Shown: one piece after another, positions 1 to 64,000 of the stretch
Numbering within the stretch: position 1 is the stretch's first letter
Layout of the letters: the number at the start of each line of letters is the position of its first letter
Source of the DNA: Haloterrigena turkmenica DSM 5511
GTDB taxonomy: Archaea > Halobacteriota > Halobacteria > Halobacteriales > Natrialbaceae
DNA: 64,000 bases
Reading direction: 5' to 3'
NCBI RefSeq assembly: GCF_000025325.1
Contig: NC_013743.1
Location: forward strand, 1,054,001 to 1,118,000
Translations under genes and position numbers: made by a program
The notes under the pieces: generated by a model
The model's database searches: none
Told to the model about the DNA's origin: nothing
Seen by the model: only the letters and a program-made list of their open reading frames with translations

Positions 1-2478
1 GAGGCAACAGACGAGGACGGCTACACGGGAATCAGGGCAGCCACCGAGATGACGTGGGCGCTGGATGAGAATACGAGCCCCGATCAATTGGTTGAGTACG
101 AAGCGGCCCTCAACTCTCTGTTCCAGAACGAGGACTACACCGTCATGTGTCAGTATAATCGCGAGCGGTTCCCACCCGAGGTGCTCGAAGACGTCATCCA
201 GACCCACCCGCTCCTCATCCACGACAACGTGATCTCTCACAACGTCTACTACACCCCACCCGAGGAGGTCTTCGGCCCCGAGCAGCCAGCCGACAGGGTC
301 GATCGGATGATGGGGACGCTGCGCGAGCGAACCGAGGCGAAGACGGAACTCCAGCGATCGAAGGAACACGAGCAGGCCCAGCAGAGATTGTACGAGATCG
401 TTGCCGATTCCGACCTGCCGTTCGACGACAAACTCCAGGCGGTACTCGAGCTCGGCTGCGAGCGGTTCGACCTCGAATACGGCGGGATCGCCCGCATCGA
501 TCCGGCGACCGATCTGTTCGAGGTGGAGACCATACGCGGGGACCACGACCACCTCGTCCCGGGCGAGCAGTATCCGCTCTCCGAAACCTACTGCCGATCG
601 GTGGCGGACGACGGAGAAACCGCTGTCGTCACCGACCCCGTAAGCGAGGGGTTCGAGGGGAAACTGTGCTACGAGCGCTTCGGCGTCCAGACGTACCTCG
701 GAACCCGACTCGAAGTCGATGGTGACGACGATCGGACGTTCTTCTTCGCCTCGAACGAACCACGGGAGGAGGGGTTCTCTGAGGCCGAACGCACGTTCCA
801 CCACCTGATGGGGCAGTGGGTGGAGTACGAACTCGAACGGAGGCAGGCCGCGGAGGCGCTGCGCGAACAAACCCACACTCTCGAAACGATCAACCAGGTG
901 GGCAACTCGTTGGCGGCCGAACTCGACCTCGAGAATCTGGTGCAGAAGGTGACAGACGCCGGTACGGAAATAACCGGCGCGGAGTTCGGTGCCTTCTTCT
1001 ATAACGTCATCGACGACCAGGGAGAATCCTACACGCTCTATACCCTCTCGGGCGTTCCCGACGAGGCGTTCGAAGACTTCCCGATGCCGCGCAATACGGA
1101 GGTCTTCGGCCCGACCTTTCACGGCGAGGGGGTCGTCCGTTCGGACGACATCACCAACGATCCGCGCTACGGTAACAACGCGCCCTACAACGGGATGCCC
1201 GAAGGCCATCTGCCCGTCTGCAGTTACCTGGCGGTTCCCGTAATCTCGAACTCCGGTGAAGTACACGGCGGGCTTTTCTTCGGCCATTCTGAACCGGGCG
1301 TCTTCACCGAGAAGGACGAAAACATCATCACCGGGATTTCCGCTCAAGCGGCCGTAGCCATCGATAACGCTCGTCTGTACGAAACGGCGCGCGAAAGCGA
1401 GCAGCGATTCCGGGCGCTGGTCACCGCGAGTTCCGAAGCCGTGTTTCGCATGGGCCCCGATTGGGACGAAATGCAACACCTCGAAGCCCAGGGCTTCCTC
1501 GCCGACACGAACGAACCGACCAGCGACTGGCTCGACAAATACATTCACCCGAACGACCAGGAGCGCGTCATGGAGGCCGTCAACGAAGCCGTCCGGACAA
1601 AGAGCACGTTCGAGCTCGAACACCGAGTAGAGCAGGTCGATGGCAGCCTGGGCTGGTCGTTCACGCGTGCGGTACCGATGCTGAACGAGGACGGTGACAT
1701 CGAGGAATGGATCGGGATGGCGAGCGACGTTACCGAGCGCAAGCGTCGCCAGCAGGAACTCGAACAAACTAACGCGCAACTGGAACGCTCGAACGCCGAA
1801 TTGAAGCGGTTCGCCTACGCCGCCTCCCACGACCTCCAGGAGCCGTTACGGATGGTGTCGAGTTATGTCCAACTGCTCGAACAACGATATGCCGACGATC
1901 TCGATGCCGACGCACAGGAGTACATCGAGTTCGCCGTCGATGGTGCCGACCGGATGCGCGAGATGATCGATGCGTTGCTGCAGTATTCACGGCTCAACAC
2001 GAGTGACAAAGAATTCGAACCCGTGGACTGTAATGACGTGCTCGCCCAGGCGACGGATAATCTTCAAATCGCCATCGAAGAGAGCAGCGCCGAGATTACC
2101 TCGGATTCACTGCCCACGGTCATGGGCGACGAGCAGCAACTGGTGCAGCTGTTCCAAAATCTGCTCGATAATGCTATTACGTACGCTGGTGATGAGCCGC
2201 CGCATATTCACGTCACCGCTGAGAAGCAAAACGATGAATGGGTGCTGTCGGTCCAGGATAACGGAATCGGGATCGGTTCGGAAAAGGCTGAGGAGATCTT
2301 TGAGGTGTTCAACCGCCTCCACACCACTGACGAGTATGCCGGCACTGGTATCGGCCTCGCACTCTGCCAACGGATCGTTGATATTCACAACGGCCGCATT
2401 TGGGTTGAGTCGGAACTCGGTGAGGGGTCGACTTTCTCATTCACAGTTCCCGAGAAGAAAGCGAGCAAATCCGCATAG
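1..2478 (+). CDS. MEDS-GAF-GAF-PAS sensor histidine kinase (5' partial)
   Basis: A cytoplasmic sensor kinase that autophosphorylates on histidine. The frame is open to base 1 and the residues before the first in-window ATG (49) continue a MEDS (DcmR-type) domain, so the true start lies left of the window. Counting from that ATG, the order is the MEDS tail (to about 95), GAF 1 (about 115-265), GAF 2 (about 270-445), PAS/PAC (about 450-575), HisKA with the phospho-acceptor in 'SHDLQEP' (H594), and an HATPase domain with 'QNLLDNAI', 'DNGIGIG' near 738 and 'GTGIGLALC'. There are no membrane segments. A degraded receiver fragment follows, so the cognate regulator is not intact here. The ligand cannot be read from sequence. 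The family call is secure. Confidence 0.93.
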   Translation, partial: EATDEDGYTGIRAATEMTWALDENTSPDQLVEYEAALNSLFQNEDYTVMCQYNRERFPPEVLEDVIQTHPLLIHDNVISHNVYYTPPEEVFGPEQPADRVDRMMGTLRERTEAKTELQRSKEHEQAQQRLYEIVADSDLPFDDKLQAVLELGCERFDLEYGGIARIDPATDLFEVETIRGDHDHLVPGEQYPLSETYCRSVADDGETAVVTDPVSEGFEGKLCYERFGVQTYLGTRLEVDGDDDRTFFFASNEPREEGFSEAERTFHHLMGQWVEYELERRQAAEALREQTHTLETINQVGNSLAAELDLENLVQKVTDAGTEITGAEFGAFFYNVIDDQGESYTLYTLSGVPDEAFEDFPMPRNTEVFGPTFHGEGVVRSDDITNDPRYGNNAPYNGMPEGHLPVCSYLAVPVISNSGEVHGGLFFGHSEPGVFTEKDENIITGISAQAAVAIDNARLYETARESEQRFRALVTASSEAVFRMGPDWDEMQHLEAQGFLADTNEPTSDWLDKYIHPNDQERVMEAVNEAVRTKSTFELEHRVEQVDGSLGWSFTRAVPMLNEDGDIEEWIGMASDVTERKRRQQELEQTNAQLERSNAELKRFAYAASHDLQEPLRMVSSYVQLLEQRYADDLDADAQEYIEFAVDGADRMREMIDALLQYSRLNTSDKEFEPVDCNDVLAQATDNLQIAIEESSAEITSDSLPTVMGDEQQLVQLFQNLLDNAITYAGDEPPHIHVTAEKQNDEWVLSVQDNGIGIGSEKAEEIFEVFNRLHTTDEYAGTGIGLALCQRIVDIHNGRIWVESELGEGSTFSFTVPEKKASKSA

Positions 2479-2492
2479 GTAGTGGTTCGTAG

Positions 2493-2573
2493 ATAAGTGA
2501 GGGAATCGAGATTCTGCTGGCCGAGGATAACCCGGGCGATGTTCGTCTCATGTACGTAGCAGATGGCTGGTGA
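2493..2573 (+). pseudogene. N-terminal scrap of an Rcp1-type response regulator
   Basis: The frame reads 'IEILLAEDNPGDVRLM' and then stops after about 25 residues. That is the start of a CheY-like receiver domain as found behind haloarchaeal GAF/PAS kinases: the acidic pocket pair is present, but the phospho-acceptor Asp and everything after it are missing. It begins about 15 bases after the kinase stop, as the partner gene normally would. I read it as the broken end of a kinase/regulator operon. There is no convincing start codon. Confidence 0.7.
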
Positions 2574-2675
2574 ACTCGTGACCGATACGCGCTACTCAAT
2601 TCAGCAAGACGCTACGAGCTCATGACTCCTCCATCAATTACGCCGATTTTCAAATCCTCGAAAAACAGCCACCTC

Positions 2676-2911
2676 ATGCCTAAAAGGTTGATTCGTTCGA
2701 TAATCGAACTGGTGCCTGCAGCGCCCATCGATTATCGAACGGTCGTAATCCGCCGGACAGCAACGGATGAGTCATTGCCAGCCGCGGTTTCACGTCCTTT
2801 GACCGACGAGGGCTGGACATGCGTTCATTCGAGTGTCGAACGAGTTAGTGTGCATCGGGGGATTCGCGTACATCCAAACAGGTAGCAGCCCAGAAAATCA
2901 ACCGCTCATCG
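2676..2911. repeat. Non-coding hairpin element, copy A
   Basis: This element shares both ends with copy B at 9195-9400. The left end has 'GATTCGTTCGA' after 'GCCT-AAAGG'; the right end has 'GAAAATCAA' followed by 'CGCT'. A perfect 13-bp stem (2695-2707 with 2728-2740) encloses a 20-base loop that contains the shared 'CTGCAGCGCCCA'. Copy B keeps the loop but has a different stem that still pairs. The interior differs between copies. It could be a MITE or the ends of a lost IS200/IS605-type element, or a structured RNA. No coding potential is seen, and the rest of 2574-3043 holds nothing else recognisable. Confidence 0.55.
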
Positions 2912-3043
2912 ACACTAACTCGTAAATTTGCGTGCTAATTTCAGGATGTACTGGCTGAACCAGCTGCAATCTTGATTCTACTCACTGATGTGGCTTGGTC
3001 CGTTGACGATTGCCACAAGGCTACCGCTGATTCATTCTCGTGA

Positions 3044-3316
3044 TTACTTGTGGCTTGCTCCACCGTCTGTCTGAGCGCTTCCGGACGGAGTACTATTCTG
3101 ATTGCGGCTGAAGAGGTTCGACGGGTCGTACTTGTCTTTCAGGGCCAACCACTCGTACGTCGGCCCGAACGTGGTCCGCATCATCTCGTCGCCCTCTTCG
3201 AGGAACCCCGGGAAATTCAGGTAGACCGAGCGATCGGAGAACTGGCGCATATCGCCGAGGCAATCGCGCCCCCATTCGACGTTGACGTCGGCATTCTCTG
3301 GATTCTCAACGGCCCG
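3044..3316 (-). pseudogene. C-terminal remnant of a BBE-like FAD oxidase
   Basis: About 90 residues match the C-terminal BBE segment of the complete oxidase at 10476-11909, including 'VYLNFPGFLEEGDEMMRTTF' and 'YDPSNLF'. A stop at 3317-3319 closes the frame upstream, and the FAD-binding N-terminal part (nearly 400 residues) is absent. The fragment points away from the FilR1-type regulator at 3365, the same divergent arrangement as the intact oxidase/regulator pair at 9418-11909. It is therefore probably a second such module that lost most of its oxidase. Confidence 0.85.
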
Positions 3317-3331
3317 CTATCCGGGGATACG

Positions 3332-3342
3332 AATAGTTATAG
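3332..3342 (+). promoter_or_regulatory. TATA box for the regulator at 3365
   Basis: 'AATAGTTATAG' is centred about 28 bases before the ATG at 3365, the spacing of an archaeal leaderless promoter. It supports starting the gene there rather than at an upstream in-frame codon. Confidence 0.55.
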
Positions 3343-3364
3343 CTCCGGCACACGTATACGTCCC

Positions 3365-4174
3365 ATGTTACCAAAGACCGCGATCACTCCCCTCGACGAC
3401 ATCGAGTTTCTCGCGCGGTCTGAACATCGCGTTACCGCGCTCGCAGCACTGGCCAGGCGGCCCCAGAGCCGAGCCGACCTCATAGAGATGACCGGGACTT
3501 CGAGGTCTACGATCGGGCGCACGTTGCGCGAGTTCGAACAACGACAGTGGATCGAGAAGGACGGCCACCAGTTCGAGGCCACACAGCTGGGTGGATTCGT
3601 CGCGGCGGGCATGCGGGAACTGATCGACCGGCTCGAAACGGAGCAACGGCTTCGGGACGTCTGGCAGTGGCTCCCGTCCGAGACGAGCGGCTTCACCATC
3701 GAAATGGCGTCCGATGCGGTCGTGACGGTTGCCGGGGCTGACGACCCGTATAGCCCGATGCGACGATTCGAGTCGCTTCTCCGGGACACCACCACGGTAC
3801 GGTTTCTTCGCCCCGAAGTTGCGCTGATGGATCTCTGTTTCGACCTTCTCTACCAACGGGTCGAAGACGGCGTAGACATGACGCTGATCGACCGGCCGGA
3901 GTGCCACACATACTTTCTTTCGACGTACCCGAACCGCAGTTCGAAGATGGTGAAGCGGGACAATTTCACGATTCTCGAGCATGACGACTTCCCTCCGTAC
4001 GGAATCGGTCTTCTCGATGACTGCGTTGCGATCAGCTGTTACGAGCAGGGCAACGGCACCGTACATGCCGTAATCGATACCGACGCACCGGCGGTCCGCG
4101 AGTGGGCAGAATCGACGTACGAATCCTACCGACGCGAGGCGCGACCACACGCCCTCGAATCAGTCGCGGAGTGA
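3365..4174 (+). CDS. Winged-helix regulator with FilR1-type C-domain (1)
   Basis: A 269-residue DNA-binding protein. Residues about 12-75 form a winged helix-turn-helix ('RADLIEMTGTSRSTIGRTL'). The remainder matches the effector domain shared by FilR1/DUF1724-type haloarchaeal regulators: the 'TVAGADDPYSPMRRFESLL' stretch, and later 'LPPYGIGLLDD'-like and 'AVIDTDAPAVREWAE' segments. Two paralogues lie at 9418 and 15245. The frame is open further upstream, but that stretch overlaps the oxidase remnant on the other strand, and the TATA box fits the ATG at 3365. It probably controlled the divergent oxidase, now truncated. The effector is unknown. Confidence 0.88.
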   Translation: MLPKTAITPLDDIEFLARSEHRVTALAALARRPQSRADLIEMTGTSRSTIGRTLREFEQRQWIEKDGHQFEATQLGGFVAAGMRELIDRLETEQRLRDVWQWLPSETSGFTIEMASDAVVTVAGADDPYSPMRRFESLLRDTTTVRFLRPEVALMDLCFDLLYQRVEDGVDMTLIDRPECHTYFLSTYPNRSSKMVKRDNFTILEHDDFPPYGIGLLDDCVAISCYEQGNGTVHAVIDTDAPAVREWAESTYESYRREARPHALESVAE

Positions 4175-4197
4175 CTGTACCGGTATTGTCGGTCGGG

Positions 4198-4416
4198 CTA
4201 TCGGCTGGCGCACGCCCTATCGAGTGGCCCATCTGTATCTGAGGGCGGCTCTTGCACTACCTGCACGGCGGTCAGTGATTGGGCGAGTGTCACTGGAATG
4301 CACCAGGCAAAAGAGGGCCTAACACTCGTCATGGAGACGCCGGCAGCGATCAGAACGAGAGCATTAATCAGCGGGAGAATAAAGCTCCCCGAGATCTCCC
4401 CTCCACGGGTCAACAT
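4198..4416 (-). CDS. Possible small membrane protein, doubtful
   Basis: This frame codes for 72 residues with one clear hydrophobic stretch ('SGSFILPLINALVLIAAGVS') and a second weaker one. It overlaps the end of the MBL hydrolase gene by about 50 bases on the same strand. It could be a short downstream gene or a decayed piece of a membrane protein. I do not recognise it. The low confidence reflects the overlap and lack of any known family. Confidence 0.22.
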   Translation of the reverse strand: MLTRGGEISGSFILPLINALVLIAAGVSMTSVRPSFAWCIPVTLAQSLTAVQVVQEPPSDTDGPLDRACASR

Positions 4417-5134
4417 GTCCTGGGAGCAGGGAGACTTGGCCGAGAGTGGCCAATTTGCGTGCGGAGTCCTCTTGTTGCTCTTTATTAAAGTTGAACAGGT
4501 CCCCTCCTCGCACGGGCTCAGGATCCACGGCCTTTCCACTCATTATATCCAGCGTTATGAGCGCGTCGCCAGCGAAGAGGATTCGAGAATCCGGCAACCA
4601 GAATGAACAGTGCCCCTCCCTATGTCCCGGTGTATGGATCACTTCGGGCTGACCGGGGACGTCCAGTACCTGACCTTCAGTGAATGTGTTAACCTCGGCG
4701 ATCGGTTCCTCGTCACCCATGCCATCCTTCATCAGAGCGCGGATAAATCGCACAAAAGCGGGTCGCCACATGAGGAGGAAGAATCCTATAGGCGGCTTGC
4801 CTAGGCCTTCCAAAGCTACTTCTTCACCATCTTCGTGGACCCAAACGGGGATCCCCTCCTTCCGAAGCGGTTCAGCCAGTCCGATATGATCCGGATCTAT
4901 ATGCGTTAGAATCACCGCGTTAATATCGGATATATCGGCCTCAATTCGTTCGAGCCCGGCCTGCAGCAGGTCCATGTGAGCAGGCAATCCCGCATCGACC
5001 AATGTCAGTCCATCATCGCCCTCGATGAGGTACATATTGGTCATGGTTGAACAGAGCTGGTAGACACCATCGGCCACTTCCGTACCCACTTGCTCTTCCC
5101 TGAGATGGGATTCTATGTTCCAAGGGATTCTCAT
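4364..5134 (-). CDS. MBL-fold metallo-hydrolase
   Basis: A 256-residue metallo-beta-lactamase-fold hydrolase, probably cytoplasmic. It has the metal-binding motif 'THIDPDHIG' (residues 77-84, the family HxxxDH pattern), 'HTPGHREGH' near 160, 'FAGDAL' and a final 'LLPGH'. Family members hydrolyse thioesters, lactones or similar bonds; the substrate is not predictable here. The ATG at 5134 is chosen because the conserved fold ('VADGVYQL') starts about 20 residues later. An ATG at 5182 would add 16 residues. The gene follows the FAD oxidase on the same strand after about 257 bases that contain a TATA-like 'CTATAA' near 5200, so it probably has its own promoter. Confidence 0.88.
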   Translation of the reverse strand: MRIPWNIESHLREEQVGTEVADGVYQLCSTMTNMYLIEGDDGLTLVDAGLPAHMDLLQAGLERIEADISDINAVILTHIDPDHIGLAEPLRKEGIPVWVHEDGEEVALEGLGKPPIGFFLLMWRPAFVRFIRALMKDGMGDEEPIAEVNTFTEGQVLDVPGQPEVIHTPGHREGHCSFWLPDSRILFAGDALITLDIMSGKAVDPEPVRGGDLFNFNKEQQEDSARKLATLGQVSLLPGHVDPWRGDLGELYSPAD

Positions 5135-5391
5135 GGTCCGCCGCTGGACGATTCTTTTTGAGGTTTCTTCTGCTGTTGCCATTGGCTCCACCGTTATAGC
5201 CTCACTCGACCAATCCCGCCCTCCAACGTGACAGCGAAGCAAGCGCTGATCCTCTCTAGGATGTGCACCACGATAACAGTTCTCACTGACCACTGCCCAA
5301 TCGATTCGACTCTCCGATCTATAGATTATGCGAGATATACGCCCTGAATGCTGTGAACCCGGTAGTACGAAAGCCGCCAGAGTGTACCCTC

Positions 5392-6789
5392 TTAGGCGGT
5401 CGGCTCGATATTCTGGTTTAGCCGGAAGAGGTTCTCTGGGTCGTACTCGGTTTTTACCTCGACGAGGCGGTCGTGGTTCTCGCCGTAGGCGAATCCCTCT
5501 TCGCCTGCTTGCTCGCTGATGAAGTTCACGTACGTCCCGTCGGTCGAATACTCGGCCAGGGCGTCGTGTGCCTCTTGCGTCCACCCGATACACTCGTCGT
5601 CCTGCTCTGGATCGTCCCAGCGAGCAGTGATGTTCACGACGAATTCCGCGTCTCGGTGAGGGTAGGCGGTCGCGTCCGCCGGTAGGCGAGTCGTAGCACC
5701 ACCCAGATGGACCAAGCCGAGCTTCGTCTCCGGGGTCGGTCGCGTCAGGCCGTACTCCAGGCACGTGTCGATCGTCTCGTCGGGGAACTCGGTGAAGTTG
5801 AGCGACTTCCAGTAGTTCCGGGCACCCGACGCGTTTGCGGGATCGAAGAACTGCTGCCACGCTGCGTACGAGCGCGGCTCCACGTTGTCCCCGACGGGAT
5901 CGCCGAGCTCCCGCAGCGGTTCGATCAGCGCCATCCCCTCCTCCAGATCTCCGAGGTAAATGGGGAGGACAGCGACGACAGTGCTCCCGTGGTACGCGTC
6001 CGGGATGAACGAAGCCGGGGGTGCGGCCAATACGATCACCCAGACGGTGAGTTCGTCGGGAACGTCGGCAACGAAATCTCGCCAGTGACGGATCACGTCG
6101 GGGGCATCCTCGACTCGATGGATAATCAACCCGGCGAGGACCTCCGGCTCGACCTCGTGGAGGTCGAACTCGAAGGAGGTAACGACCCCGAAATTGCCTC
6201 CGCCACCACGGACGCCCCAGAACAGGTCGGGATATTCGTCCTCGCTTGCGTGGACTAACTCGCCTTCAGCGGTGACCACGTCTACAGAGCGGAGATTATC
6301 GACCGTCATCCCGTACTTGCGCGAGAGGTAGCCAAAGCCGCCCCCGAGCGTTAGTCCGGCGACGCCGGTCTCGGAGACGAAGCCCAACGGCGTGGCGAGC
6401 CCGAACGCCAGCGTCTCGTGGTCGAGGTCACCTAGCGTCGCCCCGGGCCCGACACGTGCGGTTTGGGCTACGGGATCGACTCGTACCGACGCCATCGGTG
6501 AGAGGTCGATTACTAGCCCGTCGTCACAGACGGCGTTCCCGGCGGCGTTGTGTCCTCCACCTCTGACAGCGATGGGCAGGTCGTGATCGCGGCCGAAGTT
6601 CACGGCTGCGATCACGTCTGCGACCCCCTCACACTGGGTTATGACTGCCGGCGTTCGATCGATCATCGCGTTCCAGATCGTTCTGGCCTCGTCGTAGCCA
6701 TCGTCGTTCGGACGGAGCAGCGTCCCACGAAACTGTTCCTGAAGGTCGCTAACTGCGTTGTCGTCTACCGGGGACGCGTGAACTGCCAT
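5392..6789 (-). CDS. BBE-like FAD-linked oxidase (1)
   Basis: A 465-residue flavoprotein oxidase. Residues about 40-180 are the FAD-binding type-4 (PCMH) fold with 'RGGGHN', whose histidine (H80) is the usual 8-alpha covalent FAD attachment site, followed by 'TLGGGFGYLSRKYGMTVDN'. The C-terminal BBE segment ends 'YDPENLFRLNQNI'. The 'SETGVAG' segment, where bicovalent family members carry a cysteine, has none, so a single covalent link is likely. It is divergent from the OsmC-methyltransferase genes across 6790-6951. It is a paralogue of the oxidase at 10476. The substrate may be a sugar, alcohol or aromatic, and no signal peptide is seen. Confidence 0.92.
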   Translation of the reverse strand: MAVHASPVDDNAVSDLQEQFRGTLLRPNDDGYDEARTIWNAMIDRTPAVITQCEGVADVIAAVNFGRDHDLPIAVRGGGHNAAGNAVCDDGLVIDLSPMASVRVDPVAQTARVGPGATLGDLDHETLAFGLATPLGFVSETGVAGLTLGGGFGYLSRKYGMTVDNLRSVDVVTAEGELVHASEDEYPDLFWGVRGGGGNFGVVTSFEFDLHEVEPEVLAGLIIHRVEDAPDVIRHWRDFVADVPDELTVWVIVLAAPPASFIPDAYHGSTVVAVLPIYLGDLEEGMALIEPLRELGDPVGDNVEPRSYAAWQQFFDPANASGARNYWKSLNFTEFPDETIDTCLEYGLTRPTPETKLGLVHLGGATTRLPADATAYPHRDAEFVVNITARWDDPEQDDECIGWTQEAHDALAEYSTDGTYVNFISEQAGEEGFAYGENHDRLVEVKTEYDPENLFRLNQNIEPTA

Positions 6790-6951
6790 TACGAACGTCT
6801 ACACGGCCTGGAAGGTTAGGTAGTCATCTGGTGGTTTTCCGCCCTCAATGACCACTGTCCATCGTCTGCAAGGCGGTCAGTGGGTGACCGAATGTTACGA
6901 GATACCTACATAGCTCTCGCCTGCGTCGCTCCTCTTAGGGTGGAATACCTC

Positions 6952-7512
6952 ATGAGCATCACTCACGGCGTAGATGTAGAGCAACTCGGCCAGGCGGTCG
7001 AAACAATCACGGAGGAACCAGAAGGCGGCCAATTCCGGTTCCGCGCGAAAACCGAATGGACCGACGGCCTGCAATGTGTGACTACGATCGACGATTTCGA
7101 TCAGGCCGGCGAACGAGTTCACACCCAGGAGTTCCACGTCAAGGGGGACGAACCGGAACAGATCCTCGGGAAACGGTCGGCACCGAACGCGGTCGAGCTT
7201 CTGCTCGCCGCCCTCGGCTCGTGTCTGAGCGTCGGCTACGCGGCCAACGCCGCCGCCATGGGTATCGAACTCCGTGACCTCCGGTTCGAACTGGAAGGGG
7301 ACGTTGACCTCCGAGGATTCCTCGGCATCTCCGAGGACGTCCGAGCCGGATACAACACGGTGACCTGTACCGCCTACATCGACGCGAACGCGTCAGAGGA
7401 GGAACTTGCCGAACTCCGAGACCGGGTCGAAGCCACCTCGCCGCTGCTGGACAACATCACGAATGCCGTCCCGCTCGAAACCGACGTCGTCCCCGTACAG
7501 AAGGGCGAGTAA
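6952..7512 (+). CDS. OsmC-family protein
   Basis: A 186-residue OsmC/Ohr-fold protein of the stress-protective thiol-peroxidase superfamily. The family core is clear: 'RSAPNAVELLLAALGSCLSV' with the first conserved cysteine. At the usual second redox site the sequence is 'ATSPLLDNI', with no cysteine, so classical two-cysteine Ohr peroxidase chemistry is doubtful. A cysteine in 'TVTCTAYI' is not at that site. The ATG at 6952 is preceded by a 'GGGTGG' ribosome-binding-like run; an upstream GTG/ATG (6880) would add an unrelated tail. It is followed after 2 bases by the ArsM-like gene, so the two are very likely co-transcribed. Confidence 0.88.
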   Translation: MSITHGVDVEQLGQAVETITEEPEGGQFRFRAKTEWTDGLQCVTTIDDFDQAGERVHTQEFHVKGDEPEQILGKRSAPNAVELLLAALGSCLSVGYAANAAAMGIELRDLRFELEGDVDLRGFLGISEDVRAGYNTVTCTAYIDANASEEELAELRDRVEATSPLLDNITNAVPLETDVVPVQKGE

Positions 7513-7514
7513 CG

Positions 7515-8291
7515 ATGTCGAAATCACTCGACGTCGATAAGCTAGAGCGAGAAGTCAAGACCGTCTACCGGAACGTCGCAGAGGCGCCGACCGACGAGCA
7601 TCACTTCGAGATGGGACGCCCGTTAGCGAAGCGGCTCGGCTATCCGGCATCTGATCTCGACCGAGTGCCAGCAGAGGCTATCGACTCCTTCGCTGGCGTC
7701 GGATATCACTTCGACCTCGCCGATCCTCAGGAGGGCGAGGACGTACTCGATCTCGGTAGCGGGTCGGGAATGGACGCCTTCGTCGCGGCGCTTCACGTCG
7801 GTGACGCCGGGAGCGTGACTGGGCTAGACATGACCGACGGGCAACTGGCAAAGGCAAGGCGACTGCGTGACGAAGCCGGGATGGAGAACGTCTCGTTCGA
7901 ACAGGGGTACATCGAAGACCTCCCGTTCGCCGACGAGTCGTTCGACGTCGTCGTATCCAATGGCGTCATCAATCTCTCTGCCGAGAAAGAGCACGTCTTC
8001 GCAGAGGTGAATCGCGTACTCGGGCCAGATGGCCGGTTGGCACTCTCCGACATCATCAGCGAAACCCGGATGCCCGAGAGCATCAAATCCAACGCGGATC
8101 TCTGGGCGGCCTGCATCGGTGGTGCCGAACAGGTCACCGCCTATACCGACATGATCGAAACGCCCGGCTTCGAGGACGTCAAAGTCCGGGAGAATCCACA
8201 GTACGAGTTCATCTCGGATCAAGCGACGAACGCGTGCCAGAAGTACGGCGTGAAAAGCATCTCGCTGGGCGCTCGGAAGAACAATCAATAA
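7515..8291 (+). CDS. ArsM-like SAM methyltransferase lacking key cysteines
   Basis: A 258-residue class I methyltransferase with SAM motif 'DLGSGSGMDAF' and the layout of arsenite methyltransferases ('VPAEAIDSFAGVGYHF', 'SNGVINLS', 'CIGGA'). ArsM enzymes bind As(III) with cysteines in 'GCGNP' and 'SNCVxNLS' as well as in the 'CxxGA' segment. Here the first two sites have no cysteine (the second is SNG) and only the last is kept. Arsenite methylation by the usual mechanism is therefore doubtful, and another acceptor is likely. It is translationally close to the OsmC gene upstream and followed after 33 bases by another methyltransferase. Confidence 0.87.
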   Translation: MSKSLDVDKLEREVKTVYRNVAEAPTDEHHFEMGRPLAKRLGYPASDLDRVPAEAIDSFAGVGYHFDLADPQEGEDVLDLGSGSGMDAFVAALHVGDAGSVTGLDMTDGQLAKARRLRDEAGMENVSFEQGYIEDLPFADESFDVVVSNGVINLSAEKEHVFAEVNRVLGPDGRLALSDIISETRMPESIKSNADLWAACIGGAEQVTAYTDMIETPGFEDVKVRENPQYEFISDQATNACQKYGVKSISLGARKNNQ

Positions 8292-8324
8292 ACTGAGGTT
8301 AGAACTTACTAGAAGGGAACCGAG

Positions 8325-9146
8325 ATGAACGATAATACCCAGTCGGTTGATTACGAGGGCATTACGGAGGGCCAACGGGAGACGTGGTCGAGCGGCGATT
8401 TCAACGAAATTGCCCGCCAAAACGTCGTCATGGCCGAGGCACTCTGTGAAGCCGTCGATCCACATCCCGGACAACGAGTCCTGGACGTGGCGTGTGGGAG
8501 CGGCACAGCGGCGCTGATCGCGGAGCGACGGTACTGTGACGTCACGGGCCTCGACTACGTACCTGGATTGATCGAACGAGCGAAAACCCGGGCGCGGGCC
8601 AACGGGCAAGAGATCGACTTCCAGGTCGGTGATGCCCAGGACATGCCCTTCCCCGACGACAGCTTCGACGCGGTACTCTCGGTGTACGGCGTACAGTTCG
8701 CACCCGACCAGGAACGGGCGGCACGTGAACTGCTTCGGGTATGCAAACCGGGCGGCAAAATCGGTCTGGCAGGGCCGATTCCCGACGGGTGGAGCGGCGA
8801 CTGGTTCGCTGCTCATGCGCAATACGTTCCTCCACCACCCGATGTCCCATCGCCCCTCCGCTGGGGCACCGACGACGGGCTCGAGGAGTTACTCGGCGCT
8901 AGCACTCGGTCGATCGAAAGTGACCGACGAACTGCGCTCCAGTACTATCGGTCGATCGACCATGCGGTGGACGTGTTCAACACGTACTTCGGCCCGACGA
9001 TCCAGGCGCTCAAGATGCTTGATACTGATTCGCAAGAGCGCTTCCGAACTGACCTCGGGCACGTATTCGACCGCTATAACCGTGCGACGGATGGGACTGC
9101 AATCGTCGAGAATCAGTACCTACAGACCGTTGCAACTCCCGTGTAG
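8325..9146 (+). CDS. Class I SAM-dependent methyltransferase (UbiE-like)
   Basis: A 273-residue Methyltransf_11-type enzyme. Motif I is 'VLDVACGSGTAAL' (about residues 49-61), the acidic SAM-ribose residue is in 'VTGLDYVPGL', and motif II/post II are 'MPFPDDSFDAVLSVYGVQF' and 'RVCKPGGKIGLAG'. The C-terminal third resembles the substrate-capping part of small-molecule methyltransferases of the UbiE type. The substrate is unknown. The ATG at 8325 is preceded by a purine-rich 'GAAGGGAACCGAG'. It is last in an OsmC-ArsM-like-methyltransferase run and converges on the regulator gene at 9418. Confidence 0.86.
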   Translation: MNDNTQSVDYEGITEGQRETWSSGDFNEIARQNVVMAEALCEAVDPHPGQRVLDVACGSGTAALIAERRYCDVTGLDYVPGLIERAKTRARANGQEIDFQVGDAQDMPFPDDSFDAVLSVYGVQFAPDQERAARELLRVCKPGGKIGLAGPIPDGWSGDWFAAHAQYVPPPPDVPSPLRWGTDDGLEELLGASTRSIESDRRTALQYYRSIDHAVDVFNTYFGPTIQALKMLDTDSQERFRTDLGHVFDRYNRATDGTAIVENQYLQTVATPV

Positions 9147-9194
9147 TGCGGTGTATTTTCAACTAGGACCCAGACGCTTGAATTCGACCGTCTC

Positions 9195-9400
9195 ACGCCT
9201 CAAAGGTCGATTCGTTCGACACGCGAAATAGAGCTGCAGCGCCCATACATTTCGCATGGAATAATCGCCCATCAGGGCGGCGATTCTCGAGCGAACGTGC
9301 ATCGTTTTGCTTTCGTTCGAGGAGTGAGCGGACGAGTGGCTGCCACCGGGGGTTGCGTATATCCGACGTAGTGGCAGCCGAGAAAATCAATCGCTGATTG
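9195..9400. repeat. Non-coding hairpin element, copy B
   Basis: Counterpart of copy A (2676-2911). A 7-bp stem (9223-9229 with 9249-9255) encloses the same 'CTGCAGCGCCCA' loop although the stem bases differ from copy A. A second imperfect hairpin lies around 9262-9286, and a third, perfect 9-bp stem pairs 9338-9346 with 9371-9379. The right end 'GAGAAAATCAATCGCT' matches copy A. It fills the gap between the convergent methyltransferase and regulator genes. It could be a transposon relic or structured RNA. Nothing else is seen in 9147-9417. Confidence 0.55.
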
Positions 9401-9417
9401 GGTACGCGGAGAGCGTA

Positions 9418-10326
9418 TCACTGAGTCAAATCCCTCGCATCGAGCGGATTGGAGTCCGCTCTGACTGACGCGTAGACGCGCTCGGCCCACTCACGCGCGA
9501 TCGGGGCATCCGTATCGACGAACACCTGCATCAAGCCGGTGGTCTCCTCGTAGCCGCCGATTCCGACGCGTTCGTCGAAGAGCGCGAGTCCGTAGGGGAG
9601 TTCGTCGCGCGTTCGGAGGGTCAAGTGCCCGCGATCGATCGCTTCCCGGGCACGTTCGGGGTACGTCTCGAAGAATTTCTCGACGATGTGCGGCAGGTAG
9701 ATGATCTCGGTATCGGTTTCCTCGAACACCTGCTGGTGAAACTCGCCGAGGACCAGCGGCGCCATGTGAGTCGTATTAAATCCCCGGAACGAGTCGGATT
9801 CACTGACGAGTTCGATGAACCGCTCGACCGGTTTGTAGGGATCGTCCGGTTGGGCGACGGTAATCGTCGCGTCCACGAACGGTTCGAGGATGAAGTCCCG
9901 ATGATCATCACAGACCGCATCCAGAAGCGGCGTCATTCTGTGTGCGGTCCGCACGTTCGCCTCGAACCGGAGGACCTCCTCGGCGATGACCGCGCCGCGC
10001 CAGGTCAACTGAAATCGACCATCGACCTTCTCGACGAAGTCCTGCTCGTCGAGCCACTGCGTGTAGCGGTGGCTCGTCGCCCGCGAAACGTCGAGGCGCG
10101 CTTCGATCTCTCGGCGATCGAGCGGTTCTTCCAGCAGGACTTCGAGGACCGGGCCGTGCCTGACGATGTCGCCGAGCAGGTCCGTATCGACGCGGTCGCC
10201 CGCGGCGTCCAGACGCTGGCCCAGATAGCGACGGTTCCGTTCGTTTTCCAGGATCGCCTCCAGGATCGGCGAACCCGGTGGCGGACGGCCATCCTCCTCC
10301 GGTCGTTCGTCTCGGTCAGGACCCAT
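9418..10326 (-). CDS. Winged-helix regulator with FilR1-type C-domain (2)
   Basis: A 302-residue regulator. After a charged, proline-rich leader, residues about 20-110 form a winged helix-turn-helix ('LDRREIEARLDVSRATSHRY', 'WLDEQDFVEKVDGRFQLT'). The C-terminal FilR1-type effector domain contains 'ITVAQPDDPYKPVERFIEL', 'LPYGLALFDERVGIGGY' and 'VFVDTDAPIAREWAE'. It is about as long as, and clearly close to, the paralogue at 15245. The ATG at 10326 is used; a GTG three codons upstream is possible. It is divergent from the FAD oxidase at 10476 and likely regulates it. A motif shared with the other paralogue lies 33 bases upstream. Confidence 0.9.
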   Translation of the reverse strand: MGPDRDERPEEDGRPPPGSPILEAILENERNRRYLGQRLDAAGDRVDTDLLGDIVRHGPVLEVLLEEPLDRREIEARLDVSRATSHRYTQWLDEQDFVEKVDGRFQLTWRGAVIAEEVLRFEANVRTAHRMTPLLDAVCDDHRDFILEPFVDATITVAQPDDPYKPVERFIELVSESDSFRGFNTTHMAPLVLGEFHQQVFEETDTEIIYLPHIVEKFFETYPERAREAIDRGHLTLRTRDELPYGLALFDERVGIGGYEETTGLMQVFVDTDAPIAREWAERVYASVRADSNPLDARDLTQ

Positions 10327-10358
10327 GTGATCCACTCACTAGATAAAGGCTGTCACTG

Positions 10359-10373
10359 GTAGTAACTCTATCC
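10359..10373 (-). promoter_or_regulatory. Shared upstream motif (regulator 2)
   Basis: On the minus strand this reads 'GATAGAGTTACTACC', ending 33 bases before the ATG at 10326. The same 15-mer, with one change, lies 32 bases before the paralogous regulator at 15245. It may be an autoregulatory operator or a conserved core promoter element of this regulator family. Confidence 0.5.
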
Positions 10374-10475
10374 CGTGCGCGCTCCGGAATTCGTCTCACC
10401 GCCTGAAACGGTGCTCTCGAGGCCGAATCCTGTTCGATAGGTGAGGCCAACACCCGCGCTGTCGTCCACTTCTGT

Positions 10476-11909
10476 ATGGCACAACAATCTATCCCCACTG
10501 GACAGATCGAACGGTTCGAGACAGAATTCAACGGCGATCTGACTCGTGTCGATGATGCTGACTACGACGACGCTCGTTCGGTGTGGAACGGGATGATCGA
10601 CAAGCGTCCGTCCCTGATTGCTCGGTGCCGTGGCGTCGGTGACGTCATCAGCGCGGTGACCTTCGCCCGCGACCACGACCTGTTGGTGGCGGTCCGTGGC
10701 GGCGGGCACAACGTCGCCGGGACCGCCGTCTGCGACGACGGGCTCGTCATCGACCTCTCCGAGATGAGGGGCGTGTGGGTAGACCCCGATACGCGGACGG
10801 CACGGGTCCAGGCCGGCGCCACGTGGGCGGACGTGGACCACGAAACCCAGACCTTCGGGCTGGCGACGCCCGGTGGGGTCGTCTCGGAGACGGGAGTCGC
10901 GGGGCTGACGCTCGGTGGCGGCATCGGTCATCTCCGCTGCAAGCACGGCTTGACCTGTGACAACCTCGCATCCGCAAATCTGGTCACGGCGGACGGCGAG
11001 TACCTGACCGCCAGCGAGGACGAGAACCCGGACCTCTTCTGGGGACTCCGTGGCGGCGGCGGCAACTTCGGGGTGGTCACCGGCTTCGAGTTCGACCTCC
11101 ACCCTGTCGGCCCGGACGTGGCGATCTGCCTCGTGTTTTATTCGGGTGACCGGATGGACGAGGTACTGAAAGCCTACCGCGACTACGTCGCGGATGCGCC
11201 CCCGGAAGTCAGCTTGCTCACCCTGTCAGGTGTGCTTCCCGATGAGGAACTCTTCCCAGCGGACGCGGTGCACGAATCCAAAATAGCAATCGCGGGCTGT
11301 TACGCGGGCTCTGTCGCGGACGGCGAACGCGAACTGGCACCCCTGCGAGAGATCACCGAGCCGATCGCCGACTTCAGCGGGCCGATGCCGTACGTCGAAC
11401 TTCAGCAACTCTTCGACGAGGACTACCCCGACGGGATGCGCTACTACTGGAAGTCGCTGTACCTCGACGGCCTGCCGGAGTCCGCCGTCGATCGAATCGC
11501 CTACTGGTCCGACGTGGCACCGTCACCGCTCTCGACGGTCGACGTCTGGCAGTTGGGCGGCGCGATCGCCCGGGTCGGCGTCGAGGACAGCGCGTTCGCG
11601 GGGCGACACGCTCCCTTCCTGCTGGGCGTCGAAGCGAACTGGGAGCGTCCGGCGGACGACGACGCGAACGTCGAGTGGGTGCGCGACTGTCTCGAGGACA
11701 TGCGCCAGTTCTCGGACGGGTCGGTGTACCTGAACTTCCCGGGGTTCCTCGAAGAGGGCGACGAGATGATGCGGACCACGTTCGGGCCGACGTACGAGCG
11801 GTTGGTCGCGCTAAAGGACGAGTACGATCCGACGAACCTGTTCAGCCTCAACCAGAACGTCACGCCGTCCGAAAGCGCTCGAGCCGACGGTGGTGGGTGC
11901 CATGAGTGA
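10476..11909 (+). CDS. BBE-like FAD-linked oxidase (2)
   Basis: A 477-residue paralogue of the oxidase at 5392. It has the PCMH FAD-binding fold with the covalent-histidine motif 'RGGGHN' (H78), 'TLGGGIGHLRCKHGLTCDN', and a C-terminal BBE segment ending 'YDPTNLFSLNQNV'. As in its paralogue, the 'SETGVAG' segment lacks the second flavin-linking cysteine, although two cysteines occur a little downstream. It is divergent from regulator 2 across about 150 bases. Its stop overlaps the start of the small membrane protein gene (ATGAGTGA), so oxidase, small protein and TauE exporter probably form one operon. A truncated relative lies at 3044-3316. Confidence 0.93.
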   Translation: MAQQSIPTGQIERFETEFNGDLTRVDDADYDDARSVWNGMIDKRPSLIARCRGVGDVISAVTFARDHDLLVAVRGGGHNVAGTAVCDDGLVIDLSEMRGVWVDPDTRTARVQAGATWADVDHETQTFGLATPGGVVSETGVAGLTLGGGIGHLRCKHGLTCDNLASANLVTADGEYLTASEDENPDLFWGLRGGGGNFGVVTGFEFDLHPVGPDVAICLVFYSGDRMDEVLKAYRDYVADAPPEVSLLTLSGVLPDEELFPADAVHESKIAIAGCYAGSVADGERELAPLREITEPIADFSGPMPYVELQQLFDEDYPDGMRYYWKSLYLDGLPESAVDRIAYWSDVAPSPLSTVDVWQLGGAIARVGVEDSAFAGRHAPFLLGVEANWERPADDDANVEWVRDCLEDMRQFSDGSVYLNFPGFLEEGDEMMRTTFGPTYERLVALKDEYDPTNLFSLNQNVTPSESARADGGGCHE

Positions 11910-12147
11910 CCGGGACGCCGAATTCCCAGCCTTCGGGCGGCGGTCAGTGACAGACTGGATCGTACTGGTGAGTATACTGGTGGGAGCGCTGAGCGTTCTG
12001 CTAGTCGCTCCCGCAGTCGGTGAGTCCGGCGAGGCCGCTGCCACGCTCGGGTACATTCTGGCGGAAGCGCTCGTGCTCTACGTCGGATACGGGGTACTGA
12101 TGCGCGTTGCTAGTCCGACCGCCCGCGAAATACTCGAGAGTGCCTGA
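11902..12147 (+). CDS. Small two-helix membrane protein before TauE
   Basis: An 81-residue protein with two predicted membrane helices ('WIVLVSILVGALSVLLVA' and 'TLGYILAEALVLYVGYGVLM') joined by a short loop. The ATG overlaps the stop of the upstream oxidase by 8 bases, and the gene ends two bases before the GTG of the TauE/SafE exporter, which suggests translational coupling and a partner role for that transporter. Short hydrophobic proteins next to TauE genes are common in haloarchaea. No catalytic motif is visible. Confidence 0.72.
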   Translation: MSDRDAEFPAFGRRSVTDWIVLVSILVGALSVLLVAPAVGESGEAAATLGYILAEALVLYVGYGVLMRVASPTAREILESA

Positions 12148-12149
12148 CC

Positions 12150-13139
12150 GTGGAGCTCCTCGGCCTCGATATCCTGCTGATCGGTTTCTTCGTCGGATTC
12201 GGCCTGCTCATCGGCGTTCTCTTCGGGTTCTTCGGGATGGGCGGGTCGTTCCTCGTGACGCCAGCGCTGTTGGTGGTCGGATATCCGGCACCGGTGGCCG
12301 TCGGGAGCGGACTCGCGTTCGTCTTCGGCACCAGCGTCATCGGTGCGCTCCGACACCGCGATCACGGCCAGGTCAGCTACGCACTGGCGGCAGTGATGAG
12401 TCTCGGACTGCTGTTCGGTATCGAGATCGGCACTCGGATCGTGTTCCTGCTTGCGGGTCTCGGAAGCGCTGACGTCGTCATCAGCGCGGTGTACGTCGGA
12501 CTTCTCAGTGCGGTCGGGCTCTTCGTCCTCCGAGACGCTCGCACTGCCGATTCAGATGTGGAAACGGGCCGCGTCGCTACCGGCGTTCTGGCCATCGAGC
12601 TCCCACCGATGGTGTCGCTGTCCGGCGGTGCGACCGTTTCGGTGTGGGTTATCTTCGTCGTCGGGTCGGGCATCGGCGTTCTCTCTGGCTGTCTCGGCGT
12701 CGGTGGGGGGTTCCTCCTGCTCCCCGTCATGGTCTACGGGTTCGGCGTTCCCACTGCGGTCGCTGCTGGGACCAGCGTCCTTCAGATTCTGATTTCGGGC
12801 GCGTTCGGGACGTTCGTCTACGCCCAGTCGAACGCGGTCGAGATCCCCGTCGTCGCCGCGTTACTCGTCGGGAGCGCTTTCGGTGCCCGCATCGGTGTGA
12901 GTGCCACGCGTCTCGTAAACGAAGCGGATCTGAAAGGATACTTCGCGGGGATGCTGCTCGCTGGGGGCGCCGCCACCGCGTGTAAGCTGGCGAGCGACGT
13001 ATACGGGGTCGAACCGCTCGAGACGGGGAGTGTCGTCCTCATCTTCGGCACTGCAGTGCTGGTCAGTGGTGCGATCGTCCGTACGTCGATCGCTGCGCTC
13101 AGGACGAATCGACAGTCCGGGTCGCCACGGACCCACTAG
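12150..13139 (+). CDS. TauE/SafE-family anion exporter
   Basis: A 329-residue membrane transporter. It has two internally related halves, each with the family's glycine-rich helix: 'GFFGMGGSFLVTPALLVVG' near the N-terminus and 'GCLGVGGGFLLLPVMVYGFG' in the middle, for about 8-9 membrane helices. TauE/SafE proteins move small anions such as sulfite or sulfoacetate; the exact substrate cannot be told. It starts with GTG at 12150, two bases after the previous stop. As the end of an oxidase-small protein-exporter run it may export a product or sulfur anion linked to the oxidase. Confidence 0.9.
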   Translation: MELLGLDILLIGFFVGFGLLIGVLFGFFGMGGSFLVTPALLVVGYPAPVAVGSGLAFVFGTSVIGALRHRDHGQVSYALAAVMSLGLLFGIEIGTRIVFLLAGLGSADVVISAVYVGLLSAVGLFVLRDARTADSDVETGRVATGVLAIELPPMVSLSGGATVSVWVIFVVGSGIGVLSGCLGVGGGFLLLPVMVYGFGVPTAVAAGTSVLQILISGAFGTFVYAQSNAVEIPVVAALLVGSAFGARIGVSATRLVNEADLKGYFAGMLLAGGAATACKLASDVYGVEPLETGSVVLIFGTAVLVSGAIVRTSIAALRTNRQSGSPRTH

Positions 13140-13445
13140 CTACTCACGTGGCTTCGACTGGTACGATCAGGGAGTCCGACTGGTGGGCCGGTCACTGGCC
13201 CGATGTGATTTTTGGGGGCATCGCTGGGTGCGTTCAGTCTAATTGTCACAACTACGCCCCTGCACGGTAACAGATAACACGGTTCGCGTCGTACTCAGCG
13301 AATAGCGTCTGCTCCGATGACCCGGGGCCGGAGGAAGAATCCGTCGCGCTGGGCGCAACGACCGGAGGGGGTACGATGGCAACACCAGTAGCGATCGAGA
13401 CGGGAGCGGTACAGCGCGGTGACAGCGTCGAATACGGGGGGCGAG
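13140..13445. other. Intergenic, no supported gene
   Basis: This stretch carries a possible TATA element ('AGATAAC') near 13268 and a 25-codon frame (13377-13454) that runs into the start of the next gene. Nothing in it is convincing as a gene or repeat. Confidence 0.5.
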
Positions 13446-13862
13446 ATGGCTGACTTCATCGTGTACATCGACCGATCTACCGTCCGCGACGGGAAGCTTG
13501 ACGAACTCGAACAGGCGATGACGGAGCTAGTGGACTTCGTCGAGGCCAACGAGCCGCAGATACTGGCCTACGACGTCTACTTCGACGCCGACGAGGATCG
13601 AATGACCGTAATGCATATGCACGCCGAGCAGGCATCGCTGGAATTTCACATGGAGGTCGCGGGCCCGAAGTTCCCGCCGATCGGCGAGTTCATCGACCTC
13701 GAGTCCATCGACGTGTACGGCCACCTGAGCGAGGATCTCGCCCAGCGGCTGAGGGACAAAGCGACGGAGTTGGGAAGCGGACGTGTGTCAGTTCACGACC
13801 ATCACCGAGGTATCGGTCGCGTTCCGGACAGTCGAGTCGAAGGGGGAGTAGACGGTCGGTGA
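13446..13862 (+). CDS. Antibiotic-biosynthesis-monooxygenase-like protein
   Basis: A 138-residue protein with the ferredoxin-like alpha/beta fold of ABM-domain quinol monooxygenases. It begins 'ADFIVYIDRSTVRDGKLDE', has a helix, then 'QILAYDVYFDADEDRMTVMH' and 'HAEQASLEFHMEVAG'. Such cofactor-free proteins oxidise quinols or act as dimeric ligand-binding proteins. The last 30 residues are polar and not part of the domain. The ATG at 13446 is chosen because the domain starts at residue 2. It stands alone, converging on the winged methyltransferase. Confidence 0.78.
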   Translation: MADFIVYIDRSTVRDGKLDELEQAMTELVDFVEANEPQILAYDVYFDADEDRMTVMHMHAEQASLEFHMEVAGPKFPPIGEFIDLESIDVYGHLSEDLAQRLRDKATELGSGRVSVHDHHRGIGRVPDSRVEGGVDGR

Positions 13863-14010
13863 GAGACGGCCGAACGGGCGGCGGGGATGATCGGTGCGAC
13901 CCTCACGGGCCGTTCAGCGCGACGCCCCATCGTCACCGCTATTTTGAGACGGTCGAATTCGGACACACCACGCCCCAGCGGTCGATCCGTTCGACGGGAC
14001 GGAGTCGTCA

Positions 14011-15093
14011 TCACGGTCTGGCCTCGAGCACGAGGTTGAACGGCGTCTCGGTCGCCCGGCGGACGCTCGTGAACCCGCCCTCGGTAATTACCTCACGGAG
14101 ACGCGCTTCGCCGGCCTGGGCTCCCAGTACGGGGTCGCCGCCCTGGGCGAGCGAGTTCGGGACGCAGGCCATCGTCGAGGCGCAGTAGAACGCCCTGCCG
14201 ACCGGGTTCAGGTTGTCCTCGACTCGATCGTTGGCGAAGGGCTCGACCAGCATCCACGCCCCGTCGTCGGCGAGCGTCTCCCGGACGTGCGACGCCACGC
14301 CGACCGGATCGCCCATATCGTGATACGCGTCGAACATCATCACGAGGTCGTAGTCGGCCCCGTCGAACTCCGTCGCGGTCGCCACCTCGAAGCCGATACG
14401 GTCCGCGACACCGGCGTCTTCGGCTCGCTTGCGGGCCACCTCGATCGAATGCTCGTGGTAGTCGACGGCGACGAACGCCGAATCGGGGTAGGCCTCGGCC
14501 ATGATAATCGTCGATGCACCGTGACCGCAGCCCACGTCGGCTACGCGCCCGCCCGCCTCGAGCCTCGCATCTATCCCGTCCAACGCGGGAATCCACTCGT
14601 CGACGAGACTCGTCTCGTAGCCGGGCCGGTAGAAGCGCTCGGTGCCGTGACACACGTCCGCGTCGTGTTCGTGCCAGCCAACGCCCGCGCCGGTTCGGAA
14701 GTCGGCTTCGAGCTCCGAGAGGCTCCGCTGGTACCCCATCAGCCCCTGGAACCCGCCGGCGAGGAACGCGGGGCTGTCCTCGTCGGCCAGCAGCGCCGCC
14801 TGCTCGGGTGTGAGGCCGTAGCGACCCGTCTCGGAATCGTAGGTGACGTAGCCGCCGGCCGCTCCCGCGGCGAGCCACTCGGCGACGTACGGCTCCACGG
14901 TGTCGGTCCGTTCGGCCAGCTCGGCGGGCGTGAACGGTCCGCCGTCGGCCAACGCCTCGTAGAGGCCGAGCCTGTCGCCGATAACGATCAGCGGCGCGTA
15001 GTAGGCCGCCCCGAGCTCGTTGACGGCCATTCCGACGAGTTCATCCAACTGTTCTTCGTCGACCGGTTCGTCGGCGGTAGTCGGTAGTGCCAT
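14011..15093 (-). CDS. Winged-helix class I methyltransferase
   Basis: A 360-residue enzyme. Residues about 20-110 form an N-terminal winged helix like that in plant O-methyltransferases and Rv2258c-type proteins ('GLYEALADGGPFTPAELAER', 'YVAEWLAAGAAGGYV'), which in relatives shapes the dimer and substrate pocket. The C-terminal Rossmann domain has motif I 'VADVGCGHGASTIIMAEAYP', an acidic residue in 'FVAVDYHEH', and 'MMFDAYHDMGDP'. The ATG at 15093 gives the usual start; longer in-frame starts (15132) are possible. It is divergent from regulator 3, which may control it. Confidence 0.86.
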   Translation of the reverse strand: MALPTTADEPVDEEQLDELVGMAVNELGAAYYAPLIVIGDRLGLYEALADGGPFTPAELAERTDTVEPYVAEWLAAGAAGGYVTYDSETGRYGLTPEQAALLADEDSPAFLAGGFQGLMGYQRSLSELEADFRTGAGVGWHEHDADVCHGTERFYRPGYETSLVDEWIPALDGIDARLEAGGRVADVGCGHGASTIIMAEAYPDSAFVAVDYHEHSIEVARKRAEDAGVADRIGFEVATATEFDGADYDLVMMFDAYHDMGDPVGVASHVRETLADDGAWMLVEPFANDRVEDNLNPVGRAFYCASTMACVPNSLAQGGDPVLGAQAGEARLREVITEGGFTSVRRATETPFNLVLEARP

Positions 15094-15198
15094 ATCTGGA
15101 CAGTGGACGGCGACCGTGTTGGCCTCATTCACGGAGATTCCGTTTCACGGACTGAACGCCGTTTCAGTGCGCGAGAGTGACTGTCTCATCACGTACGA

Positions 15199-15213
15199 GA
15201 TAGAGCTACTACC
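15199..15213 (+). promoter_or_regulatory. Shared upstream motif (regulator 3)
   Basis: 'GATAGAGCTACTACC' ends 32 bases before the ATG at 15245. It differs by one base from the motif at 10359-10373, which sits at the same distance before the paralogous regulator on the other strand. Confidence 0.5.
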
Positions 15214-15244
15214 GTTGCTACCCTACCCCGAGCTAGTGACTGAC

Positions 15245-16141
15245 ATGGACGTTCCCGAAGACGACCAACTCACGTTCAATCCACCGGCATCGCCGATCGT
15301 AGAGGCGGTCATGCAGAACGCGCGGAACCAGCAATACCTCGGTAAGCGCCTCAACGCGGCAGGCACCCGCGCCGACCCGGACCATCTCGGCGACATCGTC
15401 CGGCACGGGCCGGTTCTCGAGGCGCTCCGAGCGGAGCCCCTGGATCGCCGCGAGATCGAGGATCGCCTCGAGGTTTCGCGGGCGACGAGCCACCGCCTGA
15501 CGAGGTGGCTCGACGAACAGGGGTTCGTCGAGAAGACGGACGGTCGGTTCCGGTTGACGGGTCGCGGCGAGGCGGTCACCGACGAAGTACTCCGGTTCGA
15601 GGCGAACGTGAGCACCGTCCACCGGATGGGGCCGCTGTTGGACGCGATCTGTCCGCATCACGCGGAGTTCGCCATCGAGCCGATGATCGATTCGACCGTG
15701 ACGGTCGCTGAACCGACCGTTCCGGACCGGCCCGCCGAGCGGTTTATCGAACTCGTCGGCGAGTCGGAGACGTTCCGGGGGTTCAATACGACGCATCTGG
15801 CGCCGCTGATGATCGGCGAGTTCTACCAGCGAGTGTTCGACAGCACCGAAGCCGAACTCATTTACCCACCGGACATCGCCGAGAGGCTGTGTGAAACGTA
15901 TCCAGTCCGCGTGACCGAGGCGGTCGATCGCGGACAGTTGACCCTCCGAACCCGAGAGAAGCTCCCCTACGGACTCGCACTCTTCGACGAGCGCGTCGGA
16001 CTCGGCGGCTACGACGACGACACGGGACTGATGCAGGTGTTCGTCGACACGGACTCGCCCATGGCCCGCGAGTGGGCCGAACGGGTCTACGCGTCGATCG
16101 AGGCGGACTCGACGCCACTCGACAGTCTGACGGAGCAGTGA
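15245..16141 (+). CDS. Winged-helix regulator with FilR1-type C-domain (3)
   Basis: A 298-residue regulator, collinear with the one at 9418 throughout: 'SPIVEAVMQNARNQQYLGKR', helix-turn-helix 'LDRREIEDRLEVSRATSHRL', then the effector domain with 'TVAEPTVPDRPAERFIELV', 'LPYGLALFDERVGLGGYDDD' and 'VFVDTDSPMAREWAE'. It starts at the ATG at 15245; the frame runs open upstream, but that part lies over the divergent methyltransferase. Its neighbour is a methyltransferase rather than an FAD oxidase, so the paralogues appear to have been paired with different targets. Confidence 0.9.
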   Translation: MDVPEDDQLTFNPPASPIVEAVMQNARNQQYLGKRLNAAGTRADPDHLGDIVRHGPVLEALRAEPLDRREIEDRLEVSRATSHRLTRWLDEQGFVEKTDGRFRLTGRGEAVTDEVLRFEANVSTVHRMGPLLDAICPHHAEFAIEPMIDSTVTVAEPTVPDRPAERFIELVGESETFRGFNTTHLAPLMIGEFYQRVFDSTEAELIYPPDIAERLCETYPVRVTEAVDRGQLTLRTREKLPYGLALFDERVGLGGYDDDTGLMQVFVDTDSPMAREWAERVYASIEADSTPLDSLTEQ

Positions 16142-16363
16142 AATCTCTCGCAGGGGCGGACAGCTAGTACTACGATCTGTCGATCAGTCTATTTTCAGAC
16201 GATCGGATTCGGACCCTCACGAGAGCGAGCGACGACTGCCGGGCCGACCATCGAGACGTGACATTCCTTTGACCGAAACACCGCGACGACGCCCACTTGG
16301 CGGACGCCCACCGTGCAAACGCACGCCCCGAGCATTTACCCGATAATCTAATATTCGGCAGTG

Positions 16364-17665
16364 ATGGTCCGAACCGAAGCCAACAGAAACCGCTGGTTGA
16401 TCGCGCTCTCGGCGATCGCGATCCACCTCTCGATCGGATCGATTTACGCGTACAGTGTCTATCAGAACCCGCTTCGCGACGAGTTGGGATGGGCGATATC
16501 CGACGTCTCGCTGGCCTTTACCGTCGCGATCGTCTTTCTCGCGCTCTCGGCGGCGTTCCTCGGGGGCTTCGTCGAGAACCGCGGACCGCGGACCTCGGGA
16601 CTGATCGCCGCCGGGACCTTCGGGCTCGGGATCATCGGCGCCGGCCTCAGCGTCCAGCTCGAGACGTACGCCGGCTTCATCCTCACGTTCGGCGTGATCA
16701 GCGGGATCGGCATCGGGCTCGGTTACATTACCCCGATCTCGACGCTCGTCCAGTGGTTCCCCGACCGCCGCGGGATGGCCACCGGGATGGCCGTCATGGG
16801 CTTCGGCGCCGGGGCGCTCGTGACCGGCCCGGTCGCGAACTACATCATCGAGGCCGCGAGCATTCCGGTCGCCTTCTACGCGCTCGGTGTCGCCTACTTC
16901 CTGCTGATGGCCGCCGGCGCGAGCTACCTGAAGAAGCCGCCGACTGACTGGGTCCCGGCGGGAATCGACGAGAGCGAGATCGACACCGCGGACAACGAGA
17001 AGGGGGTCTCCGTCAACACGGACCTCGCGGAGCTCACCGGTAGCGAGGCGCTGCGGACGCCGCGGTTCTACCTCGTCTGGCTGATCATGTTCATCAACAT
17101 CTCGGCGGGGATCATGCTGCTGTCGGTCGCCTCGCCGATGACCCAGGCCATCACGGGAGTCGAAGCGGCGACGGCGGCGTCGGTCGTCGGCCTCATCGGC
17201 ATCTTCAACGGCGGCGGTCGGATCTTCTGGGCGACCACCTCCGACTACATCGGGCGGACGACCACGTACGGCGTGTTCTTCGGCCTGCAGATCGTCGCCT
17301 TCCTGCTGATGCCCCAGCTCAGCAACCTCTGGCTGTTCTCGAGCCTGATGTTCCTGATCATCACCGCCTACGGCGGCGGGTTCGCCTGCCTGCCGGCGTA
17401 CCTGGGCGACCTGTTCGGAACGAAAGAACTCAGCGCCATCCACGGCTACACCCTGACGGCGTGGGGCGCCGCCGGCGTCGCGGGGCCGATGCTCATCTCG
17501 GAGATCGTCGAGCGGACCGGTAGCTACGTGATGGCGTTCTACATCGTCACCGGAGCGTTGGTCGTCGGACTGGCTTCCGTGGCCGTCCTCTACGTCCGAA
17601 TCAAATCCGTTCGCGACGCGCGCGGCGGTCCGAGTCGCCGGCCGTCCGAGCAGGCGACCGACTGA
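16364..17665 (+). CDS. MFS transporter, oxalate/formate antiporter type
   Basis: A 433-residue 12-helix major facilitator. The loop motif 'QWFPDRRGMATGMAVMGFG' is typical of the OxlT/monocarboxylate branch, as are the first helix 'SIGSIYAYSVYQNPL' and the helix-11 segment 'LTAWGAAGVAGP'. A hydrophilic central loop (about 195-235) separates the two six-helix halves. A GTG codon precedes the ATG used. It lies just upstream of formate dehydrogenase genes on the same strand, so transport of formate or a related acid is a reasonable inference, but substrate residues were not tested. Confidence 0.9.
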   Translation: MVRTEANRNRWLIALSAIAIHLSIGSIYAYSVYQNPLRDELGWAISDVSLAFTVAIVFLALSAAFLGGFVENRGPRTSGLIAAGTFGLGIIGAGLSVQLETYAGFILTFGVISGIGIGLGYITPISTLVQWFPDRRGMATGMAVMGFGAGALVTGPVANYIIEAASIPVAFYALGVAYFLLMAAGASYLKKPPTDWVPAGIDESEIDTADNEKGVSVNTDLAELTGSEALRTPRFYLVWLIMFINISAGIMLLSVASPMTQAITGVEAATAASVVGLIGIFNGGGRIFWATTSDYIGRTTTYGVFFGLQIVAFLLMPQLSNLWLFSSLMFLIITAYGGGFACLPAYLGDLFGTKELSAIHGYTLTAWGAAGVAGPMLISEIVERTGSYVMAFYIVTGALVVGLASVAVLYVRIKSVRDARGGPSRRPSEQATD

Positions 17666-17767
17666 TCGTCGGCGCAGTCCCGCGACGGAAACGCCACGCG
17701 GCGTGATCGCGCGCCGTGTTCCGGTGCCGTGCGAAAGCCTATCCGTCGCGCCGGCCAACCGTGACGC

Positions 17768-17932
17768 ATGTTCGGTGATCCCACACCGTCCGAAGAAACC
17801 CAGTCACGACCGGAAAGCGATCGACGCGTTCGGCCGGCGTTCCTGACGCTCCTCGCGATCGCGACCGCGGCCGCGGGACTCCTTCTCTGGCGCCGTCGTA
17901 CCGCGGCGCCGAAGCTAGAACCGCCGTTCTGA
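17768..17932 (+). CDS. Single-helix mini-protein upstream of fdh genes
   Basis: 54 residues: a polar, charged N-terminus followed by one membrane helix ('AFLTLLAIATAAAGLLLW') with arginines after it, which would anchor the tail in the cytoplasm. It lies between the MFS carrier and the formate dehydrogenase genes on the same strand. Start and stop are clear and composition is that of a haloarchaeal gene, but I know no family for it. Confidence 0.5.
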   Translation: MFGDPTPSEETQSRPESDRRVRPAFLTLLAIATAAAGLLLWRRRTAAPKLEPPF

Positions 17933-18100
17933 TCGCCGACGGGCGCCGCCGGAACGAGGCGGTCGTGACCGCGACGCTATCGCGGCGGCTCTTCGCTCGA
18001 ACCGCCCGCCGGCACCCATAAGACGCCCGACATGCCGGCGAACCGTTCCATACCCATTCAGGCCGTGCCTTTTCGGGCCGGGGTGCCGTCCGAGGGCGTA

Positions 18101-19729
18101 ATGGCTGAACGGAGCGATCCAACCGACGAAGAGACGGTGATCCGGATCGCCGCCGGTTCGCGGAGCCGACGGCGCAAGCGCCGCGCCCTCGAGGAAATCC
18201 GCTCGGCGGCCGCCGAGACGCCCGTCGTTGAGACGGGGCCGACCGGAATCAGGGCGCTCGAGCCGCTGGTTTTGTTCACCCGCGAGGATCGAACGGCGTT
18301 CTACCCCGGATCGATCACGGGCCGACTCGAGTCGCTGGTGGAGACGTTCGAGCGCGGGGAGCTCCCGACCGACGACGCGATCGCGGTCGTCGAGCACGAG
18401 CCGACGCCGTCGTCGCTCCCGACGCCCGAGGACGGGCCGCTCTCGGTGGGTCGGCGCCGCGTCCTCGGTCGCTGTGGCTGGGTCGATCCCGCGTCGGTTC
18501 CCGACGAGTCGGCAGCCGAACTAGCTGGCGACGATCCTGACGAGGCGCTCTCGCGGGTCCGCGACGTGGGGCTGCTCGGCCGCGGTCGCGGCGACTGGAG
18601 CGTCGACGATCCCGTCGCCGAGGAGTGGGAACTGGCCCGCGAGGCGGCCGCAGAGGGGGCCGACGAAGGCGACTCCGAGGCCGACGAGCCGGTCGTTGTC
18701 GTCAACGGAAACGAGAGCGACGACCGCAACGCGACCGATCGGACGCTGCTCGAGGCCGCGCCGGGCGAGGTACTCGACGGGGCCCTCGCGGTCGCCGAAC
18801 TGGTCGGCGCCGACGACGTCGTCGTCTACTGCAACGAGAACGACGACCGGGCCCGTGAGCGCGTCCACGAGGCCGCCCGCAACGCCGAGGAGCGGTTCGC
18901 CGAGCGCCTCGACCGAGAGAGCGGGCCCGAGGTCGTCGTCGGTCCGGACCGCTACATCGCCGGCGAGCCGACGATGGCACTCGAGGCCATGGAGGGCAAC
19001 GACCGCCTCGAGGCGCGGCTTCGACCGCCCTCGCCCGCGGAACACGGGCTGTACGGACGGCCGACCATCGTTCACACGCCGCGGACGATGGCGCAGGTCC
19101 GCCGCGCGTTGCTCGCCCCCGACGAGTTTGACGCCGACGACGCGGATCCCGGCACCCGACTGTTCACGGTGACGGGCGACGTCGACGCGGCGGCGACCGT
19201 GGAACTGCCGACCGGCGGGAGTCTCGCTGACGTCCGCGAGACCGTCGACCTCGAGGGGCGGTTCAAGATGGCCTGCGTCGGCGGCCAGTTCGGCGGATTC
19301 ACGCGGTCGCTCTCTCAGTCCCCGTCGGCGCCCGCTCTCGAGGGCGCGGAGCTCGGCACTGAGGGCGTGGTCGAACTGCTAAACGAGGACAACTGCGTGC
19401 TCGCGACGGCCGGGCGGCGAGCGAACTTCGCGATGGAGGAAAACTGCGGGCGCTGTGTCACTTGCCGCGAGGGAAGCCAGGAACTCACGAACATGCTTCG
19501 AGATATCTACGACGGCCAGTACCAAGACGCGAAGATACGCGAATTGACCCGCGTGATGGGCGAGACGAGCATCTGCCAGTTCGGCCGGACGGCGATCCGC
19601 CCGGCCGTCACGGGGATGCGCGAGTTCGAGCGGGAGGTGGCCGCTCACACCGAGGGTCGCTGTCCCAGCGGTGAGTGCGAGGGCGCGATGACACAGACCG
19701 CCGGACGCCAGGCGGGAGGGAACCGATGA
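18101..19729 (+). CDS. NuoF-like electron-transfer subunit of formate dehydrogenase
   Basis: A 542-residue relative of NADH:quinone oxidoreductase subunit F. The NuoF order is visible: a degenerate FMN/NADH loop ('VGLLGRGRGDW' where NuoF has a GxRGRGGxGFP pattern), 'VVVNGNESD', 'YIAGEPTMALEAMEGN', 'GLYGRPTIVHTPRTM', an SLBB-like segment, and a C-terminal 4Fe-4S site 'CGRCVTCREGS' with a distant 'CQFG'. It likely passes electrons between the formate dehydrogenase catalytic subunit and a carrier. The altered nucleotide loop raises doubt about NADH use. A start at 18032 is possible. Its stop overlaps the next ATG (ATGA). Confidence 0.88.
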   Translation: MAERSDPTDEETVIRIAAGSRSRRRKRRALEEIRSAAAETPVVETGPTGIRALEPLVLFTREDRTAFYPGSITGRLESLVETFERGELPTDDAIAVVEHEPTPSSLPTPEDGPLSVGRRRVLGRCGWVDPASVPDESAAELAGDDPDEALSRVRDVGLLGRGRGDWSVDDPVAEEWELAREAAAEGADEGDSEADEPVVVVNGNESDDRNATDRTLLEAAPGEVLDGALAVAELVGADDVVVYCNENDDRARERVHEAARNAEERFAERLDRESGPEVVVGPDRYIAGEPTMALEAMEGNDRLEARLRPPSPAEHGLYGRPTIVHTPRTMAQVRRALLAPDEFDADDADPGTRLFTVTGDVDAAATVELPTGGSLADVRETVDLEGRFKMACVGGQFGGFTRSLSQSPSAPALEGAELGTEGVVELLNEDNCVLATAGRRANFAMEENCGRCVTCREGSQELTNMLRDIYDGQYQDAKIRELTRVMGETSICQFGRTAIRPAVTGMREFEREVAAHTEGRCPSGECEGAMTQTAGRQAGGNR

Positions 19730-22700
19730 GCAGCGAGGACCCGGCGAGCCACGTCGACGACGTGGAGACCGAGCGGCGGCCGACCGCCGTCGAGAAACTC
19801 CCCTCAGTACCGAACGTCGCCGATCCGCGGCCGAGCACCCCGCTGACCGAACAGTTCGAGACCGGAACCGCCAACGATCCGGACGTCCGCTCCGGAGACG
19901 GCAAGGACGGAATGACCCACCTCACGGTCGACGGGACGCCCGTCTCGGTGCCGCCGGGCTCGACGATCATCGACGCGATCGAGTCCGTCGAACCGGCCGA
20001 CGAGTTGGCCGCGCTCTGTTACTACGACCGCGACACCGAACAGGCCGACGAGATCGGTCCGCGCGGCGAGTGTCGGACCTGCACCGTCCACACCGAGGAG
20101 CACGGGCTCGTGACGTCCTGCTCGCACCCCGTCGAGGAGGGGATGACGGTCCGGACCGACGAGGACGACGCGGCCGAGGCCCGCGAGGTCAACCTCGACC
20201 TCCAGCTGTCGGACCACAACCTCCGCTGTACGACCTGCGGCCAGAACGGCCGCTGCGAACTGCAGGACACCTCCATCGAGCAAGGCGTCGAGGAGCCCCG
20301 TTGGGGCGTCTTCGAGGACCGCGATCAGTACGAGCCGCTCGACGACACCTCGCCGGCCATTCAGATCGACCGCAACAAGTGCATCCTCTGTAACCGCTGC
20401 GTCGAGGCCTGCAACGACGTGCAGGTCGAGGGCGTCCTCCGGATGGAGGGCAACGGCCAGGACACCCGCATCGCCTTCCAAAACGGCGAGGACACCTTCG
20501 ACGAGTCCACCTGCGTCTCCTGTGGCCACTGCGCGACCGTCTGTCCGACCGGCGCCCTGGTCGAGCAGGGACTGACCGACGCTGCGACGATTCCCCTGCC
20601 CGGCTTCACCCAGGAGAACTCGATCGGGAAAGTCCTCGAGAGTCCGAAGGCCGAAACGGCCGATCAGACCGAGGCGCCGAACCGGGACCTCCCCTACGAC
20701 GTGGGCGGGCGAGGGAAGCCCGAGGAGGACCTGTCCGGCGTCGCCCGCTTCATGTCGATCGCGAGAGCGCGCGCCGGGGACTCGAAGCGGCAGATGAGCC
20801 ATACCCTGAAAGAGGTCGGCGACCGCGCGCTCGAGGAGTTCGAACACTTCTCCGAGGGGATCGCCAGCGAGGCGATGCCGGCCGGTCAGCTGTTCAACGT
20901 CGCGACGACGATCGGCGACGCGCGCCTCTCGCGGATCGAGAAGGCCGAGACCACCTGTAACTACTGCGCGGTCGGTTGTCGGTTCGAGCTCTACGGCAAG
21001 GACGGCGAGGTGCTCGGCGTCCGACCCGCCGAGCCCGACTCGGCGCCGGCGAACGACTTCTCGACCTGCGTGAAGGGGAAATTCGGCTACGATTACGTCG
21101 ATGCCGACGACCGACTCGAGAAACCGCTGATCCGGAAGGAGGACGCGCCGGACGGGCCGGTCGGCCGTGAGGGCTTCCGCGAGGCCACGTGGAAGGAAGC
21201 GCTCGAGCGCGTCTACGAGGGGCTCTCGGAGGTCCGCGAGGAACACGGCAGCGAGAGCCTCTCGGTCATCTCCTCGTCGAAGACGACCAACGAGGAGAAC
21301 TTCCTCTGCCAGAAGTTCGCTCGGCAGGTGCTGGGGACGCCCCACGTCGACAACTGCGCGCGGCTCTGTCACTCCTCGACCGTGGCCGCGCTGCAGCAGA
21401 CGGTCGGTTACGGCGCGATGACCAACCGGATCAACGAGGACATCGCGGAGACCGACTGCTATCTCATCACCGGTTCGAACACGACCGAGTCCCACCCCGT
21501 CCTCGCGACGCGGATCAAGCAGAACGTCCGGGACGGCGCCGACCTCATCGTCATCGACCCCCGTGAGATGGGACTGGCCGAGCACGCCGACCAGTACATC
21601 CGGACGACGCCCGGCGAGGACGTGGCCTGGATGAACGGGATGATGCGGTACATCATCGAGAACGACCTCCACGACGAGGAGTTCATCGAGGAGCGGACGA
21701 AGCACTTCGAGAAGTTGAAAGAGAAGGTCGAGCCGTTCACGCCCGAGAAGGTCGAGGAACTGACGGCCGTCCCCGCCGAGGAACTGAAGCAGGCCGCGGA
21801 GACGATCGCCACCGCGGACACCTGCATCTTCGGCTGGGCGATGGGGCTGACCCAGCACAACACCGGCACGCGGAACGTGATGTCGATCGCCAACCTCGCG
21901 CTGCTGACGGGCAACCTCGGCAAGCCCGGGGCCGGCCTCTCGGCGTTCCGCGGACAGAACAACGTCCAGGGCGGGGGCGGCGACATGGGACCGGCCCCGC
22001 ACACGCTCCCGGGATACCAGGACCTCGCCGACGAGGAGGTGCTGGACAAGTTCGCCGACGCGTGGGGAGAGCGCCCGCCCAACGAGATCGGGCTTCGGCT
22101 CCCGGAGATGTTCCACGCGATTAACGACGACGAGCTCCGCGGCATGTTCATCATGGGCGAGAATCCCGTCCTCTCGGAACCGGACGTCGACAACGCCGAG
22201 GAGGGGCTCGAGAATATCGACTTCCTCGCCATGCAGGACATCTTCCTGACCGAGTCGGCCGAGTACGCCGACGTCGTCCTCCCGGCCGCCTCCGCCGCCG
22301 AGAAGTCCGGCACGTTCACGAACACCGAACGGCGCATCCAGCGGGTCCGTCCCGCGGTCGACTCGCCGGGGAAGGCGAAACCCGACCAGGAGATCCTCAT
22401 CCAGCTCGCTCGACGGTTCGGCTACGACTGGGACTACGACGGTCCGGCCGAGGTGATGGAGGAGATCAACGACCTCGTCCCCATCTACGGCGGCGTCACC
22501 TACGAGCGACTCGAGGAGGAGACCAAGGGCATCCAGTGGCCCTGCTTCGACGAGGACCACCCCGGGACCCCCTACCTCTACGAGGACGAGTTCAACTTCG
22601 AGGACGGGAAGGCCCGCTTCGTCCCCGCCGACTACGCCAAGCCGCCGGACATGCCCGACGAGGAGTACCCGATCACGCTCTCCTCGGGGCGGGTCCTGTA

Positions 22701-23118
22701 CCACTGGCACACCGGCACGATGACCCGCCGGGTCGGGACGCTCATGAACCACGTCCCCGAGAGCTTCGTGACGATCCACCCCGAGATGGCCGACCAGTTG
22801 GGCATCGACGATCAGGAGTACGTCCGCGTCCAGTCCCGGCAGGGCGAGATCGTCGTGAAGGCCAACGTCGAGGACACCTCCGATCCCGGCGTCGTCTTCA
22901 TACCGATGCACTTCCCGCAGGGGGCGATCAACAAGCTCACCCAGCACGAACTCGACCCGACGTCGTTCATCCCGCAGTACAAGGTGACGAGCGTCCGCAT
23001 CACGCCGCTCGACGTTCCCCCCGAGGAGGCGGCCAACGTCGTCTCCCCGACGCCCGGCCAGCTCGAGGGCCAGGACGGCGACCCCGAGGACGTCGGCGGT
23101 CGGCGGGCTGACGACTGA
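19726..23118 (+). CDS. Formate dehydrogenase alpha subunit (NuoG/FdhF-like)
   Basis: An 1130-residue molybdopterin enzyme that oxidises formate to CO2. It has an N-terminal 2Fe-2S domain ('GECRTCTV'), a NuoG His-Cys cluster ('DHNLRCTTCGQNGRCELQ'), two 4Fe-4S motifs ('CILCNRCVEAC', 'CVSCGHCATVCP'), a Mo-bisMGD 4Fe-4S domain ('CNYCAVGCRFELYG'), then the catalytic domain with the metal-ligand cysteine in 'NCARLCHSST' (cysteine, not selenocysteine), and a C-terminal dinucleotide-binding domain ('YHWHTGTMTRR'). There is no twin-arginine signal, so it is cytoplasmic. The ATG at 19726 overlaps the stop of the NuoF-like gene. No fdhD or NuoE-like gene is next to it. Confidence 0.94.
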   Translation: MSSEDPASHVDDVETERRPTAVEKLPSVPNVADPRPSTPLTEQFETGTANDPDVRSGDGKDGMTHLTVDGTPVSVPPGSTIIDAIESVEPADELAALCYYDRDTEQADEIGPRGECRTCTVHTEEHGLVTSCSHPVEEGMTVRTDEDDAAEAREVNLDLQLSDHNLRCTTCGQNGRCELQDTSIEQGVEEPRWGVFEDRDQYEPLDDTSPAIQIDRNKCILCNRCVEACNDVQVEGVLRMEGNGQDTRIAFQNGEDTFDESTCVSCGHCATVCPTGALVEQGLTDAATIPLPGFTQENSIGKVLESPKAETADQTEAPNRDLPYDVGGRGKPEEDLSGVARFMSIARARAGDSKRQMSHTLKEVGDRALEEFEHFSEGIASEAMPAGQLFNVATTIGDARLSRIEKAETTCNYCAVGCRFELYGKDGEVLGVRPAEPDSAPANDFSTCVKGKFGYDYVDADDRLEKPLIRKEDAPDGPVGREGFREATWKEALERVYEGLSEVREEHGSESLSVISSSKTTNEENFLCQKFARQVLGTPHVDNCARLCHSSTVAALQQTVGYGAMTNRINEDIAETDCYLITGSNTTESHPVLATRIKQNVRDGADLIVIDPREMGLAEHADQYIRTTPGEDVAWMNGMMRYIIENDLHDEEFIEERTKHFEKLKEKVEPFTPEKVEELTAVPAEELKQAAETIATADTCIFGWAMGLTQHNTGTRNVMSIANLALLTGNLGKPGAGLSAFRGQNNVQGGGGDMGPAPHTLPGYQDLADEEVLDKFADAWGERPPNEIGLRLPEMFHAINDDELRGMFIMGENPVLSEPDVDNAEEGLENIDFLAMQDIFLTESAEYADVVLPAASAAEKSGTFTNTERRIQRVRPAVDSPGKAKPDQEILIQLARRFGYDWDYDGPAEVMEEINDLVPIYGGVTYERLEEETKGIQWPCFDEDHPGTPYLYEDEFNFEDGKARFVPADYAKPPDMPDEEYPITLSSGRVLYHWHTGTMTRRVGTLMNHVPESFVTIHPEMADQLGIDDQEYVRVQSRQGEIVVKANVEDTSDPGVVFIPMHFPQGAINKLTQHELDPTSFIPQYKVTSVRITPLDVPPEEAANVVSPTPGQLEGQDGDPEDVGGRRADD

Positions 23119-23321
23119 GCCGCCCGGTCTGGGACGGACCAGTCCCTCGACTCGGGACCGACAGCCATTCGGAGTCGTCGGCACGCGGAGCCACTCGAGC
23201 GCCACGATCAGCGCGCTATCGGCTCGTCGTCGTTTCGGACGCGAAAATGGGTTGCTGTCGGGCGACCGGCGGTCGAGCCGCGGCGGTCGATACCCGAATC
23301 CGTTCGGCGGTGCCGTTCGTT

Positions 23322-23519
23322 TCAGTCCGACGGCGGCGCCGCCGTCGGCGCGGCGTCTTCCGACGGAGCGATCCGGCGGAAGTCGCCGTCACCGCAGGTG
23401 CACTCCTCCGAGACACCGATCGGTCTGATCGTGCCGTCCGGCTGCTGTTTGGAGACGAACACCGATTCACAGGAGCGACACACTGCGACGATCCTCGTCC
23501 CGGATTCTGACCTGCTCAT
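23322..23519 (-). CDS. Small zinc-finger-like protein
   Basis: 65 residues with a metal-binding layout 'CRSCESVF' plus 'CTCGDGDF' 20-odd residues on, then an alanine/proline-rich tail. Four cysteines of this spacing suggest a zinc ribbon. Many haloarchaeal genomes code for such short proteins without known role. It stands alone between the formate dehydrogenase and MaoC genes; the flanks (23119-23321, 23520-23681) hold nothing recognisable. Confidence 0.65.
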   Translation of the reverse strand: MSRSESGTRIVAVCRSCESVFVSKQQPDGTIRPIGVSEECTCGDGDFRRIAPSEDAAPTAAPPSD

Positions 23520-23681
23520 CGAGTAGGAAAACGGGACGGTGGGGCATCATCATTGCTCCAATCTATTTTGGCTCGCCTCGGTATCCGAGAGCCGGGACGG
23601 CCGAAAGATGGCTCGAGACGGACTCACGGAAGGCTCTCCGGAGATCAGCTGATGGGGTATCGAGTCGAACGCGAAAACGGC

Positions 23682-24341
23682 TCAGTCGTCGGGCTGTTCG
23701 TCGATAACGACGACTGCCTCGCCGTCGATAACCGTCGTTCCGTCGGCGTTCTCGACGGTCGTGTGCAGGCGGTAGCGGGTGTCGCCCAGTTCCTCGACGA
23801 TCTCGCAGGCGGCAGTGACGGTCTCGCCGATCTCGACGGGCGCCTGGAACTCGAGGTCCTGCGAGAGGTAGATCGTCAGTCCGGGGAACCGGGCCAGGGC
23901 GGCGCTGATCGTTCCGGCGACGAGCGTGCCGTGGGCGATCCGGCCGCCGAACTGGGTGTCGGTGGCGAACGCGTCGGACAGGTGCAGGCGATTCGTGTCG
24001 CCCGAGACCTGCGCGAACGCGGAGACGTCGGTCTCCTCTATCGGCTTCGTGAATCGGACGTAGTCGCCGACGCCGAGGTCGTCGTAGCTGTCGGTCGACC
24101 GCTCCATGATCCAGGCCTCGTCGCTGTACGCGACTTCGACGATGGGCGCCTCGACGGCCTCCGGCTCGCCGTCCGCCGTCGGGCCCTCGGCGCCCGACGA
24201 CGTGGTCAACCCCATCGCGGCGAGGACGGCGTTGTTCGCTTCCACGTAGCTGTTGACGACGTGTTTCGAAACGCTCGACCAGTGCTGGTTCGGCGTCATC
24301 GTGCTGTCGGTGGCGTCGGAGTCCGGACAGTTACTGCTCAT
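23682..24341 (-). CDS. MaoC-family (R)-specific enoyl-CoA hydratase
   Basis: A 219-residue hot-dog-fold hydratase. The catalytic stretch is 'FAQVSGDTNRLHLSDAFA' with the Asp and His of the hydratase-2 motif, followed by 'FGGRIAHGTLVAG'. Such enzymes add water to trans-2-enoyl-CoA to give (R)-3-hydroxyacyl-CoA, a supply route for polyhydroxyalkanoate. The first 75 residues are an extension ('WSSVSKHVVNSYVEANNAVL') not needed for the fold and suggestive of a helical docking segment. The ATG at 24341 is used. It is monocistronic and divergent from the lipoprotein gene. Confidence 0.86.
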   Translation of the reverse strand: MSSNCPDSDATDSTMTPNQHWSSVSKHVVNSYVEANNAVLAAMGLTTSSGAEGPTADGEPEAVEAPIVEVAYSDEAWIMERSTDSYDDLGVGDYVRFTKPIEETDVSAFAQVSGDTNRLHLSDAFATDTQFGGRIAHGTLVAGTISAALARFPGLTIYLSQDLEFQAPVEIGETVTAACEIVEELGDTRYRLHTTVENADGTTVIDGEAVVVIDEQPDD

Positions 24342-24626
24342 AGGTTCTCGAGTATGTGTTGGGTCCAGTCGGCGTCTCGGCTCGGCCCGGGCCGTTGTTC
24401 GGACGGCTGACTCTTTGTAGCATCGCCAAAACACGTTGGTGGTGTCGGACGCACTGCAATCGGGTGCTGACAGTCAGAAACCGATTCACTTCCGTGGCCG
24501 ACCGCCGGCCTCGCAGCCGATCGCGAGCCCTGAGGGCGGTCGACTTCGGCTCGCACGCCGACGGTTGGCCGCTGGTCTCCGCGCGGATGGAAAAGCTTAG
24601 GGCTGTGGTCTGAAGTGACTGCTCAC

Positions 24627-25415
24627 ATGGAATCCCGTCGAGCCGCGGTCGTTCTCGGTGTGTTCGTGATAGTCCTCACGAGCGGTTGCGTCGCCGTCGC
24701 ACCGCCGACGAACGAACCCGAACCGGAGGCGGTCTTCGAGTCGGCGTTCGTCCACAGCGAGGACCTCGAGGACGTCTCCGGCGAAGTCACGGTGACGGTA
24801 AACGGCAGCAACGGCACGAGTACCGAGACGCTTCGCGTCGCCGAACGACCGTACGTCGACTACCGGGACGAAGTCCTCGAGTCGTCGGTCCCCAGCCGGG
24901 TGGGACAACAGTACGTCTCGAACGCGTCGACGACGTGGTGGTACGATCCGCAGTCGGAGATGGCACAGCGGTTCGAGCCGAACGAGTCCTTCGACAGCGA
25001 CGCGGTGCGATCCGATCGCGCCGAGATGGCCAACGAGTCCCTCCAGCAGTACGATCTCGAGTATCAGGGAACCGAAGAGATCGCCGACCGCGAGGCCCAC
25101 GTGCTCGCGGTCGAAGCGAAAGCGGAGGAGGTCGAACGCGGCATCTCGCTTCTCGTCGGCGATACCGAATTCGTCTACGCACTCGAGACGGACGAGGTAC
25201 CCGAGGAGCCGACCATCGTCGAACAGCAGATCTGGGTCGACGCCGAGTACGACTACCCGCTGAAGGAACGGCTGGTCTACGAAGGATCCAACGGCGAGCG
25301 CCACGAGATGGTCTACGAGTTCGAGACGGTCTCGTTCAACGAGGGGCTCGACGACGAGACGTTCACGTTCGAGCCGCCCGAGGGCACCGTCGTCCAGGAT
25401 CTCTCGTCGGAGTAG
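24627..25415 (+). CDS. LolA/DUF2092-like lipoprotein
   Basis: A 262-residue exported lipoprotein. The signal peptide 'AAVVLGVFVIVLTSGC' ends in a lipobox cysteine. The mature part reads like the all-beta outer-membrane carrier fold of LolA/DUF2092 proteins ('DLEDVSGEVTVTV', 'TTWWYDPQSEMAQRF', 'GTEEIADREAHVLAVEA', 'YPLKERLVYEGSNGERHEMV', 'DDETFTFEPPEGT'). Haloarchaeal relatives are cell-surface proteins of unknown cargo. The ATG at 24627 is preceded by a TATA-like 'AAAAGCTTAG' about 32 bases upstream; a GTG at 24615 is an alternative. Confidence 0.82.
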   Translation: MESRRAAVVLGVFVIVLTSGCVAVAPPTNEPEPEAVFESAFVHSEDLEDVSGEVTVTVNGSNGTSTETLRVAERPYVDYRDEVLESSVPSRVGQQYVSNASTTWWYDPQSEMAQRFEPNESFDSDAVRSDRAEMANESLQQYDLEYQGTEEIADREAHVLAVEAKAEEVERGISLLVGDTEFVYALETDEVPEEPTIVEQQIWVDAEYDYPLKERLVYEGSNGERHEMVYEFETVSFNEGLDDETFTFEPPEGTVVQDLSSE

Positions 25416-25445
25416 CGTCCGTTCGAGCCGTTTTCCGACCGTCGT

Positions 25446-26378
25446 CTATTCGGCCGGCTGACCGATGTGTCGCTCTTCCTCGAGTTGGAGTCCACCCTCG
25501 AGCGTGCGGACCGGGTAGGGGATGTCGATCCCCTCCTCGTCGAAGCGCCGTTTGACCGCGGTGACGTACTCGCCGCGCGTTCGGACGAAGTCGGCTCGAG
25601 ACGGGTTCGCAATCCAGAACCGCGACTGGAGGCCGACGTCGGAGTCGCCGAGCTCCGTCAGTCGGACTGATGGCGCGGGGTTGTCCATGATGTCGGGATG
25701 GCGCTCGGCCTCGTCGACGATGATCTCGGTCGCCCGTTCGATGTCGTCGTCGTAGCCGATCCCGAAGACGAACTTCAGTCGGAGCTTATCGGCGTCGACC
25801 GGGTTCTTGAGTACGTTATCGGTGAGCGACGAGTTCGGCACTGTGAGCAACTCGTTGTCGAACGTCCGGACACGAGTCACGCGGAGGCTGATGTCCTCGA
25901 CGACGCCGGCGTAGTCGCCGTTGTCCCACTCGATCCAGTCGCCGATCCGGAACGGCTTGTCGGTGTAGATGAACACGCCCGCAACGAAGTTCGAGATCAC
26001 GTTCTGCATGGCGAGACCGATCGCGAGCGCCCCGGCCGCCGCGATGCCGGCCATCGACACGAGGAAGTTTCCGAAGCCGGCGAAGCCGAAGGCGACGGCG
26101 ACCCCGAAAAAGAGCACGCCGAACCGCGACAGCATCAACAGCGGATTCTTGGCGTGTTCGTCGAGGCCCCGTCTATCGAGGCCCCGTCGGATCAGCGGCA
26201 AGACGACCGTGCGGCCGACGAACCAGATGGCGACGATAGCGATCACGAACCGAAGCACGCTCGCGGCGCTCGCGGCCATGGCTTCGTTGGCGATTCCCGT
26301 CTCCTCGAGCCTGCGACCGATCGGACCCAGCCCGTTCGCCTGTGCGAAAACGCGGGCGGGATCGATCGCGAGACTCAT
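25446..26378 (-). CDS. MscS-family mechanosensitive channel
   Basis: A 310-residue small-conductance mechanosensitive channel protein. Three membrane helices are visible, the last being the pore helix rich in Ala/Gly ('MAGIAAAGALAIGLAMQNVI'). Then comes the cytoplasmic beta domain ('KPFRIGDWIEWDNGDYAGVV', 'TFDNELLTVPNSSLTDNVLK') and an alpha/beta C-domain ending 'IPYPVRTL'. It releases solutes on osmotic downshock. Its ATG overlaps the stop of the YhbY-like gene (ATGA), giving an operon rnp4-yhbY-mscS. Confidence 0.93.
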   Translation of the reverse strand: MSLAIDPARVFAQANGLGPIGRRLEETGIANEAMAASAASVLRFVIAIVAIWFVGRTVVLPLIRRGLDRRGLDEHAKNPLLMLSRFGVLFFGVAVAFGFAGFGNFLVSMAGIAAAGALAIGLAMQNVISNFVAGVFIYTDKPFRIGDWIEWDNGDYAGVVEDISLRVTRVRTFDNELLTVPNSSLTDNVLKNPVDADKLRLKFVFGIGYDDDIERATEIIVDEAERHPDIMDNPAPSVRLTELGDSDVGLQSRFWIANPSRADFVRTRGEYVTAVKRRFDEEGIDIPYPVRTLEGGLQLEEERHIGQPAE

Positions 26379-26623
26379 CGATAGAATACGGCGGTGTGCC
26401 CGCGCGTCTCGATCAGCTCGGCGTTGACGCGATCGGCGAGATCGGCCGCCTTCTCCTCGGTCGAACCGCCGGCCCGCGCCGCGCGGAGGAGTTTGACCTT
26501 CACGAGATCGCGGTCGTCGAGTTGGTCGTCGAGTTCGTCGACGACCGCGTCGATACCGCTCTTGCCGACCCAGACGGTGACGTCGAGGTCGTGTGCCTGC
26601 TGTTTGAGCTCTTGGGTATCCAT
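26375..26623 (-). CDS. YhbY/CRM-domain RNA-binding protein
   Basis: An 82-residue single CRM-domain protein, a class found with ribosome assembly factors. The family pattern is present: 'VWVGKSGIDAVVDELDDQL' (the GKxG loop for RNA contact), 'LVKVKLLRAARAG' and 'GHTAVFYR'. The ATG at 26623 is used; a GTG two codons upstream is possible. It lies between the RNase P subunit gene and the mscS gene on one strand, an order known in haloarchaea. Confidence 0.92.
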   Translation of the reverse strand: MDTQELKQQAHDLDVTVWVGKSGIDAVVDELDDQLDDRDLVKVKLLRAARAGGSTEEKAADLADRVNAELIETRGHTAVFYR

Positions 26624-26731
26624 AGCCACCCGTACCCGTCCGAGCCGTTTGAATCTTCTCGAATCGGAATGCCACGCGGGACGGACACTCTCGAGGCCCT
26701 GATCGGCCCCACCTGTCGGCGACCCGAACCG

Positions 26732-27013
26732 CTACCGATCGTCGTACGGATACCGCGTGTGGGCCCCGCAGTCGCAGGTGATCACGACGTGGCCGTCCTG
26801 CAGTCGTACGCGAGCGTTTCGTCCGGGCCGGAGGTACGCGTCACAGCGGTCGCAGGTGAAGCGTCGAAACTCCCGCGGCAACGTGAGCCGGTTTCGTTCC
26901 GCCACGCGGCGCGCGAGGCGTACATAGTAACGGGCCCGATCGTGCTCGTCGTCGGCAGCCGCCGCTCGAGCCAGTTCGTGGAGGCGCTCGATCCGTTCGG
27001 CGGCGACGTCCAT
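26732..27013 (-). CDS. rnp4: Ribonuclease P protein component 4
   Basis: A 93-residue Rpr2/Rpp21-family subunit of archaeal RNase P, which trims the 5' leader from tRNA precursors. The N-terminal helices ('AERIERLHELARAAA', 'RARYYVRLARRVAERNR') are followed by the zinc ribbon 'CDRCDAYLRPG' and 'VITCDCGAHTRYPY'. Length and motif spacing match the family. It is the first gene of the rnp4-yhbY-mscS run; a weak TATA-like stretch lies about 30 bases upstream. Confidence 0.95.
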   Translation of the reverse strand: MDVAAERIERLHELARAAAADDEHDRARYYVRLARRVAERNRLTLPREFRRFTCDRCDAYLRPGRNARVRLQDGHVVITCDCGAHTRYPYDDR

Positions 27014-27236
27014 ACCGTCCCTTTCGGCGGTTCGCCTATTGATGTTGTGTTCTCGCAGCCGACGGTCGAGTTCGACCGCCGACGAACGCGATCGCTGGAC
27101 GGGCGCCCGAAATTCGATCCGTTCCGCATATCCTGTTCTGCGTCAGTAATTGCCACACAACGCATCGTTCAGCCGGAAATACGGCCAATTGGAAAAGTTT
27201 TTGAGCGTGCCGCATAGCCGATTGTAGTACGCAATA

Positions 27237-27263
27237 TTGTTATATATCAACAGCAAAGAGGTG
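27237..27263 (+). promoter_or_regulatory. TATA box and Shine-Dalgarno for the binding protein
   Basis: 'TTGTTATATATCAA' (27237-27250) is a strong archaeal TATA box. 'GAGGTG' (27258-27263) sits 11 bases before the ATG at 27275 and complements the 16S 3' end, an uncommon feature here because most genes in the window look leaderless. Confidence 0.6.
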
Positions 27264-27274
27264 TAATAGACTGA

Positions 27275-29098
27275 ATGAACTGTAATCCAACCGATCCTGT
27301 CGACGGCGTCGATCGACGCTCCGTCCTGGCTGCGGGCGCAGCCGGGCTCTCGCTCTCCCTGAGCGGCTGTGTCGATACGGTCCAACGCGTCGTCGACCAG
27401 GACGGTACCGACCAATTGTCGCTCTCCATCGTGACGGTCCCCGCGGACGCCGACCGGGAAAGCATTCGGATCGCCTATCACCTCGAGTCGCATCTCGAGG
27501 CGATCGGCGTGGACGTGACCCTCAAGGTGCGCTCTCGTACCGACTTCCTCAAAACGGTCCTGATCGACCACGACTTCGATATCTACGTCGGTCAGCATCC
27601 CGCCGATTACGATCCGGACTTCCTCTACGAAGCCCTCCACTCCACGTACGCAAACGAGGCCGGCTGGCAGAACCCCTTCGGGTTCGACAGCATGGCCTTC
27701 GACACCCTCCTGGAGGATCAACGCCGGGCCGACGGTGAGCAGCGCAAGCAACGCTTAGCAAATGTACTGCGCGGAGTTGCAGACGAGAAACCGTTCGATC
27801 CGATCTGTCGTCCCGACGAGATCCGGGTCGCTAACACCACCCGCTTCGACGGTTGGGATCAGGGTCACCTCGCGACGCGACGCGGCTATCTCGGCCTCGA
27901 GCCGGACGCCGGCGTCGAACGATTGAACGCGCTCGTGACCGACGCCAGACCGTCGGTCAACGTCAACCCGATCTCGGCGACGGTCCGGGAACGGGGGACG
28001 GTCGTCGACCTGCTGTACGACTCGCTCGGGACCGTCGTCGACGGCGAGGTCCTGCCGTGGCTCGCGGAGTCGTGGGAGTGGGTGACCGATGCCGAGACCG
28101 ACGAGAAGAAAACCGAAGAGATCGCCGAGCCGACCCGAAACACGACGACGGCGCGGGTTTCGCTCCGAGAGGACTGTCGGTTCCACGACGGCGAACCGGT
28201 TACCGCAGCGGACGTCGAGTTCACCTATCAGTTCTTCCAGGATACCGTGCTCGGTCACGCGACGCCGTCGCCGCCGCCCCGCTATCGCGGTCACGCGAGC
28301 GCGATCGACGATATCGAGATCGAGGACGAGTACACGCTGCGGATCACCGCCGCCGCCGGCACGGACGTCTGTGAACGCGCGTTTACCGCCCCGATCCTCC
28401 CGAAACACGTCTGGCAATCGGAACTCGAGGACCGGCTCGGTAACTCTCAGGAGTTTTCGGCGCCGCAAGGATCCTGGAGTTTGGTCACCAGCGACTCGAT
28501 CGATCCGACCGGGAGCGGTCCCTACCAGTTCAAGAACAACTCCGAACGGGAACACCTCACGCTCGAGCGGTTCGACGATCACTTCACGCTGCGCGAGGAC
28601 GCCGCAGGCGACCACCTCCTCGCTCCACGCGTCGAGGAGCTCCGGTTTATCGTCGATCCCGGCAGCCCGTCCTCCATCTCGCGGGTCGCCAGCGGCAACG
28701 CCGACCTCACCTCGTCGATGCTCGCGGCGTACTCGCTCAGCGACATTCCAGAGGACAACCCCGACGTCGAACGGCTCGAGTCGCCCTCGTGGACGTTTTA
28801 CCACCTCGGGTTCAACACGCGGGCGCCGCCGTGTAGCAACCTCCACTTCCGGCGCGCGATCTGTCGACTGATCGACAAGGAGTGGATCGCGAGCGAAGTC
28901 TTCGGCGGCCACGCGGACCCGCTCGTGGCTCCGGTGACCGAGGAGTGGACGCCCGACGACCTCGCGTGGGACGGTGCGGACCCAGAAACGCCATTTGCCG
29001 GCACCGACGGGACGCTCAACGTCAACGCGGCGCGTAACGCGTTTCAGGCGGCCGGCTACTACACCGACGACGAGAACCGACTACAGGGGCGATACTGA
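27275..29098 (+). CDS. Peptide/nickel-type ABC substrate-binding lipoprotein
   Basis: A 607-residue SBP_bac_5-family binding protein. The N-terminus has a twin-arginine signal ('DRRSVLAAG', RR at 14-15) and a lipobox 'LSGC' (C32), so a Tat-exported lipoprotein is likely. Family segments include 'VSLREDCRFHDGEPVTAADV' and 'FRRAICRLIDKEWI'. The first 220 residues look like a shortened second binding-protein lobe ('RIAYHLESHLEAIGVDVTLK', 'DFDIYVGQHPADYDPDF'). No permease or ATPase gene is adjacent; instead its stop overlaps the start of a PAP2 phosphatase by one base, implying a coupled role. The ligand is unknown. Confidence 0.87.
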   Translation: MNCNPTDPVDGVDRRSVLAAGAAGLSLSLSGCVDTVQRVVDQDGTDQLSLSIVTVPADADRESIRIAYHLESHLEAIGVDVTLKVRSRTDFLKTVLIDHDFDIYVGQHPADYDPDFLYEALHSTYANEAGWQNPFGFDSMAFDTLLEDQRRADGEQRKQRLANVLRGVADEKPFDPICRPDEIRVANTTRFDGWDQGHLATRRGYLGLEPDAGVERLNALVTDARPSVNVNPISATVRERGTVVDLLYDSLGTVVDGEVLPWLAESWEWVTDAETDEKKTEEIAEPTRNTTTARVSLREDCRFHDGEPVTAADVEFTYQFFQDTVLGHATPSPPPRYRGHASAIDDIEIEDEYTLRITAAAGTDVCERAFTAPILPKHVWQSELEDRLGNSQEFSAPQGSWSLVTSDSIDPTGSGPYQFKNNSEREHLTLERFDDHFTLREDAAGDHLLAPRVEELRFIVDPGSPSSISRVASGNADLTSSMLAAYSLSDIPEDNPDVERLESPSWTFYHLGFNTRAPPCSNLHFRRAICRLIDKEWIASEVFGGHADPLVAPVTEEWTPDDLAWDGADPETPFAGTDGTLNVNAARNAFQAAGYYTDDENRLQGRY

Positions 29099-29946
29099 TG
29101 TTAGCCGAGGTGCTGACGCAAGTGGCGATCGTGATCGGGCTCGTGCTCCCGATTGCAACCGGCGTATTTATCGGCCGCAAACGGCTATCGCGGACGGTCT
29201 CAGAGTTTCGGCCGCGGCTTCGGACGTCCGCACCGGTTCTCCTCCTCCTGGGTGCCGTACTGGTTCTCAACCGGTACATGCGCCAAAACGAGACGAACGT
29301 CGGGTTCTACATGACCGAGACGATCCGCTCGATCGAGGGCGAGTTCGTCCTGATCTTTCAGGATATCGCGACCCCGATGCTGACGGAGTACTTCACGGCG
29401 AGCTACATCTACGGCTACACGTTCCTGCTGCTCTTCCCGCCGGTGGCGTACTTCGCGCTCTCGGATACCACGATGTTCCGCCGTCTGCTGACGGCCTACT
29501 CGTTGAACTACGCGCTCGGCGTCGTCCTGTACGTGCTGGTCATCGCGTACGGGCCACGGAACGTCCTCCCCGAGTTCGTCTCCGAGACGATGCTGTACGA
29601 CAACAATCCGAAGTACCAGTACCTCACTGGGGAGGTCAACCGCAACACCAACGTCTTCCCGTCGCTTCACACCTCGCTGTCCGCGACGGTCGGCATCTTC
29701 GCCTACTACACGCGCGAGGAGTACCCGAAGTGGTTCCCCGTCGCCGTCCTCATCGCGATCAGCGTCATCATCTCGACGATGTATCTGGCGATCCACTGGG
29801 CGACCGACGTCTTCTTCGGATTGATCCTCGCGACGGTCTGTGTCACCCTCGCGAACATGCTCGTCGGCCGCTGGTCGCTGGACGACCTCCGCGACCGGCT
29901 GGACGACGACTCGCTGGACGCCGTCCGCGACCAATTGGGACGCTAA
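29098..29946 (+). CDS. PAP2-family membrane phosphatase
   Basis: A 282-residue membrane protein with about six helices. Two PAP2 active-site motifs are visible: 'FPSLHTS' (H191) and 'YLAIHWATDVFFG' (H233, D237). Motif 1 is less clear around 'AYGPRN'. Enzymes of this type remove phosphate from lipid phosphates or transfer inositol-phosphate groups at the membrane. The C-terminus is a charged helix. The ATG shares its A with the TGA of the binding-protein gene, so the two are translated together. Confidence 0.88.
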   Translation: MLAEVLTQVAIVIGLVLPIATGVFIGRKRLSRTVSEFRPRLRTSAPVLLLLGAVLVLNRYMRQNETNVGFYMTETIRSIEGEFVLIFQDIATPMLTEYFTASYIYGYTFLLLFPPVAYFALSDTTMFRRLLTAYSLNYALGVVLYVLVIAYGPRNVLPEFVSETMLYDNNPKYQYLTGEVNRNTNVFPSLHTSLSATVGIFAYYTREEYPKWFPVAVLIAISVIISTMYLAIHWATDVFFGLILATVCVTLANMLVGRWSLDDLRDRLDDDSLDAVRDQLGR

Positions 29947-30224
29947 TTCTGTAGGACGGCCGTCGCCGATACCCGTTCTGTTTGTCGACGAATCGTCACG
30001 GATCGATCGGGCGCACGGCGACCGTGCTAGTGGGATCGAAAAGGACCGTTAAACTGACTGTCCGTGCCTCGAGGGACTGCGCTCAAAGCTGGTGAGACGA
30101 CCGGCGACGGGTTTTCGGGTACGAGTCGACGCGTCGCTGGCAGTGCATAACGGAGTGATCGGCGACGATGCCGATCGACGGCAGAAACGACGTCTCTTCG
30201 TTGCAGTCGTAGTTGCCAGTCGGC
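29947..30224. other. Convergent intergenic gap
   Basis: About 278 bases between the ends of two convergent genes. No gene, repeat or strong hairpin is seen. Confidence 0.5.
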
Positions 30225-30638
30225 TCAGTTGTCCTCGAGCGCGTCGGCGATCCGCTTGAGTGCGCGGGTCTGGTCGCGCATCTCGTCGCGGAGCTGGCGG
30301 ACCTCGCGGACGAGTTCCTCGTTGCCGACGCTCTCTTCCTCGCGACCGCCGGGACCGCCGCCCATGCCGCCGGGGCCGCCGGGACCGCCGCCCATCATTC
30401 CGCCCATCATCTGCGCGAAGGGGTTGCCGCCGCCGCCCATGCCGCCGGGGCCGCCGCCTCCGCCGAACGGGCTCTCGGGGGCCTCGCCCTCACCCTCGCC
30501 CTCTTCGGCGCGTTTCTCGCGGATTTCCTCGACTCGCTCCCGGAAGGACTTCTCCTCGCCCTCGTCGCCGTTGGCGTCGGATTCGTTTTCGTCGGACATA
30601 CCCTCGGATTCAGGACCGCCGCGGAAAAGGATTGCCAT
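30225..30638 (-). CDS. Acidic Gly/Met-rich protein with C-terminal coiled coil
   Basis: 137 residues: an acidic N-terminal third with a charged helix ('SFRERVEEIREKRAEEG'), a low-complexity Gly/Met/Pro centre ('GGMGGGGNPFAQMMGGMM'), and a C-terminal coiled coil ('LVREVRQLRDEMRDQTRALK'). The coil would support oligomerisation. A TATA-like 'CGTTATCC' about 30 bases before the ATG at 30638 supports that start; an ATG 13 codons later (30599) is also possible. It is divergent from the zinc-ribbon gene. The function is unknown. Confidence 0.65.
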   Translation of the reverse strand: MAILFRGGPESEGMSDENESDANGDEGEEKSFRERVEEIREKRAEEGEGEGEAPESPFGGGGGPGGMGGGGNPFAQMMGGMMGGGPGGPGGMGGGPGGREEESVGNEELVREVRQLRDEMRDQTRALKRIADALEDN

Positions 30639-30726
30639 GTTTTCGACTTCGCCTGTATCCGACCGGATAACGGCGTTCGGCTGGTGCGTGCACAAGAGGG
30701 AACCGTTGCAGCGTGGTACGGTCCCT

Positions 30727-31077
30727 ATGTCCTTGGACGACGCCACCGCCGACCGGGATCCGATCGTCAGCGAAGGACGGTACGCGGTCGTCGCCGCTGA
30801 CGACACCGAGTCGGCCGACTACTGGTTCGTCACCGACGACGGCGACCACGCCGTTCCGCTCGAGGACGCGACGCTCCACGACGCCGCGACCGTCCTCTCG
30901 CGGGTTCGAAACATGCGGACCGATCCCGAGGGAACGGGGACGGAAACGGCGTCGGGCGACGGCACGGAACTGACCTGCCACGACTGCGGCGAGACGTGGA
31001 CCTACACCGGGTCGGACGAGCACGCGGCCTGTCCGAACTGCGAGACGGAGGTACCGGTGGAAGGGATCGGTCCCTGA
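30727..31077 (+). CDS. Rubredoxin-like zinc-ribbon protein
   Basis: 116 residues. The N-terminal half is a small domain ('GRYAVVAADDTESADYWFVT', 'DATLHDAATVLSRVRNM'); the C-terminal half is a zinc ribbon 'LTCHDCGETWTYTGSDEHAA' with a second knuckle 'CPNCETEV'. Four cysteines in two CxxC pairs suit a structural zinc or rubredoxin-like iron. The stop at 31077 and ATG at 30727 are clear. No partner gene indicates a role. Confidence 0.72.
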   Translation: MSLDDATADRDPIVSEGRYAVVAADDTESADYWFVTDDGDHAVPLEDATLHDAATVLSRVRNMRTDPEGTGTETASGDGTELTCHDCGETWTYTGSDEHAACPNCETEVPVEGIGP

Positions 31078-31188
31078 CCACGAGTATCAAGGCCGAACGC
31101 TTGTAGCGGGTGTGACCCAACGGACCGTCGTGAGTTCAAAACCGCTGGACGGAACCGCGGTCGTCGCCGCCACTGTCGGTGAGCGACC

Positions 31189-31824
31189 GTGACGCCGGAA
31201 CTGACCAGACGCGAGGCGATAGCCGGCATCGGAGGCGCGGTCGTCGTCGGGAGCGCGGCCGGCCCCGCGAGCGCGTCTGATTCTCCCGCCGACGTGATCG
31301 TCGACCTCGAGCGTGACGGCGATGCCGACTATCCGCGCTGTCTCTACAAACCCGACAGCGACGACGAGTGGAATCCCGTGTTGCCGATCAACATCCACGC
31401 GCAGGACTCGAGCGATGAGGCGGCGCTGTCGACGGTCGAAGACGGTTTTACCGGACTCGAGAACCTCGAGTGGACGCGGGTCTTCCCCGACGCGACCGCA
31501 CGGGCGTGGGACGGCGAGCGCGAAGAACTCATTCCGCCGGATCACTCGTTTCGGCGGCCGCGACTGGGCGACGAGTGGAACCACGTCCACGTCTGGGCGG
31601 TCGACGAGGATCGGGTCGCGATCCACGCCCATCTGGACGTCGTCGACGTCACCGCCTCGCACTTCCACCGGGGCGACCGGTACGGCGACGCGGCCGCGGA
31701 AGCCGCCGCTCACCTCGCCGGTGAGGGCTGGGAGACGGAGACTCCCTACCGCATCGAATACGGCGTCGAGGACGATCGACTCGAGCGTTGGGGCGACACC
31801 GGCGACGTGAAACTGGTCTACTAA
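31189..31824 (+). CDS. Tat-exported protein of unknown function
   Basis: 211 residues beginning with a twin-arginine signal ('LTRREAIAGIGGAVVVGSAA') and an Ala-x-Ala cleavage site ('ASASD'). The mature domain contains 'RCLYKPDSDDEWNPVLPINI', 'GDEWNHVHVWAVDEDRVAIH' and 'DVTASHFHRGDRYGDAA', with several histidines that could bind metal. It starts with GTG at 31189. I do not recognise the family with confidence. It is monocistronic and faces the DUF2797 gene across a 280-base gap that holds nothing recognisable. Confidence 0.68.
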   Translation: MTPELTRREAIAGIGGAVVVGSAAGPASASDSPADVIVDLERDGDADYPRCLYKPDSDDEWNPVLPINIHAQDSSDEAALSTVEDGFTGLENLEWTRVFPDATARAWDGEREELIPPDHSFRRPRLGDEWNHVHVWAVDEDRVAIHAHLDVVDVTASHFHRGDRYGDAAAEAAAHLAGEGWETETPYRIEYGVEDDRLERWGDTGDVKLVY

Positions 31825-32104
31825 AGAGAGCGTCCTCGAGTTCTTCTTCAGCGAGCTACTGACTCAACGTGCAGTGGCGCGCGCTGTCGACCGTGTCCGA
31901 GTGAAACGAGGACCGGGAGACGATATTGCGCGAGGGATGAGCAAATGACCGAACGGGAACGAGCGAATCGGCTGGGGAGGGCGTGGCACTCCCCGTTGCC
32001 ACGAGCAGCAGCGAACTCGAGAGCAGTTTCCTCCGCGGGAGACTCGAGAACGAGCCCGCACACAGTACGCTCGAGAGTCTTCTAAATCAACCCAACCAGA
32101 CCGA

Positions 32105-32860
32105 CTAGCCGAACGAGCCGAGCGAGGACTGCAGGTTCCGGTTCGTCTCACCAACGGTCACGTCGTAGCCCACCAGATCGCGCATGTCGACGGTGTAGGT
32201 CGTCCCGCCGGTCTCGAGCACCAGCAATCGCCCCTTCACGCCGACGACGGTCCCCGAGGCGATAGTCTCGGGGACCGGCTGGGCCTCGAGATCAAACCCG
32301 TAGTCGAAGTCGAACCGGTCGATGACGTCAAACTCGGTAAGCAGGTCGTCCCACGCGGCGTCGTCGACCGTTGCGGCCAGCGAGGCCACCTTCGTCGGCG
32401 TCCGAACGCGGTCGACCAGCCACTCGGCGATCTCGGCCTCGAGTTCGCGGGCGATCCGGCCGTTCGAGACGGTGTGAACGTGGGCCGCGCGGTCGGCGCC
32501 CTGCTCTCGGAGGCGGGTCTCGAGCCGTCTGGACTTCGTGACGCCGACCTTGAACGTGTTCGGGGCGAACGCGGCGATGTAGACGGCGTGCTCCTCGTAG
32601 CAGTCCATCTCGTCTTTCAGACAGGTACCCGTACAGCGGGCGCAGACCCACGTGCTCGTGTGGAACTCGCAGTAGGGGGCCGACGGTCGGTCGCAGGCAA
32701 TGTGATCGCCATCCTCGTCGATCGTTCCGGCGCAGTGGCGCTCGCCGAGCGCGTAGGCGAGGTCGGTCCCGGACTCGAGCGGCCGCCCCTCGATGGCGTC
32801 GCCGTCGCTCACCAGTAGCATCGATCCGCGGCCGCTCGGTTCGTAGCCGACCAGTTGCAC
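32105..32860 (-). CDS. DUF2797-family protein
   Basis: A 251-residue member of DUF2797, a conserved haloarchaeal and actinobacterial family. The signature cysteine block is present: 'RHCAGTIDEDGDHIACDRP', 'PYCEFHTSTWVCARCTGTCL', 'DCYEEHAVYIAAFAPNTFKV' and 'GVTKSRRLETRLREQGA'. The last part resembles a GIY-YIG-like nuclease fold ('AVYIAAF...KVGVTK'). The GTG at 32860 places the family start 'VQLVGYEPSG' at residue 1. The cysteines suggest a metal site. The cellular role is not known. Confidence 0.85.
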   Translation of the reverse strand: MQLVGYEPSGRGSMLLVSDGDAIEGRPLESGTDLAYALGERHCAGTIDEDGDHIACDRPSAPYCEFHTSTWVCARCTGTCLKDEMDCYEEHAVYIAAFAPNTFKVGVTKSRRLETRLREQGADRAAHVHTVSNGRIARELEAEIAEWLVDRVRTPTKVASLAATVDDAAWDDLLTEFDVIDRFDFDYGFDLEAQPVPETIASGTVVGVKGRLLVLETGGTTYTVDMRDLVGYDVTVGETNRNLQSSLGSFG

Positions 32861-33075
32861 GCCCGCGGGTTCGGGCCGGGCGCAAATAGGCGTAGCGCTC
32901 CCGGACTCGAGTGAATCCCGTTCGCGCTCGTCGCCGAGCGAATTTGTCGCTGATCTGTCCCGATGCCGACCGGTCGCGACCGCAGCCGGTGTCGCTCTAT
33001 ACGGGTTCGTGGGACACGCTCTGACTACGTACGGGTACGGCACTGTCCCCTCTCGTTCGAACCACACATACGCTA

Positions 33076-33093
33076 ATTTATACAAAATATATA
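33076..33093 (+). promoter_or_regulatory. TATA region of phoD-like gene
   Basis: An 18-base A/T-only run (with one C) containing two TATA-like cores, centred about 40-50 bases before the ATG at 33132, in otherwise GC-rich DNA. It implies a short leader. Confidence 0.55.
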
Positions 33094-33131
33094 GGCTATT
33101 ACCTTCATTCAATGCGGAATCTATCGCAGTC

Positions 33132-35315
33132 ATGACGGACACACACGCTGATATGCGGGCCGAAACGGCGACGGACAATCGACGGGCGTTTCTGCAGACG
33201 ATCGGACTAGCGGCGACCGCGACCGGACTGATGGGAACCGCGGCGGGGGAATCGGATTCGGACGAGTCGACGACCGACGGAAGCGACGCGGACCTCGTGC
33301 CGATCTCGCACGGTGTCGCGGTCGGCGACGTCACCGCCACGACGGCGGTCGTCTGGGCGCGAGCGGCCGAGGCGGCGACGATCCACGTCGCCTACAGCCC
33401 CGATCAGTCGTTCGACCGCGTCGGATACGATCGGACGACCGTCGACGCCGAGACCGACACGACGGGCCAGCTCCGACTCGAGGGACTCGAGTCGAACACG
33501 CGCTACCGCTACCACGTCTGGGCCACGGCGTCGGAGACCGCCTATCGACCGCTGAACGGTCGAACGGACGGTCCAAAGGGACGCGGTCCCGGAGGGTCGA
33601 ACGGGAAGGACGACCATCCCGGAAAGGGCCGCGGGCCGGAGAAGCGACCGGGCGAGGACGGTCGCGGTAACGACGATCGGATCGCCGACGCGATCCCCGA
33701 GGCGGTCGAAAGCGGGACGTTCGTCACGGCGCCGGCGCCCGACGACGAAGCGGCCGTCTCCTTCGCCTGGAGCGGCGACACGTGGGGGTACGGCGACGAC
33801 CCCGTCGAACCGCCGTTCCCGGGGCTGCGGACGATCGCCGAGCGCGACCCGGACTTCTTCCTCTACCACGGCGACACGATCTACGCCGACGCGCTGACGC
33901 CGGCCGGCAAGGTAACCGAGGACACCCCGATCGACGAGGCCCTCGAGATCTACCGCGGGAAGTACAAGGAGATGCGCGATCCGCCGGCCGAGGTCGCCGA
34001 GCGGACCAACCTACAGGAACTGCTGCAGTCGACGTCGGTCTACACCGTCTGGGACGACCACGAGGTCATCAACAACTTCGCGGGGCCGATCGAGCCGCTG
34101 ATGCCCGAGGGGCGGCGGGCCTTCCGCGAGTACTGGCCGCTGGACCGTGACGACGACGCCGAGCCCGGCGAATCGAACCGGTTCTACGACTCCTTCCGTT
34201 GGGGGAAACACGTCGAACTGTTCCTCATCGACACGCGCCAGTACCGCGATCCGAACGTCGATCTGGACTCGAAGACGCTGCTCGGACGGGAGCAACTCGA
34301 GTGGCTGAAGGGAGCGCTCGCCGACTCCGACGCGACGTGGAAGATCCTCGCCTCGCCGGCCCCGCTCGGCTACCCTTCCGACTCGTGGGCGACCGAGGCG
34401 GACCGGACCGGCTACGAGGCGGAACTGCTCGAGGTCGTCGAACACGTCCAGACGGAGCCGATTTCGAACCTGGTCGTCGTCGCGGGCGACGTCCACAAGT
34501 CGGTCGTGAGCGCGTACGACCCGGACGACGACGGCGAGTTCGAGTTCTTCGAGGCCATCGCCGGGCCGCTGGGCGCACCCGCGGGCGAACCCGACGACCT
34601 CTATCCGGCGCTCAACCCCACGGAGTTCTTCGCGAAGGGCGAGTACCGGAACTTCGCCACCGCCGACGTCGCCGAGTCGGGCGAGACGCTCACGATCGGA
34701 ATCTACGACGAGCACGGGACCGAGCAGTTCACGAAGACGATTCGCACGTCCGATATCGACGCCGCGGCCGACCCCGAGCGGCCGGACCGCATCGAGAGCA
34801 CCTTCGACGAGGACGCCGAGGGCTGGCTCGTCTCCCAGAACGGCGGGAGCAACCGGCCGGTCTACCACGGGACCGGCGGCAACCCCGGCGGCCACATCGG
34901 CGACGCGGAGAACGAGGGCGGCGTCGCCTGGTACTATCAGGCGCCGTTCGAGTACCTCGGCGACCGCGAGGAGTTCTACGGCGGTCGACTCTCGTTCGAC
35001 CTTCGGCAGGAGCTGACCGATCAGCAGTTCGACGCCGAACCCGTCGAGGGCGGCGACGTGCTACTGCAAAGCGGCGACCGCAAGCTCGTCTACGAGTTCC
35101 GCGGCGCCGACGACGACCCCGGCGAGGAGTGGACCTCCTACGAGGTGTCGCTCTCGGCCGACGAGACCTGGATCGATCTGACGAGCCAGGAACCCCTCAC
35201 CACCGAGGAGCGCTTCCGCGAGGTCCTCGCCGATCTCGAGGTGCTGCGCATCCGCGGCGAGTACCGCTCCGGCGACGACACCAGCTACCTCGACAACGTC
35301 GTCCTGACGAAGTAG
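33132..35315 (+). CDS. PhoD-like alkaline phosphatase with C-terminal extension
   Basis: A 727-residue exported phosphodiesterase/phosphatase. It has a twin-arginine signal 'RRAFLQTIG' (RR at 17-18), the PhoD N-terminal beta domain, then the calcineurin-like core with metal motifs 'FFLYHGDTIYAD', 'VWDDHEVINNF' and 'VVVAGDVHKS'. A Gly/Pro/Lys-rich insertion (about 137-175, 'GKGRGPEKRPGEDGRGND') interrupts the N-terminal domain. The last 170 residues ('GGVAWYYQAPFEYLGDREEF', 'SYLDNVVL') form a separate beta-rich, laminin-G-like domain not found in minimal PhoD. It probably releases phosphate outside the cell. A second ATG (33153) is possible. Confidence 0.92.
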   Translation: MTDTHADMRAETATDNRRAFLQTIGLAATATGLMGTAAGESDSDESTTDGSDADLVPISHGVAVGDVTATTAVVWARAAEAATIHVAYSPDQSFDRVGYDRTTVDAETDTTGQLRLEGLESNTRYRYHVWATASETAYRPLNGRTDGPKGRGPGGSNGKDDHPGKGRGPEKRPGEDGRGNDDRIADAIPEAVESGTFVTAPAPDDEAAVSFAWSGDTWGYGDDPVEPPFPGLRTIAERDPDFFLYHGDTIYADALTPAGKVTEDTPIDEALEIYRGKYKEMRDPPAEVAERTNLQELLQSTSVYTVWDDHEVINNFAGPIEPLMPEGRRAFREYWPLDRDDDAEPGESNRFYDSFRWGKHVELFLIDTRQYRDPNVDLDSKTLLGREQLEWLKGALADSDATWKILASPAPLGYPSDSWATEADRTGYEAELLEVVEHVQTEPISNLVVVAGDVHKSVVSAYDPDDDGEFEFFEAIAGPLGAPAGEPDDLYPALNPTEFFAKGEYRNFATADVAESGETLTIGIYDEHGTEQFTKTIRTSDIDAAADPERPDRIESTFDEDAEGWLVSQNGGSNRPVYHGTGGNPGGHIGDAENEGGVAWYYQAPFEYLGDREEFYGGRLSFDLRQELTDQQFDAEPVEGGDVLLQSGDRKLVYEFRGADDDPGEEWTSYEVSLSADETWIDLTSQEPLTTEERFREVLADLEVLRIRGEYRSGDDTSYLDNVVLTK

Positions 35316-35414
35316 GGAACTCGGCCGGCCTCGAGCGGTAGGTTCCTCGACGCGACCGGTGATCAGCCGCGTCGCGAGCGAAGAGCTATCCCGTTCACCC
35401 GCTAACCCACGTCC

Positions 35415-35774
35415 ATGACACTCGAGGGGACGCTCGAGGCGGACGTATCGACGGCCGACGGCGAGTCGCGACCGGAATCGGTCGCGTTCGCGTTCACCGT
35501 GACCAACGCCGGCTCCGAGCCCGTCGAACTGCAGTTCTCGGATATGTGCAAGGCGGAGTTCGTCGTTCGCGACGGCGACCGGGAGGTCTGGCGCTTCACC
35601 GAGGGGCGGATGTTCGCCCAGATGCTCAGTCGGGAAGCGTTCGCGCCCGGCGAGTCGTCGACCTACGAGGCCGAGTGGGAGCGACCGCGGGCGGGCGAGT
35701 ACACCGCGATCGCCGAGTTGCGGGCTCAGGAGGCGTCATGCGAGGCGCAGACGTCGCTCACCGTTCCGGAGTGA
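35415..35774 (+). CDS. BsuPI-like domain protein
   Basis: 119 residues forming a single beta-sandwich of the BsuPI (intracellular proteinase inhibitor) family: 'ESVAFAFTVTNAGSEPVELQ', 'VWRFTEGRMFAQMLSREAFA' and 'APGESSTYEAEWERPRAGEY'. There is no signal peptide, so it is cytoplasmic. The family name comes from a Bacillus protease inhibitor; function in archaea is unproven. It is monocistronic between phoD and cbiX. Confidence 0.82.
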   Translation: MTLEGTLEADVSTADGESRPESVAFAFTVTNAGSEPVELQFSDMCKAEFVVRDGDREVWRFTEGRMFAQMLSREAFAPGESSTYEAEWERPRAGEYTAIAELRAQEASCEAQTSLTVPE

Positions 35775-35880
35775 TCGACCGCGATCTCTCGACGGAGGTT
35801 CTTCTTTCTGAAATCAGTTTTCCCAACTATGCAACTCTCGTTCGCGTTTCGGAGTAGAACTATTGGCCTTCTCCATAGGG

Positions 35881-35888
35881 TATAAATC
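35881..35888 (+). promoter_or_regulatory. TATA box of cbiX
   Basis: 'TATAAATC' is centred about 27 bases before the ATG at 35911, giving a leaderless transcript and fixing that start rather than the in-frame codon at 35863. Confidence 0.65.
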
Positions 35889-35910
35889 GGCTCCGTTCGA
35901 ACGGGCGCCC

Positions 35911-36810
35911 ATGCAAGCGCTGGTCATCGCGGCGCACGGCTCGCACCTGAATCCCGACGCCTCGGACCCCACCTACGCCCACGCGGACACCGTCCGCGAG
36001 ACGGGCGCGTTCGACGAGGTCCGCGAGGCCTTCTGGAAGGAGGAACCGCACTTCCGCGAGGTGATCCGCACCCTCGAGTCCGACGAGGTGTTCGTCGTCC
36101 CGCTGTTCATCAGCGAGGGCTACTTCACCGAACAGGTCATCCCGCGCGAACTCCGCCTCGAGGAGTGGGACCCCGAGAAGTGGGACTCCGACGGCACGAG
36201 CGCCTCGCAGGTGACCCTCGAGGCCGAGGACGTCGGCAAGACGATCCACTACTGCGGCCCCGTCGGGACCCACGACGCGATGACGGACGTGATCGTCCAG
36301 CGCGCCGAGTCCGTCACGGAGGACCCCGACGTCGGCGAGGGCTTCGGCCTCGCGGTCGTCGGCCACGGCACCGAGCGCAACGAAAACTCCGCGAAGGCCG
36401 TCGAGTACCACACCGAGCGCATCCGCGAGATGGACCGCTTCGACGAGGCGAAGGCGCTGTTCATGGACGAGGAGCCCGAGGTCGACGACGTCACCGATTA
36501 CTTCGAGACCGAGGACATCGTCGTCGTCCCGCTGTTTATCGCCGACGGCTACCACACCCAGGAGGACATCCCCGAGGACATGGGGCTGACCGAGGACTAC
36601 CGGCTGGGCTGGGACGTGCCGAGCGAAGTCGACGGCCACCGGATCTGGTACGCCGGCGCCGTCGGCACCGAGGGGCTGATGGCCGACGTCATCTTAGAGC
36701 GCGCGGCCGACGCCGGCGCCGATATCGGCGACGCGGTCGAGTCCGTCCGCGAGGCGACCTGCCTCGAGACCGGTGCCGAGCCCGAACCGAGCGCGGAGCC
36801 GGGTGACTGA
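35911..36810 (+). CDS. cbiX: Sirohydrochlorin cobaltochelatase, two-domain form
   Basis: A 299-residue CbiX-type chelatase that inserts cobalt into sirohydrochlorin in anaerobic-type cobalamin synthesis. Both internal halves have the metal-binding histidine motif, 'AAHGSHLNP' (H9) and 'VGHGTERNE' (H152), and each ends with 'VVPLFI'. The C-terminus is acidic and proline-rich. It is followed after two bases by the DR2241-family gene, a frequent partner. Ferrochelatase use toward siroheme cannot be excluded. Confidence 0.9.
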   Translation: MQALVIAAHGSHLNPDASDPTYAHADTVRETGAFDEVREAFWKEEPHFREVIRTLESDEVFVVPLFISEGYFTEQVIPRELRLEEWDPEKWDSDGTSASQVTLEAEDVGKTIHYCGPVGTHDAMTDVIVQRAESVTEDPDVGEGFGLAVVGHGTERNENSAKAVEYHTERIREMDRFDEAKALFMDEEPEVDDVTDYFETEDIVVVPLFIADGYHTQEDIPEDMGLTEDYRLGWDVPSEVDGHRIWYAGAVGTEGLMADVILERAADAGADIGDAVESVREATCLETGAEPEPSAEPGD

Positions 36811-36812
36811 TC

Positions 36813-37997
36813 GTGACGGCGCCACCAGCCCGCGTCGAGGCGCTGCTCGAGGCGGTCGACGACGACGGCGCGGTCGCCTTCGACGACCTCCGGATCGAGC
36901 GTGCCGAGGACGGCTACGCGCTTGAGACCGCCGACGAAGAGTGGACCAGCCTCGCGGCCGACGACCTCGCGGACGCCCTCGAGCCGCTTTCCGACTACGT
37001 CACGAACTGGCGCTACTGGCAGCGATCCGTCGGCGGCGAGGGGACCGCCCGCCGGGCGTTCCTCCGGTGGTGCGAGCGCGCGCCGCTCGAGATCGAGACG
37101 GACGCGGGGACGACGGACGACGAAACGACTGATGAACCGGTCGCGACCCATCCGTCGGTCGACGACCCCCTCTCCGTCCCCGAACGCTACAACGCGCTTC
37201 GGGACGGCCTCGACCGCGAGTGGGGCCAGCTGTGTCTCACCGCGCGGCTCGTCGACGACGCCGACGACGACCCCGCCGGCGAGCGCGTCTACGACCTATG
37301 GCACGTCGACGACGCCGACAGCGACCTCGCCGATCTCGAGGTCTACGACGATCCGCGCGACGCCCGCGAGATCGCGACCTACGACGGAGACGGGCGCTAC
37401 CGGCCGCTGAAGACGGCGCCGACGCTCCCCTCGGGGTGGGCCTTCACCGGTCTCTCCGGCGGGGAACTCGTCGAGACCGTCGAGTTCTTCTACCCCGCGA
37501 CGGTCGCCAACTGGCATCGCGAACTGCAGGGAACGCTGGACGTCGACCACTGGACCGAGACCGCCGAGCGCCAGACCGGCATCTACGACGTCTTAGACGA
37601 GCTGCCCCGCGAGGGCGTCGAGTGGATGGCCGAGGCCTGCTGCGTCGACTCGCAGTGCCTGCGCCGGCGTGAGTGGGAGTTCGACGAGGGCGACGAGCTC
37701 GACGTCGACGGCGGCGACGGACCGTTCCCCTGCCGGGAGCCGTGTTCGCTGGTCGTCGCCGCCGCTCGCAAGTGGACCATCCTCGAGTCCGAGGACGAAC
37801 ACACCTACGAACTCGAGTTGACCACCAGCGAGTACAACCAGCTCGCGGAGCTGATCGACGCGGTCGCCGAGGGTCGAACCGACGAGATCCGCGAGGCCGA
37901 CGTCAACGACGGCGCGAACCGCTACCGGGCGCGCTACCTGCGGGCCAAGCGGTTCGACGAAGCGGGCGACCTCGAGGCCAGACGGGTCGACGACTGA
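36813..37997 (+). CDS. DR2241-family protein, CbiX partner
   Basis: A 394-residue protein of the DR2241 family that accompanies CbiX in haloarchaea and Deinococcus. The C-terminal third has a cysteine cluster 'EACCVDSQCLRR' and 'PFPCREPCSLVVAAARKW' suited to an iron-sulfur centre, followed by 'ELTTSEYNQLAELIDAVAEG'. Most of the rest is acidic with a family 'NWRYWQRSV' segment. It starts with GTG, two bases after the cbiX stop. A redox step in corrin or siroheme metabolism is inferred from context only. Confidence 0.85.
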   Translation: MTAPPARVEALLEAVDDDGAVAFDDLRIERAEDGYALETADEEWTSLAADDLADALEPLSDYVTNWRYWQRSVGGEGTARRAFLRWCERAPLEIETDAGTTDDETTDEPVATHPSVDDPLSVPERYNALRDGLDREWGQLCLTARLVDDADDDPAGERVYDLWHVDDADSDLADLEVYDDPRDAREIATYDGDGRYRPLKTAPTLPSGWAFTGLSGGELVETVEFFYPATVANWHRELQGTLDVDHWTETAERQTGIYDVLDELPREGVEWMAEACCVDSQCLRRREWEFDEGDELDVDGGDGPFPCREPCSLVVAAARKWTILESEDEHTYELELTTSEYNQLAELIDAVAEGRTDEIREADVNDGANRYRARYLRAKRFDEAGDLEARRVDD

Positions 37998-38055
37998 CGC
38001 CGCCCGTCGGCGACTCGAATACTCGACTTCCGGCCGTCGCGTCACCAGTCACAGC

Positions 38056-38637
38056 TTATCGCACTAACAGGAACAGCGCCGCGGCGACGCCGGCGACGAC
38101 GATGACGACGCCGGCGGTGGCGACGGGGCCGCCGATCGCGGCCGCGGTCAGCGTCCCGATCACGGCCGCGAAGAGACCGAGGGCACAGACCGCGAGCGTC
38201 CCCGGGTCGAGCCCGCTCGAAGAGAGAATCCGGTCGAGACCCGTCGGCGACTGGCCCGTGTCCTGGCGTCTGGGTTCGGCGAACGACTCGTCGACGTCGA
38301 CTCCGTCCGGGACGGGATTGACGGTGACGGGAACGACGACGGACTCGGCACCGTAGCCGGTCTGCACCTCGATCGCGCCCTCGATCGGTTCGTCGATCGC
38401 CTCCGCGGAGACGCGGACGGGGACGACCGTCTCGCCGTCGCCCTCGACGTAGTAGTTCGACGTCTCGAGCGCGGCGATTCGTTCGAGGTCGCCGTCCAGC
38501 CGGCAGTGGACGTGCGCGGGAGCGCCGTGGCTCGCTAAGCGCAGGTTAACGGAGCCGCGGGTCTCGACGCTGTCGACGCTCGGTTCGAGCGAGTCGGTCG
38601 AGCCCCGGTTGACGTGGACGGTGACCTCGGTTGACAC
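38056..38637 (-). CDS. Membrane-anchored beta-domain protein
   Basis: 193 residues. A beta-strand-rich domain of about 115 residues ('VNLRLASHGAPAHVHCRLDG', 'VVPVRVSAEAIDEPIEGAIE', 'ESVVVPVTVNP') is followed by a polar linker and two C-terminal membrane helices ('GTLAVCALGLFAAVIGTLT', 'TAGVVIVVAGVAAALFLLV'). No signal peptide is seen, so side of the membrane is uncertain. It starts with GTG. It is adjacent to the Trm112 gene on the same strand, 16 bases downstream of its stop. The family is haloarchaeal and of unknown role. Confidence 0.7.
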   Translation of the reverse strand: MSTEVTVHVNRGSTDSLEPSVDSVETRGSVNLRLASHGAPAHVHCRLDGDLERIAALETSNYYVEGDGETVVPVRVSAEAIDEPIEGAIEVQTGYGAESVVVPVTVNPVPDGVDVDESFAEPRRQDTGQSPTGLDRILSSSGLDPGTLAVCALGLFAAVIGTLTAAAIGGPVATAGVVIVVAGVAAALFLLVR

Positions 38638-38653
38638 GAATATCTCTCCCCGG

Positions 38654-38854
38654 TTAGGCCGGCGTCTCTTCGCGCATGTCCGGCGGCAGCAGGTTCGGAA
38701 TGCCGTCTTCGATCGGATAGCGCTCGCCGCACTCGGTACAGACGAGGTCGCCGCCGATTATTTCGTTGTCGTCATCGTCACGGTCGGCGTCCTCGAGTTC
38801 CAGCTCGTGTTTGTCCAGCGGACAACAGAGGATCTCCAGCAACGACTCTTGCAT
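38654..38854 (-). CDS. Trm112-family methyltransferase activator
   Basis: A 66-residue zinc protein that stabilises and activates several SAM methyltransferases acting on tRNA, rRNA and release factor. It has the short-form family pattern: 'LLEILCCPLDKHELEL' at the N-terminus and 'VCTECGERYPIEDGIPNLLP' at the C-terminus, with an acidic linker between. The ATG at 38854 fits the family length; an upstream extension has no similarity. A Trm9-like enzyme, a known partner type of archaeal Trm112, is coded at 50812 in this same window. Confidence 0.9.
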   Translation of the reverse strand: MQESLLEILCCPLDKHELELEDADRDDDDNEIIGGDLVCTECGERYPIEDGIPNLLPPDMREETPA

Positions 38855-38941
38855 AGTACGAACGGTGGCCGCATCCAGCAAAAGGTTTCGGGAACGCGAC
38901 GCGTGCCGGCGGTCGAGTCCCCGAGTCACAGAGTCGCCGCG

Positions 38942-40306
38942 TTACTCGTAGGGGTTCTCGACGACGACGGTCTCCTCGCGGCCGGGACCGACGCCGACCG
39001 CGTAGATCGGCGCGTCGAGTTCGTCGCTGATGTACTCGAGGTAGGTGCGGGCGTTCTCGGGGATGGCCTCGTACCCCTCCTCGGCGACCTCACTCCAGTC
39101 AATCTCGGACCAGCCGTCGAAGCTCCGAAGGGTCGCCTCGCAGCGACCCCATTTCTCGGTCGTCGGCGGCATCGTCAGCAGTTCCTCGCCCTCGTACTCG
39201 TAGCTGTGACCGACCTTCACCTCGTCCAGTCCGGCGAGGACGTCGATGTGGTTGATCGCCAGCCCGGTGAAACTGCTCGCGCGAGCGGCGTGGCGCAGCA
39301 TCGGCATGTCGAGCCAGCCGACCCGGCGCGGGCGACCGGTGACGGTACCGTACTCGCCGCCCTCGTCGCGGATGTAGGTCGCGAGTTCTTCCTCGTCAGC
39401 GTCGGCGCCCTCGTCGGCGTCGTAGTCGGGGGTCTGTCCCTCGACGCCGCCCAGTTCCGTCGGGAGTGGGCCGGTGCCGACCCGCGAGAGGTAGGCCTTG
39501 ACGATGCCGATGATCTCGCCGTCGCCGATCACACCGGGGCCGAGCCCGGTCCCCACCGTGGCGCCGCCGGCCGTCGGGTTCGAGGAGGTGACGTAGGGGT
39601 AGATGCCGTGATCGATGTCGATCGAGGTCCCCTGTGCGCCCTCGAGCATGACGGTGTCGCCGTCGTCGATGCGGTCCTGGAGGAAGGTGCCGCAGTCGAC
39701 GGTCATGTTCTCCTCGGCGAGGCGCTCCCCGTACTCGCGATAGGTCTCGTAGAGGTGGTCGATGTCGAACTCGTCGCCGGTCTCCTTGTCGAAGACGTCC
39801 TCGGCGAGGGCCTTCTTCTGGGGGACGACGTACTCGAGTCGCTCGCGGAGGACGTCGGGGTCGAGCAGATCACCGACCCGGACGCCGCGCCGGCCCGCCT
39901 TGTCCTCGTAGGTGGGGCCGATGCCGCGTTTGGTCGTGCCGGCGGCGAGGTCTTCTTTCTCCTCCTCCTCGATCCCGTCGAGCGCGCGGTGGTAGGGAAG
40001 GATGACGTGTGCGCGCTCGGCCACGCGCACGTCGGGCTCGAGGCCGCGCTCTCGAAGCGTGTCGATCTCGTCGAATAACGTTTCGGGGTTGACGACGCAG
40101 CCGTTGCCGAGGACACCGATCTTGCCCCGGACGGCGCCCGACGGCACGAGCGATAGTTTGTACTCCTCACCGTCGTGAACGACGGTGTGGCCTGCGTTGT
40201 CGCCGCCCTGATACCGGGCGACGACGTCAGCGGCGTCGCCGTACACGTCGACGACCCCGCCCTTGCCTTCGTCGCCGAGTTGCGACCCGACGATAGTGAC
40301 GGTCAT
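38942..40306 (-). CDS. purA: Adenylosuccinate synthase
   Basis: A 454-residue enzyme joining IMP and aspartate with GTP in AMP synthesis. It has the N-terminal GTP loop 'GDEGKG' (11-16), the 'GGDNAGHTV' IMP segment, 'KRGIGPTYEDKAGRRGVR', 'LEGAQGTSIDIDHGIYPYVT', 'TGRPRRVGWLD' and 'INHIDVLAGLDEVKV'. Length and motifs match the family. An acidic insertion (about 283-300) is a halophilic feature. The TATA element 'TGTTTATC' about 30 bases before the ATG implies a near-leaderless message. Confidence 0.97.
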   Translation of the reverse strand: MTVTIVGSQLGDEGKGGVVDVYGDAADVVARYQGGDNAGHTVVHDGEEYKLSLVPSGAVRGKIGVLGNGCVVNPETLFDEIDTLRERGLEPDVRVAERAHVILPYHRALDGIEEEEKEDLAAGTTKRGIGPTYEDKAGRRGVRVGDLLDPDVLRERLEYVVPQKKALAEDVFDKETGDEFDIDHLYETYREYGERLAEENMTVDCGTFLQDRIDDGDTVMLEGAQGTSIDIDHGIYPYVTSSNPTAGGATVGTGLGPGVIGDGEIIGIVKAYLSRVGTGPLPTELGGVEGQTPDYDADEGADADEEELATYIRDEGGEYGTVTGRPRRVGWLDMPMLRHAARASSFTGLAINHIDVLAGLDEVKVGHSYEYEGEELLTMPPTTEKWGRCEATLRSFDGWSEIDWSEVAEEGYEAIPENARTYLEYISDELDAPIYAVGVGPGREETVVVENPYE

Positions 40307-40330
40307 AACAGCGGCGGGTTCTTGCCGGGC

Positions 40331-40340
40331 CGATAAACAG
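40331..40340 (-). promoter_or_regulatory. TATA box of purA
   Basis: On the minus strand this reads 'CTGTTTATCG', centred about 30 bases before the purA ATG (40306). Confidence 0.55.
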
Positions 40341-40627
40341 ATTACGGTATGGACGGGCCTCGCGACGGGCTTATACACGGTCGTGAGTAGGGCCGCGAGA
40401 CGACCCGGTTTCGAACGGTACGCTCTTATCGGTGGCCACGAGACCACACCAGGTAGCCGGTCACGTCCGGTCGACGGGCTCGAATTCGATTTCGAATCCG
40501 GACGCGTCGCGAACAGTCATTAACGATTTCGGGGTTTCGAGCGCGGATTACCCACCGCAACCCGAAGCGTTAACTACTGACAGGAACGATCGTTCAGTTG
40601 AGAGTGGCCTGACAGTCGCCGAGAGTA

Positions 40628-40639
40628 ACTTTTAAAAGG
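40628..40639 (+). promoter_or_regulatory. TATA box of the small regulator at 40664
   Basis: 'ACTTTTAAAAGG' is centred about 31 bases before the ATG. The A/T core is palindromic. The rest of the 357-base gap back to purA holds only the purA promoter. Confidence 0.6.
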
Positions 40640-40663
40640 TCCAAAGACAAGTTAACAAATGCC

Positions 40664-40969
40664 ATGATAGACCGACTTGAGAAGGAAGTTGATATGCTGG
40701 AACGACATCTTCAGGTCCTGAAGATGGTCATCGAGAACGAACCGATCGGAATCGTGAAGATGTCCAACGAGACGGGCTACCCCCACCACAAGGTCCGCTA
40801 CTCCCTGCGCGTCCTCGAAGAGGAGAACCTCATCGAGCCCTCCAGTCAGGGTGCGATCAAGACCGAGCGTACCGCGGAGTTCGTCGACGAGCTCGATGAC
40901 AAGCTCGACGACATCATGGACAAGCTCGACGGCATGAAGATCGAAGACGTCGCCGAAATCGAAGGCTAG
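40664..40969 (+). CDS. Small winged-helix regulator with coiled-coil tail
   Basis: 101 residues. An N-terminal helix ('RLEKEVDMLERHLQVLKMV') leads into a winged helix-turn-helix ('GIVKMSNETGYPHHKVRYSL', 'LEEENLIEPSSQGAIKT') and a C-terminal acidic coiled coil ('VDELDDKLDDIMDKLDGM'). Relatives are found in nearly all haloarchaea. It is monocistronic with a strong promoter. The target is unknown; the compact size and dimerising helices suggest a housekeeping repressor or activator. Confidence 0.82.
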   Translation: MIDRLEKEVDMLERHLQVLKMVIENEPIGIVKMSNETGYPHHKVRYSLRVLEEENLIEPSSQGAIKTERTAEFVDELDDKLDDIMDKLDGMKIEDVAEIEG

Positions 40970-41262
40970 TCTCTCTCCCCCACGCTCTCGATACGCGCCG
41001 CCCGAACGGTTCGAGTCGCTTCGAGGCTCGGGGAATCGGTCTGCCGCGCGAGCCGCCCGTTCGAACACCACGGGACGCCGACCGGGACGGACCGCCCGGA
41101 CCGGCCGACCACCTCCGGTTTTCGCAGCGCCTCGTATCATTAGCAGCTGCGACGCTATTCGGCAGTAATACTCGAACGTAGAGCCCGGGCATCTTCGTCA
41201 ATACGCGCCGACAACGAGCGGAAAACGGCGTTCTGAAACGGTGAGCGCTCCCGGCGGCCCGC
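40970..41262. other. Convergent intergenic gap
   Basis: About 290 bases between convergent genes with no recognisable gene or repeat. Confidence 0.5.
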
Positions 41263-43929
41263 CTACAACTCGGGGACGTTCATGTGGAACCCTTCGGAGC
41301 GGGACTCGACCAGACAGAGGTGATAGCCCGTCTTCCGGGAGAGGTTGACGTAGCTCATCTTCGAGCCGCGGCTCAGCAGTCCTCCGCTGGTCGCCTGCTC
41401 AGCCACCTCGAGCGCGCCGGGTTCGAAGTAACTCGAGGTGACGACGACCGCCGCCGCCAGATCCGGATAGTTGGCCTTGACCGCCGAGGCGGCCTCCTCC
41501 ATCTCCTCGAGCATGCCCTGGGTCGCGGGCTCGCGCGAGTCGTTCAGGTTCGCGACCAGCAGCGGATTCCCCATCTTGTCGAAGGCGACGACGTCGAAGC
41601 GGACCTGCTCGGGCACGTCCTCGGTCTCGTCGTCTTGCAGCGAGATCGTCGCGTCCAGTTCGGCGCGGTCGATCTGCGGGATCGCGTCGTAGAGATCCCC
41701 CAGTCCGTCGGCGTTGCCGGTGTCGCGGACCTCGAACAGAACCGTGCTGGTGAGCCAGTCGACGAACCGGTGTTCCATCGTTCCGGCGAGGAACTCCTCG
41801 TAAGGCTGACCGTCGACGGCCACGTCGGCCGCGTCGAACCCGGTGTGGTGCTCGAGTCGCAGATTCGCCGCCACGTCCGAACGGTCGCTCTCGCCGCCGT
41901 GGGCCGACTCGAGGGTCGGCTGGCTCTTCGAGGCGTAGCGCACGAAGAGGTTCGTGTCGGCCAGCGCCCGGTCGGCCGAGAGCTGCGTGCTCGCCGCCGG
42001 CGTCGCCTCTGTGCCGGCGTCGGCCTCGCGAGCCCGCTCCAGTTCGGTCTCGAGTTCCTCGATCCGGGACCGGAGGCGGTCGATCGTCGAGGAGAGCTCC
42101 TCGTTTTCCGACTGCAACCGGTCGCGTTCGGCCTCGAGTTCCTCGGCCGCGGCGACGAGTTCGTCGCGTTGCTCCTCGAGCGTCTCGACGCGCTCCTCGA
42201 GTTCGGCCACGCGGTCGGCCTCGGCGCCGCTGGCCTCAGCGGCCGCCGAGCCGGTGTCGGCACCGGACCCGCCGCTGGGGGCGTCGGCCCGCTCCGCTTC
42301 CTGCGACCGGCGCTGCCGGGCGGCGTTGGTCTCCTGTGGCTGCCGACTCGACTGCTGTCGCGTCGACTCCCCGGCCGTCTGTCGGCGCTGTGCGTTCCGC
42401 CCCGTCTCGGCCTCGCGGTGCGTGCGGCTCCGCTGGCTCGCCTCGGAGCGATCGGCCGCCCGACTCGAGTCGTCGACCTGGCTGTTGTCCGGATCGATCG
42501 ACGGAATACTGCGCGTCTCGCGCCACTGCGCCTCCTGATCGAACCGTTCGTCGGTCGCCTCGGAGTCCTCGGCGTCCGACTCCGGAGCCGCCGTCGCCGC
42601 GGCTCCCGTTGGCTCCGGTTCCGACGTTGGGGCCGCCGTCGCGTCCGGTTCGGACGTTGCGGCAGTCGTCGGCTCTGACTCCGGAACGGCGCCCGCTGTC
42701 ACGCCGGCGTCGGCCCCTCCAGCGTCCTCGTCCGACGGCGAGTCCGCGACATCGTCTTCGGTCCAGGAGATGTCGTTCTGCTCGAGTTGCTCTGCGGCGG
42801 CTTCGACCTCGGCGAGGTCCGGCCCGGAGCCGGCGGTAGAGCCCCCTTCGGAGTCGGTCTCGGAATCAGCGTCGGCGTCGGACGCCGACCGGGTGCGATC
42901 GTCCGCCGACGGCCGGTCGCGGTCGTCGACCGGCTCGGCCGCGTCGATCGGTTCGTCCGCGACGCTTCCGTCCGCGGGCTCCGCGGCCGATCGATCGTCG
43001 ACGGCACCGACCGGCTCGGCCGCGTCGGCCGACTCCGCGTCGGTGATCCCGCTCGAGGCCGGTTCCGAGTCGAGCGGACCCGCGTCGGTCGCGGTGATCC
43101 CCGACAGATCGTCGTCGGGCGCGTCCGCCGCGGCGTCGTCGGCCGTCGCGTCGCCGATCGTGACGTTCTCGAGGGACGCGCTCGCGGCGCCGTCGGCCTC
43201 GGCGGAGTCGGGATCCGGCTCCGAGCTGGAGATATCGATCGAATCGAGGGCCGACTCGGTCGGATCGGCGCTCGGTTCGGCCCGCGCGTCGGTGCCGGCG
43301 CTCGATCCCGTCGCTGGACTCGAGTCGCCGGCGCTTTTGTCAGTCGCGTCGGTCGCCCCGCCGGCGTCGCTCGCGCTCGAGTCCGGTCCCGTTCCCGGAA
43401 CGTCGGTGACCTCGATCTCGACGTCGCGGACCTCGTAGATCCCGACCTCGTCGGCGGCCCGCTCGAACGCCTCGTCGCCGGTGAGGAGGCGGTCGGCGTT
43501 TCCGATGTAGGCGGCGGCCATCCGGCGACCGCCGTAGTAGACGGCGTAGTAGTCGCCGCTGAGAACGTTCTCGCTCAGTTCGACGTAGCCGGTAAACGAG
43601 CCGCTCTGGAGGGTCCCGTCGACCTCCCGGAGCGGCGTCTCGTTAGTGTAGTACTTTGCTCGCGTCTCGCCGCCGTGCTCTTCCATCGTACAGAGCAGCG
43701 GGAGCGCGGGATCAGGTGCCTCGTAGCGGGTGCCCGACGCGGCCTCGAAGTCCTCAATGGCGCCGTCGACGACGCCGACGACGCGGCCGTTCAACATGAA
43801 CAGCCACGTGCCGGCGGCGGAGACGGCTCCGGAGAAGTCGGCGTCAGCGAGATCGGAGAGACCGTCGTAACCGCCGCTGAACGGGCGGGAATCCCATTGC
43901 TCGACGCGCTCTTGCGTGCGCGGTTCCAT
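41263..43929 (-). CDS. Large acidic coiled-coil protein with conserved ends
   Basis: 888 residues in four parts. Residues 1-165 form a conserved domain ('WDSRPFSGGYDGLSDLADAD', 'GAVSAAGTWLFMLNGRVVGV', 'YYAVYYGGRRMAAAYIGNAD'). Residues about 170-560 are a low-complexity Asp/Glu/Ser/Ala linker. Residues about 565-655 form a coiled coil ('LEERVETLEEQRDELVAAAE'). The rest is a second conserved domain ('DTNLFVRYASKSQPTLESAH', 'NPLLVANLNDSREPATQGML'), whose beta-alpha pattern recalls restriction-endonuclease-like folds. No signal or membrane helix. 'CGTATTTGG' about 27 bases upstream fits the start. The function is unknown; a scaffold or nucleic-acid role is possible. Confidence 0.78.
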   Translation of the reverse strand: MEPRTQERVEQWDSRPFSGGYDGLSDLADADFSGAVSAAGTWLFMLNGRVVGVVDGAIEDFEAASGTRYEAPDPALPLLCTMEEHGGETRAKYYTNETPLREVDGTLQSGSFTGYVELSENVLSGDYYAVYYGGRRMAAAYIGNADRLLTGDEAFERAADEVGIYEVRDVEIEVTDVPGTGPDSSASDAGGATDATDKSAGDSSPATGSSAGTDARAEPSADPTESALDSIDISSSEPDPDSAEADGAASASLENVTIGDATADDAAADAPDDDLSGITATDAGPLDSEPASSGITDAESADAAEPVGAVDDRSAAEPADGSVADEPIDAAEPVDDRDRPSADDRTRSASDADADSETDSEGGSTAGSGPDLAEVEAAAEQLEQNDISWTEDDVADSPSDEDAGGADAGVTAGAVPESEPTTAATSEPDATAAPTSEPEPTGAAATAAPESDAEDSEATDERFDQEAQWRETRSIPSIDPDNSQVDDSSRAADRSEASQRSRTHREAETGRNAQRRQTAGESTRQQSSRQPQETNAARQRRSQEAERADAPSGGSGADTGSAAAEASGAEADRVAELEERVETLEEQRDELVAAAEELEAERDRLQSENEELSSTIDRLRSRIEELETELERAREADAGTEATPAASTQLSADRALADTNLFVRYASKSQPTLESAHGGESDRSDVAANLRLEHHTGFDAADVAVDGQPYEEFLAGTMEHRFVDWLTSTVLFEVRDTGNADGLGDLYDAIPQIDRAELDATISLQDDETEDVPEQVRFDVVAFDKMGNPLLVANLNDSREPATQGMLEEMEEAASAVKANYPDLAAAVVVTSSYFEPGALEVAEQATSGGLLSRGSKMSYVNLSRKTGYHLCLVESRSEGFHMNVPEL

Positions 43930-44039
43930 ACCACAACAAGCGGGAACCGCACCAAATACGTTTCGCCTAGATACAGTCTGCTTTTAGATACTGTCGCCGT
44001 TACTTCGAAGAAGTCGCTGCCGATCGCGGCGGGCCTCCG

Positions 44040-44318
44040 TCAGATCTTCGACTCGGCGTCCTCGGCGAGCTCCTTCATCCGCTTGCCGATCCGGCCGGCG
44101 CTCGAGAACTCGTCCTCGCTCATCCCCTTCGCCAGAGCGTTGCCGAGCACGAAGACGGCGTGTTTGTGCTCGCTCTTCGATTTGTGGACGTGCGAGGGAT
44201 CGACGTCCAGCTGGCGGTACGGCTCGAACAGCTCCTCATCGACGTCCTCCCGCTGGGCGAAGTACTCCATGATGACGACGAGTTCTTCGTGTAGCTCGAG
44301 GAGTTCGTCTTTATGCAT
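44040..44318 (-). CDS. UPF0058 family protein
   Basis: A 92-residue all-helical protein of UPF0058, present across haloarchaea and methanogens. Family segments are 'KDELLELHEELVVIMEYFAQ', 'LFEPYRQLDVDPSHVHKSKS' and 'HKHAVFVLGNALA', with conserved histidines. The role is unknown. A TATA-like 'CGCTTAAG' about 27 bases upstream of the ATG (44318) gives a leaderless message. Confidence 0.93.
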   Translation of the reverse strand: MHKDELLELHEELVVIMEYFAQREDVDEELFEPYRQLDVDPSHVHKSKSEHKHAVFVLGNALAKGMSEDEFSSAGRIGKRMKELAEDAESKI

Positions 44319-44341
44319 GGTCGCGTATAGGAAGGGTTCGG

Positions 44342-44349
44342 GCTTAAGC
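44342..44349 (-). promoter_or_regulatory. TATA box of the UPF0058 gene
   Basis: On the minus strand this reads 'GCTTAAGC', centred about 27 bases before the ATG at 44318; it is also a perfect 8-base palindrome. Confidence 0.5.
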
Positions 44350-44387
44350 GTTGTGTGCGAGACAGGTACAATACCGGAACGGAACGC

Positions 44388-45038
44388 TCAGTACACCGAT
44401 TTCACCCGGTTGCGCGACTCGCGTGCATACCGCTTCGCGGCCAGCGCGAACACCCAACTCCCGAAGGCGACGGCCGCGACGAATTCGGGGACGGCGAACC
44501 ACGCCGACGGCTCCCCGGCGCCGGCGCGGCTCGCGAGCCACCCGAGCCAACAGAGCGGGTGGACGATACCGAGCCAGACGGAGACGAGACCGAGTCGGGC
44601 GTCGCCCGCGAGCACGAGTCCGCTTCCGTACACCCACTGCGCGAACGGCGCGAGCCCGAAGAACAGCAGGGCGACCGGCGTGTGGAATTCGGTGTCGAGG
44701 TAGAACGCGTCGTGGCCGAGGAAGAAGACGCCGATGCCGACCAGGGCGGTCGTCGCCGCCCACAGCAGGCCCACCCCAAGGCGCTCGAGGCCGTTCCGGG
44801 CCGCCAGCCAGAGCCGCCAGCCGAAGGGGACGCCGAGCAGGCCGCCGAGAATCAGCCCGCCGTTGAACAGCGGGAAGGTCCGGGTCCCGCGACGTCCCAT
44901 GTCCGAGAGCGCTCGAGCGCGCCAGGAGAACGTCTCCGGCGCGGCCAGCAGCGTCGCGAGCGCGATCGCGCTGAGGGCGACGACGGGGGCGGCGAGCCCG
45001 CACGCCGTTGCGACGCGTCGTCGAGATGGCGCGTCCAT
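44388..45038 (-). CDS. DUF998 membrane protein
   Basis: A 216-residue membrane protein with about six helices. DUF998 features are visible: a first helix 'GLAAPVVALSAIALATLLA' followed by 'FSWRARALSDMG', then 'FPLFNGGLILGGLLGVPFG', 'VGIGVFFLGHDAF' and 'HTPVALLFFGLAPFAQWVYG'. No catalytic residues are evident; the family is of unknown function. The ATG at 45038 places the first helix near the N-terminus. It is downstream of the ABC ATPase on the same strand after 87 bases. Confidence 0.84.
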   Translation of the reverse strand: MDAPSRRRVATACGLAAPVVALSAIALATLLAAPETFSWRARALSDMGRRGTRTFPLFNGGLILGGLLGVPFGWRLWLAARNGLERLGVGLLWAATTALVGIGVFFLGHDAFYLDTEFHTPVALLFFGLAPFAQWVYGSGLVLAGDARLGLVSVWLGIVHPLCWLGWLASRAGAGEPSAWFAVPEFVAAVAFGSWVFALAAKRYARESRNRVKSVY

Positions 45039-45125
45039 GTGTTCGAAATTACGCGAGGCCGACATCAAACTGTCCATCGCCGGAGAAAGAGACGGAAGCA
45101 ACGGATTCGACGGCGACGGCGGAAC

Positions 45126-46247
45126 TCAGTCCGCGGGGAACCAGGCGAGGTCGTGGTCGGCGGTGACGCGGACGGCGACGCGCTCGTCCACGTCGATCCG
45201 GTCGGCGTGGTTGTGCAGACACTCGATCGTCTCGCCCGACTCGAGTTCGACGCGGTAGAGCACGGTCGATCCGAGGTATCGCCGGTAGACGACGCGACCG
45301 TCGGCCGCCCCGTCGTCGGCCGGGACGGCCGTCACGTCGTCCGGACGGACGAGCAGATCGACGGTCGTACCGTCGTGTCGGCCAGTCAGGTCGTCGACGT
45401 CGTCGCGGCGGATGCGACCGACGGCGGTGTCGACGCCGTCGCCGCGGACCTCGCCCGCGAGGAAGCTGGCGTGGCCGAGGAAGCCGGCGACGAAGCGGGA
45501 GTCGGGCCGCTGAAACACCGTCTGGGGGCGATCGATCTGTTCGATATCGCCGTCGCACATCACGGCGACGCGGTCGGAGACCGACAGCGCCTCCTCTTGG
45601 TCGTGGGTCACGGAGACCGCGGTGACGCCGGTCTCCGTGATGATCCGGCGGACCTCCTCGCGCATCTCGACGCGGAGGTCGACGTCCAGATTCGAGAACG
45701 GCTCGTCGAGCAACAGCAGCTCCGGTTCGGGCGCCAGCGCGCGGGCCAGGGCGATCCGCTGTTGCTGGCCGCCGGAGAGTTCGTCCGGATAGGCGCCGGC
45801 CTGGGCCTCGAGGCCGACGAGTTCGAGCAGTTCGTCGACGCGCTCGTCGCGTTCTCGCTCCTCCCGGTCCCGGAGGCCGAAGGCGACGTTCTCGCGGGCG
45901 GTCAGATGTGGGAACAGCGCGAACTCCTGGAAGACGACGCCGACGTCGCGTTCTTCCGGGGGAACGAACCGATCGGCCCCCGCGACGCGCTCGCGCTGGA
46001 GGTCGATCCGGCCGGCGTCGGGTTTCTCGAGGCCGGCGATGAGACGGAGTGTCGTCGTCTTGCCACAGCCCGACGGTCCGAGGAGCGTCAGGATTTCGCC
46101 CTCGCGGACCGACAGCGAGAGCTCCGAGATGACCGTCTCGGCGCCGTGGCGCTTGGTGACACCCTCGAGCTCGAGCATCGCGTCGCCAGTCGCGGGAGCC
46201 GGTCGTCGGTCGCCGGTCGCCGTCGTGTAGAGTCGTCCGTTCGCCAT
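45126..46247 (-). CDS. ABC transporter ATPase, CysA/FbpC/PotA type
   Basis: A 373-residue ATP-binding subunit of an importer. Walker A 'GPSGCGKTT' (K63), Q-loop 'VVFQEFALFP', signature 'LSGGQQQR', Walker B 'LLLLDEPFSNLD' and switch 'SVTHDQEEAL' are all intact. The C-terminal 130 residues are a TOBE-type regulatory domain ('VDLLVRPDDVTAV'). Such ATPases serve iron, sulfate, thiosulfate or polyamine importers; no permease or binding-protein gene is adjacent, so the partner is elsewhere. The ATG at 46247 follows 'AGAGGATC'; an internal ATG at 46178 begins the core 'MLELEGVTK' and is an alternative. Confidence 0.9.
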   Translation of the reverse strand: MANGRLYTTATGDRRPAPATGDAMLELEGVTKRHGAETVISELSLSVREGEILTLLGPSGCGKTTTLRLIAGLEKPDAGRIDLQRERVAGADRFVPPEERDVGVVFQEFALFPHLTARENVAFGLRDREERERDERVDELLELVGLEAQAGAYPDELSGGQQQRIALARALAPEPELLLLDEPFSNLDVDLRVEMREEVRRIITETGVTAVSVTHDQEEALSVSDRVAVMCDGDIEQIDRPQTVFQRPDSRFVAGFLGHASFLAGEVRGDGVDTAVGRIRRDDVDDLTGRHDGTTVDLLVRPDDVTAVPADDGAADGRVVYRRYLGSTVLYRVELESGETIECLHNHADRIDVDERVAVRVTADHDLAWFPAD

Positions 46248-46352
46248 TGATCGATCCTCTGGCATCTGCCGGTGTCTATTCGATTGCGGCGTCGATAACA
46301 CGCATATAGCTGCCGGTCAGTTCCGAGCGACTGGGAGTTCCGACGGCCAGAA

Positions 46353-46823
46353 TTAGAGTTCGACGCCGCTGGGAATCAGGCTGTGTTGGCGAAGCAGATT
46401 GCCTTCGTCGTCGTAGACGAGAAAGGTCCGTTTGTCGTAGGTGACGAAGCTGTCACCGTCCAGCGTGATTTCGACCTCGTAGCGGCCGTCGTCCTCGGTC
46501 GCGTCCTCCCCGTAGCCCCGGGCTGCCTTGATGAACTGGAGGACATCGTCGGCGTCCTCGTTGAGTTCGAGAATGAACTCGCCGGTGACCCGGTTGGTCA
46601 CGCTGACGACGCCCGCGGTGTCGGCATCTAGCGGTTCCTGCAGTCGGAGTGAAACGTCGGTCTCCGACGCCTCGAGAACGTCGCCGTCGGGGCCGGTAAG
46701 GCGCTCGCGAAGCATCGTTTCCGGGCCGGTAAAGTCGATCGATACCGAGGGTTTGCTCGGCTCGCCGTCGGTTTCGACCCAGTCGATATTGCTGACATCT
46801 AATGTGAAATGCTCGCGCCTCAT
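46353..46823 (-). CDS. DUF5793-type haloarchaeal protein
   Basis: A 156-residue cytoplasmic protein starting 'MRREHFTLDVSNIDWVETDG', with 'PSVSIDFTGPETMLRERLTG', 'VVSVTNRVTGEFILELNEDA' and 'FVTYDKRTFLVYDDEGNLLR'. This matches a small conserved haloarchaeal family without known function. A start seven codons upstream would give no family match. It is divergent from pilB-like gene. Confidence 0.78.
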   Translation of the reverse strand: MRREHFTLDVSNIDWVETDGEPSKPSVSIDFTGPETMLRERLTGPDGDVLEASETDVSLRLQEPLDADTAGVVSVTNRVTGEFILELNEDADDVLQFIKAARGYGEDATEDDGRYEVEITLDGDSFVTYDKRTFLVYDDEGNLLRQHSLIPSGVEL

Positions 46824-47109
46824 TCCGTACCCGTGACTTCGCACTCACACCGTATCAACTTGACGTCCTTCCCATGACTTTCGCCGTGGGCGTTCCCTCG
46901 TATTCCCCGTACCGCACGACCGATCGGTGAGCCCTCCAATCGAGTTCCCGATGTCGCCGAGGAACGTGTCGCCGACGACTCGTTCGAGGCCCGATCGAAC
47001 GGCCATCTCACTTATGCCCCTCGCCGCGCGACATGCCACGAGAACGACCCCGCTCGCGAGTCGCGTCGACCCGCGGTCTCCGCCCGCGCACTCGCGAGCC
47101 GACTCCATC

Positions 47110-48885
47110 ATGCCCGACCAGCGCGATACCGACCCGGTCGATTCGATCGCAGCCGACGGGAGCAACGGCGACAGTGTCGGCGGCCGCCTCGAGTCGACGT
47201 TCGCCGGCGCCCGCCGAACGCTCCGCCGACTCCGCGAGACGCTTCGGGGCTCGGAGGTTCGGGTGACGAACTACGATCCGGCGGCACACGGCCCGCTGGT
47301 GACGTTCGACGGAATCGACGGCCTCGAGGAAGTCGACTGCTACTGGGTCGACGCGCCGTTTTCGTTCGTCACGATCGGCCGCGACCGATCCGCGAACGAG
47401 CACCGCTATCACGCCGTCGAGCCGACGCTGCGGGACGACGAGGCGAACCTGCTCGAGACGCTGTTCGAGGACGTCCGCGATCCCCTGCTCTACCGCGAGG
47501 ACGAGCGAAGCGATGCCCCGGAGCCGCGAGCCGCGAGTCGCGAGGACGAGGTCGAGGCGCTCCTGCGGGAGACGATCCGCGAGTACCTCGAGCGCTACGG
47601 CGCCGAGATCGACGCGGCCACGTTCTATCGGCTCTTCTACTACGTCCACCGGAATTTCCGGGGCTACGGGCGCCTCGAGCCGATCATGCACGACCCGCAC
47701 GTCGAGGACATCTCGTGTGACGGCTACGACCTCCCGATCTTCGTCTACCACGACGAGTACGCCGACATCGAGACGAACGTCGCCTTCGGCGCGGACGAAC
47801 TCGACGGCTTCGTCGTGCGCCTCGCCCAGCACTCGGGGCGGCACATCTCCATCGGCGATCCGATGGTCGAGACGACGCTACCCGACGGCTCGCGCGCGGA
47901 ACTGGCGCTGGGCAGAGAGGTAACCCCGCGCGGTTCGGCCTTTACCGTCCGAAAGTACGCCGACGAGCCGTTCACGCCGATCGATCTGCTCGAGTACGGC
48001 ACCTTCAGCGTCGAGCAGTTGGCCTACCTCTGGCTGGCGATCGAGCACAACAAGAGCCTCATCTTCGCCGGCGGGACGGCCTCGGGGAAGACGACGAGCA
48101 TGAACGCCGTCTCGATGTTCATTCCGCCGCGCGCGAAGGTGTTGACCATCGAGGACACCCGCGAACTCCAGCTCTCTCACGACAACTGGCTCTCCTCGGT
48201 CACCCGCGAGCGCATCCACGAGGGAAAAGACGTCACGATGTACGACCTCCTGCGCTCGGCGCTGCGCCACCGTCCGGAGTACATCGTCGTCGGCGAGGTC
48301 CGCGGCGAGGAGGCGATGACCCTCTTTCAGGCGATGAACACCGGCCACACGACCTACTCGACGATGCACGCCGATTCGGTCCAGACGGCGATCAATCGTT
48401 TGGAGAACGAGCCGATCGACGTTCCCCGCCCGATGGTCGGCAGCCTCGACATCCTCTCGGTGCAGACGCTGACCCGCCTCGACGACGGCCGCGTCCGCCG
48501 GAACAAGGTGTTGGCTGAGATCGACGGTATCGACCAGCGGACGGGCGAACTCGACTACTCGACGGCCTACACCTGGGAGGGCGACACCGACACGTTCCGG
48601 TCGTCGGGCAGCGCCGTCCTCGAGGAGATCCGGGACGAGCGCGGCTGGGGCCAGCGCGAGTTGCTCGCCGAACGCGAGCGCCGCGAGCGCTTCCTCGAGT
48701 ACCTGCAGGTGAACGGGATCACCGACTACCGGCGCTTTACCGCACTGGTCAACGAGTACTACGCCGATCGGGAGGGCGTCCTCGAGCGGATCGGTGCGGC
48801 GGACGTCGATGCCGGAACCGAGACCGACTCCGACCGGCCGTCCGGAACCGATACCGACCGACCGGTCGAGACCGACGGGATCTGA
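47110..48885 (+). CDS. Type IV pilus/secretion ATPase (PilB/VirB11 family)
   Basis: A 591-residue motor ATPase for assembly of archaeal type IV pilus-like fibres. The N-terminal domain ends with 'VHRNFRGYGRLEPIMHDPHV' and 'EDISCDGYDLPIFVYHDEY'. The motor domain has Walker A 'GGTASGKTTS' (K327), the Asp box 'TIEDTRELQL', Walker B 'YIVVGEVRGEEA' and His box 'TGHTTYSTMHADS'. The ATG at 47110 precedes the conserved part; the in-frame extension upstream looks non-coding. Its partner membrane gene follows. No pilin gene is seen in the window. Confidence 0.93.
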   Translation: MPDQRDTDPVDSIAADGSNGDSVGGRLESTFAGARRTLRRLRETLRGSEVRVTNYDPAAHGPLVTFDGIDGLEEVDCYWVDAPFSFVTIGRDRSANEHRYHAVEPTLRDDEANLLETLFEDVRDPLLYREDERSDAPEPRAASREDEVEALLRETIREYLERYGAEIDAATFYRLFYYVHRNFRGYGRLEPIMHDPHVEDISCDGYDLPIFVYHDEYADIETNVAFGADELDGFVVRLAQHSGRHISIGDPMVETTLPDGSRAELALGREVTPRGSAFTVRKYADEPFTPIDLLEYGTFSVEQLAYLWLAIEHNKSLIFAGGTASGKTTSMNAVSMFIPPRAKVLTIEDTRELQLSHDNWLSSVTRERIHEGKDVTMYDLLRSALRHRPEYIVVGEVRGEEAMTLFQAMNTGHTTYSTMHADSVQTAINRLENEPIDVPRPMVGSLDILSVQTLTRLDDGRVRRNKVLAEIDGIDQRTGELDYSTAYTWEGDTDTFRSSGSAVLEEIRDERGWGQRELLAERERRERFLEYLQVNGITDYRRFTALVNEYYADREGVLERIGAADVDAGTETDSDRPSGTDTDRPVETDGI

Positions 48886-48890
48886 TCACC

Positions 48891-48965
48891 GTGACTCCGT
48901 CGAACTTCCTGCCGCTCGCGGTCGCCGCGCTCTGTTGTGCGCCGGTCCTGGCTGCCAGATACCAC
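48891..48965 (+). pseudogene. N-terminal remnant of pilC-like gene
   Basis: A GTG five bases after the pilB-like stop opens 'TPSNFLPLAVAALCCAPVLA', a plausible first membrane segment of a PilC protein. This frame then runs into a reading of DNA that, one frame over, codes for the first conserved T2SF helix. Intact archaeal PilC proteins have roughly 100-150 further residues between these points. I read it as the left side of an internal deletion with frame change. Confidence 0.4.
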
Positions 48966-50547
48966 ACCGGTATCGACCGTCGCCTTCCTCTACGCCCTCT
49001 CGCGCAGCGGCATGGCCTTCCCGAAGGTAATCCGGGTCGTCGCCGCCCACGAGGCGACCTACGGCGAGGCCGCCGAGGAGTTCGACGTCGCGGTCCGAAA
49101 CATGGACACCTTCGGCGTCGACGTAGTCACCGCACTCCAGACGATGGGGCGGCGCTCGCCGAGCCCCCAGTTCCGCGAGTTCAGCGAAAACCTGGTTAGC
49201 GTCCTCCAGAGCGGCCACAGCCTCTTGGATTTCCTCGAGCGCCAGTATCGCGATTACCAGGAGGAAGCCGAGTCCCACCAGGAGCGGACCCTCGGACTGC
49301 TCTCGACGCTCGCCGAAGCCTACGTGACGGTGCTGGTCGCGGGTCCGCTCTTTCTCATCACGATCCTCGTCGTCATCGGGATCGCCGTCGGCGACACGCT
49401 CGAGCCGCTGCGGGCGCTGATCTACCTCATCCTGCCCATTGGCAACCTCGCGTTCGTGATCTATCTGGGCGTCGTCACCGACAAGCTGACGCCCGGCTCG
49501 GCGGCAACGGACTCGAGCGAAGCTCCGTCGCTGGATCTCCCGGGCGACATTGCGCGTGAGGCCCGACCCGACGGCGGAGCCGCCGGTAGCGGCGCCGTCG
49601 GTGCCGACAGTCACCCGAACGTCAAACGCCTCCGGTACTACCGGCGGCTCCGCGGTCTGCGAGAACGGTTCGGAAACCCCGTCAGGACGCTGCTCGAGCG
49701 CCCGACGCTCTCGCTCGCGATCACCGTTCCGATCGCCCTCGCGGGCGTGCTGTGGCAGTTCCCGGCGGCGCTCGAGGGAGGGTTCGACGTCGCGGCGATC
49801 GACGACGCGATCGCGGTGGGGCTGCTGGTCGTCCTGACCGGTTTCGCGATCCCGTACGAGGGGCACCGTCGCCGGATCGACGCCGTTGAGGCGGCCGTCC
49901 CGGACCTGCTCGACCGACTCGCGAGCGTCAACGAGGCCGGCATGTCGCTGGTCTCGGCGGTCGACTACGTCCGCGGCTCTGAGCTGGGGCCGCTCGGCGC
50001 CGAACTCGATCGCGTCTGGGCGGACGTCCAGTGGGGCGCCGACCTCCAGACCGCGTTCGCCCGACTCGAGCGGCGGGTGCGAACCCGGACGACCGCCCGC
50101 GTCGTGACCCTGCTCACCGAGGCGATGAACGCGAGCGGGAACCTCGCGACCGTGCTCCGGATCGCCGCCCGGCAGGCCGCGGCCGACCGGCGCCTCGAGC
50201 GCGAGCGAAAGCAGGCGATGGTCGAGTACACCATCGTCGTCTACGTCTCGTATCTGGTCTTCCTGTTTATCATCGCGGTGCTCGCGGCGTCTCTACTGCC
50301 AAACCTGCCCGCAGAAGGGGCCGATACCGCGACCGCCACCGGTAGCTCCGCCGTCGGCGGACTCGGCGGCTTCTCGGCGTCCGACCGGGCGACCTACGAC
50401 ACGCTGTTCTACCACGCGACGCTCGTTCAGGGCCTGCTGTCGGGGCTGATCGCCGGCCAGTTGAGTACGGGCGATGTCAGGAGCGGGGCGAAACACGCCG
50501 CCGTCATGGTCGGGCTGTCGGTCCTCCTCTTCGCCGTCATCGTCTGA
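48937..50547 (+). CDS. PilC/TadC-like pilus membrane platform, N-terminus disrupted
   Basis: A 536-residue membrane protein with two T2SF domains. The first begins at 'STVAFLYALSRSGMAFPKVI' (residue 13 on) and ends in helices 'VTVLVAGPLFLITILVVIGI'; the second contains 'DLLDRLASVNEAGMSLVSAV' and 'TLLTEAMNASGNLATVLRIA', then C-terminal helices ending 'AAVMVGLSVLLFAVIV'. The start is uncertain: GTG at 48937 gives a short odd leader, and ATG at 49012 would cut the domain. The usual membrane region before the first T2SF domain is missing. It may still work as a short form or be inactive. Confidence 0.7.
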   Translation: MRRSWLPDTTPVSTVAFLYALSRSGMAFPKVIRVVAAHEATYGEAAEEFDVAVRNMDTFGVDVVTALQTMGRRSPSPQFREFSENLVSVLQSGHSLLDFLERQYRDYQEEAESHQERTLGLLSTLAEAYVTVLVAGPLFLITILVVIGIAVGDTLEPLRALIYLILPIGNLAFVIYLGVVTDKLTPGSAATDSSEAPSLDLPGDIAREARPDGGAAGSGAVGADSHPNVKRLRYYRRLRGLRERFGNPVRTLLERPTLSLAITVPIALAGVLWQFPAALEGGFDVAAIDDAIAVGLLVVLTGFAIPYEGHRRRIDAVEAAVPDLLDRLASVNEAGMSLVSAVDYVRGSELGPLGAELDRVWADVQWGADLQTAFARLERRVRTRTTARVVTLLTEAMNASGNLATVLRIAARQAAADRRLERERKQAMVEYTIVVYVSYLVFLFIIAVLAASLLPNLPAEGADTATATGSSAVGGLGGFSASDRATYDTLFYHATLVQGLLSGLIAGQLSTGDVRSGAKHAAVMVGLSVLLFAVIV

Positions 50548-50653
50548 AACTCTGACGAGACGGACGTCTCGCTGCCCTCGCAGAAGCGTTGCTCCCGCTC
50601 AACGGCAGCCGCTTCGGGCCGTCCGCGGTGGCCAGACCAGCCAGCCGGCACGG

Positions 50654-50769
50654 GTGGGACTGAAAGGGGCGATCCGCTGGCGCCGGCACCAGTGGATCGG
50701 GGCTTTCGGTGGGACTGGAAGGGGCTGACACGCTCGATCCTGAAAGGTCGAGCGTGTCAGGGGCTTTCG
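50654..50769. repeat. Two tandem units: constant 16-mer plus variable hairpin
   Basis: Unit 1 (50654-50708) is 'GTGGGACTGAAAGGGG', then an 11-bp hairpin (5070-50680 offset, i.e. 50670-50680 with 50689-50699, one G-T), then 'GGCTTTCG'. Unit 2 (50709-50769) is 'GTGGGACTGGAAGGGG', then a perfect 13-bp hairpin (50725-50737 with 50748-50760, 10-base loop), then 'GGCTTTCG'. The flanks are constant while stem sequences differ entirely, so pairing rather than sequence is kept. The 264-base gap between pilC and the methyltransferase gene holds little else. Confidence 0.75.
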
Positions 50770-50811
50770 CGTTGCGAACGGTTTTTGCGCGTTCCCCGAC
50801 GAACACCGACG

Positions 50812-51528
50812 ATGGCCGAGGAGCAGGAGTCCGACCTCGAGGACGACGCCGACGCACAGCGACGGGCCGCCGTCCGCGACACCTACGACCGCATCGCCGA
50901 CCACTTCGCGTCCACGCGAGAGTACGCCTGGCCCGAAGTCGAGGCGTTCGTCGGGGCGATGGCCGGCGATCTCGAGACCGACGGGAGCGATTCCCCCGTC
51001 GGACTGGACCTCGGCTGTGGCAATTGTCGGCACGCCGAACTGCTGGCCGCCCACTGCGGGACCGTCGTCGGCCTCGACGCCAGCCGGGGGCTCCTCGAGA
51101 CCGGGCGCGAACGTGCGCTCGAGCGCGGATTCGAGGTCGCGCTCTGTCAGGGCGACGCCGGACGGTTGCCGTTAGCGGGCGATAGCATCGACGTCGCCGT
51201 CTACGTCGCGACGCTCCATCACCTGCCGACCCGGCGCGCCCGACGCGACAGCCTCGACGAACTCGCGCGAGTCCTCGCGCCGGGGGGCCGCGCCCTCGTC
51301 AGCGCGTGGTCGACCGCCCACGACCGCTTCGACGCCGACGAGGGGTTCGACACCACCGTCGAGTGGACCCTCCCCGGCGGCGAAACCGTCGATCGCTTCT
51401 ACCACATCTACGCGCCCGACGAGTTCGAGGCCGCCCTCGAGGCCAGCGCGCTCGAGGTAGTCGAGTGGGAACTCTCGAGCGGCAACTGTTACGCGACGGT
51501 GACCGCGGCCGGCAGCGACCCGCGGTAA
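50812..51528 (+). CDS. Trm9/ALKBH8-like tRNA methyltransferase
   Basis: A 238-residue class I methyltransferase closest in pattern to Trm9, which methylates modified wobble uridine in tRNA. Diagnostic pieces are 'YDRIADHFASTREYAWPEVE', SAM motif 'GLDLGCGNCRHAELL', 'GDAGRLPLAGDSIDVAVYVA' and 'LHHLPTRRAR'. In eukaryotes and archaea Trm9-type enzymes need Trm112, which is coded at 38654. The ATG at 50812 starts the conserved acidic leader; codons upstream run into the hairpin repeats and are not coding. The tRNA target is inferred from the family. Confidence 0.85.
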   Translation: MAEEQESDLEDDADAQRRAAVRDTYDRIADHFASTREYAWPEVEAFVGAMAGDLETDGSDSPVGLDLGCGNCRHAELLAAHCGTVVGLDASRGLLETGRERALERGFEVALCQGDAGRLPLAGDSIDVAVYVATLHHLPTRRARRDSLDELARVLAPGGRALVSAWSTAHDRFDADEGFDTTVEWTLPGGETVDRFYHIYAPDEFEAALEASALEVVEWELSSGNCYATVTAAGSDPR

Positions 51529-51831
51529 CCCGAACACGATCGGCCGAGAACGGCCGGTTCAGCCGTCTACCGACCGTTTATGACCGGCGAATAAACGCTC
51601 TCCGGCGACGTTTCGGCGAGACAACTAGTAGTTATCATCGCTCGAGACCGGTCGGAGACACCAGTTCGCGAAATCGGTTATAACTGGCTTTTGTCCCCAT
51701 ATGAGTCAAATTTCCGTCTGTCTATCGATCATTTTCCATTCGGAAAATAGAATGAAACTATAATACGGCTCCTAACTCCGTGAATGGGCGACGGGTTTTA
51801 TGCCATCCTCGTCACCAGCGCCGAATGCGCT
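51529..51831. other. Intergenic with hairpin and TATA box
   Basis: Contains a 7-bp hairpin 'ATTTTCC' / 'GGAAAAT' (51731-51748) of unknown role and 'GTTTTATGCC' (51795-51804), a TATA box about 33 bases before the ATG at 51832. Composition is AT-richer than the neighbours. No gene is seen. Confidence 0.5.
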
Positions 51832-52788
51832 ATGACGCGACTCACGCGACGCTCGACGCTGCAGCTCGCAGGCGCATCGCTTGTCGCAGCTACCGTCCCC
51901 GCAGCCGCGTCCGCATCCGAAGACGGCTGGACGACCGTCGAGACCCCCATCGACAGCACGCTCCATGACGTCGCGTACACGGCGACGAACGCCCACGCGG
52001 TCGCCGAGGGTGGCACCGTCCTCGAGCGAACCGACGCCGGCTGGGAGGTCGTCCTGCAGGGCGGCCCGACCGGCAACGGGAACGACCTCTATGGGGTCGA
52101 TACCACCGACGACGGCGAACGGCTCTGGATCGTCGGCGCCAGCGGCGCGATCGGCGAGTACGACGTGACGACGGGCAACCTCGTCGACCGCTCCGCGCCG
52201 AACGACTACACGGCCAACTTCAACGACATCGCCGTCACCGGGCCGGCGGGCGACGCGGACGTCTACGTCGCCGACGACTCCGGCGCGATCCACTACAGCT
52301 TCCAGAACGGCGAGGAAGGTACCTGGGAGTACGTGGTCCCCGGCAGCGGCTCCAGCCTCAAGGCCATCGAGTTCTTCGACGACCGCGCGGGCCACGCCAT
52401 CGACACCAACGGCCGCGTCTACGCCACCGACGACGGCGTCACGTGGAATCCGATCGGCATCGAGGACGCCGACGTCACGTTCTACGGTCTCGACAGCGAC
52501 GCCGCCGACGACGTCACCGTCAGCGGCGGTAACGCCTCGATCTTCGAGTACGACGGTTCGCAATGGGTTCCCGAGAGCCTCGGCGACGCCGACCTCTTCG
52601 ACATCGAGACCGACGGTGACGAGGGGTACACCGTCGGGAGCGGCGGCGTCATCTTCGAACTCGACGGCGGCGAGTGGAGCCTGAATCAGACGCCCGTCGG
52701 CGAGAACCTGCAGGCCGTGGCCGACGGCCCCGTCGCCATCGCCGTCGGCTCCGGCGGCACCGTCCTCGAGCGCTCGAATAGCCACTGA
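51832..52788 (+). CDS. Tat-exported beta-propeller-like protein
   Basis: A 318-residue secreted protein. The signal 'TRRSTLQLAGASLVAATVPA' carries the twin arginines and ends in 'ASASE'. The mature part has about seven repeats of the kind 'LHDVAYTATNAHAVAEGGTV', 'LYGVDTTDDGERLWIVGASG', 'LKAIEFFDDRAGHAIDTNGR' and 'LFDIETDGDEGYTVGSGGVI', the WD40/YVTN/BNR style of blade. It begins and ends with a similar 'GGTVLER' strand, as expected for a closed propeller. The ligand is unknown. The ATG at 51832 fits the TATA spacing; an upstream start would bury the signal. Confidence 0.85.
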   Translation: MTRLTRRSTLQLAGASLVAATVPAAASASEDGWTTVETPIDSTLHDVAYTATNAHAVAEGGTVLERTDAGWEVVLQGGPTGNGNDLYGVDTTDDGERLWIVGASGAIGEYDVTTGNLVDRSAPNDYTANFNDIAVTGPAGDADVYVADDSGAIHYSFQNGEEGTWEYVVPGSGSSLKAIEFFDDRAGHAIDTNGRVYATDDGVTWNPIGIEDADVTFYGLDSDAADDVTVSGGNASIFEYDGSQWVPESLGDADLFDIETDGDEGYTVGSGGVIFELDGGEWSLNQTPVGENLQAVADGPVAIAVGSGGTVLERSNSH

Positions 52789-53091
52789 ACGCCACTGCAG
52801 ACCTGATCGCATGACGGCATCACGATCAATATGGAATTCGTTTCAGTGGCACCTGTAGTCTCGGCCGATCGACCCACTCTCCGCTGCTCCCCTGGTTTCG
52901 TTTTCGCTGTCGGTCCTCCTCCCGGTCCCTCGCCGTTCCGTTGGGCGCGTACTCGAGTGTAGACCCTCGTCTCCTCGAGTCGACCCACGAGTCGATTCGA
53001 TTCGTCCGCTCGTCCACTGCGTGGGACGACGCTCACGCACTCATTTCGTAGTACACGGTAGCGACTCTCGAGATTATATCACTCTAGAATT

Positions 53092-53135
53092 AATTCATGA
53101 ACATTGTTAATAAGATTTGTTGGCTTTCATGAATT
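53092..53135. promoter_or_regulatory. Duplicated TTCATGAA palindrome
   Basis: The 8-base palindrome 'TTCATGAA' occurs at 53094-53101 and 53126-53133, within 'AATTCATGAA' and its inverse 'TTCATGAATT'. Centres are 32 bases apart, about three helical turns, placing both on one DNA face, 55-90 bases upstream of the operon TATA box. This is the usual shape of a paired dimer-binding operator. Confidence 0.45.
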
Positions 53136-53180
53136 CGGAATTCAGGGTTATTAGGGCCTCTAGGCAGCTATCTGCCGTAG

Positions 53181-53190
53181 ACTATAAGTA
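53181..53190 (+). promoter_or_regulatory. TATA box of the tubulin-like operon
   Basis: 'ACTATAAGTA' is centred about 42 bases before the ATG at 53228, which predicts a leader of about 15 bases. No later promoter is seen inside the three-gene run. Confidence 0.6.
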
Positions 53191-53227
53191 ATGCGAACGG
53201 AATTCTCAGACGAATCACGACGATCAT

Positions 53228-56200
53228 ATGAATTTGCCAGAACGAATATTTTCAGTCGGGGGAGCCGGAAAACAGATCGCGTTGGAGTTGCTCGAGTCGG
53301 AGTGGGTGCTTCGCGAGATTCTGCAGCCGCGACCGAATCCGCAGTCCGTGCGCGTAACGATCCTCGATACGGCCGAAGAAGAGGAGAACTCGGATCGGGA
53401 GCGAATCGCCGAGATCCGCGAACGGGTCGCGACGCTGAAATCGGAGCTTCGGGAGACCGGAACCGGTCGCCCCGGCGACGTCTCGATCGAGTACAAGATG
53501 ATCACGCGGAACATCCAGCTCAACGACCAGAACGATCTGATCGGTGAGACGGCGGTTCCGCGGATCGCGGCCGGGAACGGGATGGACGAAGACGACTGGT
53601 GGGTCGAGGAACAGCACATCAACGAGAACCTCGACTTTGCGACCGGCGTCGTCCGGAAGCGAGGGCTCGGGAAGGCCATGTACTACAAGGCCTACGCGGA
53701 GGACGACGAACTGTCGACCTACATCGACCTCCCGGACAAGGGGAAGGTCGCCGTGCTCGCCGGACTCGGCGGCGGAACCGGGTCGGGAATCGTCATCGAT
53801 CTGGCGCGCCACCTCCAGAAGAAACAGCGCACCGCGGAGATCACGCTGTTCGGTATCCTCCCGAACCACACCGAGGGGATCCGAGAGAACGCCAACGCCT
53901 TCGCCGCCCTCTCGGAGCTCGAGTACCTCAACCTGATCGACGAACCCGCGTTCAAGGATCGCGTCCTCCTGCCGATCGATCCGACCGGATTCGACGGTAA
54001 GGGCGGGAACAAGATCCAGAACGGGCAGCTGTTACAGGAGTTCGACGAAGCGATCGTCTACCTGATCGCCGCCTACTACAACACCGTCGGCACCGAGGAT
54101 CCGTTCGCGGACTCGCCGACGTACGCGCCGTTCACGATCGGGATCCCCCAGATCCTCCGGTACAACGTCGAAGCGATCAACGAGGGACGGACTGCCCTTC
54201 GCGAGATCCTCTCGGCCAAGGAGGAAGCCGTGCAGGCCGAGCGCGACATCTACACGCAGATCGAACGGTTCCTCGACAACCACTACGACGGACCCAGCGG
54301 CGAGGGCCTCCGGGACCTCGACCGCGCGGATCTGAACGAGCGGTTCGACGAGCTCCGTTCGCTGCTCGACTTCGAACTGTTCAACGAACTCGAGTACGAG
54401 TCGGTCTCGATCTTCTCGGAGATCATCTCGGACGCCGAAAAGGAGAGCGAGGACATCTCCGAGCGGATCGACATCATTTCGGGGTCGCTCCGCGCCGTCG
54501 ACACCGCCGGCCAGCAGGCCGGGCGGTTCGTCGACAACATCGACGAGAACCTCGCCGAAGCGCTCGAAGCGGACCTGAAGGCGATCGTCCAGCGCCACCG
54601 ACTGCTCGTCCAGAAGCAGTCGATCGACGACAGCCGCGTCAGGGACGCGGTCGAGTACCTCATCAACAACGACGACGGCAGCGGCAACCCCGGCGTGAAA
54701 CTCAACCGCCTCGAGACGCAGCTCTCCGATATCTCCGACCAGCGAGCCCGACTCGAGGACGAACTCGAGGAGACCGTCGAGGAACTCGAGCGACTCGAGG
54801 AGGAGCAGGCCGAGGAGATCGATCGGAAGGTCCGCGACTGGGAACGCGACGTGACCCAGACGCTCGAGCAGTACCAGGCGGTCGACGTCGAGGCCATCCG
54901 CGGCGAACTCTCGGCGCTGACGCGCGAACTCGAGCAGTTCGCGTCGGAGGTCGTCAACGCCCGGAACGACACCGACGTCGATCAGGTTCCGACCCAGGAG
55001 ATCACTCAGCAACTCGACGACATCGAGACCGAACTCGACCGCGTCGGGATCGACTTCCACGAACAGCGCAGCGACATCGAAACGTCGATAGCGGCCCTCA
55101 AGGAGACGCGGAAGGCGGCCCTAACGATGAACACCGAGGCGGGGACCATCGAAAAGCTCACGCCGTGGTCCGGAAAGACCGAGCAGGCGAAGGAGGAGGC
55201 TCACCGTAACTTCCGCGTCCAGAAGAACAAGCTCGACGAGCGAGGCGTGTTCAGCGTCGGTCCGCCGGGTTCCGCGTTCAGCGCGGAGGTCGAGTACGAC
55301 GACGGCGCGATCCTCGACGAGCTGCAGGCGCGAACGCGCGAACTCGAGGACAACATCGTCGACGAACTCGCCCACCGGCTCGAGTCGTTCGGCGCGGACC
55401 GCCGCCGCGAACTCGAATCGGAGCTCGACCACGGTGCCGACTTCGGCCGCCTTCGGGAGATCGCACGCGAGGCGTTCAAAGCCGAAATCGGCGGCACCGA
55501 CGACGTCCGGGAGCGCAAGGCGGAACTCGAAGACGAGCTCGAGGAACTCGAGCGAGAGTACGAGACCTACGAGGCGACGGTCGACCTCTTCGAGGAACTC
55601 AACCAGCGCCGCGAGGCGTACGCGAATCGCATCGCCGAGTTCAACCGGAAGCGCAACGAGTACGACGCGGAAACGTCGACCCGCTCGGTCGCGACCGAGC
55701 GCGACGAGTCGGTGTACGTCAAGAACATCAAGCCCAACGACGTCTTCCGGGCGACCGGCGACGAGGGGATCGGCGACAGCGACCTGTTCAACAGCCGCGA
55801 GGAGAACCAGCGGGTCCACAGCACCCTCGATGATCTCGTCGAGAACGTCTTCAACGAGCAGTACTCCGGGATCAAGAAGCGGAGCTTCAGCAAGGGCCGA
55901 CAGCGGTACAACGATATCAAGGTCCGCGTCGGCGTGTTGAGTCAGGCCGTCCATCAGATCGATCCGGACGCCCTCGACTTCGAGAACCAGTTCAACAGCG
56001 CGTTCGATCTCGGTGCGAGCGGAAACCGCGTCGAGAATCCGTACACGACCTGGCAGCACGATATCGGCGACAGCTGGGACATCGGCGTGAGCGCGTTCAT
56101 CGACGGCATCTTCCTCGACAACCTGCGGAAGATGGTTCAGGCAGACGGCTACCGCTCCGGCTACGAGAAGCGCTGGTCCGAACTGGGCGACGACATCCTC

Positions 56201-56467
56201 GTTCACCACAATCACGGGCTTGACGAGGGGTACTACGTCCGACGGAACGAGATACTCAACATGGAGAGCGACGACGACGTCGGCTTCTACCTTCAGGACG
56301 AACCCGAGATCGTTCAGGGGCTGTTGGACGAGTACGTCGACGTCGTTTCCGTGACCGGTGACGAGGACGGGGGCGACGACGGCACCGATACCGACACCGA
56401 CGACCCCGTCGACGAACGGGCAACGGCGGACGATCGGACCTACGAGTTCAGCGGTGGGGTGCAATGA
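53228..56467 (+). CDS. Tubulin/FtsZ-signature protein with long coiled coils
   Basis: 1079 residues. The N-terminal domain has the features of tubulin-like (Tubulin_2) proteins: a start 'RIFSVGGAGKQIALELL' for nucleotide binding and the T4 signature 'GGLGGGTGSGIVIDL', with 'GGGTGSG' at 181-187, then 'LFGILPNHTEGIRENANAFA'. After about 330 comes a long, very charged helical region with strong coiled coil ('RLEDELEETVEELERLEEEQ' about 500-560; 'LEDELEELEREYETYEATVD' about 765-785). The C-terminal part is globular ('WQHDIGDSWDIGVSAFIDGI', 'HHNHGLDEGYYVRR') and ends in an acidic tail. No membrane helix. Probably a GTP-binding, possibly filament-forming, cytoplasmic partner of the next two genes. 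Confidence 0.8.
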   Translation: MNLPERIFSVGGAGKQIALELLESEWVLREILQPRPNPQSVRVTILDTAEEEENSDRERIAEIRERVATLKSELRETGTGRPGDVSIEYKMITRNIQLNDQNDLIGETAVPRIAAGNGMDEDDWWVEEQHINENLDFATGVVRKRGLGKAMYYKAYAEDDELSTYIDLPDKGKVAVLAGLGGGTGSGIVIDLARHLQKKQRTAEITLFGILPNHTEGIRENANAFAALSELEYLNLIDEPAFKDRVLLPIDPTGFDGKGGNKIQNGQLLQEFDEAIVYLIAAYYNTVGTEDPFADSPTYAPFTIGIPQILRYNVEAINEGRTALREILSAKEEAVQAERDIYTQIERFLDNHYDGPSGEGLRDLDRADLNERFDELRSLLDFELFNELEYESVSIFSEIISDAEKESEDISERIDIISGSLRAVDTAGQQAGRFVDNIDENLAEALEADLKAIVQRHRLLVQKQSIDDSRVRDAVEYLINNDDGSGNPGVKLNRLETQLSDISDQRARLEDELEETVEELERLEEEQAEEIDRKVRDWERDVTQTLEQYQAVDVEAIRGELSALTRELEQFASEVVNARNDTDVDQVPTQEITQQLDDIETELDRVGIDFHEQRSDIETSIAALKETRKAALTMNTEAGTIEKLTPWSGKTEQAKEEAHRNFRVQKNKLDERGVFSVGPPGSAFSAEVEYDDGAILDELQARTRELEDNIVDELAHRLESFGADRRRELESELDHGADFGRLREIAREAFKAEIGGTDDVRERKAELEDELEELEREYETYEATVDLFEELNQRREAYANRIAEFNRKRNEYDAETSTRSVATERDESVYVKNIKPNDVFRATGDEGIGDSDLFNSREENQRVHSTLDDLVENVFNEQYSGIKKRSFSKGRQRYNDIKVRVGVLSQAVHQIDPDALDFENQFNSAFDLGASGNRVENPYTTWQHDIGDSWDIGVSAFIDGIFLDNLRKMVQADGYRSGYEKRWSELGDDILVHHNHGLDEGYYVRRNEILNMESDDDVGFYLQDEPEIVQGLLDEYVDVVSVTGDEDGGDDGTDTDTDDPVDERATADDRTYEFSGGVQ

Positions 56468-57921
56468 TCACTACCGCGGTCACCGCGCTCAATCGACACC
56501 GGGAGAAGGTCTCGCTGGTCGGCTACTTCGTCGTCATGCTCGGGTTGACGCTCCCGCTGGTGACGATGCTGGGGTCGGCCTACGAGGAGGGGAAGCTCAC
56601 GCGGTCGCTGATCGACCTCCACCTCCTCGTCGACGCGATCGATCTCGAGGGGGTGAGCGTCTTCCTTCTGGGGATCTTTATCGGGTTACTGATCCTGTTG
56701 ACGATCGATCCGAAGAAGCGCTGGCAGGGGTATCTCCTCTGGATCGGACTGGTCATTTCGTTGCTCGGCCTCTGGACGATCGGACTGTTCATTCCGAACA
56801 TCGACTTCACGTCGACGACGAACCTCAGTTGGCTCGCGGTCGGGACCCTGATCGGACTCGTTCTCGGCGGCGGACGGAAGCTGCTTCGGACCCAGACCGC
56901 ACAGACCCTCGAGTTCCGCAGCGCTGCGAGGGGGATCTATCTGATAGTCGCCCTGCTCATCGTCAGTGCGTTGATCGAAACGCACCTCGTCTATCCGACG
57001 ATCTTCGAGATCACGGCCGACGGCGTCTCGATCGTCTCTTCCGAGAGTTCTGACGTCTCGATCGAGACCGACGGTCTCGCCCGGAACGCGGTGCTGAGCG
57101 GGATCTTTATCGTCACAGTCAGACGGTTCATCCAGTACGACTCCGAGGAGGACTTCTTCGTTCTCGGACCGCGCGGTTCCGGGAAGAGCCTCTTCCTTAT
57201 CGGCGCGTACCTCGAGGCCTTGAACCGCGGCCGGAACGACGAAGCGACCAAGCAGACGCCGCTGCAGCCGAGCCAGGAACTTATGAAGATGGTCGAAAAC
57301 CTCGACCAACGGTCCGAGGGCTGGCTCATCGAGGCGACCGGTCGCGGCGAGATCAAGGACCTCGCGTTCCAGTACGTTCACGGTTCGACGTTCCCGAAGA
57401 ACGTGAAGGTCTCGAGCATCGACTACGCGGGCGAGTACCTGAGCCGACTCCCCGACGCGTTGTCCGGCGCCGTCACCGAGGACGACGCCGATAACACGTT
57501 GTTACGGCTCTCGGACGGCGTCGAAGACGCGGACACGTTGATCCTGCTGGTCGACCTCGAGCGGTACGCCAACGGCGAATCGCTCGACATCTCGGAGTAC
57601 TTTAGCATCCTCCAGGCGGCCGACGACAAAGGGGTCTTCATCGTGGCGACGAAGGCCGACGTCTTCGTCGAGGACTTCCAGAAGGAACAGGGGATCGAAC
57701 CCCACCTCGCGTTCGACGAGTTCAAGGACTTCGTCACCCAGCGGCTCCGCCAGAGCGAACAGATCGACAGCCTCATTCGTCAGACCGCCGGCGCCGAAAT
57801 TCACCCCGTCTACTATCAGACGACGGAGAACGAGAACGGCGACCGCATTCCGATGCGCGACGGGACCGGCTCGGTCATGACGATCGGATTCGACCGCCTG
57901 CTCAACGAACTCGGACGGTGA
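56464..57921 (+). CDS. Polytopic membrane P-loop GTPase
   Basis: 485 residues. About five to six membrane helices (roughly 16-38, 63-83, 88-110, 123-138, 156-176 and a weak one near 208-222) are followed by a cytoplasmic GTPase domain. Its G1 loop is 'GPRGSGKS' (235-242), the G3-like motif is 'DYAGE' (320-324) and the G4-like motif is 'TKAD' (396-399). The pattern is that of TRAFAC-type, double-GTPase-associated proteins rather than an ABC or AAA ATPase. The ATG overlaps the stop of the tubulin-like gene (ATGA), so the two are coupled. It likely anchors or switches the system at the membrane. Confidence 0.82.
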   Translation: MITTAVTALNRHREKVSLVGYFVVMLGLTLPLVTMLGSAYEEGKLTRSLIDLHLLVDAIDLEGVSVFLLGIFIGLLILLTIDPKKRWQGYLLWIGLVISLLGLWTIGLFIPNIDFTSTTNLSWLAVGTLIGLVLGGGRKLLRTQTAQTLEFRSAARGIYLIVALLIVSALIETHLVYPTIFEITADGVSIVSSESSDVSIETDGLARNAVLSGIFIVTVRRFIQYDSEEDFFVLGPRGSGKSLFLIGAYLEALNRGRNDEATKQTPLQPSQELMKMVENLDQRSEGWLIEATGRGEIKDLAFQYVHGSTFPKNVKVSSIDYAGEYLSRLPDALSGAVTEDDADNTLLRLSDGVEDADTLILLVDLERYANGESLDISEYFSILQAADDKGVFIVATKADVFVEDFQKEQGIEPHLAFDEFKDFVTQRLRQSEQIDSLIRQTAGAEIHPVYYQTTENENGDRIPMRDGTGSVMTIGFDRLLNELGR

Positions 57922-57926
57922 AACAC

Positions 57927-60155
57927 ATGCCAGAGCTAACGATATACGATTCACACGGAAAACCCTACGGAGACAGTGGGAGAGGGCGTTCGAACGATCG
58001 GATCGAGGAGTTCTTCTTCGGCGGCGTCAAGCTGTACCTCGACGCCGGCTCCCGAACGGAACTGGTCGTCTTCTTCCGCGCTCGAGAATCGAACGTCGGT
58101 CGCGCCGAACAGTTCTACGCCGTGTACACCACGCGGAACACGCGAAACCTGTTCGAGAACTTCCGGTCGGAGCTCCGCCAGCGGGTCGAGAGCGAGTACG
58201 GAATGTCGATCGAGACGTCGTCCGACGACGTCCGGGTGTACGAGGCCCTCGGCGGTCGGAACGACTCCGTCCCCGGCTCGGAGTTCGACCACTCCGTCGT
58301 CTCGAACCTGCTGCAGTCGGGGAAACGGCTGCGGTTCGGCGTGTCGTCCGCGAGCGGTGCACTGGCCCTCTGCTCGAAGTACCTTCAGGGATCGGCAAAC
58401 CGGGTCGCAATCGCGGACAACACGTCGATCGACGCCCTCGAGAGCTGCAATCTGGCGATCGAAGTCGGGAACCACCGCGGCCTCGAGCCGCTCGGTGAGA
58501 CGAGCCGCCTGATGGACGAGCAGCGCCGGAACATGGAGGGTCAGTTGATCAACGAGAAGGTGACGACGATCAAACAGGAAATCGACGACCTCCGGACGAA
58601 GACCAGCAAGAGCGACGAACAGATCCGAAACCGGCTCAAACGACAGATATCGATCTTCGAGACGCCACCGCCGCCGTCCAGTACCGGCGGTCGGTTCGAC
58701 GCGTTGCCGAATCTGAGTCGTCCCCAGAAGCTCGCCGGGGGCGTGGTCGTTCTCGTAGTTCTGATCGCGCTCGTTTCGGTCGCGACCGCAGGACTGCTGG
58801 GAGAACCCGACGCGCTCGCAGATGCGCTCGGCTTTAACGATGACGACGTGGACGAACCGGAGGCCGCTCTCGAGAGCGTTACCGTGGCGGGAGAGGAGAT
58901 AGCGAACTTCGACGAGCAACAGAACGCCACGCTCTCCGAGGGCGAGTTGCACGTCGCCGGCAAGACGAATGGGGATGGGGACGCGGTACGGATCACGTTC
59001 ATCCCCGACGACGGCGGCGGGAATGCGACCATCGAGCCCGACATCGGAGACGACGACTCGTTCGACGCAACGCTGACCGACCTCGAGCCCGGCAGCGGCA
59101 AGCTGCGCGTCGAAGTAGCGACGGACGACGGCGAGTTCGAGCCGGAAACCAGCAAGTCGGTACGGCTCAACGTCGAGAGCGAGGCGGACGCTCCGACTCT
59201 CGAGGACGTTATGGTCGGCGACAACTCGTTCGACGACCTCGAAGCCACTGAAAACGCAGCGGTGACGCTGTCGGACGGTGAGTTGGTCATCAGCGGAACG
59301 ACGAATCGGGAGGCCGTCGTGGTCTCGTTCGATCCCGAGGATGGAGACGACCGAACCAACGACTCGAGTGACGTCGAGAACGGGTCGTTCGACGTCGTGC
59401 TGTCCGGACTCGAGCCCGGAAGTGGCGAACTGCTCATCGAGGCGGGCTCGGCGACCGACGGCGAGTTCGAATCGGAAATCAACGAATCGGTGACGCTCGA
59501 ACTCGAGCCCGAACCCGCTCTCGAGACCGAATCGGTCGGCGACGCGTCGTTCGCCGACCTCGAAGCGGGTGAAAACGCAGGGGTGACGCTGTCGGACGGA
59601 AAGTTGACTATCGAAGGGTCGACGAATCAGGAGAGCGTCGAGGTCTCGTTCGAACCCGAGGACGGGAGCGAGACCTCCTCCAATACGACGGACGTTAGCG
59701 ACGGTTCGTTTACAGTCACGCTGTCCGACCTCGAGCCCGGCAGTGGCGAACTCCTCGTCGAAGCAGGGTCGAACGACGGCGAGTTCGAGTCGGAAGTCAA
59801 CGAGTCGGCGACGATCGTACTCGAGCCAGAACCCACTCTCGAGGACGTTATGGTGGGCGACAAACGGTTCGACGAACTCGATGAGAACGAGAACGTCACG
59901 GTCTCGGACGGCGAGTTGACTATCGAGGGCTCGACGAATCAGGAGAGCGTCGAGGTCTCGTTCGAACCCGAGGACGGGAGCGAGACTGTCTCCAACACGA
60001 CGAATGTCGGCGACGGCTCGTTCACCGTCACGCTCTCCGGACTCGAGTCCGGCAGCGGTGAACTCCTCGTCAAGACCGGATTCGACGACGAAACTGACGA
60101 GGCCGAAGTGGAACGTCGCGCGGCGATTCGGCTCGAGTCGAACGGCTCGAACTGA
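57927..60155 (+). CDS. Single-pass membrane protein with four extracellular repeats
   Basis: 742 residues. The N-terminal 230 residues are a cytoplasmic domain ('ELVVFFRARESNVGRAEQFY', 'VYEALGGRNDSVPGSEFDHS', 'GVSSASGALALCSKYL') with a following charged helix ('LINEKVTTIKQEIDDLRTKT'). One membrane helix lies at about 268-292 ('GGVVVLVVLIALVSVATAGL'). Outside are four beta-rich repeats starting near 315, 425, 532 and 638 ('ESVTVAGEE', 'EDVMVGDNSF', 'ETESVGDASF', 'EDVMVGDKRF'), each with 'DLEPGSGEL'-type turns and many N-glycosylation sequons. There is no signal peptide; the helix acts as anchor. It starts 5 bases after the GTPase stop. A sensor or adhesin for the system is inferred. Confidence 0.8.
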   Translation: MPELTIYDSHGKPYGDSGRGRSNDRIEEFFFGGVKLYLDAGSRTELVVFFRARESNVGRAEQFYAVYTTRNTRNLFENFRSELRQRVESEYGMSIETSSDDVRVYEALGGRNDSVPGSEFDHSVVSNLLQSGKRLRFGVSSASGALALCSKYLQGSANRVAIADNTSIDALESCNLAIEVGNHRGLEPLGETSRLMDEQRRNMEGQLINEKVTTIKQEIDDLRTKTSKSDEQIRNRLKRQISIFETPPPPSSTGGRFDALPNLSRPQKLAGGVVVLVVLIALVSVATAGLLGEPDALADALGFNDDDVDEPEAALESVTVAGEEIANFDEQQNATLSEGELHVAGKTNGDGDAVRITFIPDDGGGNATIEPDIGDDDSFDATLTDLEPGSGKLRVEVATDDGEFEPETSKSVRLNVESEADAPTLEDVMVGDNSFDDLEATENAAVTLSDGELVISGTTNREAVVVSFDPEDGDDRTNDSSDVENGSFDVVLSGLEPGSGELLIEAGSATDGEFESEINESVTLELEPEPALETESVGDASFADLEAGENAGVTLSDGKLTIEGSTNQESVEVSFEPEDGSETSSNTTDVSDGSFTVTLSDLEPGSGELLVEAGSNDGEFESEVNESATIVLEPEPTLEDVMVGDKRFDELDENENVTVSDGELTIEGSTNQESVEVSFEPEDGSETVSNTTNVGDGSFTVTLSGLESGSGELLVKTGFDDETDEAEVERRAAIRLESNGSN
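59593..59986 (+). repeat. Near-identical coding repeats in the ectodomain
   Basis: The DNA for repeats 3 and 4 has a 56-base stretch that is identical (59619-59674 and 59931-59986) and flanks that differ by few bases. Third positions are conserved too, which points to recent duplication or gene conversion rather than selection on protein alone. Confidence 0.8.
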
Positions 60156-60257
60156 TCGATTACCGATGGCGGCTATTTTTCACGCGGAATTAGATGAGTT
60201 CAGATGAGTCGGTTCGTGTCAGTCCCTCACACGCCGGCGCGAAGAAAAAGGAAGAGT

Positions 60258-60265
60258 CATAAATC
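60258..60265 (+). promoter_or_regulatory. TATA box of tRNA-Gly
   Basis: 'CATAAATC' is centred about 26 bases before the tRNA 5' end. Confidence 0.55.
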
Positions 60266-60287
60266 CCGGGCGAAAACAGAAGACTGC

Positions 60288-60358
60288 GCGCGGATGGTCT
60301 AGTGGTAGGACCTGAGCCTTCCAAGCTCATGGCCCGGGTTCAAATCCCGGTCCGCGCA
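60288..60358 (+). tRNA. tRNA-Gly (anticodon TCC)
   Basis: 71 bases fold as a cloverleaf: acceptor stem 'GCGCGGA' with 'TCCGCGC', D-arm around 'AGTGGTAGGAC', anticodon stem 'TGAGC'/'GCTCA' with loop 'CTTCCAA' (anticodon TCC), and T-arm 'CCGGG'/'CCCGG' with loop 'TTCAAAT'. The discriminator base is A; CCA is not encoded. No intron. The boundary just after it is a sharp drop in GC content, so it is a candidate integration site. Confidence 0.96.
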
Positions 60359-61636
60359 TTTTTGCTGCGAGCAACTTCACGAGCAGCAGAGATCGTACCG
60401 AGGATACTGACTCAAAATTCTTGTTGATGCTCCAGCACTATCCTTGAGTAGGAGATGGAAGACCATGTTTATCGTAAAATGCATTTCATAATGTTCGTTA
60501 CAGTTGAAAAACCGCCCGAAAGGAGCTATATTCCGGTGAATTAACTAAGATATCCCTACTTCGTAAGCCATCCTATCTTCGCACCAATATTCAATAGAAG
60601 GATTCGTCAATCGACGAAAATAGGGAGCCAGGTTTTTATAATCATTAGAATATGATTGGGCGAATACTAGTAATATATACAGTAGCTATAATATTCGGCC
60701 AGAATTCGCCTAGGAGGCGAATGATGGAGCTAAGTACGCTGTCTTGCTTCTGGAGGAGGATCAATTTTCAGTTATCTATATTAACCATCAAATCATAACT
60801 AAGTATACCCATACTATATGCGGGTGAATTCTTCCCGAATGTTACGACGATTGTCGATTAAATATGTTGTCAGTATTTGGGGGTAGCTGAAATATCGGAC
60901 ATTTGCTAAACATCAGTACTTATCGTCTATAGCATATAAATAACGGCTCTATTTTCGGTTTTTGTGCTGAATCCCGACCTCATATCGATACAGCGGCGTC
61001 TGGAGATGTTTATTCCATCGACGAGAAACACTGAGGGTCTGAATTACGGTTCTCAAGTGATTCACGTACAAATTGTTCTATATACTCGGGCGTAGCCGCC
61101 GAGTAGAGCCGTATAGAGCGATCTTGTCCGTCTCGGCCTGATGGCAGCAGATACTCATCGCATGATCATTCGGTACTGTTTTTATCGAATGCAGCGCAGG
61201 CCGGGAGATTGCGTCAGTGGACTGGATATCGCATTCGTACCAGTTGTAGATAATACTTTGATATAATATGTGTATTTCTCATATTGTGTTACACAGAGAT
61301 AGGCAAGAAGAACGAATCGAATGTCGCCTACGTAAGCTGGTGCGGTGTCCATCTCGATCTGCAGAATTCAAACCGAACAGTCACCGTCGTTCTCACAGAA
61401 TTCAGAGAGAGCGATTGGTTTTCGTTGATCGCCTTCAGCGAGTCCAGCGACACGAACGGCACGACCTCGTCGATCAGGTATCCCCAGCGAGTGCGAAGAC
61501 GAAACCAGTGGTCTCGCGTTCGCTTCTCGGGGAGTTGACAGCGTCCTCACGGGCTAGCCCTTCGCAGTCGACCGGTTCTGTGATCGGTCAATCCATTCTC
61601 GACGGTATTACGTCGGTCCTCAAGAAGCGGAGGCTA
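60359..61636. other. AT-rich stretch without a supported gene
   Basis: About 1.28 kb of markedly lower GC than the rest of the window, with many stop codons in all frames up to about 61280 and several TATA-like runs (for example near 60670-60690). No frame has a recognisable family. A GC-rich patch at 61390-61620 may be decayed coding DNA on the minus strand, unidentified. I see no clear copy of the tRNA 3' end that would mark an attachment site. Confidence 0.6.
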
Positions 61637-63319
61637 CTAATCCACTCGTTCCGTGGGAGGAGTGCTCTCCGAAGACGAGTCGTACGTGGTGCCGTCGGTA
61701 CCGTCCTGAGTCGAGGTCAGATCGATTCCCTTCCGCCTCGCGTCGAACTTCGAAAGGCCATAGACGACGCCAACGAGGAGAAGAGCACACGCTGGCAAAG
61801 CCGCTATTGGACTGGTGCCGAAGAACCCGTACGATACGTAGAACAGAATCGAGATGATTGCGACGGTTGCGGCGTAGTAGCTCTGCGTACGAACGTGTGC
61901 AATGAGGTCCGTCCCGGTGAACGTCGAGGAGAGAACGGTCGTGTCTGAGATCGGCGACGTGTGATCGCCGAAGACCGCTCCGGAAAACACTGCGCCGACG
62001 ACGACGGAGGTGGAGCCGAACCCGCCGGTGAGTTCGAACGCGACCGGAATGGCGGTCGGGGTCAGGATTCCCATCGTCGCCCACGATGACCCCATGGTAA
62101 AGGACATGACTGCCGCAACTAAAAAGACGAGCGCGGGGAAGATGCCGGGAGAGAGGACGCTCTCGACCGAACTAGCGACGTAGTTCCCGGTCCCGAGCGC
62201 GTTGGCGACGGTTCCGATCGTCCACGCTAAAACGAGGATCGTTACGGCAGTCAACATGAGCCCGAACCCCTCGAGGATCGCGTCGATACTTTCGTCGAGA
62301 TCACAGAGATCATACGCGAGCCCGACCACCATCGCCGTCATCACCATCATGAACGACCCCCACATGAGGGCACTCGTCCACGCGCCGTCGCCCGCGATAG
62401 TGACCATCTCTTCGATAAAGGTCGTGATTTCGAGCGCGAATAGCGGCTCGAGCACGGGTTGTCCGTCGTACCCGGTCCAGAACGCGCCCCCGATGGTGAC
62501 GGTGAGTAACATCAATATCGGGAGGAGGAAGGTTCGGAGCATCGGCCGGGTCGCGTTCGGTTCACTGAGGCTTTCGTTCATGTCTTGCAGGGGGTCAGCA
62601 TCGGGGGCACTGACTGCGCCGGTCGTCTGCGCTCGATACTCGGCGTCGAGCATCTCACCGTAGTCCCGCTGCGTGATAACGATAATACCGACCATCACGA
62701 TGGAGAGGATGGCATATGCGTTGTAGGGGATCGACTGAAGGTAGACGGTGAACACGTCCGGCGCCTGAGCGGCGCCCTCCGATTCGATGTTGCTGAACCC
62801 TTCGTTGATCATCGACAGCTGGAACGCGACCCAGCTCGAAATACCGATTGTCGCGACGGGTGCAGTCGTCGAGTCGACGATGTACGATAGTTTCTCGCGA
62901 GAGATCCGAAGTCGATCCGACGCTTCGCGCATCGTATTTCCGACGATCGCTGTGTTCGCGTAATCGTCGAAGAAAAGTCCCATCCCGAGTATCCACGTCA
63001 TCAAGCCTATCTTTCGCCGGGATTCGAGTCGCTCGACGGCCCAGTTCTGGACGGCGATAGCGCCGCCGAGTCGCCAGATGAGGGCGACACCCGAACCGAG
63101 GAGAAGCGTGAACACCAGTATCTGAGCGTGGAAGCCGTCGTCGGCGATGATCGCCTCTATCAGCCAATCGAAAGACTGGGCGATCCCGAAACTACCAGTA
63201 TAAATGATTCCGCCCGCCCAGATGCCGACGAATAGCGAGGGGATAACGCGTTTCGTTGCGATTGCTAACACGATCGCCAGCAATGGCGGTCCTATCGATA
63301 ATATCCCGAACTCGGACAT
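61637..63319 (-). CDS. NhaC-family Na+/H+ antiporter
   Basis: A 560-residue membrane antiporter with about 11-12 helices. The NhaC hallmarks are 'GLFFDDYANTAIVGNTMRE' and 'FGDHTSPISDTTVLSSTFTG', with 'SSWATMGILTPTAIPVAFEL' between. A loop of about 60 polar residues in the middle (near 225-270) faces the cytoplasm, and the C-terminal tail is Ser/Thr/Asp-rich. It exchanges Na+ for H+ or a related amino acid/solute; relatives near aminotransferases may move amino acids. A 'GTTTATC' TATA box 28 bases upstream gives a leaderless start at 63319. Confidence 0.93.
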   Translation of the reverse strand: MSEFGILSIGPPLLAIVLAIATKRVIPSLFVGIWAGGIIYTGSFGIAQSFDWLIEAIIADDGFHAQILVFTLLLGSGVALIWRLGGAIAVQNWAVERLESRRKIGLMTWILGMGLFFDDYANTAIVGNTMREASDRLRISREKLSYIVDSTTAPVATIGISSWVAFQLSMINEGFSNIESEGAAQAPDVFTVYLQSIPYNAYAILSIVMVGIIVITQRDYGEMLDAEYRAQTTGAVSAPDADPLQDMNESLSEPNATRPMLRTFLLPILMLLTVTIGGAFWTGYDGQPVLEPLFALEITTFIEEMVTIAGDGAWTSALMWGSFMMVMTAMVVGLAYDLCDLDESIDAILEGFGLMLTAVTILVLAWTIGTVANALGTGNYVASSVESVLSPGIFPALVFLVAAVMSFTMGSSWATMGILTPTAIPVAFELTGGFGSTSVVVGAVFSGAVFGDHTSPISDTTVLSSTFTGTDLIAHVRTQSYYAATVAIISILFYVSYGFFGTSPIAALPACALLLVGVVYGLSKFDARRKGIDLTSTQDGTDGTTYDSSSESTPPTERVD

Positions 63320-63800
63320 GGATGGTATGTTACTCCAAACCGTGATAAACCCTTTGATAAGCAGACCGATGAGTACACGTGAGAGGCATCGAGACGTGGT
63401 TTGAAATATACAAACGAAATCGAGATCTGGTTACAATAGTGTGGTTGTAAATACCCGATTCGGCGACCGCTACGGGTTGGTGAGACTCGGTGCTCGTTTT
63501 CGAATATCGACTCGACCGCTCGTTTACCCCTTCCCATACGGATGGAGCAGTATTCGTTTCGTCTCTCGCTGTAGGCATCGTGGCGGCGTCTTTTCGTCAG
63601 AATCAGTCGACTGGGCTTCTGAATAGCACCGGGGTCCGTCTATGAAATATCCGAATTCAGTTTCCGTCGCGTTTCCCGACGTCCCACACGAAACGAGTTC
63701 GAGTCGCGCTCCGCTCGGCGACCGAATCGCCGAGAAGGGTCTGCACAGAAAAACTCGATCGCCGCAGCAGCGTTCCGTCCGCGGTCAAAATCGAGTTATT
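63320..63800. other. Intergenic region before nhaC
   Basis: 481 bases between the nhaC start and the stop of the aminotransferase gene. It contains the nhaC TATA box (minus strand 'GTTTATC', 63344-63350). Nothing else is recognisable. Confidence 0.5.
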
Positions 63801-64000
63801 TTACGCGGACGGCACCGGATCGGCGACCTCGTCAACGACGTCGTCGATGATCTCAACACAGATGTCGATTTCGCGCTCTCGGACGTCGAGCGGCGGGAGA
63901 AGACGTAACGTCTTCGTTCCACAGCCGAGAGTCAGTAGTCCATGTCGGAGTGCCGTTTCCATCGCTTCGTCGCGGTGATCCGCAGTATCGAACTCGACGG
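63801..64000 (-). CDS. Class III aminotransferase, 3' end only
   Basis: The last 66 residues of a gene entering from the right edge: 'ETALRHGLLTLGCGTKTLRL', then 'LLPPLDVREREIDICVEIID', a stop at 63801-63803. That is the C-terminal domain of PLP-dependent class III aminotransferases such as 4-aminobutyrate or acetylornithine/diaminobutyrate enzymes; which one cannot be told from this part. It lies upstream of nhaC on the same strand, so a pathway link is possible. Confidence 0.85.
   Translation of the reverse strand, partial: VEFDTADHRDEAMETALRHGLLTLGCGTKTLRLLPPLDVREREIDICVEIIDDVVDEVADPVPSA

Follow-up and report, generated by a model that had tools for sequence, protein, structure and literature searches.

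The window, the whole stretch of 64,000 nucleotides analysed here from a haloarchaeal genome of 5.44 Mb, carries three consecutive genes (T1, T2 and T3), which we read, with a probability of roughly 0.5, as a compact FtsZl1 (Tubulin_2) module of archaea that is orthologous to the Huta_2051 locus and works as an outside-in signalling unit from T3 through T2 to T1. The variable ectodomain of T3 would meet a ligand or surface partner outside the cell, and its conserved cytosolic domain would regulate T2, the membrane GTPase encoded next to it and a switch of DO-GTPase-like type. This GTPase would in turn control recruitment or assembly of T1, predicted to bind GTP and equipped with long coiled coils, on the cytosolic side of the cell membrane, and T1 would reorganise the membrane or surface machinery. 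We infer the signalling from T3 to T2 from constant adjacency, congruent divergence and an ectodomain swap, and likewise infer the control of T1 by T2, the assembly of T1 and the output. The three genes are arranged as follows:

53228..56467, plus strand: T1, FtsZl1/Tubulin_2 protein of 1079 aa, open reading frame confirmed at these coordinates
56464..57921, plus strand: T2, membrane GTPase of 485 aa, open reading frame confirmed at these coordinates
57927..60155, plus strand: T3, single-pass receptor-like protein of 742 aa, ATG start

An earlier note on this DNA had described a three-gene system of a tubulin-like protein, a membrane GTPase and a repeat-ectodomain protein, and this observation was confirmed as real, whereas its interpretation was supported in part. 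The coupled operon that it proposed is borne out by the 4-base T1/T2 overlap (ATGA) and the 5-base T2/T3 spacing, counted from the ATG at 57927; this start is backed by homologues, and the alternative GTG at 57918 would overlap the T2 stop. A TATAAG box-like motif lies at window positions 53183-53188, 40 bases 5′ of the T1 ATG, and is a possible operon promoter.

T1 consists of the following regions:

residues ~1-330, N-terminal: tubulin-like domain
residues 181-187 (53768..53788, plus strand): T4 signature loop GGGTGSG, its glycines invariant in 16 homologues
residues ~440-820: coiled coils
residues ~830-1040: conserved C-terminal region

The proposed tubulin-superfamily identity of T1 was upheld by this loop and by matches to Tubulin_2 (PF13809) at 45.1 bits and to Tubulin (PF00091) at 36.3 bits, above the respective cut-offs of 27 and 33; the Tubulin_2 match recurred in 16 of 16 T1 homologues. 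When a profile of the first 331 residues was compared with solved structures (PDB), TubZ, FtsZ and tubulins were among the matches listed (best E 4e-8), and hhalign of T1 against the genome's own FtsZ/CetZ gave a probability of 96% (E 5e-9) over an aligned span of only T4-H5. At the level of profile comparison, T1 is thereby shown to be a tubulin-superfamily member of the FtsZl1/Tubulin_2 family. Since the host genome encodes five further tubulin-superfamily proteins, FtsZ-like ones included, T1 is additional to the division machinery. A second Tubulin_2 match in the genome was considered as a second cassette and rejected, being a CetZ-like protein (PF00091, 107.9 bits).

T1 shares with FtsZ, CetZ and TubZ the T4 loop of the superfamily and its flanking strands and helices, but it carries ~700 extra residues and lacks a detectable T7 motif or FtsZ_C/tubulin_C domain. 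The conserved T7 catalytic motif (NxDxx[DE]) was not detected across 19 T1 homologues, and FtsZ_C was not matched in T1 by profile search. Because T7 is not detectable, a GTP-driven T1 polymer is unproven. T1 may possibly form no polymer, its tubulin-like domain having lost assembly and serving as a hinge, gated by GTP, on a coiled-coil scaffold of SMC/Rad50-like type, a reading that we regard as rather doubtful. The undetected T7 motif is in line with it, as is an alignment that ends at H5, Makarova and Koonin's 2010 paper (PMC2875224) already describing the structural elements of FtsZl1 after H5 as not identifiable; so is the extensive coiled coil, with SMC/Rad50-type matches over residues ~367-828 and long helices in the AlphaFold model. 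However, T7 could persist in a diverged form, and according to the same paper the characterised tubulin-superfamily members all form filaments. The AlphaFold model of T1, built from an alignment of four sequences, reached a pLDDT of 42 and returned no fold match at E <= 0.001; its low confidence is probably due to the few sequences and does not speak against the fold. The C-terminal domain of FtsZl1 proteins is described as mostly alpha-helical, and in the conserved region ~830-1040 of T1 the model has a pLDDT below 35.

T2 has four hydrophobic or transmembrane segments within residues 15-181, followed by a G domain (~205-485) with G1 (GPRGSGKS at 235), G3 (DYAGE at 320) and G4 (ATKAD at 395) motifs, in agreement with the membrane GTPase predicted earlier; the three motifs are kept, with small changes, in the compact homologues. 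DO-GTPases have a conserved glutamate in Walker B/G3, and T2 has DYAGE, but it scored 13.9 bits against the DO-GTPase2 Pfam profile, under the cut-off of 27, and the same sub-threshold match was obtained for 9 of 14 T2 family members. T2 shares the DxAGE motif with those archaeal DO-GTPase2 proteins whose scores exceed the cut-off, and a profile comparison between the two gave 95.6% (E 1e-8; three template sequences, 83 columns). T2 thus appears DO-GTPase-like and related to the DO-GTPases, membership not being claimed.

The third protein is organised as follows:

57927..58721, plus strand, residues 1-265: conserved cytosolic domain of T3 (T3-N), model pLDDT 65.5
58743..58799, plus strand, residues 273-291: transmembrane segment
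58800..60152, plus strand: acidic, fast-evolving ectodomain of about four ~107-residue repeats

This layout matches the earlier description, in which the protein crosses the membrane once and has a domain in the cytosol and four repeats outside, and TRF detected 3.2 copies of 321 bp in the repeat DNA. The repeats of the window copy gave no FNIII match above the cut-off, and T3-N matched no known family. The T3-N structure model (pTM 0.56) found no fold match at E <= 0.001; several of its weak matches were PAS/GAF proteins and a few were GTPase-regulator complexes, which is a hint only. T3-N as GAP1 was not supported, hhalign against the GAP1-like protein of an archaeal DO-GTPase system giving 0.1%.

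Relative to H. salina, dN/dS rises from 0.08 for T1 and 0.12 for T2 to 0.21 for T3-N and 0.63 for the T3 ectodomain, a value below 1 that relaxed constraint would fit as well as diversification. Across homologues the ectodomain extends from about 22 to 451 residues beyond the transmembrane segment, and since it has shrunk to ~22-50 residues at two loci (L042 and L039), ligand sensing by T3 would not be universal.

The strongest single evidence on T3 comes from its neighbours. In two genomes (G068 and G021), T3 is directly followed by a gene whose product combines a kinase-like domain with a transmembrane segment and an ectodomain. At L043:2951-7099 the transmembrane segment and ectodomain of T3 and of the adjacent kinase-like protein are 67% identical over 373 aa (E 6e-140), and at L045:5290-9056 they are 50% identical over 319 aa; at both loci the cytosolic domains of the two proteins are unrelated. 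Because the transmembrane segment and ectodomain are common to both proteins, T3 resembles a receptor whose cytosolic module can be exchanged. The catalytic loop of the kinase-like neighbour appears degenerate by eye, and the protein may be a pseudokinase.

Among the order's 195 genomes, 8 carry a compact T1. In each of these eight, T2 and T3 come next on that strand, the intergenic distances being -4 to 62 bases, so that the genes stay together as the earlier note had asked to be checked, and uncorrelated separate occurrence was not borne out. Twelve compact loci share this order and strand, one of them from a methanogen (Methanohalobium), whose T1 and T2 are 42% and 40% identical to those of the window; the identical gene set was found in Salinadaptatus, in Natrarchaeobius and on a Methanohalobium plasmid. 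Co-occurrence of T1 and T2 gave a hypergeometric P of about 1e-12, with genomes counted without phylogenetic correction, and pairwise distances are strongly correlated among T1, T2 and T3-N (r 0.95-0.975; Mantel 0/5000). That three unrelated genes are neighbours by chance is vanishingly improbable: no supporting point was found, and the order and overlaps kept across families and in a methanogen, the co-divergence and the block-wise presence and absence already refute it. T2-T3 pairs occur without T1 in two genomes (G179 and G025), one 99% and the other 89% complete:

L053:337-3010: T2-T3 pair without T1
L054:8075-11242: T2-T3 pair without T1

Since such pairs exist, the output of T2 need not be T1, and the distribution of the genes indicates that the GTPase-receptor pair can stand alone. 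A short contig of G021 bears a second T1-like gene (L046:3931-5613), which is shortened to 560 aa and shows 43% identity across the first ~320 residues.

Within Haloterrigena the cassette is carried by 4 of 6 genomes, and the remaining two retain the neighbourhood with no trace of T1-T3. The difference corresponds to a block of ~7.4 kb that is present or absent as a unit beside tRNA-Gly:

52773..60239, no strand: present/absent block, absent in 2/6 Haloterrigena genomes
60288..60358, plus strand: tRNA-Gly(TCC), just right of the block, 48 bp past the resumed homology

In G199, which has the empty site, homology breaks off at window position 52772 and restarts at 60240, with ~155 bp in between; in G195 the match on the left extends only as far as 51526. 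Gain and loss of the block are both possible, and no integrase or boundary repeat was identified at it. The tRNA-Gly(TCC) region (window 60288-61637; L060 and L061) looks like an integration hot spot, and plasmid-borne copies of the cassette were found. Partial copies of the tRNA 3′ end were observed downstream of tRNA-Gly(TCC) in cassette-less genomes. The window also has a low-GC stretch of ~0.50 over 60-62 kb.

A defence role would likewise agree with the patchy distribution, the carriage on plasmids and the fast-evolving ectodomain. In an anti-virus or inter-microbial conflict system, T3 would recognise an invader or neighbour, T2 would set a threshold and T1, as an assembling effector, would damage or wall off the membrane, in line with the proposal of Kaur et al. 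for DO-GTPase systems (PMC7159879). We consider this unlikely, while giving it serious weight. It accords with the patchy distribution (8/195 genomes), the present/absent block by a tRNA gene, the plasmid copies, the fast ectodomain and a weak match of PADLOC mad8 to T2 in 5 of 14 members. Kaur et al. described tubulin, DO-GTPase and repeat-protein systems as conflict systems in 2020, and the window cassette resembles these DO-GTPase/GAP1-N2 systems in its tubulin-like protein with a coiled-coil or helical tail, its DxAGE membrane GTPase and its repeat-bearing component. Distant relatives on megaplasmids of Haloplanus rubicundus (L058) and Halorubrum sp. BOL3-1 (L059) encode a Tubulin_2 protein, T2-related membrane proteins, a T3-like protein, Hsp70 and vWA, with GrpE in L058, as in Kaur's GTPase-centric systems; judged by gene content, these extended haloarchaeal FtsZl1 loci resemble the systems of Kaur et al. 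more closely than does the compact form of the window. In contrast, the window cassette has one GTPase, no confirmed FNIII component and no match to GAP1, the defining component, and no effector or toxin domain was recognised in the cassette proteins. No cassette relatives were found in IMG/VR contigs or phage records, which is uninformative either way.

Immediately around the window cassette lie a gene for a beta-propeller, tRNA-Gly and an antiporter gene. The propeller gene (window 51784-52788) encodes a secreted, HVO_0234/YCF48-like protein, with an overlapping antisense open reading frame of similar length at 51772-52812; its membership of the block was rejected, as it is kept in G199 without the cassette. 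About 2.7 kb upstream of the cassette lies an archaeal type IV pilus pair (window 46927-50547) of a PilB3-type ATPase and a T2SSF/PilC-like gene. A pilus link was dropped, because cassettes in other genomes lack this pair beside them and because the upstream neighbourhood is still there at the G199 empty site. Secreted PQQ-type beta-propeller genes lie by several other cassettes, one of them fused to a gene for a T3-like protein:

L004:15285-16586
L005:15206-16540
L042:4068-5888
L044:3253-5955
L045:1844-4486
L058:15896-19450

By our count there are roughly 4-5 PQQ beta-propeller genes per genome in G033 and G129, so their placement beside the cassette by chance seems unlikely in these two genomes. 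A distant T3-like protein on a Haloplanus plasmid has a different ectodomain, namely one such PQQ beta-propeller fused to it; several cassettes have no beta-propeller neighbour. A beta-propeller is a possible extracellular partner of the cassette.

Such propellers beside or fused to T3-like proteins would also suit a cytoskeleton for shape or surface machinery (membrane remodelling, pili, adhesion), in which T3 is a structural S-layer anchor, not a ligand sensor. The Methanohalobium T3 homologue is annotated PGF-pre-PGF, a surface-protein module, and Makarova and Koonin (PMC2875224) make a context argument in this direction, noting the archaeal GTPases of FtsZl1 operons as membrane-associated and predicting membrane remodelling. 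In Synechocystis, mutation of the distant Tubulin_2 gene sll0445 impairs phototaxis and Sll0445 binds pilus assembly proteins (PMC9880817), the single experimental lead that was found for the wider family and one that, by analogy, would favour a surface-machinery role. Sll0445-Sll0447 (Tubulin_2, FtsA-like and DivIC-like) resemble the window cassette as a small gene cluster with a Tubulin_2 protein, which there contacts surface pilus proteins; however, the partners are not homologous as described, and the phenotypes are confined to phototaxis and photosystems. We judge this alternative distinctly improbable: the ectodomain swap with the kinase-like protein fits signalling better than an S-layer anchor, the pilus genes of the window are unlinked to the cassette elsewhere, and a housekeeping cytoskeleton is excluded by absence from most haloarchaea and from two genomes of the same genus.

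The outside-in signalling module proposed here belongs, by its sequence relationships, to a family that genome analysis had already predicted in 2010 and that is largely untested. The earlier note knew of no experimentally described system of this composition, but the composition itself was not undescribed: Makarova and Koonin (PMC2875224) founded FtsZl1 on Huta_2051 of Halorhabdus utahensis (1051 aa, coiled coil at 445-781), a T1 ortholog in an operon with the same three genes, and Kaur et al. (PMC7159879) describe related systems. At that locus three kinase genes and three hypothetical genes were reported, and we read the latter as T1-T3. T1 is a full-length ortholog of Huta_2051, with 56% identity to the T1 of the H. 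utahensis locus L040 (1052 aa); that protein lies at the expected Huta_2051 position, with T2 then T3 directly downstream and kinase-like genes on the flanks. T1 shows the N-terminal FtsZ-like domain with a GGGTG[ST]G loop and the extended central coiled coil of FtsZl1 proteins, and T2 is an adjacent P-loop GTPase with a TKxD-type motif (TKAD), DxxG and 4 transmembrane segments; coiled-coil architecture, downstream T2 and T3 and membrane association of the GTPase are the same as for Huta_2051. In contrast to FtsZl1/Huta_2051, no protein kinase, vWA or OmpA gene adjoins the window copy. Kinase-like genes are present at L040, L043, L045 and L005 and vWA at L058/L059, and a vWA or kinase gene in FtsZl1 operons is frequent, not obligatory. 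The receptor nature of T3 and its ectodomain exchange do not figure in the available part of the 2010 description. New here are the order and strand kept in 12 loci, the T2-T3 pairs without T1, the block-wise presence and absence, the fast T3 ectodomain and the ectodomain sharing with a kinase-like receptor.

Genome sequences brought FtsZl1/Tubulin_2 to light in 2010, and the family extends over bacteria and archaea; no functional study of the compact archaeal clade was found in the literature searched. Tentatively, and with less confidence than for the signalling unit itself, the cassette could represent a mobile three-gene archaeal pathway in which a receptor that swaps its ectodomain with adjacent kinase-like receptors acts via a membrane GTPase on a tubulin-superfamily polymer, and would then be minimal prokaryotic outside-in cytoskeletal signalling. 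The compact three-gene form, its removable block in Haloterrigena and a definable receptor partner make Tubulin_2 function and polymerisation directly testable, and the receptor evidence together with the empty site offers a good experimental entry point.
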